Position numbers and translations under genes: made by a program
NCBI GenBank assembly: GCA_036244855.1
Contig: BQKZ01000092.1
Location: 28,136 to 92,135, forward strand
Origin: Temnopleurus reevesii
Lineage: Eukaryota > Echinodermata > Echinoidea > Temnopleuroida > Temnopleuridae
Direction: 5' to 3'
Length of the DNA: 64,000 bases
In this document: one piece after another, positions 1 to 64,000 of the stretch
How positions within the stretch are numbered: the first letter of the stretch is position 1
Layout: every line of letters begins with the position of its first letter
Notes under the pieces: model-generated
Database searches by the model: none
What the model was told of the DNA's origin: nothing
Seen by the model: only the letters and a program-made list of their open reading frames with translations

Positions 1-419
1 TTCTGGATCAATATCCAGTAACAATTCTCTTTACCAAATCAAATGATTTCCTTGAATTGAAACATTTGAATATAATAAATAACCTTTGAATTAAATTGAA
101 ATATCTACCACATTGGATAATAAAAAGAGAAATTTAATTAATGAGATTTTTCTTAGTTCTAGGCAGTATGGACGTAAGATTTAAATCAACATACTATTGC
201 TATCTCTGCACCATGGAACTGCAGCGTTCTGTTCTGCAATATCTGTCATCTGCTGTATCTAAACATGTCATCGATTGACCCAAGAAGAATTCTTTGGAGC
301 TCCTTGAGTTGAGATGCGTCAATCTCCAGACCGATAGGATGGTGCTGGATTAGAAGTCTAGGCTTGCGCGTTCTTGTGGTTGTAATTTTAGCATAGCAAC
401 TTCCTAGTAGTGAGGCTAT

Positions 420-597
420 GGGGGTGTTGTTCAAAATCAACTTCAAATAAACTGCAACTTTGCAAATTGTGACGCGCATTTTCATTTGCGCACAGTATGC
501 GCATTTAACAAGATGTGCATGAAGCAATGATTTTGATTGGCACATTTTAATCAACTGCAACTTGCTATCAATTGCAACCTTTGAACAATTCCCCCTA
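420..597. repeat. MITE-like inverted-repeat element, copy A
   Basis: The left end reads GGTGTTGTTCAAAATCAACT and the right end is an imperfect inverted version (TTGCAACCTTTGAACAATTCC). The interior contains GCGCATTTTCATTTGCGCAC. The same interior and ends occur in opposite orientation at 28325-28500, which shows a dispersed non-autonomous element. No transposase is present. Confidence 0.7.
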
Positions 598-1699
598 TAT
601 GTTGTAGGATTCTTATATTAGAAGGAGGTATCGTGGTCTTGTGTTCATGTATTTGGTCTGTGAATTATAGGGTTGTGTAATTTTTATTCCTTTTTGAAAG
701 AGATTTTTTCACACTGGCCTCTCGCACTTATCAATGAGCTAGTAAGCTTCATGTAGGCCTCCTGTTTAGAGACGCAATGTTACTTGGGAATTTTACGAGA
801 TTTGGATGTTGAGCTATCTATAAGCCAAAATATCATAAATATTCTTCTCTTTATTAAATGTGCATCTTCATTTTGTAAACAGTTTAATTATATTTTTAGA
901 ATTAGTGAGTTAACTAATTTATCTAATGATTCTTCTTTTGCTTTAGGATGTTAAAAATATAAGTTGTGAACTATGTTTTTTTTAACAATTTCATAACATT
1001 TGGAAGAAAGAAAACAGAGTAAGGAAATTGAAGGTGCTTCAGGTTTTATCCACATGGAATGGTATGATATCTTGTTCCTATGAATCAGGAGAGATATAAA
1101 CTAAGAATATACATTCGATGACTGCCAGACTGCATTCCATAACTATAAAGGCCATCCGCACTATATTGACTATATTAAGAATCCAATTTTTTTGCCCCAG
1201 ATTAGAGTGATGAAAGGCTTCCTAATATCAAAATAAAAATCAGATCTACATTGAGTCCGCAGGATAATTTTTATTCTCGAAGTAGCCATTGATTGAGGGA
1301 CAATTTGAAATGTATGTTTTGTAAAGTTCAGTCTGAAGAACACATTCATTTTTATTTACGTAAGCCCAGCGCCATTCTTATTATGAGTTCATTGGTTAGT
1401 TCTTAGCATACATTGTCTTCATTTACAAAGAGAGTTTGTGAAAAATTTAGAGGAAACTGAGCATGCAGTTATCAAAGAATCGCTCTCATGAAGATGTTGT
1501 TCATAACTTAAGAATTCTTTACGGATGAGGGGTAGGCTTAGGGTTATAGGGTTAGCTTTTAGGTATATTTTTGGACTAGCTATTCAGATTTTGCATTGCA
1601 TTTGAGCATGTCCTACTTTTACGCACATGCATGAGGAATGATGACAAGTTTAACACTAATGAGATATCTTATCAACTGAACCAAAATATGATGAAAAGT

Positions 1700-2420
1700 A
1701 TTCCAAATGAAAATTACAACAATATTACCCCTCCATCCAAAAATGGCAAAATATGCTGTCAAATATTTCTTGATACCTTTTGATATTTCTGCTGCACATT
1801 CCAATTATATAGTAGTGATCTTATATCATTTTGTGACATCACATGCTTCGAGTCTCTTCCAAGCGTACCCTTTAATGTCTGGAATGATAGATAATGAAAA
1901 AGATATTGTAACAATTAATTTTGAGTAGTAGGAATATCAGAAATGATCACGTTAATCAAAAATCCAACATTATTACCCCCTATTAAAAAGAAAACCATTT
2001 TTACCAAATATGTATCCACATATTTCTTGATGCCTGTGAAATCTCTGACATGCATTTCAAGAGGATACTGGCAATCCTATGAATCATATTCTGACATGAC
2101 AACCTTCTTGTCACTTCCTTTGTACCCTTTGATATCTGGAATGATAGACAATGGAATAGATAATGCAATCATTAATTTTCACGAGTAAAAATATTACAAA
2201 TAATGATGAAGGTTAAAAATCCAACAGTATTACCCCTAAACAAAATCAGTTTTACCAAATATGTAGCCACATACTTCTTTTCTTCCGGTGGAATATATGA
2301 CATGCATTTCACGAGGATATACTAGCAATCTCATGAATCATTTTCTGACATCACACCCTCTTCCAAATATACATATACCCTTTAATGTCTGGGGTGATAG
2401 ACAAAGAGTTATGTTCAAAA
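1700..2420. repeat. Diverged tandem repeat, three units of about 260-330 bp
   Basis: Three successive blocks share the order: an AAAAATCCAACA..ATTACCCC-like start, a TTTACCAAATATGTA.CCACATA segment, a CATGCATTTCACGAGGATA segment and a CCCTTT.ATGTCTGG.ATGATAGA segment. They begin near 1707, 1965 and 2213. The short open frames across them differ between units and show no conserved protein, so this is noncoding tandem DNA. Confidence 0.6.
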
Positions 2421-2854
2421 TGGCTGTTCGCCAGCATTATGTTGGAATGCTGAGGTTAGAAATGTACTCCCAAAGAATTTATGACTCACACTCTGTGAAG
2501 GAATCCCTTCTATTCACTATAGATAAGGGGTGGAGACTTTAGCATTTTGTCCTAAGACTATGTAGATTTCCTGTTTGAAAATGAAAGTGGATCTACAAGG
2601 GGTGTGGACAAATATTTTTGTGTGTGTTTGATATTTTTTTTTTTTGGGGGGGGTGCTTGTTTGTAGTGATGCCTAATGATTTTAACATTTCCTAAACTTT
2701 GTGCATACTTTGACATATTCTTGATACTAATTCCTTCGTTTAATGTAGGATTTGGGAAGAGATCGATAGAAGGAAGAGAAGTGAAGGATTAGGGAGAGGA
2801 TATAGGAAGAGAGAAAAGTGAGACATATGGGATGTCACTAGAAAGCTGAGATCA

Positions 2855-2976
2855 ATTGCAAGTTACATTTGATTGGCCTAGACTAATAAAAATGTTTGTT
2901 TCAATGTGCATCTTGTTGGATGCTCATTTGCAATTATTGATTTTTTAATCAATTGCAACTTTCTAGCAACACCCCA
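2855..2976. repeat. Fragment of the MITE-like family of copy A
   Basis: It contains TTGATTGGCC, ATGTGCATCTTGTTGGATGC and AATCAATTGCAACTTTCTAGCAACACCCC, matching the interior and right end of the elements at 420-597 and 28325-28832. One end is degraded. Confidence 0.5.
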
Positions 2977-3033
2977 GTAGACAGACCAATGTAAGAGAAG
3001 GAGAAAATAAATGGGGAAATAAAGGCCTAAATA

Positions 3034-3112
3034 ATGAGCAAGGGGAATAGAGAGGGGGAGAGCGAGAGAGTTGAAATGAATGAGAAAGAGAGGGAGAGAG
3101 AGAGAGTACATG
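3034..3112. repeat. GA-rich simple sequence
   Basis: Imperfect GAGAGA tract. The small frames on both strands are low-complexity products of the tract. Confidence 0.6.
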
Positions 3113-4299
3113 CTGGACAAAGGGACCAAATGAGTGAGATGGAGATTAGAAGACAGGGGTTGGGAAACGATAGAAGTACTGTGAGTGAAAGAAGTGGAAT
3201 TTTCAGGAGCATGATGCACTTTCCCTATAGTCTGTAAGCACAGACCCTATCTCATGCCATTAATTAGTAGCAGCCTACTAGTATATCTAACTGTGTTTTT
3301 TTTTTACAAGAATTAGATTATCCCTAAAAAACAGCTGTAAAATGGCTTCAAACTGATATCTTATGAAGATGTGAAAACACCAGAATTTCTTCTTATTTTT
3401 ATTTCATTGTTTTTTCATAATTGATGTGCAAATTAAGTGACATTTCATTAATCGGTAGATATGCAGAAATAGAAATTGCATTTTTGCTAAATTTATGAAA
3501 CTTTAAGTTTGCTATAAAATAATTACTCATCTGAATGGTTGAGAATTAATCCAAAAATATTAACAATGATGCTGTTTACCAAATGTGACAAGCTGTCATA
3601 TTTCATATTGTACGAAGATAAAGGAAAAAATCCATTGGAATGTAAATATCGCCCTGATGAATTATTTTATGTAATAGATATCCAATAGACTTTTAGTAGA
3701 AATCTTATGAAGATGTGAAAATGCCAGTAGCTCAAATTTTCTTATCAGACAGCAGTGAAGGTTGAAATGATACATAAGTGGAAGATGTACCTAATTAGAA
3801 TACCAAACTAGGTTTAACTGAATTGGCATAAATTGAGAATGAAGGGTTTTCTATTTATAAGAAATATAAATCAAAATGTGATTGATAGCTTTTCAGGAAA
3901 TGAGCTATATTTGAGCCTTTATCTTCAAAAACCGATATACTTCTATTCATAGCAAATATTTCCAGCTCTTTGGTTGCTGTGCTACATCACATATTGTGTA
4001 ATGGTGATTGAAAGTGATTAATTATGACTTCATCCGTCTTCCATTTACATCATAGCCATACAGACTTCTTACCTAAGTCCCAAAATATAGGATTACATCT
4101 GCGCCCAGTATAGGTTCGTAATCAGTGTGCCCACATGCCTTTTAGCTTTACATATGTCCTAGGAGGCCTAGCCGTTGGGCTGCGGTAATTGACTCACATT
4201 GTTGACATACCAGCGTATGGGAGATGTGAGTCTCCCTGCTAGGAGTTTGGCATTGGAGTGGCGCTAGATGTGGGGGATGGTGATGTGGTATTGAAGGGA

Positions 4300-4850
4300 T
4301 ACCGGAGAGAGGGAGAGAGAGAGAGAGAGAGAGAGGGGGGAAGGGAGAGAATGATATATACAAAGTGTACAATGGAAAGAGGAAACAAGTGAGAAATGGG
4401 GCAGGGAAGAGAGTGAAAGAGAGTGGAGATATTGGGAGGGATAGCAAGAATAGTGTGAGAGATAGAAAGTACAGGGAAAGGAAGAAGACAGGAGAAAGGA
4501 GGAATGAAAAGTGACAGAGGGAGAAAGAGAGAGAGAGGGGAAGAGGGAGGGGAGAATGAGAGACCAATGAAAAGAAGAAACAGGAGAAAAGTGAGAGATT
4601 GGGCAGGACAGAGAGTGAAAGAGAGTGAAAATGTAAGGGGAGGTAGTGAGTAGAAAGAGTAAGAAAGTCGAGGGAAAGAGAGAAGTGAGAAAAAGAAGAA
4701 GGAAGAAAATGTGACACAGAATTAGGAAAGGAAAAGGGAGAGAGAAAGATGGGGAAGGAGAAAGAGAAAGAGAGAGACAGATATAGACAGACAGAGAAAC
4801 GGAGAGAGAAGTGAGACAATGAAAAAGAGAAGTTCAGAAAGATGATGTAC
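4300..4850. repeat. Long polypurine (GA-rich) tract on + strand
   Basis: About 550 bases are almost all A and G, including a perfect GA run near 4311-4335. The strand asymmetry could permit triplex or H-DNA structure. The long minus-strand open frame across it encodes only Ser/Leu/Phe/Pro and is a composition artefact. Confidence 0.8.
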
Positions 4851-4851
4851 A

Positions 4852-6477
4852 CGAAGGTTGTAAAATGTAGCACTCTTGATATGAGAAAAAGGTAAAATAG
4901 ATAGTCAAACCTCCAAAGAACCACAAATTCTCTCATAGACTACCTTTTGATTACCTGAAGCATTTTTCAGTTGAACACCAATTTGTCTCCTATTTTGTTA
5001 ACAGCTATACTGTTAATTCTCATATTGTATATTCATTTCACTTCACTTTAAAGCCCAGATATAGTTTTTGTAATGATTAAGAAATGTGAATTTTACCGGA
5101 TGTTTATCATGACATATACATTTCGAGACAACAGCATAATTTTTTCATGAACTTATTTTTTTTCTCCAACATTTAAATTTGACAATTAAATCATATTTAG
5201 CGTTGTTTTTTAGTAATAACAGTATTTTGTTTGTTGTTGGGCATATTCTAGGTTATTTCTGAGATTTGACACAAGAATGATAAAGAGGTACATAGAAACA
5301 TTAAATTCTGGAATTTCATCCAATTCTATGCATGAAAAGGTGTTCTTTATCAAGAAAGTCTCGGGGACCCCAAGACCAAGATTATTTGCACATTACCAAA
5401 ACTCATTCTTCATACGATCTTTTGTACAATGTGTTCAAGATACTATATTTCATTTTATTTAGATTTGAAAACAAAATTTGACGGGCAAAAATACCCACCT
5501 TTACCAAAACTTTACTTGAGCTTTAACTTCAATTAGAGTGAGGTATTGAAACAGTTTGACAGTTCCCACCACACTCCCCACCACAGACAACCCACAGAGA
5601 GTTAAGTTGATAATGTATTTTGAGGCTGTTATTGTAACACATGACGGAAATACATGCAGGNGAAGGTTGTAAAATGTAGCACTCTTGATATGAGAAAAAG
5701 GTAAAATAGATAGTCAAACCTCCAAAGAACCACAAATTCTCTCATAGACTACCTTTTGATTACCTGAAGCATTTTTCAGTTTAACACCAAATTATCTTCT
5801 ATTTTGTTAACAGTTATACTATACTGTTAATTCTCATATTGTACATCCATTTTACTTCACTTTAAAGCCGAAATACAGTTTTGGTAAAGATTAAGAAATG
5901 TGAATTTTATTGGATGTTTATCATGACATATACATTCAAAGACCATAGCATAATTTTTTATGAACTGATTTTTTTTCTCCAAACTTTAAATTTGACGGTT
6001 AAATCATATTTAGTGCCCTATCATGGTAATAAGGATATTTTGTTTGTTATTAGGAATATATTCTAGATTATTTCTGAGATTTGATGATATAGTAATGATA
6101 AAAAGGTACAAACGTTTAATTCAGAAATTTTATTCAATTCTATGCATGAGAAGGTGTCCTTTATCAAGAAAGTCTCGGGGAGACCGAGACTGGGATTATT
6201 TGCACATATAGCCTTACCAAAACTCATTCTTCACACAATCTTTTGTGTAATATGTTCATGATACTATATTTCACTTTATTTTGAAGACCAAATTGGAGGG
6301 GCAAAAATATTTGACTCTACCAAAACTTTACTTGAGCTTTAACTTCAATTAGAGTGAGGTTTTGAAACAGTTTGACAGTTCCCACCACACTCCCCACCAC
6401 AGACAACCCACAGAGAGTTAAGTTGATAATGTATTTTGAGGCTGTTATTGTAACACATGACGGAAATACATGCAGGG
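4852..6477. repeat. About 810-bp tandem duplication joined at a single n
   Basis: The block from GAAGGTTGTAAAATGTAGCA (4853) to GACGGAAATACATGCAGG (5660) recurs from 5662 to 6477 with moderate divergence. The two copies abut at a single n (5661), which looks like an assembler join between overlapping contigs. Part of the unit is also present at 30869-31085, so it contains a dispersed repeat. The duplication may be real or an unmerged haplotype. Confidence 0.75.
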
Positions 6478-7461
6478 GGAAAAATGGCCATTCTGGCTTA
6501 TGTGACCTGGTTAAGAAAGAAAATGGAAGATAACGATTGTTGGAAATCTTAAAGCTATTCCAAGATAAATTATTTGTTCTCTCCAAGGTTTATTTGGCAA
6601 ACCCGGAGAATAGCGACCAGATGCGCGCGATGTATTTAATTTGTGTACAATCCTATGGAAGTGTGCGGTAGTGCGTCGGCGATGATTTTTGCACCAGATT
6701 CGACCAACAAACATTTGGTAAAGTTGGCTCTAGTTTACACTTTTTAACACCAAAATCGATTAAATTTTCAAGAGATTTCTTGAAACATTGAAGGAGGGGA
6801 AAGAATATAACATTTAAAACCATTATTCTGTTTATAAAATGTAATAAAGGTCGCTTTTGGACTTGTTTTGTGGATGGTTACCTGTGTGTATTTTGGACTT
6901 TTGCCGCCGATGTTTGCAATTTTTACATGGCACGCGCACGCAGCTGGTCGCTATTCTCCGGGTCTGCCGTTTATTTTAAGAAAGGTAACAAATGTTGAAC
7001 CCACTTCCATAATTACTTACCCTTTAACCGTGTTTATTTAGAATAATCTCTTCAAATAATAGCGATAACATGAAAGTGCTGGACTCAAAGCTGAATTTGG
7101 AGGTTATTATTTGGACTTTAGCCATTTTCTGATCTTTACTTGCTCAATTCTCTGTATATTTACCTTGACACCAGCTGTTTAAGACATATATTTGTACTGT
7201 ATTTGTACTTTTTAGCATTCATCGCAATTTTATTTAGTTTGTAAACATTTATTTTCTTAAATTATAGAACTAGTAGATATCTTTAAGTTGCTTGTACCAG
7301 TAGTCACTATGATTGTGGTGTAACGTTTAGCAGTTAGTTGCATATAGGTCTAAATGTCGATAACACCGATTTTGTGAAAAATCTTACACAGCATGGAGGC
7401 TTAGACAAACGAAAAAATCGCAAACAACATGTTGTTGAATATAGAATGTGGGAATATTTAT

Positions 7462-7595
7462 ATAATATTGGATGGCAATGAATGGAATACCAGGGAATAT
7501 TGCACGAGTTAGGGTAATGTTGCACGATGAGTGCAATATTGGCCATAACAAGCTCAATATTCCCTGGTATTTCATGAATGTAAGCCATTCAAAAT
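7462..7595. repeat. Inverted-repeat element with ATACCAGGGAATATTG ends
   Basis: ATACCAGGGAATATTG at about 7488 is inverted as CAATATTCCCTGGTAT near 7555, with further matches outside (ATGGCAATGAATGG against CATGAATGTAAGCCAT). This is a MITE-like hairpin element without coding content. Confidence 0.6.
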
Positions 7596-7596
7596 A

Positions 7597-7708
7597 ATTA
7601 TTATTATCTATATGAGAGTTGAACATATAATCACTGCTTTGCGCATGCTAAAATAATATGGCGTAATATTGCATGGTTAAAAACTCTCATATAGATAATA
7701 ATATATAT
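7597..7708. repeat. Inverted repeat with TATTATCTATATGAGAGTT ends
   Basis: TATTATTATCTATATGAGAG (about 7602) is inverted as CTCTCATATAGATAATAATA (about 7684), around an 80-bp interior. It abuts the inverted repeat at 7462-7595, so the two may be nested parts of one element. Confidence 0.55.
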
Positions 7709-7714
7709 TATCAA

Positions 7715-8300
7715 AAGAATCATTTCTAATTCATGTTGGCAGCTATATCATTAGATCAAAGTTCTCACAGAAATGTGAGCTTTTGCAGGGATGTTCATGA
7801 TTGTTTAGTATTGTGATCCCATCTCAATTAAAACACGAGAGTGAACCTTGGTTGCAATAACCTATAAAACAGAGCACCGGTCTCCTAAACTGAAGGGTGT
7901 TCAGGGTTTTTTTCTTCAGTTTTTCAGTTTGTGTAAAACAATAACATAATTTGAAATAATAATAATGATAATAATACTACATGAAGATGCAATTTATAAT
8001 ACCTCACTTTACTTACTCACATTACAGGTTTCGTGCCTTATATGGTCAAAATTAATAGCTTTGATAGCATAAAAATCATCTACTTTGATGTAAAGCTTAA
8101 AGTGAATGTTGCACATATAATCATTCCTAATTTATGTTTGGCAGCTATGTCATTAGACCAAAGTTTTCCCAGACAGGTGAGCTTTTACAGGGGTGTTCGT
8201 GATTGTTTGGTCTGGTCTGGTGATCCCATCTCGACTAAAACACATGAGTGAACCCTTGGATGCGATAACCTAGAAAAGAGAGCACCAGTCTTGTTCATTG
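7715..8300. repeat. Diverged direct duplication, two units about 390 bp apart
   Basis: Shared landmarks are CATATAATCATT, GGCAGCTAT.TCATTAGA.CAAAGTT, GTGAGCTTT, GATCCCATCTC, AGTGAACC and AGAGCACC. The first unit is about 7715-7885 and the second about 8108-8290. Neither has a conserved frame. Confidence 0.55.
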
Positions 8301-8554
8301 GGTAACATTCAAATGTCAGCATGCTGTCCGAGCCCTCGGCTTGGTATTCTTTTTGGTCTCTGTGACATTTAATGCGAAAAGGCAGTAACTCATTTCTGCA
8401 GAAGAATTTTTTAAATTTTCGTCTTGGCTGTGTTTGGAGGTTTTTATGTGCGAGCTGGTGTGTGTGTGTGTATTTTGTCAAAAATTAGAACCTGCGTGAT
8501 TGAACGTCCTCATTTACATGTTGGGTTGTCAGGGATGAGTCCCGGCTTGCAAAC

Positions 8555-8665
8555 GTGCACACACACATGCTCACCCCCACACACAAACACACATACTCAC
8601 ACATTTCTTGATCTACACCAAAAACCTGTATGTATGTGTGTGTGTGTGAGAGAGAGAGAGAGAAA
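8555..8665. repeat. CA, GT and GA microsatellites
   Basis: ACACAC-rich sequence (8558-8605) is followed by a GTGTGT run and then a GAGAGA run (8636-8664). Confidence 0.8.
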
Positions 8666-9060
8666 TGGAGTGCGTGTGTCTTTGCATTTATATCATTTTC
8701 GTAAAGAAGACATCCATAGGAATTTGTGATTTGTCACATAAACAGATAAATAGAAAGCTTAAGTTTATTCATTGATTGATTAAATGTAATCATGAATTTA
8801 CTGACTGGGTGCATTTTGCAAAAAATACCAAATGTAGTTAAGATAGAAGGAAGAGATTTCTCATTGTTACAGCACAACACTGGTCACATCTTCGTGTGGA
8901 GTTAATCCCTTGAGCCAATGAATGTTCAGTCAAATGATAGCTATGTGTGACCTTTTGTTTCATCTTTCATGAGAGGGACTCGTGTTAATTAATCTTCTGC
9001 TTTGTCCATTATACCGATGAAGTAACGATACAATCATATGTTTGTTTTAATGCATAGTGA

Positions 9061-9450
9061 TTGTAAAGCAATTGGCTTGGAAAGTAGACTTAAGTTCTGA
9101 CAAGAAATGTGAAAGGATTAACCTGGAGTTTGAATGAAATTGATCTACATATTATACATTGTTTTGATACCTTCCATCATATGAAGTTACATGCATGTTT
9201 TCTAATGTAATTCATCAAACAATAAAATGTTGCAGACGGTCCCTAAAATTTAATTGTAAAGCAATTGGCTTGGAAAATAGATTTAAGTTCTGACAAAAAA
9301 TGTGAAAGGATTAATCTAGATTTAGTTTGAATGAAATTGATCTACATATTATACATTGTTTTGATACCTTCCATCATATGAAGTTACAGCATGTTTTCTA
9401 TTGTAATTCATCAAACAATAAAATGTTGCAGACAACCCTCAAATTTAATC
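9061..9450. repeat. Tandem duplication of about 193 bp next to exon 9485
   Basis: TGTAAAGCAATTGGCTTGGA starts two direct copies (9061 and 9254) that stay about 90 percent identical through TCAAACAATAAAATGTTGCA. The array ends about 35 bp before the acceptor of the 9485-9521 exon. It belongs to the class of about 180-190 bp tandem duplications seen repeatedly in this locus. Confidence 0.85.
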
Positions 9451-9484
9451 CTCATTATATTTATTTATTTGTTTATGCTTTCAG

Positions 9485-9521
9485 GTATCGGCTTTACCAT
9501 TGATGAGGACTATTCTGAAAG
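9485..9521 (+). CDS. TTN: Titin candidate exon 0 (N-terminal extension)
   Basis: A 37-nt exon is bounded by a pyrimidine-rich tract ending CTTTCAG and a consensus donor AAAG/GTAAGT. In the one frame that is open and phase-compatible with the next exon it reads IGFTIDEDYSE plus AG, completed by C of the 23632 exon to give Ser. It starts after two bases of a split codon, so another exon must precede it. Evidence is splice quality and phase only; such a short exon could occur by chance. Confidence 0.5.
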
Positions 9522-12500
9522 GTAAGTGATTTGTTCTATATTGCTGAGTAGAAATTATGAGTGTATATTTGTGTGTATGCTTTGGGGTCTAAGAAATTGT
9601 GGAGATTTAAATACAACCCAATAACGAAAGACGTACTGGAAATTTAGGAGAAGTTGCGAGATAATCTGTGTATATAAATCAAAAGTGCTAAATGAGCATT
9701 CATTACTTTTATGCAAATTACCATTCCCATTCACATGTAGCAATGCAAACGTTAAGAGCTGTTCAATTTAGTTTATTACAATTATCTGCACACATTGAAT
9801 ATCAAGAATTTTAATTGAAAACATTTCAAGATATGCATATCGATCCCAAGCCAATGTTCTTTAACACACTGGTTGTTGTCGTATTGGGCACATTAAGTAT
9901 CAACAATGTTTAGTGTTTGCTGGCTAAGTCAAATGATTTCATATCCATGTCCACTGCACAGACTGTGGATTATATTTCAAACTCTGTAGCATGATATGCC
10001 ACAAGTCTTCCAGAAGCTTTTAGATTACATCTGATTCAATGTATTCTGAGAACACCCTGGCTCATGTTCATGTGGTGTTGATAGATTAGTTGTGTCATAT
10101 TTATGGATGGTTTGGGGTTTAGTTACATGGCTGTTTGGTCAGACATTGAGGCTTCTCTTGTATGTCTTGTATCTAACATCCAGCTCTTGACTCTATCAAC
10201 TTTAAAGATAATTAGTGGAAAAATACACTGAAACATCATGACACTGATTATACAACAATTCGGTTTATATCTTGTGCAGCACCAGAGGTGTTAGAATAAA
10301 ATCGGTGCTGAATCAAGCTGATTCCAATTGTGTTGTAGTACATTTTGATGTTAGATTATATACAATTTAATTCATTGCTTACGCTCTCCTTATACTTTTC
10401 TGCTGTTCCACAACATACCGACCTGGTGTTATATAAGCACCCTGATTCATATTCATAAGCTTTTAAAGTACATGTGATTCAATGTATTCTGAGAACACCC
10501 TGGCTCATGTTCATGTGGTGTTGAGGGATTAGTTGTGTCATATTTATGGATGATTTGGGGTTTCACTTACATGGCTATATGGTCAGACACTGAGGATTCT
10601 CCTGTCATATACAATATCTCATATCTAGTATCCAGCTCTTGACTCTATAAAATTTAAAACAAAGATTGGACAAAATACACTGCAAAAATCATGGCACTGA
10701 TTATATAACAATTTGGTTTCTATCAATTTAATTCCTCGCTCATGCTATTCTCATACTTTTCTGGTGTTCCCCAATATATAAACCAAACTGGTATCATATT
10801 CACATGGTTTTAAAGTACATTTGACACGGTGTATATTCTAAGAACACCCTGGTTCATATTCACATGGTGTTGATGGATGGGTTGTGTCATATTTATGGAT
10901 GGTTTGGCATTCAGCTACATGGCTATATGGTCAGATGCTGAGGCTTTGTGCCTGGTCTCAAATCATTGCTGTAAAGTTCAGCTCGCGATGAATATGTTTC
11001 TCGAAATGATTTAAATCTCATAGATATTTTAACCATTGTACCACAAAAATTGGAATACATTTTGTGTTATAATTCAAAACTTGATCAGAAGTTGATTAAA
11101 TTGTGATTGCCTTTAAAACCTAATCACACATGAACCATTATAGAAAAATGTGCTCTCCAAATATATTCAAGATTTTAGAATATACACCAGTCACACACAC
11201 AGGTTTATGGCACGTAGTATTTGATTGAATAGTGAAATTGAACAAAAGAAAGCACAAAGGAAACGCCAAGTTATTGATCTTTGGTGCATTCAGAGTTGAA
11301 TTTCAATCAATTCTTGCCAAAGCAGTATTTACTATATCTGCCATTAAAATAGTACCATTTAACCTCAGCCCTCAATATTTTATTCCATTGTTATCTTCTG
11401 ACCATGCCTCTGAACATGGATATATCAGCTGATATATCCATGCTCTGAAGATGGCCTGACCTGAACTTTCTATTTACATCGCAAAATCAAGGGAAACTTA
11501 TGATGAACATGTGAAACATGTGTTTTTATAGAGCAAAAATCCTCTTTTCTGACGGATTGATCCTATTTTTAAGAGAGATGATAATTGACAACAAAAGGTT
11601 TTCTTCTTGGCCCTGTCTTGCAAAATCAAGGGAAACAAATGATGAACATGTGAAATGTAGCCTGAAAGGTAATTTTGAAAGGCTTGTGGCTTTTGTTTCC
11701 TCCCAAAGTCTTATTTCTCCATAAAATGCATTGAAAAACCTATGTAAAAAGAGGCAAGAGCTAGAGTCCCTTTTACTGAATATCCCCCCTTATTTCAGTA
11801 AAGCATTGTAATGGGACAACCACATTTTCTTCTTGGACTAGGCTCTATCCTACTAATGTGTGACGAGAGCCCATGAAGTAGGAAGAGAAAGTTAAGGGAC
11901 CCGCTGCCATGGAAGAATGCCTGGTATTTTGGCAAGAGCTGTTTCCTGAAAGCAATTTGTTGTCAGATGGGGCTTCTAACATGCGACTAAGATAAGGTCT
12001 AAGACATGGAAATATTCAGATTGTGCAATAAAAATATCCTATGAGGTGATACAGGCATGTATGTCCGCGTTTAGAAATGGTGATATATGATGAGGAGGGA
12101 GTGTCATGTTTGTTTCGTACTGCATGTTCAAATGCTTCATGATTTGTGCTCAATGTCTAGCTTTATGAATGATGTAGCTATAGAATGAAAAAGTACATGC
12201 GATCATTAGAGGAATTTGTTAATAATGCTTAATCATTGCAAAATTTGGTAGAAATGTTTGCAATCCTTTTGATATATTTGAAACTATGAATAAATGAAAG
12301 TATCAAAGAATGAAATAAATATTTAAAAAAGAATGAAAACAGATCCGCGCTGAAGAATCATGCGGCTATGGGCCAGGGAAACACTCGTGCTCTAGTTGCC
12401 GAAGCTCCTCATAGAGGAGACTTTAAACAATTTAATGTGGTGTTTAAAAGCAGTTTTTAGAGCAATATATGCTGATGGTGTTGTTCACAAGTCAATTTTG

Positions 12501-15500
12501 TATTTATCATCTATATTGGTCTAATAGTCAACTTATGAATGACTACAGGAATAAGGCAGAAAAAATTGTACACATGCCCTCATATGCCATTTTTGAAAAG
12601 TGTCAGTCAGTCAGAAGCTTTTTCTCTGTTTTTTCTAATTTTTCGTACTCAATTTAAACAATTCATGAGGAAAATAAGGCAAATAAGTTGAAAATCCAAT
12701 GGGCATAAATGTAGATATATATTTAGGTCATATTTCACATGTTTATGGATATTTTTACTTTGATAATTTCTGTGAAAAGNNNNNNNNNNNNNNNNNNNNN
12801 NNNNNNNNNNNNNNNNNNNNNNNNNNNNNNNNNNNNNNNNNNNNNNNNNNNNNNNNNNNNNNNNNNNNNNNNNNNNNNNNNNNNNNNNNNNNNNNNNNNN
12901 NNNNNNNNNNNNNNNNNNNNNNNNNNNNNNNNNNNNNNNNNNNNNNNNNNNNNNNNNNNNNNNNNNNNNNNNNNNNNNNNNNNNNNNNNNNNNNNNNNNN
13001 NNNNNNNNNNNNNNNNNNNNNNNNNNNNNNNNNNNNNNNNNNNNNNNNNNNNNNNNNNNNNNNNNNNNNNNNNNNNNNNNNNNNNNNNNNNNNNNNNNNN
13101 NNNNNNNNNNNNNNNNNNNNNNNNNNNNNNNNNNNNNNNNNNNNNNNNNNNNNNNNNNNNNNNNNNNNNNNNNNNNNNNNNNNNNNNNNNNNNNNNNNNN
13201 NNNNNNNNNNNNNNNNNNNNNNNNNNNNNNNNNNNNNNNNNNNNNNNNNNNNNNNNNNNNNNNNNNNNNNNNNNNNNNNNNNNNNNNNNNNNNNNNNNNN
13301 NNNNNNNNNNNNNNNNNNNNNNNNNNNNNNNNNNNNNNNNNNNNNNNNNNNNNNNNNNNNNNNNNNNNNNNNNNNNNNNNNNNNNNNNNNNNNNNNNNNN
13401 NNNNNNNNNNNNNNNNNNNNNNNNNNNNNNNNNNNNNNNNNNNNNNNNNNNNNNNNNNNNNNNNNNNNNNNNNNNNNNNNNNNNNNNNNNNNNNNNNNNN
13501 NNNNNNNNNNNNNNNNNNNNNNNNNNNNNNNNNNNNNNNNNNNNNNNNNNNNNNNNNNNNNNNNNNNNNNNNNNNNNNNNNNNNNNNNNNNNNNNNNNNN
13601 NNNNNNTACCAGGTACCCATTCACCTCACCTGGGTTGAGTGCAGCACAATGTGGATGAATTTCTTGCTGAAGGAAATTAACGCCATGGGTGGGACTCGAA
13701 CCTACGACCCTCTGGTTGAAAGGCGAATGTCATGACCACGACACCACGGCGCCTCCACAAAGGGTTAAGCAGACCCCACATCAAACACATCTTGCAATTA
13801 TACATTTGGACATTTTGATGTTTTAAAGCCATCTTCCTCATCTCTAACAAAAATGCATACCTTTGATTTTTTTTCTCAAATGTATACAGGTATGACCCAC
13901 AAACTAATTCAGTACGAAGAATACTTTGCATCTATGCTCATCCTTCGATTTGGTAGTTTCCACATTGATAAGTCCAATTGTCTCATGGGCATAGGGACTA
14001 TTGAATGGCTACAGGGATAAACAGACCACACATCAAACACATCTTGCAATTATACATTTGGACATTTTGATGTTTAAAAGCCATCTTGGGAATCTCATTA
14101 ACAAGATCACTATAAAACTTGTAGTTGTTTCCATGCAGTCCTGAATTTTTATGTGTTAAAGTTCGCTTTCTTCCCAGATTTTAGTGTGAAAATAAATTGT
14201 ATCTAAGATCCTTTAATGACTATTCAATTGTGTAGAATATAACCTAATTATTTTTGTAACATTTTCAATTCTATGATTAATACCATCGTTTAGCTATCAT
14301 TTATTAGTCTTAATCAATGAAAAAGCATATAGTGAACAAAATTCACAACGTTTATCTATTAATCATATGAAATAATATCAACAGATTCATCTACATGTTG
14401 AAAAATTGATAAATACATTTTGAGGGAGGAACTATCAAGTCTTATCTAATTTCAAGGAAAGTATTGTCTGAAAGAGACAGAAGTATTTTTAACAACAATA
14501 GAATTGGATGAAATGCTTTAATTAGAATTATTATAATGATGGGAGTCTGGAATAGTAAGACTATCCTTTCATCACTCGGCTTACATCTGATGCTGAGATG
14601 GATATGATGTCATGGCTGCCAACCTCAGCTTTCCACCAATCACAACCAAGCTAGCCATATATGGGAGGCAGTCCCATTTACCCACAATGCTTTGCATACC
14701 TCTGCTCCTATATCACTCTCTTTCTCACTCTCCATCTCTCTCCCCCTCTCTCCCCACCCCCTTGTCTGGCTAACTGTGACTGAGTACTATGGTAATTTAC
14801 AGTGCTCTCTGGCATTGTACCTTTGATTGGAACCTAGGGGGCCCCCAATAAGGAGGGTCTGCTTTTTTCATTCTACGGATCGAACCGCACGGCCAATTTG
14901 CAGCCAGGTCTTTTAATTGAAGACCATCTCTGCTTGTTGCTGTGTGCCACACGGGATAACAAAGTTGGGAGCTGGACTCCACTATCTGAATAACGCTTGG
15001 AGCGAATACGAATGAAAGTCTTTTTCACCCCCTTTTGCAACTGAAAAATAAGAAGAAACAGCAACATTTATCGTGAGGAAACGTTGGAAAACGATTTTTG
15101 TTCCCTAAACAAGGATTCCCTCCCCGGAAGGAGAGGTTTTTGGTGCCGTTTAAAGGCGCCACGGGATGGATCTGATTTTTAGTAGAACATAAGAAGCGGT
15201 AGGAATGCATTCTTTCATGTCTATTACATGTGGATTTTATATAAAGGACTTACTGGGTTAACGCAAATCTTTGTTGTAATCTTGAGAAGTTTAGTGGTAA
15301 TGTATGTGATGTTTTTTATGATTTATTTCTTTTTCTGTGCCATTTATGTTTTTTTTAATTTGTTCTGAAGGTTTTTATTGTTCAACTGGCTATGATGCCA
15401 TGTGATTATCTTTTTCTTCAAAATACAAAATTCACAAAGCATCCGTATTATTTTGATAATGATGAACTTTATCATATATTATCAGTTTTCCTAACTTTCT

Positions 15501-18500
15501 AGTCTATTATATCATTTTATATTGGAATGTATCTTTGTACTAGTGTTATAGATTATACGTACACTTTATTATTAGAAAATGATGCCAAATTTATGGGTTT
15601 TCTTTCAAATTTTTAATCTTTGTGACAAAGCTATGCATAATGATTAGAACACTATTTGTTTGTTTTCATTTTTTCTTGATTTATCAAATATTAATATTGG
15701 TTATTCAATATTAGAAGTTTCCATGATATTGCTTCAAATGTACTAGCTAAAGAATCATTTTTATGATAAAAAATATTTTTAGCAATTTATGTTTCAGAAT
15801 AATTTACATTGCCTATTGAATTACCTCTGGCAATCATAATATTGATGATGGTGATGAATATTGTAGTAGTAATAATGATTAATAATGATAATGATAATAA
15901 TAATAATAATATTGATAATAATAATTACACATGTTTTAATTTGATTTAGATCAAGATCTCAACTGAATCTTGTTGAAATGATTCAAATAGATGATTTTGC
16001 CTTTTTTCAAGGGACAATGTATGTTGAAATAAAGTATTTCATGAATGTGGAATGTTGAAAATTATTTTTCAACAAATACATAGTACATTAGAAAAGATAA
16101 AATGACAAAATGTTTTTTTAAGGCTCATTTGCTAGTTTGTAGGGCATTCATTTTGGATTATGGATGAGATAATTTGCTTAGTTACCAATATTTCAAAGGC
16201 CATGGGAATTTTGCTTATTAGCATAATATAATTTAGAAATATGTCTCCTGATTATAAATGAATATACAAAAGCGACATGTATATATTACAAAGCAAAATA
16301 ACACTTGTTAAAACAAATGAGCCATATTTAAAAACAATTAGACAACAAAAAGTTTTTCATGTTTATTGAAAGTAGTGTAAATTTTTAATAGGAAATGTCT
16401 GTTAAAATCATTTGCAGGTAATGTTAATCAAGTGGATTATTTTTGTGTGTAAAAATGGGCATAATCCCATATTCTATTCATGAGTGAATATACATAGAAG
16501 AAAAATGTCATTTTTTAAAAGTGACAAGGTGAACTTTCTACCTAGGACAATGTAGGCAAAGGTTCCAATGTACGATGAAAGAATGCCAATTTTGGGACTT
16601 CTCTTCATATAATCATGACAATTGTTGCGCATGAATGGATGTATTTCTCAAAATTTACTCTTGATGACTTTGGCTAAGCTTGATTTTTGTGAAAATATTG
16701 GGGAAGTGTATTTTTCACTAAAAATATTTTTTACCATTAGAATGCCAAGATTGATAGGATCGGGTCTGATACTTAATAACATATGGCTCACAAGACCCTC
16801 TTGTAACATGCATCAAAATTTGCCCATTTTTTTTTCAGATTATATCATAAAAAGCAACTCATGGTACCTTAAATAATTGAAATTCCGATAATGTGTGTTA
16901 CTTCATGCATAACAATTTTGATCATGGTGATTTCTACACACAGGCTAGATAGATAGTTGATGAACATTACGTGGACAGTTCTGTTATTAGACCCTCCCAC
17001 TAACAAGTTATGCGAGATTCGTTAAGGGACATTTTTTTTTTTTTTTTTTTTTTAAGATAAATTTCCTCAAACTGTAGGGTGTTTTGTTAAAATGTAGCTC
17101 AATGTACATAATATAAACAGACTTCTGCAATCTTCAAATGTTTTTACCCCCAAAATGATTATTCTCAGGCTTTTACAAATGTGTGTCTCCTATTGTTTTA
17201 CCAGTGGAATCGTGTGTATTCTTTAAATAGTTCCCCAATGAATAGGAATGCTGCATTAAGTCCTGATTACCCTCTCTGCAGCCTACAAAGAGTCTAAGAA
17301 AAATATATGAAGATGGATTCCTGTTTCTAAAATACATAGGTAAATAGAAAGTTATGGGGCAAGATCTGCATTCTCCAAATCTATCAACATTTTGTGATGA
17401 ATACTTTCCTGAAAGAGGGCCCTTTAATTTTTATTGGTTATTGATTGAGGCACACTTTTGGATTTCATGTTTAAACCTCCTTCACATAGATCATAGAGTA
17501 GGTTGTTGTACAAAGGAGAGCGGATGTTATACATGAAGAATTTACACAAAATCTACAATGGAACTATTAACTTATGTACGAGAATAAAAATCATGTCTTA
17601 GAAATTCAAACAGATATTATGGTAATAAATAAGTTTTTTAACAGTTTCTTTTTCTAGAAGAATGCTCCTGTTAAAAATGGAGAAAATTAATATTTCCCCA
17701 GTCAACCTTCAAGAAATATTTATATCTTTTTCCTTATGATCACATGGTTGTCCCACATTTCTCCTAATTTACTGCACCACGCAATCCTTTAGATTTAACG
17801 AAGAAAATTTAGTCAATCCATTGACTACTGGAATCGGATGGTCCCTGCAAAAAGTCTATGGGAATTCACAGAATTCAGTTGTCAACGGATAAAGTAGACC
17901 CCAAATTTAGGACACTAACGGCCAGCTGATAATTGTAATAAATATATTCATAAGTCATTAAGATATAGATATTCATAAGTCATTAAGTCATAGATATTCT
18001 GCCAAATGTTTGTACACAATGCTGCCATTATGTAATGCTGCTCCTGAAACTTTTGTAGTGTTCATTTTCATATTTATGTATAATGTTCAGCAAAGAAAGT
18101 TTTACTCAATATTGAAGTGATGAGGGATGTTCATCATAAATTGCAATTTTATAGATAATGATAAAAGTGATAACAATAATAATGAAAATAAGAATAATAA
18201 GGATAATACTATCAATAATAACAGCAATAATAATACTAATAATAATGATAATGATAATGATAATACTAATGATATTAATTGCCATTTATATATATTGCAT
18301 TGTTCCACCTTTTGATGTACATAAAAAAAACCAGTAATGACCAAACAATAATGCTTAATTGATAATGAGCACTATAATGGAGGAGAAAAAGTACAGAGAA
18401 GTGGACAGAGGTCAAATGTATGCTAGATCATCTCAGTTACACACTTTAGAATAAAAGAATTTACAAGTGCAGACATCATCCTACGCTTTCGCCAAAGGGC

Positions 18501-21500
18501 ATTCGCTTCTACTCACTCAGTTCCGAAACAGGTTCAAATTACTCAATGAACAGATCATAGAGTGGCCGTGGGAGGGGGCGAAGGGGTGTGGAATTGTTGA
18601 TGTGAGTTTGGATAGATAATCTATTTCCAATGTGTGAGATTAATTCATTTAGGAGGGGGATGTGGCCAACGATTTTTGCTATCGTAGGGTTACGGAGATA
18701 AGACTATAGGTTTAATTGAGACTCCAAATATTTGCTGTGATAATAGCTTTCAAATAGGAATTTGACCACACTCTTTTCCTTTACAGACAGACATACACAC
18801 AAATCTGTATAATTACAAAAAATTAATGTGAATTTTTTTTTTTATTGTGATGTAAATCCTATCAAGAATTATTGTAAAGAATCACTGCAGGTGCCATGCC
18901 AATGGGAATGAATTAAAAAAACATTTTTCTTTTTTGTCCCACCATTGACTAAGCTAGAAGTGAAATAACAAAAGAAAAAACACATATCCTGTGTTTCTTG
19001 ACAATATAGCGTAAGTACATTTCTGGAATATATAAGTAGATATTGGAATTAAAAAAAAATATATCACTCTTCCATTCGAATGCGCCTCTTAGCCTCACTG
19101 TGGAATGATTAGAAATATTGATATAATTGATATGTTATCTTGTTTTCTTTACAGAATATTCTTTTTTATAACATTCATGTTTCTGGCAATGAAAATTTAC
19201 CAAAACAATGTAAGTGGTTAAAAGTTAAATTGATTAACGAAATTGCATCGTTCTTTTATTTAGACCCTTTCTGGTTGATGGGACACATTCTATGAATTTG
19301 TTATCTTTTGTTGAGCAGTTTAAAAATTTATTTTGCCTAGATGAGCAGAAAGAAATTATTTACAAAATATGATTATATTAACCATTTGTCTTATCAAAAA
19401 CAATTAAAAAGTATAAACGACCCCTAAAACAATCAGTTTTCAAGTTGGCAATATTGTAAATTAGTAGAAAGTATCATTTCCATGCTAATCAATAAACTGT
19501 AGCACTGTAGAAGGATATTTTATTATTATGGTAAAACAAAAGGAAACCTGCTGTTGTTGCCAATTAGAAGAAGAAAAAGGAATCTTTTCAAAGGTGATTG
19601 TAATTGCAGTAAAACAATATCTATCCTATAGCCTACATTATTTTTTTTTTATTAGTGAATAACCGGATATGATGTATATTTGACATTTACAATGATAACA
19701 TGCATACAGACAGTAGCCATGGTGATGAGTTTATCTCCCTCTCATAATATATATATACTTGATAAGGTAAGGGAAGTGTAAACACAACCCAGAGCACATA
19801 TCCAGATAAATGGTATAGCACACCCTATAGCATCTTGTCTCCCCCAGCAGATGGAGTGAGTGTGGTATTGGAATGCACCGGCCTCTCCATATATGGGTGT
19901 AGCTGTAGAGTGCACACGTATGTGCTAAGCTGAAAGTTCAGTCCATGGGTGGATGGGGGTGTATGTGAGAGTATTATCACATTATTCTTTGTCAATTTCA
20001 GCTTTTATCATTTTCATGGCAACATTCTGTTAAGGATGAAAGTTCGTTGGGTTTCAAGGGTATTTAAACCCCCAAACCACAATGATTATGATTCAATTCA
20101 ACCAATATTAGTGTGAATTCAATGTTTGTCTAGTTATATGGTATACAATTTAGAATTACATTCAACCAGTTTGCCTTAAAAATAGCAAAGTGCATCTCAA
20201 TTTGGTTTTTTTTAATCCTTTTTTAATACTTGAGTATCATTAATGCTATTATGGGGGCAGTGAGGTAAAATAATGTGAAAATTGAATTTATATGAATGCC
20301 CCAGAATCATATGGCTTTGTTTTAAATTTTGTTGGATGGTTGGATTTTTTTTTCAATTTCTGGAATCGAGTTCTTGTTGAAAGTAAGAATTAGAATGAAG
20401 TGGAAAGCCCCATAACTTAGAATGACTTTCCAACTTTCAGTAGACATATTTTTTAAATAATTTTACCTCAAAAATGTATTTTCAGTTTATAGTTCTCATG
20501 TTTTCCTGTATCTAAATTATTTTTTTAGAATTTTTGTGAAAAGCAAAAAAAAGAGGAAAAGAGTAAAAGAAGAAAAGGGGAGAAAATTTCTGAGGGTCGG
20601 TCAGTTGAGAACATCCAAACAAATTTGGGAAGCAATTTGGAAGCAAAACCAAAATTTTGTTTTAGATGTTGACTGGTATTATACAATTTTTTTTAGATAC
20701 TTGCTGGAAGCATGGAATAGCTGGAAGATAAAATTGTCAAGAGTGTAGAAGGTGCATACATTGATACATCATGACCTACAGCTTACATCATATCAAAGGA
20801 TGTAAACATAGGTGATTTAATATTAATGTAAGCATGGACCTAGGAGAAAACTAGGTCCGTGATGTTAGCAAAGCTGAAGTCATTGTACATCTCCATCATA
20901 TTATTTGGTGATTGTGAATTTATATGATTCAAATCACAGTCTAAGATGTTATTATTATTGTTCTGTAATTACTCAAAACAAAGAACAATATAAACAAATG
21001 CTTGAACATGGCATTGGTGACCTTCAAACAATGATGAATGTGAACATGTAGATTCTCTGAGTGGTTAAGGTATTAGTCAGACGCTATCTTTGGTTTTAGA
21101 CGTGCAGAACATGCTAAGAACTTATGCATCAACTGTGTTGTTGTTACCTTTGGTATTTTCTAATGTGCCTATGCAAATGTTAGCTGGGTCTAGTTGTATG
21201 AATACTGTATTTGAATAAATTTTCCCCCATTGAATCAATTTTCAAAAATGCTAATGTAGATCACATAAAATTGTTTGTATCACCACATTCGTCTTTAAAA
21301 CAGCTTGTCACAACCCAAAGATCTTGAGATGAAATATCAAATAATGTTACCAAAATGCAGTCTTTATTCATTTTGATTTAATATCTTTGCACTCCCCCTG
21401 TTCCGATATTGGATTGTATTGGTATGGTTATCACATTAAAGCAGTAGGGTCAAATGTCACTCACAATGTATCATTTTATTTATTCTGTATTTGTTCATAT

Positions 21501-24500
21501 TCCTCTTAAAAATATTTCTCTCAAGTAATACATTTGGATGCCACAGTCTTTATTATGCATATCAAAATCCATCACTAATATCTCTAGGCTGTCTGCATAG
21601 CTGTGCTGTCGGATGCATACTTCCCCACTGACAAAGCACATGCCAAACGCTAAACCAACTTATTAATATACGTCAGACATGCCCCCACCAAACTGATAAC
21701 GTCATTACATTACTCGTTATACATGCTATGATGTCATTCATGAAAAGGACCCATACTGTTGATGATGGCACATGACCACTTTGTGTGACACAAAAATGTT
21801 ATCTCTCACTTCATTATCCAGAATAAGTCAAAGATTTGAACTCTGAAAATCAATTGAATTGTTGATTATTTAAAAAGAATTGAATTTTCCCATGAATTAT
21901 TCTTGTGAAAAAAAGTTAATCCAATACAATTCAATTGTTTATTCATTCAAGTGTATTAAAATGCAATACATGAACAATATGAATACAATGAAATACATAC
22001 AATCAACCAGACATCAAATGAAAAAGAAACAAAGCAGAAGATGAAAGGTAGATGAGACAAAATGTAACATTTTGATTTTTATTGTTCAATGTGACACTCT
22101 TTTTTAATGATCCATGATGCCTACTACCCAACTGTTTGTAATTGACCAGAAGTTATTACAGCTTTACACTTGTATATTGTTCATTATTGAATGTATGTAT
22201 GCATTGAAGACAGATAAATAAATAAATAATAACTAAATAATAAGGAAAATATATAAGTTACAGGCCTTTCACATTTCTTGATATTTAATTTCAATATCTG
22301 CATTCAATATATTATGATTATTAGAAAATTAATTTGTAACTAAGTTTCAATCACATTCTCTTGGATTTTTTAAAAATCTCCATCATTGATTTGTATTTCA
22401 TTTTCACTGAACAGTTCATATTCCTATCAAGAGATAAGAAATAAACTGCAATGCACACATGGGCCAGTGACCCATTTTTTTAGTTCACTGTAAACATGGC
22501 CATAATTGGCTCTCCCCTGTGCAGCCCTCTATCAATGCCTCTGTACAGCTTTTAGGTATACTTAGCAATCAAAGCTTCTTGTTTAGACATTTGGGTTGTG
22601 GTATAATTCAGAGGAATTTGGAGTCTCCATCAATCAAAATTCTTGAGGAGTTTCATCAGCAATACTTTAAAGTAACAAAAAATCAATAAAGAGTTGATAC
22701 TGTGCACAACAATAAACATTGCAATATTTTGCTTATTTCTTTGTTTGTGGGGCAGAGTAGAATTCCCTTTTTGCATTGAAGGGAATTTAAAAGAAGCTTT
22801 GTAAAAAGATGCAGTATAAAAGCTTTCTCATTAGTTTGGGTGCCAACATTTATACTAGATCCCCAAATTACGCTTTGATACCTGCACTTAAATCATCAAT
22901 CGTTTTTTTCTATAAATAATATGTGCTCATAAAATATTTTGTTCCCTGATTTTTGTAAGTCTCCACAGTTGGTGAGGTACCTATTGTCTTACTTTTTTGG
23001 TGGGTAGTGTCCCTGTTGAGGTTTTAGACAGAAAACATGTTGATACTGCTTGTCTCTTGCCATTTGTGTCCCTTTTTGTAATAAAAAATTATTTGCAAAA
23101 CAGAGGATCAATATTGTTTTTTAGTCTTGCATCATTGAGACCACCACCACCATATATAGCTCCATGTCCAGTAGCTGTTTTTAATATATCATTTTATTAC
23201 ATCTAAGAAAAAGTTATTAATGTCATGAAAATTCTAACAAATAAAAATAAATTTTTCTTATATTTACCGCATTGAGACAACCACTACCACCACCACACGG
23301 GTAGTGTATAGCTCCACAGCCATGAGCCGGGGGGCACATCGGCCAAGAGGAGGCGCGAAAGTTCACTCAACCGCTCAAAATCTGGAGAGATTCATTATAT
23401 TTCCCGAATTTTCTACTGATTAAGATTCACTTTTCCTTCTCATTTTTACAGCATTGAGACAACCACTACCACCACCACACGGGTAGTGTATAGCTCCACG
23501 GCCATGAGCCGGGGGCGCATCGGCCAAGAGGAGGCGCGAAAGTCACTCAACCGCTCAAAATCTGGAGAGATTCATTATATTTCCCGAATTTTCTACTGAT
23601 TAAGATTCACTTTTCCTTCTCATTTTTACAGCATTGAGACAACCACTACCACCACCACACGGGTAGTGTATAGCTCCACGGCCATGAGCCGGGGGCGCAT
23701 CGGCCAAGAGGAGGCGCCAAAGTTCACGCAACCGCTCAAAAGCGTCTCAGTCAAAGAGGGCCAAGCCGCTACCCTTCAGGCAGAGCTCAAGGGTAAGTTT
23801 GGTAACAATAGAGATGCCAACCAAAGATTATTACCCTTGAAGGGGTACCAAATTCTTGGAGAGCCAAAATAGCATACAGTACAGCACACTATGCTGCAAC
23901 CACAGTTTCTAACCGGGAAATCCAATCATGAACAAAATGCTCTTTGATAGCTGTGCCTTTTTTGTTATAGAAAAGGAATCTCTTTTAATAAATTTGGGCA
24001 ATAAAAAGTTTGTTTTTGTGGACTAGAAAATGTTAACGGAGAAGACAGGTCTTCATTATCCACTCAATTTGGTTTTTTTTTGTTCCGAATTGATTATATA
24101 CAAATAGGAAGGTATAGATATTAGTATCATGGGCCCATTGTGTAAAATATGCTTTTTTTGTGTGTGTATGTGTCTTTGTAATTAGTCTTCAATTTTGAAA
24201 ATCAATGCTGTTCCAAACTTGTCTCTTCCCCGTAATATTCTTCCTTCCCCGTAACCTAGATTTTGAATTCTAATCTTATATTATGTTCTGTATAAAATGC
24301 CCTCTTTGTCTGGGTATAAAATCATGTATTTTATCCTGTTTGTCCATTATAAAAAGAAAATCGTTTGACCCCTGACCTTTGAGACCCCATTTGACTAATT
24401 AGATCACGTTTACATGTACCTACCCACTATTAAACTTTGATTGAAAAACATTCCCCAATACGAATCAATTTTAATTACTCATTTTAGATCCCCTGGTTTT

Positions 24501-27500
24501 TGGGGTGTATGTAACCTTAATCCTGTTCCTAATCCCCTCCACCCCTTCCCAATCCTAATCTAACCCCTCAGGTAACCCTGAGCCCACCGTGAAATGGTTC
24601 AAAGATGACAAGGAATTGAAGAGTTCGCCCAAGTACAGCATCTCTTTTGCGAAGGGCAAGTGCGTCCTGAAAGTCAGTAAGACCTCCGCAAAGGATGATG
24701 GCCAGTACAAGTGCGTGGCAGACAATAAGTGCGGAAATGCGATGTGTTCCGCCACATTGCAGATCCAAGGTATGTTTATGATGTCACTTCCTTTTAAAAA
24801 ACATATGCAATCTTTCGATGTTCATTCTGATGATTTAGGCAAGGAAAATTTTGAGTATTCATAGCGAAAATGCGAGTAAATTATGTACACCAGATTTTAA
24901 ATTTTATATCAGGTTTGTTATTTTTCTGTTTTGCCATGTGAAAGGCACAAGTTGGAAAGGGATCTTTCTTTGAAGTAGCCCTGAAAATTGTGAAATCGAA
25001 ATGAAGAGTAGAGAACAGAGGGGTGTTTCATCAAGATTTGTCGCAGAGACAATTAGTCAGCGCTGACAAATTCCTTGATTGTGATTGGATGAAAAGCACT
25101 ATCGCTGACAATTGCTATGGGAACTGTCGGAATATGGCTCCTTGTCGCTGCGACAAATCTTGATGAAACACCCCCCTGGTCATTATGGGACAAACAACCT
25201 TTATTGAAGTGAAAATATGGTTTACTATACCATGCTTGTATCAGCTTTTTTTTAAGATTAAATTTTCTCCCTGAAGTACATGATTGAAGTTCAATGAGAG
25301 ATAATTAAAACAGCAATAGCAAATTAACCAGCTTTCATGCAAGGAAAGTGATACGACTTGTCTTTATTATATTAGGATTTGGCAGCAAACCCCTTACCCT
25401 TTTGGTTGTGACAAATACCTTGCTAACCTTCTGTTTTCATGCAATCCAATGAGACTTATGTTTTCCCCTCGTACAGATTATAATATATTTTGAACCTGAA
25501 TGACCACCCTTCTTCTTACGTTCCCTTTCCATATGTTTTTCTCTGTAAAGTACCTATCTTCAGTGTTGACTAAGAATGTTTTATTGGTTTGGCATCAGAA
25601 TGAATAAAAATCATTCACCAAACACTTCTTATCTTCAGTCTTTTCTGAAAAATGCTTTGTCTGTTTGACATCAAAATGAATAATCATTCACCGAGAATGG
25701 ATATTTCAGAGATCATAAATATGTGAAGTACTGACTTGCATAGCATTTGATATATACATGTATTATGTTGTTGCATTTTGAAGGTTAGATAAAGAACTCA
25801 ATAAAATAATTATGAAATGTTGCTTTGTGTTGTAATATATTTATAATTGTTGCTCTAATTTGTTCATAATTGTTTTGCTGAGTTCCTTATTTACCCATCA
25901 GAATGTTCATATTCAATATCGACACAGAACTTTTAATTAGTTTTTCAATATCCCATATAACATGTGATGAGAACAATTTAATAAAGTTCCATTGAGGTTA
26001 TTTGAAGGGATTTAAAACTGGGCATGGGATTGCGTTCACAGGTGATTCTAAGGCACCAGAAATTGTCACGGGCCTGCAAGGTCAGGAAAAGACCGAAGGC
26101 GATTCCGTACGGTTCGAGGTGAAGATCACCGGCACCCCGAAACCGAGCGTGACGTGGTACCAGAACGGAGACGAGCTCAAGAACTCCATCGACATTCAGA
26201 TATCGGACGAGGGCGACAGGTACATCCTAGTCATACCGGAAGTTTTCGATGAGGACGCTGGCGAGTACAGCGTCCGTGCCGAGAACGCTGCCGGTATCTC
26301 GACGTCGCAGACGGTTCTGAAGATCAGGAGTAAGTCCGGTACGCACCCCGTCGGTTCTCTTAACACACCGTCGCAGCCTGCACCATCCACCATTTCAATA
26401 TTGAACCGCATTTTTCTCCCCCTCCCCTACATGTCTCGTCTCAGATTTTTGGTCATAGCTTGTAACATCCATGTGCACGCCACTTCATATAAAACACTCA
26501 GAAGGATGTTAACCAAAGGTAGCAATGCAGGATCCTCCAAAAAATTGATGAAAAGCTGCAATCTTGGCTTCTCAAGAACAAAGATCATCAATGATGGGAG
26601 CTCTCGAGTTAAAAAAAAGATAATTGGCATTCTTTAAAGATGGAATGGCTTGGCATAAAAATAAATGCAGAAGTGATGCTGAAACAAATCTAAAAGATGT
26701 TGGATCTTGCACTATGTTTACCTATGGTTAATGTATTCATACAAATTTTGCGATAGACGTAAGTCATATGCAGATAACCTTTATCTTCTATGGTAAGAAT
26801 TGGTTTGCTTTGACTAAAGATTTATTTTACACCAATATTAAAATAACCACCTTCAATCGATATGATTTACACCTTTAATAGAAGTTGGTTCATAAAAGTT
26901 TCATAGCAAGTTCATTAAATTTAAAATGCCTTATAGACTTCAACTTTTGATGAGGATTCTTATAAACTCTAAACATTTCATTACAACAAACAGCATTATT
27001 TTTTAAGGAAAAAAATGTATATGTATATCTGTATAATATTATGTGTCCGGCAAAGTCCAATAATTTCAGAGTGCTAAATATATGGAAAAAAAAGATATGT
27101 GATATTGTTGTATTGATATCAGAACAAGTAAAAACTATGCTTAATCTGTAAAGTATGTCATATAATGCATCTTGCATCAGTTGATATGATTAAACATAAA
27201 TATGATGAATATGGTAAAGACCACATCATACTTTTTTCACATCTTCTCTAGAAATGTATTCAAGTATTTTCTGTTCTTGAAGATTAAAAAAGAAGACACA
27301 TTGAAACTTAGATTTATCAATTATCCTAAGTCAGCTCCATTTTCGAATTCATGTAAAAACAAAATTGTGTGAATGCACCCTTTTCCCATTTTCACCCATA
27401 TCTTCTAATTTCATGAGCACATGCGAGATTGTAACAAACACAATGCATTATCCCTAATCAGTAGGGTTACACTTTATATATTTTCAAGCAGTTCATCAAA

Positions 27501-29856
27501 CTACTGATATTAATAAATTGTAATAAACCAAAAATAATTGCTGGTTGGAGCACATGTAGAAATGCCTCGGAGCTGTTTTTATGACAATTTAGTCTTTAAA
27601 ACTTTAAGAGTTTCTATCATAGAAATATAGTTTGTCAACTTGAGGTATTGATAACTAGGAATTTTACTAGATGCTAAAGGAAAGGATTACAAAAAAAAAT
27701 AGTAAAGAAATGTGGCATGAATTGTGCATGGTAATAGAACTATAGACTTCTCAAGTGTTAGTCTTGCATTTAGATGTACACACATAAAACTAAAGCTACA
27801 CAGTTATTCTTTGTAAGAATATCATAAATGTTACCCTGAATTGTTTTCATACAGTATCCCGTAATAAGTTTTGTAATTGATTTTCTCTGATGAATGCCAG
27901 ACTTTCTAATGAACAAAACCAGTGTCCCGAAACAAGGCAGTAACAAAATGACATAGATTAATTGCATATTTGAAATGTTAAACTAAAGCATGTATAAAAT
28001 CCTGTCTACAACATACCTTACTTTTTATTTTGTAATGAAAAAAGAATTACATGTTCTCAGGGTTTCCATCGGCATGGAAACTCCTAAAAAATATGTGGTC
28101 ATTTTAAGTCGGGGAATTTGAACAATTCGCTGTGGCATCTGTCCCAGTTTGTTGTGTCTCTCAATCCTCATAGTCTGGGTGTGAGGGGGAGTTGGTGGCC
28201 TTCATAATGTGTTTGATTTTGGAAAGTGCAAGAAAGGAAGTCTTGGAAAAGTCTTGGAACAATTATGGAATTCTGTTTTCAAATTTCTTTGGGAACCCTG
28301 GTTATATGCTTAACATTCTAAGGGAGTGTTGCTCAAAAGTTGCAATTGATCGCAAGTTGCAGTTGATCGAAACGCGCCAATCAAAATCATTGTTTTGTGC
28401 GCATCTTGTTAAATGCGCATACCGTGTGCGAATGAAAATGCGCGTTATAATTTCCAAAGTTGCAGTTGATCTGCAGTTGATTTTGAGCAACACCCCCTAA
28501 GAGGATGATGCTAGAAAGTTGTAATTGATTATTAATCAACCGGTTGGAAGTAACCATAATGTGGTCACTTTAGCATCAAGCACCTTAAAGCACCCTGCTG
28601 GAATACTCTCAAGGGAGTGGAGAATGTGCATACATTGCATACTGGGGTAAAAATAGTTCTATGTTATTGCAGGATCAGCTGGCCAGTTTGTGAAACTGAC
28701 GTTCCTACAACGTATGCCAAATTGTAATTAAAAGCCGCACTTGCTTGTGCCATAATGCTTGTAATTGGTCAATGTTGATCTACTGCAACTTAGAATCAAT
28801 TGCAACCATCTAGCAACACTACCACAATTTAATGCCATGTCATTTGCCTTAATATTCTTTCAAGTGAAGGAGAAAAATAATCACATAGTTTATGATGTCA
28901 AACGCTCTTGCTAGGTACCCTCACATTAGAGTACTTTAAAAAAAAAATTGTGTATTGTTAGTACATTTCATTGCAAAAATTTTAGAGTGTGGCATTATAG
29001 ACAAAGTTATTCAGTAGTATTTGTGGATATTTATATCTGCAGTGCAAGTATTTGGTTACCTGCTATCCATGTATAGATTGTGCTCAGTGATCCCACTGGG
29101 ATCCCATTGATCTAAGTTTTATAGTGATAACAGCTGACAAAAGAAATCTGACTTGCACTGTATTTTTATATAAAAAGATCATTTATAATGTATGATTGTT
29201 TTAATGAGAAAATAGGATAAGTTTTCTTTATTCGATGCCATATTTACTTTGCTTTTTCAGGTTGTATTGAATTCATTTCAATATGTTTAAGCTCTTCATT
29301 TATGAATCCATCTATAATTTGTATCTTGGCATAATCATGAAACTATCTAAATACATTTTGATTATTCATTCATTTTATATATCTAATTTATATTTTGAAT
29401 CTTACATGACATCAATTTTCAGATTAATTATGTCATTTTTTTTCACATTTCAGCTTCACACGGCACTTTCAAGTAATTACAATTTGCAAGCGTCATAAAT
29501 ATTTTGCCAATGTGATTTAATTTCATGTACATTTCATTGCTTGAGAATTCAAATCACTTTGCCCTTCATAGACGGTTTTCTCTCTGCATTGGCATTTCTT
29601 GATATTGTGTTTACCAAACACTATCAAGATTGATTTGATGAGCAGTATAATCAATAATACCGATATTTTACAATTTCGTCAATAAAAAAGGAAAGTTTGA
29701 TGTTTTTGTTGTTTATTAGAAGAAGATTGACAAAAAAGGAGTAACATCAGAAAACATCTCTTTAAAACCCCAGTTATTCTGACTTATTTCTTGTTTCTAT
29801 TTTCTGTTAAGTGCGTAGGTCCTTCTCATTATTTTGTTATGTGCCTCATAAAAATG

Positions 29857-29896
<40 letters not shown>

Positions 29897-32800
29897 ATCA
29901 TTATTTATTCAATATATTGCTACACATTGAAAATGACCAATGCAAGAGAAAACTGTCTAATCTGTTTATGCCAATGCATATTCAAGGCAAAAGAGATTCA
30001 ATCTACTCGCTTAAACAACACATTCTACACGCCAACGCTTTTGTTTCTCACCATCAGGGACTGCCCCTACTGAAGAGGTTAAGCCGCAACCACCACCACA
30101 AGAACAACCTGTGCAGCAACAACCTCAGCAGAAGGAAGAGTCCGCACCACCACCACCACCACCAAAACCAGAAGAGAAGGCCCAACCACCACCACCACCA
30201 CCTCAAGAGAAAGCCCAACCAACACCACCACCACCACAGCCACAACCAGAGGTAAATATTACCTAGAGTTGGTGAATTGTACACTTCCACAACAGTGAAT
30301 AAAGTGCTTGAAAATATCAGATGCAATTGCATTGGAATGATAGAAACTCTTAATAATGATGCATCTATCAAAACATAGCATATACTTTCAGATCTCTCTT
30401 AGTTGGTCTCCCTTTGTCCAGATTCCCCTATTATTGACGCATTGATTTTTTTTAAAGCTCATTTAGAGTTCAGATCAATCCTCAAAAGAATTAAATTCCC
30501 CCATCATACAGTCTATATACTATCAATCTACGAGGGCTCTTTTTACAGTTTCCTCCTGAAAATAGCCTCCTTTATAAATTTTCCGGCTAATTACCCTTTG
30601 CCCCCATGTGTAGCCCCCATGTGTATATATATATATTTTTTTAAAATTCTGATCCATTTCCATTCCTCAGACCTCTGAACCAGTATGAATGTGATCTTTT
30701 CATGATAACTGTAGTCAGTAATCGCATTAAATTATTTTACTCCATCTTTTGGGTAAGGTAGGTTGAAGGCGTGCATCTATTTACATATTCAGGTTATCAA
30801 ATTACTCAGAAATAAAGCAGCTGCAGATATTGATTTTCTTATGTGAACCCCCAACATAATGATTACATTTAAAGCCCATGTATAGTTTTGGTAAAGAGTA
30901 AAGAAATGTGAATTTTGGGGATATATACCATGACATATAGTTTATATACACATTTCAAGATCATAGCGTAATTTTCTACGAGCGAATTCTTTTGAAAATT
31001 TGAATTTAACCGTTAAATCGTATTTAGCACCCTCTCTTGGTTATAACAATATTTTGCTTCTTATTGGGCATAATACAAAATTATTTACATCAATAACCAC
31101 ATGACCCTCTCTCGACCATTTTGCTTTGTTCCCTAACAAACGCAAGAACGTAAATCTATTAAACAGAAACTTTTCCCTACGAGCAACCCCCCCCAAATGT
31201 CGCCCTCCCGCCTGCTACGGCGAAACCGCGCCATTATNCCACCACCACAAGAACAACCTGTGCAGCAACAACCTCAGCAGAAGGAAGAGTCCACACCACC
31301 ACCACCACCACCAAAACCAGAAGAGAAGGCCCAACCACCACCACCACCACCTCAAGAGAAAGCTCAACCAACACCACCACCACCACAGCCACAACCAGAG
31401 GTAAATGTTGCCGAGAGTTGGCAACATGTATATTTTTACAGCAATGAATAAAGTGCAAGTAAAGTTCAGATATGTTTGCCTCGAGGAGGACAGAAACCTT
31501 GAATAATGATATACCTGTCAAAACATAACTATTTGGGTCTCTCTTTTGTTCTGATCTCTGCAATATAAAATAATGCAAACTTCATTTTAATTTCTTCAAC
31601 CTCATTAGACTTCAGAGAAAATCTCAAAAGAACTTAATTCCCATATCAAAAAGTCTTTACATTATCCATATCAGGGTAAAAATATATATTTTTTAAATTT
31701 ATGAGACCTCTTTTTACATTTTCTTCCTGAAAGATAGCCTCCGTAATACAATTTCTGGGGGATATTTCTGAGGTATAGGGGGTTGATTGTCCTTTGCCCT
31801 CATGAAAATTAATGTTTCATGGTAATTGCAGTACACATGAAATACATTATTTCCTCTGTTTAGGTAAGAAGGCTGAAAGTTTGCATCTATCTACACTTTC
31901 ATATATTCAAACACTCAGAAATTCAGCAGTTGTAGATATTGATTTTTGTATGTCATTATTAAAGCAGTATGATAATGACATTTAATATCCCTCTGCAGGT
32001 GAAACCAGCACCAGCACCTCCAGCAGAGGTAAAGAAACCTGAGGCCGAGGTTAAGCCACCACCACCTCAACCCCAGCCTCAGGTTCAATCGCAACAAGTG
32101 CAAATTCAAGTGAAACCGCAACAACAGCAACCAAAACAAGTGCAACAAACAGTAAGTTTTTGCCTGCTTCCTTTACCTTCCTTCTGAAGAAGGTGTTATT
32201 TTTGACAGATAAATTCACTACAAATTTTCCTGCGAAATGTCAAATGACAGGTATTTGTATGTGAGCTTTACAAAACACATTGGAATAGGGTCCCAGAAAG
32301 TGCAAAAAAGATGGTGTTTTCTGTGAAATCTTGTTCACTTTCTTGGGAAAATGAAGATAGTGGAGTCAACATTTGCCATCTGAGGGATTTTCTACTCCTT
32401 TCGATTATTTGTCCATTTTCAGACAACCTTTAACTATCCTATGGCATTTATTGTTGAATTATGCATGACTCACTCCCGGGGAAACTAATTATTAAAAGTT
32501 CTCTTCTAATTTAATGTGGTATATCTTTTAAAGTTATTTGTGTAATGAAAAAATGTATGACTACCCAACTATTTCAACTGTGTCTGACCTGCTTGTAATG
32601 GACATTGCCTTTCCTACACCAATATATTTTTAACAATATTTACGGAACAAAATTATTTAGAGGCCCCATCAAAGATTTGTTTCCAAAGGAATGACATGAT
32701 ATAGATTTGAATAAAAGTATAACAAAGAAAACACAACTTTTAAATAAGAACATGTTTTTAAGTGAGCATACTTCATCTTCAGCGAAAGAAACTTCATAAA

Positions 32801-35800
32801 GTTAGGGCCCCATCAACTATTACAATTGACCCTACAAACTCATTTGTATTCTATTTTATAGATTGAACTCAAGATGGAGACCCCCACAGTAGCAGCAGCG
32901 GCGCCCAAACCAGCGGCACCACCACCACCTGCTGTTACCTCCGGACCCGTCTTCACCAAGGTATGCCTGATGTATCATTCTCTTTCATGATAATAAACAA
33001 TTATATGTCGGGCCTGTAACATAAAAGAGATATGATTACTTACATATTAATCATATCTCTATGATATATGTTTTGCCATAGACTTCCGATTAATATTCAT
33101 CTTAAGTTTGATTGCATTTTTTACATTATAGGCCCCTTTTATAGCACCTAACACTAACTTTGTCAGGGTTCCCTTAGTGTTGTACAATGAAGCATAATTA
33201 CCTTGGCTTTAGCAGTGCAACTGTAAGCTGCGTGCTACGTTCCGAGGAATATATTCCTGCTTCGTACCCATACACCTTACCTTGGTAGAGTGCAGAACAA
33301 AAGAGACACTTTTCTTGCCAAAGAAAATTAATGTCATGAGAGGGATTTGAACCGCAATCTTCTGTTAGAAAGACAAGAGTTCAAAACACCACAGCACAAT
33401 GTTTTGATAAACTATGTGATGATTTGATGATAAATGATGACATAACTGCACCCAAGTCCGCTTTGAATTTCTAGCATTAAATATAAATATAATTTTTGGA
33501 CTGTTGGGGTGCTAACGTCTCCACGAAATATAACCAATCCTCAATTAGATGCTCAATTTAACAGACAGGCTTACATGCTTGTGCATTGTGCCTTTTCCTT
33601 TTTTTCTTTAGTTCCAAAAGCTGTATTTGTTATCACAATTTTGTTTGTTTATTTCCTTATATTATCTATTGTTACACAAGGGGATGTTTCTCAGAGGCTT
33701 AAGATATACTTCAATTTTTCCTAAAGGAAATGTTAATATATAAAATAAGTAGGTTTGCAAATAGTTACATCAGCACAAACATTTCTAATGCTCGATTCCT
33801 GCTTCTAAATTCCCTTGACAGACCCTCTCGGAAGTTACCGCCAAAGAGGGCAAACAAGTCAAACTAGAGTGCGCCGTGAAGGGCCAACCTCAGCCTGAAG
33901 TCAAGTGGTACAGAGAGGGCGCCCTTCTGACCTCATCACCGGACTTCGTCATGAAGTATGAGAACGGCGTTAGTACGCTGACCATTCCTGAAATTTTCTA
34001 CGACGATGCGGGACAGTATGCCTGTTCAGCTACAAACACTAAGGGTTCCAAATCTACCTCTTGTAACGTCAGAGTTAACCGTAAGTTGTTATCCACCCAA
34101 AGCAAACATTATCGTTATTAGCAATGGCAGAAAACAATCTGCACATTAAATAACAATCAAATTAGAAAAGTGGTCTTGAGAGAGAATTATGAGAAAAAAT
34201 AAACCGTATCAAACTTTTTCTCATGGGAAGTTGTGAATGAAGAAGTTTTGTTTAGCCACTCACCAGTGAAAGAAGTCCAAACACCAAAAATGTATTTACA
34301 CGATTGACCAAAGCATCTTATTCGGCTAATTTCAATCATTTGGCTTATTCTTGTCACCATTCTGTCTTATAGGATACCATGTATATAACTTTGAAAAAAA
34401 AAACACCTCTGTCTTTGAGTTTTCTGAATAATTGACAAATATGATGTTACAGAAAATCTACTCGAAATTAGAATGCAGATGACCGATTGGCTTAACCAAA
34501 TATTTCTCAAGAGAGAAAACAATTTTCACTCAGTAATTTAATCATAGATAAATAGATATTTTTTTTACCGCAGATTTTTAAATATACTTATTATTATGCA
34601 TTCCCTTATTAGCTGGAACGCCACCACCAGGTGATCAACCTACCCAGCAACCAAGTGTTGAGACAAACGCCGTCATAAACACCACCGAACCTCAGAAGCC
34701 AGCTGAGAAACTGCCCATTGGGCCGCCAGAGTTCACCAAGCCCCTCCTCCCAGGCTGCTACCAGGAAGGGGGCAAATGTCGCCTGTCGTGCACAATCAGG
34801 GGTAATCCTCCTCCTAAGATCACCTGGTTGAGACATGGACAACCTATCGAGTCGGGATATAGGTGCGTATCTCTAAGTTTCTTTGAATTCTTTTTTATGA
34901 TTTTTCAATCAACCATTGAATATAGTACTCATTCCGTGATTTGCTCCCACTGTTGTGACACGCAAAATTCAATCCTGCATTCGGTTGTATGATAAGTTGC
35001 TCATATTTTAAATGAGATGAGCGCAAAATTCATGGAATTAACAACAGATTAAACAGATTAAAGCTACAAGCCTTTCACTTACATGGGTATTTTTCAATTA
35101 TATTGCAAGTGGCAATCGGGATACTGGTAAAACCAGGGGATCATATGATAATTATACTGTTGCCCATTTTAAGAAGAAACCTTTTTATAATGGTCAACAA
35201 AAGCTAAGCCAAAAGATACCCATTATAATAAGTAAGATCTACAGTACACATTTTCAGCAGGGAGTAATACTAAAATCACTACAGATAGGTTTGCCATTAA
35301 CAAAGTTTTTGACTTTATCTGTTTTGTGCTGAATTCAATGGGTTAAATAAAATGACAAACAAAATATAATTAAACTTCTGCCAAGTGTTCTCTTATGCTT
35401 ATGAGTTTCTCTCGCCTCCCTGTTCTATCCCAGGTTTGTGATCAAGTACGATGAGAAGACTGGCGTAGCCTCTCTTGACATTACCATGATGCTAATGGAA
35501 GACAAAGGAGAGTACACATGTATAGCAAAGAGCAAGGCTGGCCAAGTCTACCTCACTGCACCTCTCCTCACCCCACGTAAGTTTGAATATGAATTGCTTA
35601 TATGGAATACCAATGTTTTTTTTTCATTGGATGAAGTCGCCTATTTAACAATATTGATGGTAGACACCATGACAAGGCCACAGCTCTCCACTCATTGGCT
35701 CATAAGAGAAATAAATTTTGCCAATGTGAATGGTATATTATAGAAATATACAATGACTCTCGAGGTTCTGGTTAAAACTATTCGCACGAATGAGCATATC

Positions 35801-38800
35801 AGATAGTACCATAGAATGATACTATCTGATGCTCGCGAGTGCAAATAGTTTTCACCAGTACTGAGAATCAAGTCATTGTATATTACTTTTATATCCCTTC
35901 ATACGACAACAACATTAACAATAAAGTAGTGTATTGCAGCAGATTAAATAATCTTACCTTGTCTTAACTGACATTATATTTTAATGTCAGGACCATGATG
36001 AAAAACAGCTGTGCTGATCATGCGCGCAAAAATAGTAACTTTTTTCCCTAGGGAAAAAATGACTATTCGTACTATTCAATGGCAAACGGCTTTATTAGCA
36101 AATCTATTCATTTTTCTTGCCTGTACACTGTCAATGCAACGATCTTAGTGTAAGGGATATAAAATTGTTTTGTTATCGTGGAAAGCAAGGTTGGTGATCG
36201 CTATGCCATTACTACACTTCTCTTCATCACATGAAAGAAGTTAGAGAAGGTTTCTGAAAATGAAATACTAAATTTGATGCAAATATATATGACTTTTAAT
36301 AAATGTCCCTGTTCAAACAAGAGTTCTGTTCCATCACATAACTCTAAATTCTTTTCTTTGTCAATTTATTTTCTTCACTTCATTTCAGTTAGAATAGACT
36401 TATGCACTGCTTACTTGTCTTCTATAAGTGAATAATTTCAGCATCAATTCAAGTAATTACTTTTCTCACCATGTATAGCTCAATACAACAAATAGCTTCA
36501 AGATTACGAAGAACAGCAGGCCATCGAGAAAGCCAAGAAGAATGATATTTTGAACAAGGAACTTTTATTCATTTGTCCAATCTTTTCTCAGTCAATATAT
36601 TTTCTTCATTTCAAATAGTATATGGAATTCTGCACTGTTCCTCCATTCAATGAATGATGTATAAACATTGAGTCATATCTAACAATGATATCATCTGTCT
36701 CCATGTTTAGCTCAATACAACAAATGGCTTGAAGATTACGAGGAACAGCAAGCCATCGACAAAGCCAAGAAGAAGAAGGATATCGTGAACAAGGAGCTTG
36801 AAGCCAAGGTCTTGGAGAAGGGAGGCAAGGTCACACCAAGCCAAGCTACCTACCAAGATGCCGATCAGGTAAGTTCTGTCTTCAACAGTCCACTTAGGGA
36901 TCTGTACGAAAAGGGTAAAGAAATTGGGAGGGGTTTAGGTGACGGCATATGAAAGAGAGTAAAGCTAAAGACTCTAAAACAGCATACTGTCATTGGAGCA
37001 TCATTGTGTACTATAGTAATAAGTTATATCAGATCTTGTTTTTGTTTTTATTCCTCTGATGAAGAAGGCAGGAGTCTCTGAAAATTCCAGAAGATTTCAA
37101 ATCATTAAATGATTAAATTGACTAAAATTAATGCACAACATCGTTCTTTTGAGTTACAGTAAGGGAGGGAANGTGAACAAGGAACTCGAGGCCAAGGTGT
37201 TGGAGAAGGGAGGCAAGGTCACACCAAGTCAAGCTACCTACCAAGATGCTGATCAGGTAAGTTTGGTTTTCAATTTATTTCTTTACAAATCTGCATGGAA
37301 AGGTAGAAGGAAAGGGCAGGGAGAAGGCAAATGGAGGGCATTAGTGGAAGGAACTGCAGAAGAGAATAAAGATAGAGGATTTAACATGTTGAAATGTCAT
37401 AGGTGCAATATCTTGAAAATCATGAAGATTGTAGACTACAGAAGAGGAGGGATATGGAATGGAGGGAAGATTGGGAGGAGAGAGATGTATGGGCAGAAGG
37501 GTGTAAGTGAACGAGATTTACTTCATGGATATCCCACTGATTACAGCTACATAAGTGAAAGCATATTAGAATCAACTTTCATGGAAATCTTATTGTTGGT
37601 ATGTCAACCAGTCTTGGAATCAATTTTGTGACAAAGAGACATTAAACAAAAGCGTGCCAAAACCACGACAGCTACAGGTGCTTGAAAGCTTTATTCTGGC
37701 TTCAGGAACAATGAGAATGGAAATTATATAAATGTTTATTTGATAATTTCAGGTTCAGTTTAGATCGCATCACTAATCAATTAATAAAGGATATGTTGAT
37801 TAATCATGTTATATTTTAATAAATTATTAGGGTTCATGCCACTTTTCAAAGTCATATTATGTTTAAATGATGTTCGAATTCAATATTCCATGAATATGTT
37901 TTGACTGGTAATATTGAAAGCATTGCAGAAAATCAATGATTTGCTTTTACATTTAAAAAGCATTATCTGATATAAATATCTAATAAATTCTACCTGCAGC
38001 AATGTTTTTACATAAATAAATTGCTTTCTAGTTGAAAATCATATTAGAAAGATTTGTTCAGTAGAACTTTTAAATAATGCATTGTGTTAGAATGCTGCCC
38101 AGAAATAGTATACATAGCATGTTTGATAATCCTTTAACTTGAAATTTATGATTAAAAAAAGATTCATGGCTTGTTTGAGTGAAACCTTTCACCTTTAGTT
38201 GCCCTTTGCCCCCTCAAAAAAATTGTCATGCTTGCTTGTGCCCATTGGCATGTAAACTCGGCATGATAGGACGTACCGCAGAGGAGGCCAAGCTTGTCGC
38301 CGTATCTAGAGCGTATCCAGCAGGAAGTGGACTACAGAGATCGACTCAGTCGCACCAGCGTGTATGAACCACCCATGGAATGGAAGGTAGTCCGTCCCCC
38401 ATCCTCGTCATCAACCATCTTGTCTTCCACATTCCCCATTTCATGATAGAGTAGAATCTTGATTGCACTTTTGATGTGAAAATGTTATGTAATCCTGTGA
38501 TATTTTTCTTTCTTTGCACATATTTATTCTTTTTCTTGTGTTGTTTTTGTTGTGCACCTTGACAAGTTCACATAAAGTGCAACAAAAGTCCAAAATTGAT
38601 CCAAGAATGTACATGATTTTGTCATAATATTTCCATTTGTGCCCCAATAGGCGAAATTGAGAGACATAAATAAAACAAAATGAAAAAAGCTGCTTTACCT
38701 TCATTTTGCCTGCTGCTGTATTTTTCCAACTGCAGTTGAATTGTCTAATAAAATGTATAGGGCTGAGGAAACTATAAGAGCTCAGATTGAAGTAGAGAAG

Positions 38801-41800
38801 AGTCTCTTTGTGAAAAAAAGGAATTCAATATGTTTTTTTAGGAGCAAATTGTCATGGATTTTCCCGGTTTTAGATGAATTGGTTGAGAATTTTAGGGGCT
38901 GAAAAGTATGCTCTCATGGCCCTTTCGTTAACTAAGCTGTGAAATTTATGAATTTGAAGAATGTTGTAGAGACACTACAATAAAAGCAAGAAAACGGGTT
39001 GTACTTTATGTGAGCAAAGTCATAGATTCAAGTAGTAAATACTCTTTTACTTGTGTGGTTTATACATTTAATCTGTCATGGTGTGATATGACTTATATAA
39101 AGAGGGAAGACTTCTTTTTTCATTGCACCTGTAGAATATTATGTCATCATTTATGCTTCTTCAAAATCAGTTCTTGTCTTTGTTTTAGGAACTCTAGTTT
39201 GAATTTATTTTTTTGTTTATTTTTTTTTCTGATTGAATATAATTGAATTAAACATTATTGCAAATTCTGAACTTAACTATAATTAATCATATTTAGTTGT
39301 TTTCATCTAGCTATCTAGTGTTTAAACCAGTTGCACACTTGTGAATTTTCCATCTCTTGCTTTTGTCATCACATATGCTGTCTTTAATCAAGCTATATTG
39401 AGACACAATTGCTGTAGGAAAATAGGTTACATCAGTTAACATCTCTCTGTAGATTTATCTTTGTGTGGAAATTTATATGCTAAGAGTATGCACAATAATC
39501 TTAAAATCATCAAAAGATAGTATAGACCTTCAGAGAATACCTTATATTTGCATTATGAAAATCACCATTTCATGCATTATTTTGTAATGTCCATTATGTT
39601 GTTTGGATTCATTTGAGAGCTAAAAGTGCCAATGTGTTTGGAGTATTTGTGTGTTTTTCATTTTTTTTTCAATAGCAAACTGAATGTGCTTGTAGGATGT
39701 CATTTGCAATGAGAATATTCCTACCACAAATATAAGAAGTAATGAATGATTTTCACGAGACATGTTTCTACATTCTGCTTGTATTCATCTACACTGTGTA
39801 GTCTTCATTTGCAAGTTCACCTTTTCAGCAAAATTTGTATTGAACATCATAAAAGTGCTCTTGGATTAGAACCTCTCTCAAAATTTATATAACAAATGAT
39901 GTTGCTTTACGAGTGTCATGTAATGTTCAGAAAAAAAATTGACAGCTTTATTTGAAAATGATGAAATGGATATTAGAATGGTTGGATGATCCATTTTTTC
40001 AGACCTCCAAGTTGTCACCGTTTGAGAGACGTCTTATGCGTGAAGTCGAGATCAGGGAACAGGCAACTGGTTCCCGGCCAGGTCCACGTGCCGATCAGGT
40101 ACATATATGTGAATTGTTACTTCAAAATCAAACACAATTTGACAGTAGTACCCTAGTACAAGAACTTCACAGATTTGAGTCACAATTTTTTAAAGATCAA
40201 AGTGAATGAATGTAAATGAAAAAAGAATAAGTGGTCATTGTTTGAGCATATTTATGCTAACCACTCGACCTCATCAGTATGGATTGATGCAAAACATCAA
40301 CACTTCATTCAAAATGAAGTGCTTTCATTAATTACATCCAATGTTCTTGTACTTACAAATATACACGATCAATGTTGCAAAAGCTCTGTATTGAATTTTG
40401 TCCATCAAAGTGAAGCTAAGAAAATTTAAACCCTGATGTGAGTGCCAGACTGTCCAGTTGTGATTGATTTTGAACAACAAATAAAAAAAAAAGAATATGG
40501 ACACCTTAGAACAGACTGACAATGAAGCAAATAATACAAAGTACATCAACTGATTTGCATTCAAAATAATTTGATATTGCAATCGGAGTATTTAATTCGC
40601 TATTGTATAAAACATCAAATTTGCATACTTTATTTTGACACTATTTGTAAGGACAAGAGCTATATTTGAAATGTAATGGTTCTATTTATAAGTGAGGACA
40701 TAGTGTTTAACTGCTATAATTCTGCTAGCAATTACATTTATTGTAGTATGATTTCTATCAGTTGTATATGTCTGTCATTTATTTGTAGCATGTATCTAAG
40801 ATAAAAACTATTACTGTTTTCACTATGAAAATGAAGGACAGAGAAAGTGAGCAAAATAAACTACCATTCGAACCTTCATCATTCCTTGCATAGATGAAAA
40901 AACTTCCTTCCCTGTTTTCCTGCAAAGGAATATGTGAAAGGATTTCAGTAAGTTGTCATCTTTTTCTGTCTGTGTTGGTTACATTGACAATCAGTTCATA
41001 TTTATGTTAGGAAGGTGTAAGTTAAGTTACGATTCAATAACCCATTACAGGATTCCAAGGCTTCAGCATTTGAAAGCCGCCTGGAGAAGGAGATTCGCTT
41101 CAGGGAGAGGAAGTCATCTCAGGATTACGATGCAACTGATGGGGTGTGTGAGAGATCCATTCTGGAAGAAGTGGTAGAATCAATGTTCAAATGGCATTTT
41201 AACTCAGGTCTTTATTTCCTGGTTGGTTGTGAAGCAATATTAGATAGGGAAATCCTACATGTACGAGAGATTCATAACAGATCCCATGTTCCCCATCGTA
41301 TTCCTGATCATCCATCATTGCAACCTGGCAATTCTATGATTTTTACCCTGTATTTACAATTTATCAAATACTCCACATAACCCAGCCCCATGCTTCAATG
41401 TGCAGTTAAGTAAATTTATTATATTTTCATTTAAATTGATCTAATATCATTAATTCACTTTGAAACTGCACTCCAGCTGCATCAATTTACTTGTTAATAA
41501 TGTTTTTACTCTAATATTATAGAAAAGAACAATCCTACCCACTGGATTGTAAGTCCAACTCCAAAAGGATTTATTGATTATTTGATGATCTTGTAAAAAA
41601 TCTAAGAATAAAAAAGGTCACAAATCTTGCAACAGTTGGCATCATTATAAAATGAAATAATGCTGTATCTCATACATACTCGCTTTAATAAGTATACACT
41701 GAATATTTGAATTAATGATAGGCAACAGAAGAAAAGGTTCTATTCCTCCATGTAGGTTCCTCCATTATAGCTGTTCCTCTGTAGCCAAATTACACCCCCT

Positions 41801-44800
41801 TTGTTTTTCTTACATGAATTTTGTTGTTAAATGATCAATACCAGTATTGAACTGAACCAATATTCATTATTTTAATTGCAATACATATCCATCATGACAA
41901 ACCAAATCAATAAACAGAACAGAAAAAAAGTTCTAATCCTCCATGTAGGTTCCTCCATGTAGGTTCCTCCATGTAGGTTCCTCCATGTAGGTTCCTCCAT
42001 TATAGCGGTTTCTCTGCGGCCAGATTGCACCCCCTTTGTTTTTCTTACATTAATTTTGTTGTTAAATGAGCAATACCTGTACTAAACTGAACCAATATCC
42101 ATTATTTATATTATAGCAATAACTATTCATTGTGACAAACCTACAACTGAAAAACTTACAATGCCATTTGACAATTGTTCTACTCTGTTTCCAGTGTGGC
42201 CTTATGCATGTGAAAATGTGTTTTTTGCATGTTACATTTAGAGAATGGCGTTTGAGAAAAGAAGTGTGTGTCAATTGTAATTAGTGTTTGTAATTAGAAC
42301 TTAGTACCTGAAAGTATTATATGAATCAAAGGGTTTGTTCTAGATATTTGCATGTTTTGTTCTTTTCTGTATTAAGTAGTACTGTTTAGAGCAAATTAGC
42401 TGTTGAATAATAATTTATTGTTGTTTCAGTATTACTGGTGGTATCAAAAATGTTGTACCAAATGATCTGGAATGCCTACTATGTCATCTGACAAAGTTGT
42501 CATCAAACAATTTTGTTTCAAGAAAGGAAATGTAATTTATTTCAATGTTCTTGGATCTGTTGCCATGTCTTTGTTGTGAAAAAAATTTGAAGCTGTTAAT
42601 AGATTGTTTGTGGTGTTGTAGCCATTATGTTACTATTATATTGATGCATGTTTTTTGTTGGTAGCTTGGATAAGGTATTAAATGATAACATTGATATACA
42701 CATTATAGAGTGAAATTTCATATATATATATATAAACTTTTATTTGAGCATGAGATGTCCATGTACTAAAATGTGTTTTATGATGTTTTTGTTTGAATAT
42801 TTTAGAATTGAGATGAAGTCAAATTGCCTCCCAATTATTAATGTTGGTTTGATTAATACAGTCTACATTTTTTATTCACTCTGTAGATCTTGCACCTCGT
42901 GGAAAATAAAAAGGAGATTTAATGATTTTTTTTGGCAAATGCTGAATATCATAAAGCCTACTTGAATCAGGGAGTGGGAAAAGACCAGGAGTAGTGCATT
43001 GAAGCCATTCTATAATAGTCTTACTTAATCCTACCAATTTATCTATCCAATTAAATATTTAACTCTTCCATGGGATCTTTATTTATATAAACATATTTAT
43101 TGCACAGGATATATTTTATTAAATATATTTCATTTAAACAACCCATTTTTCTGTAATTGATAATGAAGTATAAGGGTTCATTTTGAAATTGCCATGTTTG
43201 TTTCTTGTTTGTTCATTTACCTTGCATTTTGAGTATACGCTAGTTTTCTGTGTTTAGTATATTATTTTGTCTTGTTCCATTTATCTTATGTTTGTCTTTT
43301 GTGTTATGTATAGCAGGGCAAGAGGATTGAGCCAATTTATTCACATATATTTATGCTATCAGAGACATTTTCAGCAGTCATATGAATTTTTTTGGACAAA
43401 TAAGCCTTTTATGTAACAATTCAATTTGAAACCAAGTATTTGTTAAAAGTATGAAAGATGATAATACCTTCAAACTTCTCTATGTGAGATTAAGAATAGT
43501 TTATTTGGAACCATTGAGGTTACCAACTTATATTCATATCCAGATGCAGATACCATTAAAACACCCTCTGCTGAACAAAAAGTAAATGAGAAAATCATGA
43601 AATATACCTATTTATGTAATAATGTGAAATTAGTAATTACTTATAAAACAAGCCTTGTAAATCTCATACTTCATGCATTATGCTGCCTATTATCAGGGAT
43701 GAAGGAATATGTACCCTGTGGCATGCTTAATTAACAACTTCTAATGAGTATTCATTGTCTTTTCAATGCAGGGACCTTTTGATGTGGCTGCCTTCGAAGC
43801 AAGTCTGCTGAATCAGAAGCAACCCCAGGAGAGTGAATCAATGGAAGCTGAGACGGAAACTGAGCTTGAGTCAGAACTCGAAACCTCAGAATCCAGCCAA
43901 CAGAGGGCTCCTCGCTTTCTGAAGGAACTCAAGAACTTCCGCGTCGGAGAGGGAGGAAGGATTGGTCTGAGCTGCCGTGTGGAGGGAAGACCTAAACCTT
44001 CGGTATGTGTTTCAGCTCTTACTTGTCAACCATCTAGAATGAAATTAGGGTAGAAGGTAGAATTTAAAAAGCTAAACAGCTGAACCAAATGCTCTCATGG
44101 GAGAAAGCACAAAAGCACAGCCATTCGTCAGCTCAAACACCAGGAAATTGCATGATAATGTACTTCTTCGATATTCCAGAAGCTTCTTTACCCCATTTTG
44201 TGAATTTGGCCATTATCAAATCTCTTGGTAAATTCGCAAGCACACATTGTGAGTATTTTCCCAATAAGCTTCGCAAAGCTAATGAATAATTTCGCCAGAA
44301 TAATTACAAATTTTGGTGTTGATCACAATACACTGAGAAACAAAAGAATAGTCTTCAGCACTTGACCCTATATGACATCTTGCTTGTTGCCTTACAGATC
44401 CAATGGTTCAAGGATGGGTACCCTCTACCTAGAGCAACCCGCTACGACCTCTCCTACATGGAGGGCTTCTCCCAGCTTCGCATCGATCTTGTACTACCTG
44501 AGGACAAGGGTGCTTACACGGTCTTTGCCTGGAACCAGTTCGGTAAGGCAGTCAACACCGGTCTCATCAAGGTCGACAAGGTCGGGCATAAGTCTGAGGA
44601 GGTTAGCCACATGAAGGGTGCTCTCGGTGCTCGTGTTAGCATGTAAGTATACGGGAAAGTTATGATGTTAGCTACAATTCTTATGAATTTCTCTATAACA
44701 AATGTGGTTTTTGCAACTTAGGAGGCCTTCATGAAACGATATATTCCCGAAAAAAATAAATGAGTTAATTTCAAGGCTATTCAATGAGTCAGTGTTTTCA

Positions 44801-47800
44801 AACATTTTTAAACACATATTCTTTGGAAAGTAAAGGCATACAAAGGGCAAGGAACAATTGTAGATGACTTTTCAATTTACTTTTTAATGTGAAACAAAAT
44901 GTAAAAACCCAAAGGATGGTTTAAGTCTTTTTTTTTTTTTTAATTACAACCAACTTATTAAGGTAAAGGAAGGGCAAACTGGCGAGGTTCTACTGAAGCA
45001 AATAACATGATAAAAAGATAGAATAACCAAGAAATTGTTAAATATGATATCACAGGGAGACTGAGGAGTACCATATACCCGAACGGGAGAGGCACGCCGG
45101 TGAAGTGAAGAAGAAACACTACAAGCCGACCTTAAAGGTCATACCTTGCGACCTAGAGGTCAAAGAATTCTGGTTAAATGTAGATTAATGAATGAATAGA
45201 GAGTAAAGAAATATTTTTTATTTTAAATTACAGGGAGACTGAGGAGTACCACATCCCTGAACGGGAGAGACAAGCGGGTGAGGTGAGGGAGAAACACTAC
45301 AAGCCGACCTTCAAGGTCATACCTAGCGATCTGGAGGTCAAGGAGGGCAAACTGGCCAGGTTCAACTGCAGAGTGACAGGTCGACCCCCTCCAGATCTCA
45401 CCTGGTACCGCAATGAGATGCCAGTCTATCCAGATGCCAATCATAGGGTAATGATTTTGTGCACTCAGGAATGCTGTCACTTCCTAAGAAAGCAATACTA
45501 GTAGTACCACCATATCGTTTTGCTTTTGGTTACTAGATTACTAGTTCACATATTTCATATGTGGCCTAGGAGTCATTGATTATTGATTATTGATTGGTAT
45601 AATTTTGTGTGTTTGATTTCAGTCAACTGTATTGAAGGGCATGTCAAATGGAAGTAGTACATTATAGTTTTAATCATTGCTGCTCATCTGCTCATTGTTA
45701 TGTCACAGATAGTTGCGTGCGAAACAATGAGCAGACGTGCAAAGCTATGTTGTACTCCGTCTGTCAACGTACCCTTCATCACAGATGACTGAAATAAAAA
45801 GTACTATATGCAGAAAAAATGGTTGACGAGTGATGTCTGTCAATCAGGAGGAGGTTGATTTGAATCCAAGTTGTAGCATCAATTTCCTGTTAGCAAGAAA
45901 TTCATCTGAGCTGCACTCAACCCAAGTGATGTGAATGGATATTGGAAGGAATTTTGATGGAAATTACAGCCATTAGAACCTAAAAGTTTATTGTTAGCCT
46001 TTGTATCCTAGTGTATTTGCATGTCTTAAAGTATGTGTAGAAAGGCTGTTAAAAATATTTTTGTAATGTGTGGTAACTTATGTAGGATGAACAGATAAAG
46101 AATTGAACATTGCCATGATCATATTGTGCTAACAACACTATAAAGGTGATTAATTAATAACTTACCATTTAACAATGCATTCATCTTTCTTTCATACAGG
46201 TACTTGTGAATGAAGGCGGCGAACATGCCCTAATGATATCCTGTGCAAGGCCTCAAGATGGCGGCACATACACATGTATCGCTAAGAACAGAGCAGGAGA
46301 GGCCAAGTTCCATGTCAAACTCACCGTTGATCGTAAGTATTCTATTCATCTTCTTTTGTAAGCAATGTAAATGGTGCCAAAAATGAGGAACATTTTGTCA
46401 CTAGATAAAATACTAGACATAGAAGTTCTATGTGCAATTGTCTACAATTCTCATTTGCCCATTGTGTAAAATACATTACTATATTTACTGTACAAGTAAC
46501 TATTTTAATTCAGTTCATAAAATGTTGATCTATAGATATGAAGTGGCTAATTGCGCTTTGCAATTGTCTTGAACAATGGAAGTGTCTTTAACTGTATATT
46601 ATTAATGTAATCTGTACCAATGGATGACTTCAAGTACGGTGTTCGGTGTTGGTGTTGAGAGAGCAAAATGGTCGGTAAACTGAGCTCCAACGCCGTTGGT
46701 CAGTTTACAGAAGTGATACAGAAACGAACGGAAATACGTCAGAATCTTGCGAGGTCTACCCCAAACACCGACAGACATCAAGTTTGGTGTTGAGGCTGGT
46801 GTTGGTTTTACTGCAACACCAACACCAGCGTTCAATGCCGTACTTGAAGTCACCCAATGTAAATGGCATTGATTGTAAACATAAGTTTTTGTAAATGTAA
46901 TATATTATTGTGGAATTTCTTGCTTTCTTAAAATGCAGCCAAGAGGCAGCTGGTGGCCCCGTCATTCATTGATCGTGTCGAAAATGCAACTGTCAGAGAG
47001 AACGAGTCCGTAACATTGACATGCAAGGTCTCTGGATGCCCCACTCCTCACGTCTCATGGCAACGGGATCAGAAGCACATAATGCCCAATGCCGGCGGGT
47101 ACAGGTAGGTTGAGCATAAAAAGATAGCTATTCAAAGATGAATCTACCAAAGACTACAACAAAGAATGACTTTGTCCACAGGAGATGCTAAAATTGTTTT
47201 TCATGTGACATAGTAGTCTTAAAACTTCTTCATGAACTGTTTTCCAAAACTAATTGATGAGCACAAGCAAAGTTAAAAATTTCTCTGAAAAAAATGAAAC
47301 GGCTATTAATCGCTTGAATTACATAATGTGGTGTAGTAACCTTTTTGGTGTTGATTTTGATGATGTCCTAAATGAGATCATATTTTTTCTTTTAGAATGC
47401 ACAAGAATGAGGAAGGGTGTGCCAACTGTTTATTGTAAGATGCAATGACAGTGCCTGGTATACATGCACAGCACACAACTTGGCTGGATGAGTCTCTTGC
47501 GAAGTAGACAGATTTAAAGAACTCATTAAATTGCTAATGGTTACAAACATTAATTTCTTTTTCTTTCCAGAATGCAAATGAACGAGGAAGGAGTGTGCCA
47601 GCTGTTCATTGAGAGAGTAACACGTCATGACAGCGCTTGGTACACTTGCACAGCACACAACTCGGCTGGTCGAGTCTCCTGTAGAAGTAGGGTCCAAGTA
47701 ATATGTAAGTGTCATCAGGGGCATTGACTATATTTTACATGTGTAAAACATATAAATACACTAAATGATTATGATCAATATATTATGCAAATTTGCATTT

Positions 47801-50800
47801 TAGCAACTTTTGTAACGTTCTCTATAAGCAATTAACACAAAAATTATATTGCTAAGAGTATCTTTGATCAGCATACATCATAAATACCATCAATAATAAC
47901 TTTCCTATAGCAACTTTGATGCTGATTTGCTGTTGCAATTCCTATTGATGACCAACATTTCATCAATGATATACAATTGGTCCATTTTTTCTGTCATAAG
48001 AGCCCAAGGCCTGAATCTAAAATGATTATCACATCCGTTATATTAAAGTTATTTGCAAGAATCAGAGCATTTTTTAAATACTGTATGCAAGTCTACAACT
48101 TTTGCTCTTTAAATTGATATTGTTTCTGTGTTCCATAAACGTGATGTAACCAGAGTATTGGCCAATCATGATCCCCAATAATTTGTTTTTGTACTAATTT
48201 TTAGATGACAAATTGATCAAAGATAATGAGCCAGCTCCCATCTTTCAAAGGCGCCCAACACAAAGGTAAGAGAACATTATATATAGTAGTATTCTTCAGT
48301 TCATTGGCATGATTGCTGCTTTGCATTTGTAGTATACACTATACAGATAGGAATGATTTCACATTCATGAGTAAATCTAGTTGGTGTCATGAAAAAGTTA
48401 TTGATGATTATCGAAATATGGAACATGTATCTCTCTTTGCCAGAGTTATATTTGTGTGAATACCATGTGTGAACTCTGACAATCACATGCAATAAATTAT
48501 GATCTGCTACTAAAGAAATTTGTGTAAGATAGTTTGGAGAATATTTAATATACATAATGCACAATGAATGAACATTATTTGGATGCTTTTTTTTCGTACA
48601 AGAGTTCAATTTTCTGCATCATTGAGTAGAACAAGCCACGTTAATGATGGTAGCAAAATATGTTTCTTGTAGGAAAATATGATTCAAGTAAAATTTTACA
48701 ACAATTACATAGAAAGCAAAAATTTGCCAACATAGATGTTACCAATAAATATAATCTTGATACAAATGTTTTATAATAAAGCATGGTATTACCTGATTAT
48801 TATGTAAAAATCATTTTCTTGAATGTTGTGCATGTTTGTGTGAATGCAGGGAGGAATATGCTATCTATTACAGGTAACTTGTGTCCCAAGTTTGAGAGTG
48901 CATGTAGATTAGTTATAATAGCAATAGACTGCTGATGGAATGGGTTTTCAGCTGTATGGGATTTGTGTGTGCGTATGTACGCAGGAGTGTATGTACTACA
49001 TGTAGATATAAATTCTTTAAAAAATGTTTGGAAGCAAAAATATGGGAAATCCATTTCAATAACAATAACACATACAAGAGTGTTTTATAATAAATGATAA
49101 TAATTAGATAATTTATATAGCGCAGTCACCGAATGGATATCCTCTACTATATTGTCTGCATACGATTTTTTATTCATAAATTCTCCCTGCTCTTGTATCA
49201 AATTCATCCATGCAAAGTCACTGTTTAACAAGGAGTGTACAGTAAATCAATTACATATCGTGCAACTTTTCCTATCATACCATTTAGTATGTCAAAGATA
49301 ATTACTAAAGATGTGCAATTCCTGAGATAATAAAACACTCTTTTCAGCAAATTGAATATCCCGTATTTTTGCTATGTATCCATGTCCTTACATTTCCAAA
49401 CTTTTTTTGAGGAGTTAAGATATTTTAACTTTTTTTAAAATATATATTTTTTTAAATTGTCAATAACAATTTATTATGAAAGGTAGCTCTAATGTTTTTA
49501 ACAGACAATTTTATGCCTCCACCCACAAATGATGGTGTTGAAGGCATTAGTTTATCTTGGCTTTATAATGTATTTTCTAATATGCTAAATGTGTTTCATT
49601 GTTCTTTTTGATGAGTTTTTAATTCTAATGGAGATATGCTTTATATGAGAAATAGACTTTTGCTATATTTGTGTGTGTATGTGTATCTGTAATAGTAATA
49701 ATTTATACCTAAATTATCAAAGATTTACTTTAAGAATTTTGACTTATGATTTATTAATAACAGAAGACTGGAACAAGCTCTGGGTTATAGGTAAAAGTGT
49801 TAGGTGTATAGCACATTTTTCCCTTCCAGCTTTTAACCATTCTTGTAAAAGCTAGTTTGCTCCAAGTTATCTTAATGTCCCAAATTGTGTATTATGAAAT
49901 ATTGAAGGGATGAAATTGATTCCATAAATGTTCTTGTATTGTAGTTTCACGAGGAGTGTAGATATAATCAGTGATTGCAGTTTACACATATTATATTTGT
50001 TTACATGCACATCATAGTATACAACATTACTATTTTGCTGAAGAATTTGCATACTCCAGTATTTTTATTTCAATGAGTTTTATATCACTAAAACATCATT
50101 TACAATTACAATGTCAAAAGAGGGAGTCAATGAATTGTGATAAAAATTTACACCTAACAATCTGTCAGTTCAAAACCCCATGCACAACCCTCACAATAAT
50201 TCTGGTTTTATTGAGTGTGTGTGGTAAAGATAAATTTGAAAACGTACCCCTTGTTAGTTAAGAACTCACCATGTACAAATAATCTGCACAGCCCCAGTAT
50301 CATAGGACCCAGCACTCTGATTTTAAACACAACCATTAATTACATAGATACGAAGTGTACAAATTATGCACAACCCCAATACCAAATGACCCAACACTGA
50401 TTTCATGCAGAGCCATTACAGAGATGCCAAGTGTTATGGTTTTCTGAAACCTTAATGAATTCTGATGATCCATATGCAAATCAAATCAGCATTGTTAAAA
50501 TCTGTGGTCACTGATGATCTCTTTTTGTGCCCTCGTCCACCAAAGATGCTGCAGGAGGCATTATGTTTCTAGGTTGTTCAATTACTTTGATTTTCTTGTG
50601 GTGAAAACATGCACATAGAAATATGATTGTTTATAGAAAAAATGTAATAAAAATTTTCCCAACATGTTCCAAATATCGGAATGAGTTCTCTTTTCAAAAG
50701 AAAGAAACATAATGTCTCTTATGAGAAAACGATGGAATGAGAGTGATCAATTGATCTGCTTTTTTCATTTTTCAATATTTCATATTTGTTGCTCTATTAT

Positions 50801-53239
50801 TAATATTAACATATCATTCAATATCTAAATATTTGTCAGAAAACCCATCGCATTTGGCAGTCTTTCGTTTGTTACCCTCCTCATGTTAAACATTCTACAC
50901 AATTCTCCCAAGCGATGCTGATACCTTTGATATAAGAGTCAAATAAGACATTCCAAATTTTTAAATACTGTTATCTTCTAGGAAATCAATATTATACTCA
51001 TAAACCAAATGATGCAGCAAGAAGTTTCTGGTACGTTTACCACATAAATTCAGATTCGTAATCAAGAAAACTTATACCAAGTGGCTTACCACTTTGTGCA
51101 ATCATTAAGTCGAAACATAGATTCTTTTTGAGAACATAAAGGTTGCCAAACACTATCAAGTTTGCATATTTCAATACTATTAGTTGCATTATTATAAAAG
51201 TTTGGTATTGAACATGTGATACTGTTGTGTAAAGTAATGCTAGCAACTATGACAAATGTTGTAAGCATCCAAAGTAATGGCTCACTTTTCAGAGTATTGA
51301 AATGTAAAGAGTAAAGTATGGTTAAAGAATAAAAAGATCAACAGCCACCATATGTTACAAAAATCACACAAAAATAATTAATATTTCAGCAACTTTTCTC
51401 TTTTCAGCAAAAAACCACCCCCACCCCCTGAGAAAGAAGACATCCCAAGCTACGTGACACAGTATCCAGTGACAGGAGCCGACCTCGACAAGAAGCCGAC
51501 CGTCAAGCCGGAGTTTGTTGTACCGCTTAACGACAACCTGAAGAAGAAGGAGGCGTCAAACGCACACTTTGCCTGTCGCCTCCAACCAGCCGGAGATCCT
51601 ACCATGAGAATAGAGTGGTTCAAGAACAACACTCCACTCTTTATTGGTAAGACATTTAATTGCATTCACTGTTCCTCAAATATCTGGTTATTCTTTTGGG
51701 TAGAAATGATTGTGCAAGAATATTTTATGCATGAATGAGCATATGTTAAAGGAAGAACTTTCCCTTTTAAAGAAACAAGAGCCTTTTGATATTTTAGCAC
51801 TACGAAATTTAACAGTATGTGAATCATACAAGTTAAGAAATATATGAAAGAATGATGTCCTAAATTGTTCTTTCTACTATGCTTGTAAATGTATTTTCTG
51901 CAGGATCAAGAGTGCAAACCAAATATGAGTTTGGAATCTGCAGCCTGGACATCAAAGGAGTCTATCCCGAAGATGCAGGTACCATAACATGCCGAGCAAC
52001 CAACAAGCATGGATCAGCAGAGACATCTGGGAAACTAACTTGCCTTGGTATGTTACCATCATGAGAAGATGCATTTGTAAGCCCTCATAAAATTGTTTGG
52101 TTCCCCAAGAATATTATTTCCTTAAAGAAGCGTTGATTGGTTGGAAATCAGTTGGTCGGAATTCTATGTAGTTTTTCATTTCATTAGAAAATTACACTTC
52201 AAAGTGAGTGAAAAGCGCCTAAACCTCTGATATTGACCTTCCAAATTTTTCAGGTTGTATTTCCATTGTCAATCTATAATTTTACGATGATTTCTTCTGA
52301 GTGTAAAGTTAAAAAAAGATTCAGATCGACAGGTGGAGGGCTCCAAAACATTATTTTTGCCTAGGGATAGACCATCAGTTAAGTTTGTACAATAATTGTT
52401 ACTAGCATTGTATCCTCGTGATTTGTTTCATCACATCACATGCATTCTTTTGATATTTTCCTGTACAGCTGAACAGTCCCTAATTCTGGAAACCCAGCTT
52501 CCTGAAGAGATGAGAGGAATTGAGAAAACAATCCAGTTTGATGAATACCTCTCAGCGTAAGTATTTACTGTAATCTGAAAAAATCCTGTTAAAGTTATAA
52601 GGTAGCAAAAATATTCTCTTTTTTAATAAAAGCTTTTTTATTGCCATTCTCCAATTAAAATACTTTTCTAATTCTTTTCTGGGTTTTTTTCAAGAAATTT
52701 TATTTTCTGAAAGAATACATTGAGAACATTTTTATATTCATCAAGCAGTTGTCATTTATAGGCAGTTGAATAAGTGTATGTGTTCTGAAATATTCATTGA
52801 TGTAATATCTTCACAGAGAGTCCAAATTAAACAGAATGAGTTTATTACTGAATAGTGGACATACAGAAAAGGAGTTTTTTTTAATGCAGTGCTAAATAGC
52901 CCTGTTGAAAAGGAATAGATTTAAATTACTGTATCCAGACAAAGGTAGATATTATGAGAATGTAACTATTTTCATTCAATTTTTTTTTCACATTTTGTAG
53001 TGGTGACTTTCCAGATGATAGTAAGTTCCCTTCAGAAGAGTTTTGCCGCCCGGAACTGGTGACGGTTCCTGAGCCATTGAGCATTCTGGAAGGCGAGGCC
53101 GCACGCTTCTCATGCAGAGTCTCTGGTGTTCCTACACCACGAGTTTCATGGTTCAGAGAAGATCTGCGAGTTATGGGGGTAAGAAATGTGTATGATGAAG
53201 ATAAAATAGCGCATGATAATTATAGATACTAAGATCTGG

Positions 53240-53295
<56 letters not shown>

Positions 53296-56200
53296 ATGAT
53301 GGGAGTTGGAAGAAATGTGATAGGAGGGGGCGAGGAAGGAGAGGAATGAGGAGAAGGAAGGAGGTGGAGGTGAGAAAGTAGGGGAATTATGAGGACAGGA
53401 GAAGGTTAAAGAGGGTTAGGAGGGGAAAGAAGAGGAGGAAAAGAAAGTATGAAGAGGAAGGTTGAGAAAGAAGATAAGGAAGTGTAGGAACTGTGCAGAA
53501 GGAGGTGATTGATTGGAGGAGAGGAAGACTGTGGTAGTAGTAATACTGAATAATGATAGTTTAATGAGAGTAACAATGATTTGATAATGATCAGATAGAG
53601 CATGGGGAGGAGAAGGAGCAGGAGGAGAAAAATAGTATGATCATATTGTTGACAATAATTATGATATTGAGAATGTTGTAATGATAGTGCTTGTTGTTTT
53701 TATGGAGAATACTATTTCCGCTGCTGCTGATTCTTTTTTTAAATCATTGAATTTTGTCACATCTTCACCCTTACAGCAAGGGGCTCGCATGAAGTCTTGG
53801 TTTGATGGTATCCACTACATGGAGATCTCCAAGGCCCGAGTAGCTGACTCTGGAGTCATTCGATTGGTCGCTCGCAATAAACTTGGCATGGTCGAGTTCA
53901 AGACCAAACTTGAAGTCAAACCAAGGGAAGTTCAGCCGCCCCAATTGAAGCCAACACCTAAAGGTAAGGGCTCTTTAATAAAAGAATCTTGACATTGTAT
54001 ATGTATACAAGTATAGTGAGACAAAGGCTTCACGATACAACAAGTTATCTTTCTTGGAAATGTGATTTTCAAGAAAGATAACTTGTACTGTGAATCCTTC
54101 TCAACATTCATCCGCGAGTGAATTCTTTGAGCAATATATATATATATACAAGTGTATTTTCTGAATGGTATTTAATTGTTTTCGTTTGATAATAATAATT
54201 ATAATACACGGCTTTTATATAGCGCTTATCAACTCTTCATTAGAATTCTCTAAGCGCTCTACAATTGCAGCATTATTACCCTGGCTTTAGCCCGGCAGCC
54301 ACTTTATTAGCGCACTTGGCATTTCAAAGAAAATATTCCTACCAGGTACCCATTCACCTCACCTGGGTTGAGTGCAGCACAATCTGGATGAATTTCTTGC
54401 TGAAGGAAATTGACGCCATAGGTGGGATTCGAACCTACGACCCTCTGGTTGAAAGGCGAGAGTCAGAACCACTACACTACGGTGCCTCCGTAGTTACTAG
54501 GACTTAGTTCCTCCTGTTTCTTAGAGAATATTTGGCAGCAAGAGAAACTCTCCACCCCTGTGATTTTCAGCATGGGAGTGGGTGTTAGTCCAGTTCTAGT
54601 CCATCATTTTCAAGTCCCGTAGGACAGTTCACTTTCAGGGGCCACCCTTGTTATCGCTTGCCACTCCTTAGGTCTGGTTTTACAGAGGCTTTTGGGTGCT
54701 GTACATATGGCATTAGTCGTAACTTGGTGTATGCTTGATATGGGTGTATAATTGATGAACATGTAAGTACACCAATATCCTTGCCAGAATGGGACCAAAT
54801 AATTCAAGCCCTAAATCATGCCTTGGCCCATGGCCTAAGTGTAATTTTCAAATTTTTCATTTGATGGTATTGTTGATGAAAATGTGCTAAATGTCTTGAT
54901 GTTTTTAGAATGGGTAAGATGGAAAGGAAGTTTTGAAAGAAAATGATTCAGGAAATGCAATTTTTGTAATTTCCATTGGTCATATGAATTAATTTGTAAC
55001 AATTGTTATAATTTTGTGTTATACAGAGGCTAAAGTCCCTCAGGCCAAGCCGAAGATGTATGAATTGCCAAAGACCCAAGCTGCTAAGCCACGTAAGTCC
55101 TTTATATTGATATTGATTTTGGATGCTGAATGTTCCTAAATGACTCTAATTAACACCCCATTGCCAATTAAATTAAATTGCCTTGCCTAACAGCGAGGTA
55201 ATTTCCATGAGAAGAAATCAGTTCTCTTGCCCAAGTTATCACATTGTTAAAGGTTTGCATAATAATTTTAAGCAAGAAGTTTTGAAGTTGACTATGTTTA
55301 TCACATTATAATGAAGGTTTCTCCTATATAGTATTGAAAGGGATGTTTGCAATATATAAACAGCTTTAAGATAATAATTTTTTTCAGAAGAACCATCCAC
55401 AATAATATTCTTATTGGAATAAACAAGGATCCACACTATTGAAGAAAAATCTAGAATAACCGTCTTTCCTGTTTACTATGATACAATAAGTACTTGTGTG
55501 TTAATTAATAAAATGTACTAAATATATTAAAATTATAATTTTCATCATGATTGATTAGAATGATTTGATCAAGTTTATTTATGCAAATGGAATGAAAGAA
55601 CAGTAATTATAGTAATAACAAAATGATGAAAAGAAAAACAGACATCTTTTTTTCCCTCCAGAGTGTTAAAGATCAAGTATGAAATTTTCTACCCACATAT
55701 AAACATAACAACTGATTGTGTTGTACAATGTCATAAATCTGTTAATGTGATGTAATACTAATACTAACCAAAAGAATATTGAATTGCATGCCATTGATTC
55801 GAACAGATGAACCACCCAATGAGTTAGAGGCGGTATTCAGGCGACGTTCCCAGCATGCAGCCCCCCTTCCCCTTTCCAGAAAGCCTGTTGATAGCCCAAG
55901 AAGGGCCAGTGCAAGCCCCGCCCTGGCAGTGAAACTAAAACCTGTCCAGAAACAATCTCCTCTGGATAAGCCTAAAGAAAAACCACCCTCTCAGGATAGT
56001 CTGAGGAATGTAACACCAAAGAAGGTAGAATCGGATGAAGGTTTCAAAGGCTACCCAGCTCTTTCAGATAGAAGCAGAACGAGAGATGCTACACCTCTTG
56101 TTCCTCGCAATCAGGAATTGAATAGCTTCAAACGACATATTGATGAGAAGGTTGCAGCAGAAACTGTTTCACCTGTCAGGAGTGCACCAAAGTATCTTGA

Positions 56201-59200
56201 CAAGATTCTGGATACAGATCACAAGGTACCTGTTGATGAAAGCTTGTCAACAGAATCTGTCCACAGCGAGGATATTGATGACCTCTACCAAGAACTCTCT
56301 GGAAGAGATGGGAAGCTATCTGCAGATGAGAGCGATGAAGATGCCGAACCCATTGATGAAAGAGTTGTTGCTGAAGCAGTTACACCTGTTAAAACCGCCC
56401 CCTTGAGTTTGGACATGATTCCGGATGCAGTCAACACAGTTCCTATTGACGAAAGCGTATACTCGGAATCCGTCCATAGCGAGGACAGTAGAGTAACTTA
56501 TCTTTATGATAAACTCTCTCGACCATCCATGGATGAAAGAGTTGCTGCCGATGTCCGCCCCAATGGTGCCTATGAAGAGCTATCCCTGACAGACCGAACT
56601 GACCAAATGCCATCGGAAACAACTCATGATGATTATACCTTGCCAACTACCTCGTCTATCTCGGATACCAACAAGAGTGAGACTCAAGAACCATTTCAGA
56701 GTACAAGGTACTTTCAACCAGTTCATGCGCAAGCAAAAAGTGAGGATGCATATAGCGATTCTGAGACCTCTACTCCAGTTTCCTCAGAAGACTATCTTCC
56801 TGCTTTTGAGATCGAAGCCCTTGAAGAAGAAGTTCGTCCCAGGCAGCCGCAGCCACAGCATGTCAGCAAAGGTGGTTATCTTATACCCATAACACGAGAA
56901 GTTGTCAATCCAGAGAAAGAAGAAGTAGTTTTCGCTCGTCCCAAGCCAAGAGGTATCTCCCCTGAAGACAGTGACAGCAAAACTCCTTCTAATTCAGATG
57001 TAGATGACTCTGAAGAAGGGCGCCACACTCCTATCAATATAAGAGAGTCGGATAGTCGTGGAAGCAGTGACCGCTATACATCTTCAGTGTCATTGCCAAT
57101 AAGTCAAGATGAAGAAACATTGAGAAAAAATGATGAGCCATTTGTTGTTGAGTTCTTGCTTGAAACGCCACCAGTTAAGGATGATGGATTTGACAGGGCA
57201 TTGCCAGTCGAAGGCAGACCAATCAGACCAATGTATTCTGTTGTTCTAGCCCCATCATCATCTTCAACATCCTCCGATTCATCAGAATCTGAAGATTCTG
57301 TGGTAGAATCTGTCCAAAAAGATACTGGAACAGAGAGCGAGGGAAGTGGGTCATGCATTGCAGAAGCAATGATAGAGAAGCCACTGAGTGATTATGAAAC
57401 GCTCAAAAGGCCATGGCCAGTTGGAAGCAAAGCTTTCCCAGAGAAAGCTCTTGATGAATCCAAAAGGCCGTCAAGCTCTTCTGGATCTTCATCAGGTTCA
57501 GACGCATCACTTGTAAGAGAAGACCAAGTTGCTGAAAGAGAAGTAAAAGGACCTTACATAGTAGAAGTTATGCTGGAGAAGCCACCAGTCTATGATGAGA
57601 AACTTGATAGAGCTTTGCCAATATCTGCAGGATCCTATCAATTGCGACAACCAAAGAAGCGCCAAGGGTCCTCAACTTCTTCATTGTCATCATCATCATC
57701 ATCAAGTTCATCAGATTCTGAACAATCTGATACACCAGAGAGGCTGGTTATCCAAGATCAGGAACTTGAAAGAGCCGTGCCAGTGACTGCAGAACAACCA
57801 AGGAAACACAGAGATTCCTCAAGTTCGTCATTTTCATCAAGTTCAGCAGATTCTGGAGAATTTGTTCTGGATGAATCAAAGCCCATTCTTGAGGATGTCA
57901 CACACAAGCAGAATGAGCCTTTAGTTGAGGATGCCATGGAGAAGATATCCATCCAAGATGACAAAGCCACCAGAATCTTGCCATTGTCAGCCAGCTCAAT
58001 TATAAAGGAACAACCTAGGAAACACAAACACTCCTCAAGCTCACCCTCTTCATCATCAGAATCATCATCTCCATCTGATTCAGATAATATGCATGTATTA
58101 CCTGATGCTGATGGCGTGAAGGCTCAGAAACAAAATTCCGAGCCATTTGTTGTGCAAGTAATGCTAGAGAAGCCACCAGTGAGAGGTGTGAAACTTGACA
58201 GAGCTTTGCCTGGAGGAAATGAATCTTTCACACAGAAGCCTCTTGATGAATCATCAAGTTCTTCTTCATCCTCTGCTGAGAGAGCGCTGCCACTATCAGC
58301 AGGATCCTTGAAACTCCAACAACGAAAGGAATCATCTAGCTCTTCACTGTCATCTTCAAATTCTGATGCAGAGACTCTTCCCAAAGACAACGTATCAGAC
58401 AAAACAAAGAGTGAGCCATATATTGTTGAAATTATGTTGGAGAAACCTCCCATTCTAGATGAAAAACTTGACAGAGCTCTACCAGTATCGTCAAGCTCTG
58501 TACCACATGAACAATTTAGGAAACGCAAAACATCCTCCAGCTCTTCATCATCATCCTCTTCATCAGATTCAAATGAATCAGATGCAGAGGAAATGCCCGT
58601 TGAAGATGACAAGCTTTCCAAGGCCTTGCCTGTATCAAGTATTCCTGAAAGGAAATATCCAAACCAACTTGATGACTCAACAGGTTACCAATCTTCGTCA
58701 CACTCTTCTTCAACGTCGCACTCTGAAGACTCTGAATCAGAGTCTGAGCCACATAGGTATTCCACCTCAATATCTCTTCTGAAGCCTAAAGCACAGGAAC
58801 CATCAAGTCTGAAAGACAGCGAAGCAAGTGAAGGAAGCAGATCACCATCAAGAACTTCCTCTGCATCCCAATCCTCTGACTCCGAACTATCACAAAGTCT
58901 ACCAGCAAAGAGGGACCAACAACACTATACTCCCTTGAATATTCAGTTGGATACTAAGCGTTCAGATGGTAGTGGAAAGAAAAAGAGACATACTTCTTCC
59001 AGCTCAGAAGACTATGAACTTGAGAAACCAGATACAAAGCTGATGACAAGGAAAATTGAAACCAAAACCACCAGGACCGGCGAAGAAGAGAGTGTGCCAT
59101 CAATTGAGAAGAAATTACCCAGAAGAAGATCATCATCTTCTTTCTCTTCATCATCCTCCTCATCCTCACCATCGTCTAGTAGTGATGAAGAAACACAGAT

Positions 59201-62200
59201 TTCTAGAGCAGGCCTAATGTTGCAACGTCATCAAGACAGTCCGAAAGAGAAATTTGAACAAGATAGAGCACCCAGAAGTCCTCTGGAGGATGGAACCATT
59301 GAAGTGGTTTTAGAGGTTGCACCAAGAGAACTTGATGAAGATCAGATCCAAGAGGAGAGGCTAGCTCCAGTGGAAGCACTCCCTCAGGAACAGTAACTAC
59401 CAACAGGGGATGATGAACCTGTTGCCTTTGACATCACTGTAGACTATGCACCAGATTCAGTTGAAGCAAAACCTACCAGAAGAACATTTTTTGACGAAGA
59501 TGATGATGAACTGCCGCCACTCTTTAGCTCACCTTTTGGCAAGAATTCAATACTCCGTTCAAAGCCTGACCCTGTGCCTCCTGCACAGTTTTACCCTGTA
59601 GAACCACAGCTTGAAATAACAACCATGGCGCAAAGGAAAGATCTTAGTGAATCATCAACAGGTGAAGATGACGAGGAAATTGAAAAGGAGGAGGAAAGTG
59701 ATCAAGCTAAGCTAGCGAGAAGAATTTCCATGACCCAGAAGAAGGCCCTCAATCCTACCGGGGCACCGATCTTCAAGCAGCGTCTACAGGACGTGAAATG
59801 CAAACAGGGTGAAACCATCACCTTCAATGTCAAGTTTACAGGAGTTCCACCATTCTCTGTAACATGGTTCCAAGACGGATACGAGATGGAAGACTCTGAG
59901 GACTCTCAGATCCTTGTTAGCGATGACTACAGCTCCTTGACGGTTCCAAACACTGCACCGGAAGACAACAGCATGATTGAGGTCCAGATCAAGAACGATT
60001 TTGGCGCTGCTGCCTCAACAGCCATGTTGACAGTGGAAGGTACAATCAATCTTCAAGCATTTATCTTCAATTCATCTTCTCTCTGACAAAAAAATATAGA
60101 AATAGCCTCATCTCTCCTCATGCTAAAAACTGCCATTTCGACTTCACTCCTGGATCATAGTATATGTTGCAGAACACTTACATCTGTGGTATATCTTGCA
60201 TTTCATAACCATGTGTTTTTCTCTAAAGAACAGCTCTTTTATGGATATATGTTGTGTGTGATACTAGTTGTGTATGTTGTGTTTTAGTCCTTTTCTTATC
60301 TTATAGTCTGTTTACCTTGCATTCTAACTGCCCATTTCTAATGAAATAATAACAAACCTTCTTGTCAATATTTTACATTTTTGAAATGCTGCATAATAAT
60401 GTTAAGTTTTCTTTCAGTTTATCAGCCTGTAAAGCGAAACAGCATCAGTAGTATGCAAATGCTCTTATAGTACATAGACTGGTTTGAATGATTTGAAAAA
60501 TTATGCTTTCTCTTGAGCTTGATGCTTCTTTTGGAAAATGTAGAAATGCAACAAAATTGCCTGAAATACATTCTTATTCTAATAGTTTATTTGTATGTGT
60601 TACAGTTTACTATCATGCCTTTGTGTCTTTCTACGAAAAAATTATTTATTTTGAACAATGCTCTAATTAATTTTCAATCTTCGCTTTTGAAACCAGCCTT
60701 TTATAATTGTCTTGTAATTGTGCTTAGCACTGCTTGAATAACTACCAACGATTGTACTTCAGATATGTATCATAAATCTTTTTCCAAGATAAATGTGTCA
60801 TGTATCCAAATGTACATGTGGCAGTTAATATAAAATTTGCAACAAACATGGGTAATTTTGCAATATTTAATGATGGTAGTCTCAGAAACAATCAAGTTAC
60901 TGTGTTTGTTTGTATCTTTAGGTATTTGCAACTTTGTTTCTTTTGCATATTTTGTGTACATTATTGTAAAACCATGACACATGTCTCATAATTTTCCCTA
61001 TATCAGTGTAGTTCATCATATTACAATGACATTTATTCAAAATATTTCAAATTACACATGCATCATGTCATCCATCTAGAATATTCATTTCATCAGAAAA
61101 TGTGAATAATCAAATAGCTAAATTTATTCTTTTTACTTCATAGGAAAACACAAACTTAAGATAAGTTTTTTTTTTGTAAAATTATTCCTCCAAGAGAAAC
61201 ATATAATATATCTCACCAAGAGTTTTTGAAAATTGGCTGATATAAAGGCTCTTTAAAAATATTGCCCTTCATTGTTATGTCCAATGTTCCATTCATACAT
61301 CTGGCAAACATCTGTTTCATTTTGCAATGTTTTTCTCCACTCTTTATCTATACCTATTTAGCATTATTCTGGATCATATATATTACATTTTAATGTCAAA
61401 TCCGGTTTTATTAATGACTAATGATTTCCAGAAAAAGGGAAAATGAACACTAAATTTTGTACACAGTTGAAACTATTAATTCGCAGTGGAAACTTTCTCA
61501 TAGTTGGTTGATTAAAAAACCCTCTTCATTACTAATCAGCTGTAAGGAAAGGTAGAAATGAAAATTGACATATTAATGATTAGAATGATAATTAACTTGT
61601 AGAACCCAACTTTTGGGAACCGTGCTTGCTAGTCTGAAATAGAATTTATATTTCCTAGGTGCCAAAGAGTGCAGATAATCCATTGATGTTACAATTAATA
61701 TGTTTTGTTGAATGTTAACTCAAGTTCTTATAGAATTTTTAGAATTGAGATGGTTTTAAAATTAAGCCATCTTCCTTGTCAATGACAATGGTAGTATGTT
61801 GAAATGGTCTGCCACCAAAACCTCACATTCACTGTACACTTTAAAATTGAATGGCAGATACTGACTTGTCTACAAATGTCATATTCCTGACTGTTTTGGT
61901 AATATATTAGGCTTCACAAGGGACTGCAAATCTTTTGTTACATGTACCCAGGATTATTTTAGAACACTCACAGCTGCTTTGTGTATCTCTTATCTCCTTT
62001 TTTAATAACTTTATATGTTAACTTTTCATGGCTCTACTATTGTCAAACAAATTTTCATGGATTCTTGTCTTATTCTCTATGATAGTGTCAATTAATGATA
62101 AAGGTTGTCCCAGGAGATAGATAGATACACAATAGTATTGTTCTTTCAAATAGATTAGCTGGTATGCAGTTATCCTTTTGTGGATCTATCAGTATTAATA

Positions 62201-63686
62201 CATCGTCATTCATTTATTCATTCACATTACAGAGGTCCAACAACCAATGTACGAGGCACCAGGGTTCCACTCTGCCCCGCCCCCATTGACTGTGGGTTCA
62301 CCAGGAGAGCCAATCAGATTGTCATGTCGTGTGTCGGGATCTCCAGCACCAAAGGTCATCTGGTCAAAGGTCAGTATAAAGGATACTCATTGGATGAAAT
62401 GTTACCCAACATGTTAAAAGAGTAATTAGGATTTTATTTTGCAAATGATAGACAAATGATAGATGCAGGCCATTCGAAATGATAGACAAATGATAGACGC
62501 AGGCCATTTGGCATATGCTCATCTTTTCTACTGCACAGACCTATGAGGTACTTGATGTGTCCTCAGTCAATTTACAATTGATTTGTAATGGAAAGTAACT
62601 TTCTAGCTTCAAAACCTAATAGTTTCTTTGTGGTCGAGTGTCTATAGTGAACATCACAATCATTACTGTAGATAAGATTGTGTATGATTTTGTAGGTGGC
62701 ATCTGTCTTTCATGGCAACTTTGTCTGTTTCCTGTGATGGCCAATCAAAAATTGTAGGAAATTTTAACTAGTTGAAACAAAACCCACCAGAAATTGATAA
62801 GAAATTATGCCCTGTATATATTTTCAATTTCAAACTAGGATGGACGACTCCTATCTAGTGTACCTAGGATAAAAATCCTACAGGATGAGTCCATCCACAC
62901 ATTGCTGATCCTAGAATGTTTACCAGTGATTTATATACGAATGATCGATTTTACCCTTTATTTCCTTTTTTCAAACTAGGATGGACGTCTCCTATCCAGT
63001 GTACCTAGGATGAAAATCCTACAGGACGAATCCATCCACACACTGCTGATCCTGGAATGTCTACCAGAGGATGCAGGCAGTTACACCATTGAGATCATCA
63101 ATACTAGTGGAAAGAAGAGCCATTGCTTCCAAGTTGATGTTGAAGGTAAGCTTGATTTGGTGTTTTTATTTTGCTTTGGCAATTTGCAAAAATCTCTGAC
63201 TTAATGCTTCCATGCTGATGTGAAAGTTAGATTAATTTATTGTCTTAATTTTCTTTAGAGCTTCGAACATCAAAATTGACTAAAGTAATATGGAAAGTGT
63301 GATTAAATAGAAATCAAGAAAATAAGGATTTTATCCATGAAACAAGTATATGCAAGGGTTGCAGCGCCAGTAAATGATATTTCAACGGTAACCGTATAAT
63401 CACCTCGAAGCTGCCTCCATCACCACACAAAGATTGTGGGATTTCTCTGTAATGAATGATAAAAGAAGACATACTATAACATTTGTCACTCTATTAATTC
63501 TACTCAAAACAGGTGCTAAGCCAGATGACTTTGAGCCTCAGTATGGCCAGCAATCAGCCTACCCTCACCATGAGGTGAAACTGATCGGACAAGCTACACT
63601 GCCCGAGTTCAGGAGTGTGCTTACAGACTGCCTGGTGCCCGACGGAAGCCCTGTCGAACTTGCCTGTGAAGTTGTAGCATCGCCTC
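9485..63686 (+). CDS. TTN: Titin ortholog, N-terminal Z-disc/proximal I-band part (31 exons, 3' end beyond window)
   Basis: Titin is the giant sarcomeric ruler and spring; its N-terminus is anchored in the Z-disc. Thirty-one exons totalling about 9.07 kb join with compatible phase at every junction. The order of Ig domains and linkers matches vertebrate titin from Z1 onward as I know that protein: Z1/Z2 without the first Ig Cys; Ig3 with WYREG; Ig4 followed by a charged YNKWLEDYEEQQ tail (titin has a similar EYEKEYEKEQ stretch); FExRLxxEI motifs; an Ig8 with DPTMRIEWF; an LPEEMRGIE linker; and Ig9 with DGIHYMEI. Differences are the Pro/Gln linker in place of Z-repeats and the Ser-rich insertion after Ig9. 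A related giant muscle protein (sallimus/kettin type) is the main alternative, but the linker matches favour titin. One in-frame stop (59394) interrupts the chain. Confidence 0.88.
10005..10960. repeat. Three-unit diverged tandem repeat (period about 350-430 bp)
   Basis: The segment TGTATTCTGAGAACACCCTGG, then CATGTGGTGTTGA, GTTGTGTCATATTTATGGATG, ACATGGCT and TGGTCAGA, occurs near 10040, 10475 and 10825. The third unit is the most diverged. Confidence 0.75.
11415..11442. repeat. Perfect 28-bp palindrome
   Basis: CATGGATATATCAG is followed directly by its exact reverse complement CTGATATATCCATG with no spacer. The centre CAGCTG is an E-box. It may form a cruciform or hairpin. Confidence 0.85.
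11485..11665. repeat. Short direct duplication, about 132 bp apart
   Basis: GCAAAATCAAGGGAAAC.TATGATGAACATGTGAAA occurs near 11489 and again near 11621. No coding meaning was found. Confidence 0.5.
12780..13606. other. Assembly gap (827 n)
   Basis: Every base is n. The long frames of X across it are artefacts. The gap ends inside a SINE, consistent with a repeat-caused break, and missing exons in it cannot be excluded. Confidence 0.99.
13607..13757 (-). repeat. tRNA-derived SINE (5' part in gap)
   Basis: On the minus strand the element begins GGAGGCGCCGTGGTGTCGTGG (box A-like) and carries GGTTCGAGTCC (box B, 13692-13702), then a body through TGGGTACCTGGTA that continues into the gap. It is nearly identical to the element at 54190-54488, so this is a recently active dispersed SINE rather than a functional tRNA gene. 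Confidence 0.85.
13759..14095. repeat. Direct duplication of an about 75-bp segment
   Basis: CACATCAAACACATCTTGCA followed by TTATACATTTGGACATTTTG and AAAGCCATCTT occurs at about 13776-13834 and again at about 14030-14088. Confidence 0.7.
14655..14664 (+). promoter_or_regulatory. Perfect CArG box (SRF site) 1
   Basis: CCATATATGG fits the SRF consensus CC(A/T)6GG exactly. SRF drives many sarcomere genes. It lies in a GC-richer island (about 14580-15240) that also contains a TGATGTCA half-CRE-like motif upstream and CTATATCA 40-50 bp downstream. Function is inferred. Confidence 0.5.
15202..15245 (+). promoter_or_regulatory. Candidate core promoter: M-CAT plus TATA box
   Basis: GGAATG (15202-15207, the TEF/TEAD M-CAT element in reverse) is followed by TATATAAA (15238-15245), a consensus TATA box. 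A transcript starting about 30 bp downstream, near 15270, would need an untranslated exon spliced to 23632, where an ATG with a purine-poor but acceptable context (GCCATGA) lies at 23684. No donor for such an exon could be chosen with confidence. Confidence 0.35.
15840..15928. repeat. AAT/GAT-rich microsatellite
   Basis: Imperfect AATAATGATAATAAT repeats. Confidence 0.75.
17032..17054. repeat. T23 homopolymer
   Basis: Twenty-three consecutive T; possibly the poly(A) end of a minus-strand retro-element, but no element body was recognised next to it. Confidence 0.8.
18155..18285. repeat. AATAAT/GATAAT microsatellite
   Basis: Low-complexity repeat that generates poly-Asn and poly-Leu frames on the two strands; neither is a gene. 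Confidence 0.8.
19740..19980 (+). promoter_or_regulatory. Second muscle-type regulatory cluster (CArG 2, M-CAT, E-box)
   Basis: CAGATG (E-box), GGAATG (M-CAT reverse, 19870-19875) and a second perfect CArG box CCATATATGG (19887-19896) lie within about 50 bp, in a local rise of GC content. The CArG is identical to that at 14655. The cluster is 3.7 kb upstream of the Z1 exon. An enhancer or alternative promoter for a short N-terminus is inferred from motif clustering only. Confidence 0.4.
23133..23177 (+). pseudogene. Z1 ghost exon, copy 0 (most decayed)
   Basis: CATTGAGACC..ACCACCACCA, then TATAGCTCCATG and CCAGTAGCTG, align with the start of the live Z1 exon, with about 8-base deletions. No splice sites remain. 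Confidence 0.6.
23270..23451 (+). pseudogene. Z1 ghost exon, copy 1
   Basis: The first about 105 bases match the live Z1 exon (23632), but the acceptor has changed from ACAG to ACCG, one extra G shifts the frame in the GAGCCGGGGG run, and the exon is cut off after ACCGCTCAAA, where sequence identical to the intron upstream of the live exon begins. The unit is 182 bp. Confidence 0.85.
23452..23631 (+). pseudogene. Z1 ghost exon, copy 2
   Basis: It has an intact TTTTTACAG acceptor and over 95 percent identity to the first part of the live exon, but one T is deleted (AAAGTCAC in place of AAAGTTCAC) and the exon is cut off at the same point as copy 1. It has no donor. The unit is 180 bp and the following intron sequence is the live exon's own acceptor region. 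Confidence 0.88.
23632..23792 (+). CDS. TTN: Titin exon 1: pre-Z1 segment and first half of Ig1 (Z1)
   Basis: Acceptor TTTTTACAG, donor AAGG/GTAAGT. It encodes IETTTTTTRVVYSS, then MSRGRIGQEEAPKFTQPLKS and the first strands of Ig1 up to AELKG. APKFTQPLKSV corresponds to human titin APTFTQPLQSV, where the protein starts two residues after Met. The ATG at 23684 is thus the titin-like start; upstream open sequence allows a longer N-terminus. The first Ig cysteine position is not Cys, as in titin Z1. Confidence 0.9.
24572..24769 (+). CDS. TTN: Titin exon 2: second half of Ig1 (Z1)
   Basis: Starts G/GT AAC CCT after CCCCTCAG and ends CAAG/GTATGT. NPEPTVKWFKDDKELKS holds the core Trp; DDGQYKCVADNKCGNA gives the DxGxYxC motif of strand F. 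With exon 1 it completes a domain of about 95 residues. In vertebrates Z1-Z2 bind telethonin; whether that partner exists here cannot be told. Confidence 0.92.
25019..25176. repeat. MITE with about 27-bp terminal inverted repeats
   Basis: The left end GGTGTTTCATCAAGATTTGT is mirrored at the right end (ACAAATCTTGATGAAACACC). Total length is about 158 bp with no coding potential. It inserted into the intron between exons 2 and 3. Confidence 0.85.
26042..26329 (+). CDS. TTN: Titin exon 3: complete Ig2 (Z2)
   Basis: Acceptor TTCACAG/GTGATTC, donor AGGA/GTAAGT. The 96-residue exon encodes a whole I-set Ig: APEIVTGLQGQEKTEGDSVR, TWYQNGDELKN, FQISDEG-like DIQISDEGDRYILVI, EDAGEYSVRAENAAG. Like titin Z2 it lacks both canonical cysteines. 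Exon GC content is clearly above the flanking introns. Confidence 0.92.
28325..28500. repeat. MITE-like element, copy B
   Basis: Ends GGAGTGTTGCTCAAAAGTTG and the inverted TGATTTTGAGCAACACCCC are flanked on both sides by CTAAG, a possible 5-bp target duplication. The interior (GCGCATCTTGTTAAATGCGC) matches copy A at 420-597 in opposite orientation. Confidence 0.75.
28502..28832. repeat. MITE-like element, related longer form
   Basis: GATGCTAGAAAGTTGTAATTGATT at the left is inverted as AATCAATTGCAACCATCTAGCA at the right, about 330 bp apart. Ends are related to copy B, which it directly adjoins. Confidence 0.6.
29857..29895. repeat. TTA microsatellite
   Basis: About 12 perfect TTA units. Confidence 0.9.
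30058..30251 (+). CDS. TTN: Titin exon 4: Pro/Gln-rich linker, part 1
   Basis: Acceptor CACCATCAG, donor AGAG/GTAAAT. Joined in phase after Ig2 it reads RTAPTEEVKPQPPPQEQ, then QQQPQQKEES and blocks of five or six Pro separated by KPEEKAQ and QEKAQPT. It is a disordered proline/glutamine spacer. All three forward frames are open over much of the CCA-rich core (Pro, His or Thr runs); phase with exons 3 and 5 selects the Pro frame. Confidence 0.85.
30869..31085. repeat. Dispersed repeat copy (same family as 5050-5240)
   Basis: AAAGCCCATGTATAGTTTTG, TAAGAAATGTGAATTTT, CATGACATATA and the TTAAATCGTATTTAGC...TTATTGGGCATA segment match parts of the 4852-6477 unit. Confidence 0.7.
31239..31400 (+). 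CDS. Second copy of the Pro/Gln linker exon (5' end lost at an n)
   Basis: 162 bases immediately after a single n (31238) match exon 4 from CCACCACCACAAGAACAACC to the donor (AGAG/GTAAAT), with only two base changes seen, one synonymous and one Ala to Thr. The downstream intron also resembles the exon 4 intron but is clearly more diverged. The donor and phase are intact; the acceptor is unknown because of the n. It may be a real duplicated exon, adding a second 54-residue Pro-rich block, or an unmerged contig. Confidence 0.5.
31999..32151 (+). CDS. TTN: Titin exon 5: Pro/Gln/Val-rich linker, part 2
   Basis: Acceptor CTCTGCAG, donor AACA/GTAAGT, both phase 0. It encodes 51 residues: VKPAPAPPAEVKKPEAEVK, PPPPQPQPQVQSQQVQIQV and KPQQQQPKQVQQT. 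The alternating Gln-Val and PEVK-like character suggests an extended, flexible or elastic segment, but it is not a PEVK region by position. Confidence 0.85.
32862..32960 (+). CDS. TTN: Titin exon 6: Ala/Pro linker and start of Ig3
   Basis: Acceptor TTTTATAG, donor CAAG/GTATGC, 33 codons, phase 0 at both ends. IELKMETPTVAAAAPKPAA and a Pro-rich stretch lead into SGPVFTK, the first strand of Ig3. Confidence 0.85.
33165..33405 (-). repeat. Degraded tRNA-derived SINE
   Basis: GGATTTGAACCGCAATCTTC (degenerate box B region on the minus strand), TGCCAAAGAAAATTAATGTC and the TGGTAGAGTGCAG region follow the order of the 54190-54488 SINE with many changes. Confidence 0.65.
33822..34080 (+). CDS. TTN: Titin exon 7: Ig3
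   Basis: Acceptor CTTGACAG, donor AACC/GTAAGT. TLSEVTAKEGKQVKLECAVK, VKWYREGALLTS, YDDAGQYACSATNTKGSKST and CNVRV form a canonical I-set Ig with both cysteines and the core Trp. It corresponds to the Ig following the Z-repeat region of vertebrate titin (TVTWYREDYQIESS, FTCSAVNEAG). Confidence 0.93.
34613..34862 (+). CDS. TTN: Titin exon 8: linker and first half of Ig4
   Basis: Acceptor CCTTATTAG, donor ATAG/GTGCGT. A disordered linker (PGTPPPGDQPTQQPSVET and onward) is followed by GPPEFTKPLLPG, RLSCTIRGNPPPKITWLRHG and PIESGYR. The titin equivalent is APYFITKPVVQ with GVPLTTGYR; the break after GYR matches the usual C-D intron position in this gene. Confidence 0.92.
35434..35576 (+). CDS. 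TTN: Titin exon 9: second half of Ig4
   Basis: Acceptor ATCCCAG, donor CCAC/GTAAGT. FVIKYDEKTGVASLDITM and EDKGEYTCIAKSKAG complete Ig4, matching titin YKVSYNKQTGECKLVISM and the strand F region. It ends in phase 1 leading to the charged tail of exon 10. Confidence 0.93.
35745..35884. repeat. Long imperfect hairpin (MITE-like)
   Basis: TATACAATGACT, GGTTAAAACTATTCGCAC and ATCAGATAGTA on the left are inverted on the right (TACTATCTGAT, GTGCAAATAGTTTTCACC, AGTCATTGTATA) over about 140 bp. Terminal motif is TACAATGAC. Confidence 0.75.
36479..36564 (+). pseudogene. Ghost copy of exon 10
   Basis: It follows an AG acceptor (GTATAG) and matches the first about 85 bases of exon 10, but TGG of YNKW is TAG (stop), three bases of the Lys run are missing, and the exon is cut off after GAACTT. 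The upstream introns of the two copies also align, so this is a tandem duplication of intron end plus exon start, period 232 bp. Confidence 0.85.
36711..36868 (+). CDS. TTN: Titin exon 10: charged helical tail after Ig4
   Basis: Acceptor CATGTTTAG, donor TCAG/GTAAGT. It encodes QYNKWLEDYEEQQAIDKAKK, then KDIVNKELEAKVLEKGGKV and TPSQATYQDADQ. It is Lys/Glu-rich and probably alpha-helical, matching the helical segment after the same Ig in titin (ELLMKSQQEML and EYEKEYEKEQALIRKKMAK). Confidence 0.9.
37173..37256 (+). CDS. Second copy of the 3' part of exon 10 (5' end lost at an n)
   Basis: 84 bases after a single n (37172) encode the same 28 residues as the end of exon 10 (VNKELEAKVLEKGGKV...DADQ) with six base differences, all synonymous, and a good donor (CAG/GTAAGT). 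The following intron is far more diverged than the exon. The pattern indicates a copy under protein-level selection, thus possibly a real second or alternative exon; the acceptor cannot be seen. Confidence 0.5.
38270..38386 (+). CDS. TTN: Titin exon 11: FExRL-type repeat 1
   Basis: Thirty-nine codons in phase 0: DVPQRRPSLSPYLERIQQEV, then DYRDRLSRTSVYEPPMEWK, donor AAG/GTAGTC. SPYLERIQQEVDYR aligns with SPFERRLMREVEIR of exon 12 and with titin SSFEERLIKEIEYR. The acceptor is either GATAG at 38269 (used here) or GCAG at 38281; both keep the phase. The frame differs from the longer overlapping open frame, which has no similarity. Confidence 0.78.
38387..40002. other. Intron 11 (1.6 kb), nothing recognised
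   Basis: AT-rich sequence without a supported exon or clear repeat. Confidence 0.5.
40003..40098 (+). CDS. TTN: Titin exon 12: FExRL repeat 2
   Basis: Acceptor TTTTTTCAG, donor CAG/GTACAT, 32 codons, phase 0 at both ends: TSKLSPFERRLMREVEIREQ, then ATGSRPGPRADQ. A short amphipathic helix motif, the counterpart of titin SSFEERLIKEIEYR. Confidence 0.87.
41051..41143 (+). CDS. TTN: Titin exon 13: FExRL repeat 3
   Basis: Acceptor ATTACAG, phase 0: DSKASAFESRLEKEIRFRER, then KSSQDYDATDG. The donor chosen (GGG/GTGTGT) is weak but is the one that keeps phase with exon 14, since shifting the next exon gives an immediate stop. The frame stays open past it, so intron retention would extend the protein by about 80 residues. 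Confidence 0.8.
41144..43771. other. Intron 13 (2.6 kb) with a tandem duplication
   Basis: No supported exon. A tandem duplication with an embedded minisatellite lies at 41737-42110 and a TA run at 42719-42735. Confidence 0.55.
41737..42110. repeat. 194-bp tandem duplication containing a 14-bp minisatellite
   Basis: TTCTATTCCTCCATGTAGG at 41737 and TTCTAATCCTCCATGTAGG at 41931 start two aligned units (CACCCCCTTTGTTTTTCTTA and AACTGAACCAATAT are shared). In the second unit CCATGTAGGTTCCT is expanded to about four copies (41941-42000). Confidence 0.85.
43772..44002 (+). CDS. TTN: Titin exon 14: acidic linker and first half of Ig5
   Basis: Acceptor CAATGCAG, donor TTCG/GTATGT, 77 codons. GPFDVAAFEASLLNQK is a fourth, weaker FExxL motif; a Glu-rich segment (ESMEAETETELESELETSE) follows, then APRFLKELKNFRVGEGGR and GLSCRVEGRPKPS. 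Titin has an acidic ELLEEDGEE stretch before the same Ig. Confidence 0.9.
44398..44642 (+). CDS. TTN: Titin exon 15: second half of Ig5 and linker
   Basis: Acceptor GCCTTACAG, donor GCAT/GTAAGT. IQWFKDGYPLPRATRYDL, QLRIDLVLPEDKGAYTVFAW and NQFGKAV complete Ig5; strand F has Val in place of Cys (AYTVFAW), as in titin (IYTAFAS with VLPEDEG). A linker GHKSEEVSHMKGALGARVS follows. Confidence 0.92.
44961..45167 (+). pseudogene. Ghost copy of exon 16, split and rearranged
   Basis: From 45056, after a good acceptor (ATCACAG), 112 bases match the start of exon 16, then homology stops at GTCAAAGAA. The continuation of that exon (AAGGGCAAACTGGC.AGGTTC) lies upstream at 44961-44996 with a one-base insertion. 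There is no donor, and read-through meets a stop within a few codons. Period to the live exon is 178 bp. Confidence 0.85.
45234..45447 (+). CDS. TTN: Titin exon 16: linker and first half of Ig6
   Basis: Acceptor AAATTACAG, donor AGG/GTAATG. METEEYHIPERERQAGEVRE is followed by KPTFKVIPSDLEVKEGKLAR, FNCRVTGRPPPDLTWYRNE and PVYPDANHR. Titin has KPVFVLKPVSFKCLEGQTAR and GRPMPETFWFHDG at this place. Confidence 0.92.
45828..45945 (+). repeat. SINE fragment, opposite orientation
   Basis: GGTTGATTTGAATCCAAG (degenerate box B), TTTCCTGTTAGCAAGAAATT and GAGCTGCACTCAACCCAAGT match the reverse complement of the SINE body at 54190-54488. Confidence 0.7.
46200..46332 (+). CDS. TTN: Titin exon 17: second half of Ig6
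   Basis: Acceptor TTCATACAG, donor GATC/GTAAGT. VLVNEGGEHALMISCARPQD, GGTYTCIAKNRAGEAKFHVK; titin has VVIKEDGTQSLIIVPATPSD and WTVVAQNRAGRS. Confidence 0.92.
46616..46858. repeat. MITE-like element with TGACTTCAAGTACGG ends
   Basis: ATGACTTCAAGTACGGTGTT on the left and GCCGTACTTGAAGTCACCC on the right are inverted, as are GGTGTTGGTGTTG and CAACACCAACACC. About 243 bp, noncoding, in the intron before exon 18. Confidence 0.85.
46939..47104 (+). CDS. TTN: Titin exon 18: first half of Ig7
   Basis: Acceptor AAATGCAG, donor ACAG/GTAGGT. PKRQLVAPSFIDRVENATVR, SVTLTCKVSGCPTPHVSWQR and NAGGYR; corresponds to titin KPMFVEKLKNVNIKEGSR. Confidence 0.92.
47396..47507 (+). pseudogene. Ghost copy of exon 19
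   Basis: After an intact acceptor (TTCTTTTAG), 112 bases match exon 19 almost to its end. There is a frameshift in GGAGTG, an about 7-base deletion around GAGAGAGTAACACG, an in-frame TGA at the Arg of AGRV, and no donor. Period to the live exon is 175 bp. Confidence 0.88.
47571..47704 (+). CDS. TTN: Titin exon 19: second half of Ig7
   Basis: Acceptor TTTCCAG, donor ATAT/GTAAGT. MQMNEEGVCQLFIERVTRHD, SAWYTCTAHNSAGRVSCRSR; titin has SQDSAWYTATAINKAGRDTT at the same place, one of the closest matches in the window. Confidence 0.93.
48205..48265 (+). CDS. TTN: Titin exon 20: Ig7-Ig8 linker
   Basis: Acceptor ATTTTTAG, donor AAAG/GTAAGA. YDKLIKDNEPAPIFQRRPTQ plus a split codon. Short, but phase fits on both sides. 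Confidence 0.78.
48850..48873 (+). CDS. TTN: Candidate 24-nt micro-exon (20b)
   Basis: Between GAATGCAG and CAG/GTAACT lies a phase 2-2 segment of exactly 24 nt that would insert REEYAIYY between RRPTQ and SKKPPPPP without changing the frame. Because it is symmetric it could be a cassette exon. Supported only by splice sites and phase. Confidence 0.4.
48874..51407. other. Intron before exon 21 (2.5 kb), nothing recognised
   Basis: AT-rich, no supported exon or clear mobile element. Confidence 0.5.
51408..51646 (+). CDS. TTN: Titin exon 21: linker and first half of Ig8
   Basis: Acceptor TTTTCAG, donor TTG/GTAAGA. SKKPPPPPEKEDIPSYVTQY, then KPTVKPEFVVPLNDNLKKKE, HFACRLQPAGDPTMRIEWF. Titin has HFECRLTPIGDPTMVVEWL: DPTM after a CRL core is a signature of this one titin Ig (and of kettin-type Igs). 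Confidence 0.93.
51904..52047 (+). CDS. TTN: Titin exon 22: second half of Ig8
   Basis: Acceptor TTCTGCAG, donor CTTG/GTATGT. GSRVQTKYEFGICSLDIKGV, EDAGTITCRATNKHGSAETS; titin has NEFGYCSLDYGVAYSRDSG and ITCRATNKYGTDHTS. Confidence 0.94.
52469..52556 (+). CDS. TTN: Titin exon 23: Ig8-Ig9 linker
   Basis: Acceptor CTGTACAG, donor CAGC/GTAAGT. AEQSLILETQLPEEMRGIEK and TIQFDEYLSA. Titin has SLVEESQLPEGRKGLQRIEE, so this inter-Ig linker is itself conserved. Confidence 0.9.
53001..53178 (+). CDS. TTN: Titin exon 24: first half of Ig9
   Basis: Acceptor TTTTGTAG, donor GGG/GTAAGA. RPELVTVPEPLSILEGEAAR, FSCRVSGVPTPRVSWFREDL; titin has PDIVLYPEPVRVLEGETAR and CRVTGYPQPKVNWYLNG. Confidence 0.93.
53237..53294. 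repeat. GAT microsatellite
   Basis: About 18 units of GAT, followed by a purine-rich tract to about 53520. Confidence 0.9.
53777..53963 (+). CDS. TTN: Titin exon 25: second half of Ig9 and start of linker
   Basis: Acceptor CCTTACAG, donor AAAG/GTAAGG. MKSWFDGIHYMEISKARVAD, RLVARNKLGMVEFKTKLEVK, PREVQPPQLKPTPK. Titin has RVRYDGIHYLDIVDCKSYD. Strand F lacks Cys here (VIRLVARN), as in titin (VKVTAEN). Confidence 0.93.
54026..54097 (+). ncRNA. Intronic stem-loop of pre-miRNA size (candidate)
   Basis: CAAGTTATCTTTCTTG pairs perfectly with CAAGAAAGATAACTTG around a short loop, extended by GG.TTCAC against GTGAA.CC beyond a small internal loop. The total is about 72 nt in the intron after exon 25. 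It could be a small RNA precursor or a tiny inverted-repeat transposon relic; no expression evidence. Confidence 0.35.
54190..54488 (-). repeat. tRNA-derived SINE (near complete)
   Basis: On the minus strand it starts GGAGGCACCGTAGTGTAGTGG (box A region 54469-54480), has a perfect box B GGTTCGAATCC (54425-54435), then a body with the TGCTGCACTCAACCCAGGTG segment, and ends in a TTATTATCAAAC-type tail. A second good copy is cut by the assembly gap at 13607. Confidence 0.9.
55027..55092 (+). CDS. TTN: Titin exon 26: short linker
   Basis: Acceptor GTTATACAG, donor CCAC/GTAAGT, 22 codons, phase 1-1: EAKVPQAKPKMYELPKTQAA and KP. It links Ig9 to the Ser-rich exon; symmetric phase would permit skipping. 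Confidence 0.85.
55807..60039 (+). CDS. TTN: Titin exon 27: giant Ser/acidic-rich insertion plus Ig10, interrupted by one in-frame stop
   Basis: Acceptor GAACAG at 55806, donor GAAG/GTACAA. The first residues HEPPNELEAVFRRRS resemble titin ELRSKFKRRTEEG after Ig9, and the end is Ig10 (APIFKQRLQDVKCKQGETIT, FSVTWFQDGYEMED), the titin APKIFERIQSQTVGQGSDAH domain. Between them about 1,300 residues have no vertebrate counterpart I know. Parts: a basic/Pro start; two 71-residue repeats (IDEKVAAETVSPVRSAP at 56139, IDERVVAEAVTPVKTAP at 56352); then modules with VEVMLEKPP...DEKLDRALPVS and poly-Ser/Asp tracts at 57135, 57549, 57915, 58140 and 58413; later weaker ones at 59292 and 59415. TAA lies at 59394-59396 in context CAG TAA CTA; the same frame is open before and after. 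Probably disordered and heavily phosphorylated (SD/SE-rich). Confidence 0.85.
59394..59396 (+). other. In-frame TAA inside exon 27
   Basis: All codons from 55809 to 59393 and from 59397 to the donor at 60040 are in one frame. Downstream coding is still module-like (DEPVAFDITVDYAP) and enters a normal Ig10. No GT-AG pair of plausible intron size was seen that removes only the stop. A nonsense allele, sequencing error, readthrough site or RNA-level change are possible. Confidence 0.9.
60040..62232. other. Intron 27 (2.2 kb), nothing recognised
   Basis: AT-rich sequence with no supported exon or clear repeat family. Confidence 0.5.
62233..62369 (+). CDS. TTN: Titin exon 28: first half of Ig11
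   Basis: Acceptor CATTACAG, donor AAAG/GTCAGT. EVQQPMYEAPGFHSAPPPLT, SPGEPIRLSCRVSGSPAPKV, IWSK. An I-set Ig start with Cys and core Trp. Confidence 0.9.
62448..62512. repeat. Two-copy 32-bp tandem repeat
   Basis: ATGATAGACAAATGATAGA followed by GCAGGCCATT occurs twice in tandem (from 62448 and 62479). Confidence 0.8.
62839..62928 (+). pseudogene. Ghost copy of exon 29
   Basis: After an identical acceptor (TTTCAAACTAG), 88 bases match exon 29, then homology stops after TTACCAG. Of eight differences counted by eye, seven are synonymous and one is Met to Ile. There is no donor; reading on meets the TAG of the live acceptor. Period is 141 bp. Confidence 0.88.
62980..63145 (+). CDS. TTN: Titin exon 29: second half of Ig11
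   Basis: Acceptor TCAAACTAG, donor GAAG/GTAAGC. DGRLLSSVPRMKILQDESIH, LLILECLPEDAGSYTIEIIN, TSGKKSHCFQVDVE. Strand F has Ile in place of Cys (YTIEIIN). Confidence 0.92.
63513..63686 (+). CDS. TTN: Titin exon 30: linker and start of Ig12 (gene continues)
   Basis: Acceptor CAAAACAG, donor CCTC/GTGAGT. GAKPDDFEPQYGQQSAYPHH leads to LPEFRSVLTDCLVPDGSPVE and LACEVVASPR, the first strands of another Ig whose second half must lie beyond 64000. Confidence 0.88.
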
Positions 63687-64000
63687 GTGAGTATATAGTG
63701 TAGAATAATAGTGGACTCTCAGATGGTATCAGTATTTTGCTCCATTGGGTGTTTGTGTTGCTTGCTTAGAATATGAAATGTCTCACAAATTTATTCTGTA
63801 CACTCTCCGTACAGGGCTAATATTTGCAATGCCTATTGATCTAATGAATATCTTTTTCTACGGGCCTTTCTAAATAGATTGCTTTGTTAAAATTCTGTGA
63901 CTTTTGGGATAAATTTAAAAGAGCTACACTTAATAGGGCAAATCAAAGAAAGATGAAATGAAACAGGTTTTCATTCATTGGATGAGCTCAATTTTTTTAA
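63687..64000. other. Start of intron 30
   Basis: AT-rich, no exon seen before the window ends. Confidence 0.6.

Follow-up and report, generated by a model that had tools for sequence, protein, structure and literature searches.

An in-frame stop codon in a giant exon of a titin-like gene

The stretch of DNA analyzed here (64,000 nucleotides of a Temnopleurus reevesii contig, hereafter the window) carries on its + strand part of a gene with the long tandem Ig arrays and PEVK-rich stretches of titin/connectin, a protein described as present in amphioxus and ascidians (PMC12198301). Along the gene's part of the contig we found 57 Ig matches in addition to the one described below, some of them being halves of one domain, and the summed content of P, E, V and K reaches 45-56% in three of the seven stretches measured. 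Within this gene, a single giant exon (55807-60039, acceptor at 55807 and donor at 60040) spans 4,233 nt or 1,411 codons and encodes a Ser-rich spacer followed by an Ig domain. It is in phase 1 at both ends, in agreement with the preceding exon (55027-55092), which ends in phase 1, and the following one (62233-62369, its end located by eye at AAAG|GTCAGT), which starts in phase 1. Its frame contains one stop codon, a TAA at 59394-59396 (CAG TAA CTA), which is the sole stop of that frame from 55746 to 60083, as the first-pass annotation had noted for about 1,410 codons. That annotation had placed the stop in the middle of the largest exon of the gene; in fact 85% of the exon precedes it and 643 nt separate it from the donor, and the exon is the largest within the window only, as one of 3,655 codons belongs to the same gene further along the contig.

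The two remaining frames of the exon hold 54 and 141 stops, and 500 composition shuffles contained 78 stops on average, with a minimum of 57; the open frame is therefore not a product of chance. Coding sequence continues on the 3' side of the TAA, as had been proposed from a first reading, since the 120 codons linking it to the Ig domain (59397-59762) score +49.7 bits in the same, open frame, versus -10.3 and +21.9 bits in the other frames, which carry 5 and 18 stops. This stretch stayed open in only 14 of 20,000 shuffles. The Ig domain itself (59766-60029, the tenth of the gene by our own count) is intact, as also proposed, matches the Pfam I-set model with 64.9 bits, and has titin chains as its top matches among PDB sequences, so that altogether 214 codons are open 3' of the stop. 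A further claim, that a repeat module continues across the stop, was not borne out. The module (EPxVVEVMLEKPP..LDRALP) occurs in four clear copies between 57129 and 58502 (starts at 57129, 57543, 58134 and 58407), and a model built from these copies did not match anywhere in the 120 residues linking the TAA to the Ig domain, while some weak match to it appeared in 1,382 of 2,000 shuffles. Protein homology searches with the pieces flanking the TAA on either side returned nothing at E <= 0.001. A search of the assembly for an allelic or second copy of the region around 59394 retrieved only the region itself, and thus no sense allele was seen.

Other in-frame stops in the same gene

The second giant exon, which lies outside the window (84131-95095 by window numbering, C92:112266-123230), is also in phase 1 at both ends, with splice sites located by eye. 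It is PEVK-like, bears Ig domains and is built of tandem units of approximately 355 codons. Two in-frame stops interrupt it, a TAA at 86755, with 894 open codons before it and 1,232 after, and a TGA at 90454, which separates the 1,232-codon frame from one of 1,554 codons. Of three tandem copies, the last one carries the TGA and the two others read TGT at this place. Between copies B and C, 37 of 200 codons differ and 26 of these 37 differences are synonymous, suggesting that the stop-bearing copy was largely kept as coding sequence after the copies parted.

Two more TAAs (144562 and 144670) are found in a single Ig exon (144463-144717, window coordinates), which brings the gene to five in-frame stops. 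The 57 Ig matches that lie elsewhere than in the first giant exon, some being half-domains, total 4,167 codons and contain three stops, which fall in two of the matches. The type of stop codon is mixed over the five, and the sequences that follow them (CTACCA, GAAGAT, CAAATC, AAGAAT and GCTGTA) have nothing in common. If the gene is essential, five stops would seem too many to be explained by natural lethal alleles alone. The flanks of the Ig exon look splice-like by eye, and its acceptor scores weakly. Both of its TAAs occupy positions that are usually aromatic in Ig domains.

Lone stops recur in giant exons across the assembly

A single conspicuous stop can be interpreted only once the frequency of such stops across the assembly is known. 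In an I-set profile search, for which 150 of 575 candidates were scored, four of the 150 scored matches contained stops: two on this contig, a TGA on contig C7224 and a TAG on contig C5872, the latter standing at the very start of its match and hence left out of the count; the sequence was read for all four. A cadherin search gave stops in 10 of 120 matches, three of which were read in the sequence; the seven others were partial matches, whose stops would raise the rate if real. The cadherin stops that were read comprise two TAAs in one giant exon, flanked by long open frames (C8555:5800-10800), and a lone TGA in another giant exon, amid long open frames as well (C350:167400-168900). When another copy of the C8555 sequence around its stops was searched for, only that sequence itself came back.

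Taken over giant exons outside this contig, lone stops are present in 2 of 15, with at least 3 stops in 12,571 codons, and this rate is no different from that of this contig (3 stops in 9,645 codons of seven giant frames of at least 400 codons, p 1.0, leaving out a 2,840-aa frame that starts in unread bases (X)). The 15 exons were hand-picked from the I-set and cadherin tables (frames of at least 400 aa), and five of them were fetched, two of these being chosen for showing stops. The off-contig rate is thus a lower bound, because in the remaining 10 any stop beyond the domain matches would go unseen. Lengths of these 15 exons were measured from stop to stop and may include some intron. At the off-contig rate, the chance of meeting at least one stop in 1,411 codons is about 29%. 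The TAA at 59394 is therefore not unusual for this assembly, as lone stops recur both in this gene and in giant cadherin exons.

An unprogrammed substitution as the preferred explanation

Given the similar lone stops in other giant exons, we consider it probable that the TAA at 59394 reflects one unprogrammed substitution, whether an error in the consensus sequence or a nonsense allele on one haplotype. Among the options raised by the first-pass annotation, this is the one that fared best, backed by the recurrence of lone stops and by the presence of divergent haplotypes. As to its two forms, a wrong base in the assembly consensus is a serious candidate that falls slightly short of being probable by itself, and a real nonsense allele is put forward more tentatively. 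In such a scenario, a recent single-base change would have struck an ordinary-looking titin exon, through an error in the assembly consensus or on the haplotype that happened to be assembled here. The common form of the gene would have a sense codon at 59394, and any transcript truly bearing the TAA would encode a truncated protein and would probably be degraded. Nonsense variants and base errors in assembled genes resemble the present case in showing one in-frame stop in an exon that is otherwise open and coding, and in recurring at a low rate across an assembly; they differ in usually being accompanied by frameshifts, none of which were noticed here by eye. A programmed role for the TAA is very probably not what we are looking at, and the alternatives of this kind are weighed below.

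Programmed alternatives

The TAA could serve to produce a short Z-disc titin whenever the giant exon is included, with the full-length protein arising when the exon is skipped or entered past the stop, which would make it a convergent analogue of the vertebrate novex-3 isoform. The exon is symmetric (phase 1-1, 4,233 nt) and its neighbors join in frame without a stop when it is skipped, so that short and long titin forms are possible in principle. Entry past the stop could also use an acceptor-like site at 59601 (in phase as counted manually), whose score of 4.1 falls within the range of 22 trained acceptors (3.1-13.4); the trained splice sites were themselves picked by consensus score. Yet no AATAAA occurs from 59397 to 62233, the single ATTAAA (61511) lies in the intron, and the exon continues to a donor at 60040, in place of the poly(A) signal of its own that a terminal exon of the novex-3 kind would have. 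A stop lying far upstream of an exon junction is expected to trigger transcript decay under the 50-nt rule, and this one is 643 nt before the donor. Moreover, the 214 codons past the stop are still open with their Ig domain intact, and the two stops of the second giant exon sit at different places. In vertebrates, novex-3 is made by exon 48, located between exons 47 and 49 (PMC5852582). Both are large titin exons that would cut the protein short when included, but the exon described here is a different one that bears the tenth Ig, is symmetric, remains open past the stop and is followed by no AATAAA ahead of the next exon. The proposal of a short Z-disc form next to a full-length one keeps the in-frame skipping in its favor, and we regard this proposal as unlikely. 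A small in-frame intron removing the TAA (an exitron, with a donor GTAACT overlapping the stop) is the least probable of the alternatives. The best in-frame intron of at most 400 nt over the stop would measure 135 nt, from a donor at 59393 (ACA|GTAACT) to an acceptor at 59527. This pair came out best among 143 donors and 53 acceptors, its donor scores 3.9 and thereby falls below all 23 trained donors (minimum 6.3, these too having been chosen by consensus score), and the piece that would be removed scores as coding.

Readthrough had also been suggested in the first-pass annotation, in view of the CTA triplet that follows the stop. Programmed readthrough of the UAA in a permissive CUA context would yield little full-length titin and mostly a truncated product. 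The context (UAA CUA CCA) does supply C at +4 and A at +9, both of which are reported to promote readthrough in human cells (PMC10954755), and a 7-bp hairpin (CAACAGG/CCUGUUG, 59401-59424) is found shortly 3' of the stop. However, UAA is the least permissive stop in human cells according to the same source (PMC10954755), and the hairpin is no more stable than expected from shuffles, 50 of 200 of which fold as well; in three stretches downstream of the TAA, no unusual RNA structure was detected (z = -0.59, -1.06 and -0.34). Functional readthrough of the UGA CUA type shares the CUA after the stop with this locus, but involves UGA in place of UAA, and no unusually stable downstream structure accompanies the stop here. 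At +4, the four other stops of the gene show G, C, A and G, in line with the differing contexts listed above, and full-length titin would be rare, as serial stops would multiply the loss. In one open-access library searched for titin together with readthrough or in-frame stops, two papers (PMC5009743, PMC8310308) speak, where they name titin, only of keeping the reading frame along its length. The favorable nucleotides at +4 and +9 stand, and the proposal as a whole is very improbable. The same holds for a wide tolerance of stops by near-cognate tRNA recoding, under which in-frame stops at Tyr and Cys codons would be nearly neutral. In its favor, the four real Ig-domain stops are found at sites where a Tyr or a Cys would be expected, whose codons need only a third-base change to become a stop, and such changes make up about 17% of stop-making ones (kappa 2), so that the pattern would arise by chance with a probability of roughly 0.001, a value attached to a pattern noticed post hoc and to four stops of which two share one exon. 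Against it, the TGA of the cadherin exon on C350 falls at the Arg position of a DRE motif in neighboring repeats, and under recoding TGA would therefore need two meanings. The TAAs on C8555 are at variable positions, the second one at a place where neighboring repeats have S, Q, T or Y. Recoding specific to Tyr and Cys was consequently set aside, with one of three cadherin stops at an Arg position and the other two at variable ones, and the recoding idea is weakened. Where the lost residue can be guessed, it varies: a Cys from the alignment of tandem copies, two aromatic residues and one Cys from the comparison of Ig domains, and an Arg in the cadherin. Scattered substitutions thus offer a simpler account than recoding. 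A broader form of tolerance, acting genome-wide through raised readthrough or through the skipping of large symmetric exons, so that giant genes such as those of titin and cadherins would contain several internal stops and be made as truncated and full-length proteins, also appears improbable, if marginally less so. Should reads confirm the stops, such a tolerance in giant genes would come as a real surprise.

Haplotypes and other features of the locus

Within the preferred explanation of an unprogrammed substitution, the choice between a base error and a nonsense allele can be approached through the haplotypes. Contig C10172 is allelic to this contig, with 96.6% identity over 63486-71354 of the window, and blocks flanking this region in the longer alignment (61867-72127, window coordinates) differ by 11-22%. 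Judging from these sequences, the assembly holds divergent haplotypes. The match to C10172 starts about 2.5 kb 3' of the TAA, so the stop itself is uncovered. A per-base error rate of about 0.2%, which would yield these stops, predicts about 3.2 differences between haplotigs, and the haplotig coding pairs showed one difference in about 800 first- and second-position sites (P(<=1) = 0.17), in a comparison of about 1,200 coding nt that involved a manual frame correction in one exon and to which a further contig, C5821, contributed 279 usable coding nt, much of its stretch being N. With so few sites, the comparison does not decide between error and allele. Indels are usually found both among natural loss-of-function alleles and among the errors of long reads. 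Inspection by eye revealed no frameshift in the giant exons or Ig matches of this contig, which fits neither a base error nor a nonsense allele perfectly. A search on assembly quality in one open-access library provided no usable base rate.

In one block of the alignment with C10172, two exons differ at 14 sites, and all 14 changes are at third codon positions. The window also contains a run of N of 827 nt (12780-13606). Directly 5' of one Ig exon lies a truncated duplicate of a piece of that exon (62804-62926 / 62948-63067), with 86% identity, and similar partial duplicates are found at 47384-47507 and at 81342-81470, the latter outside the window.
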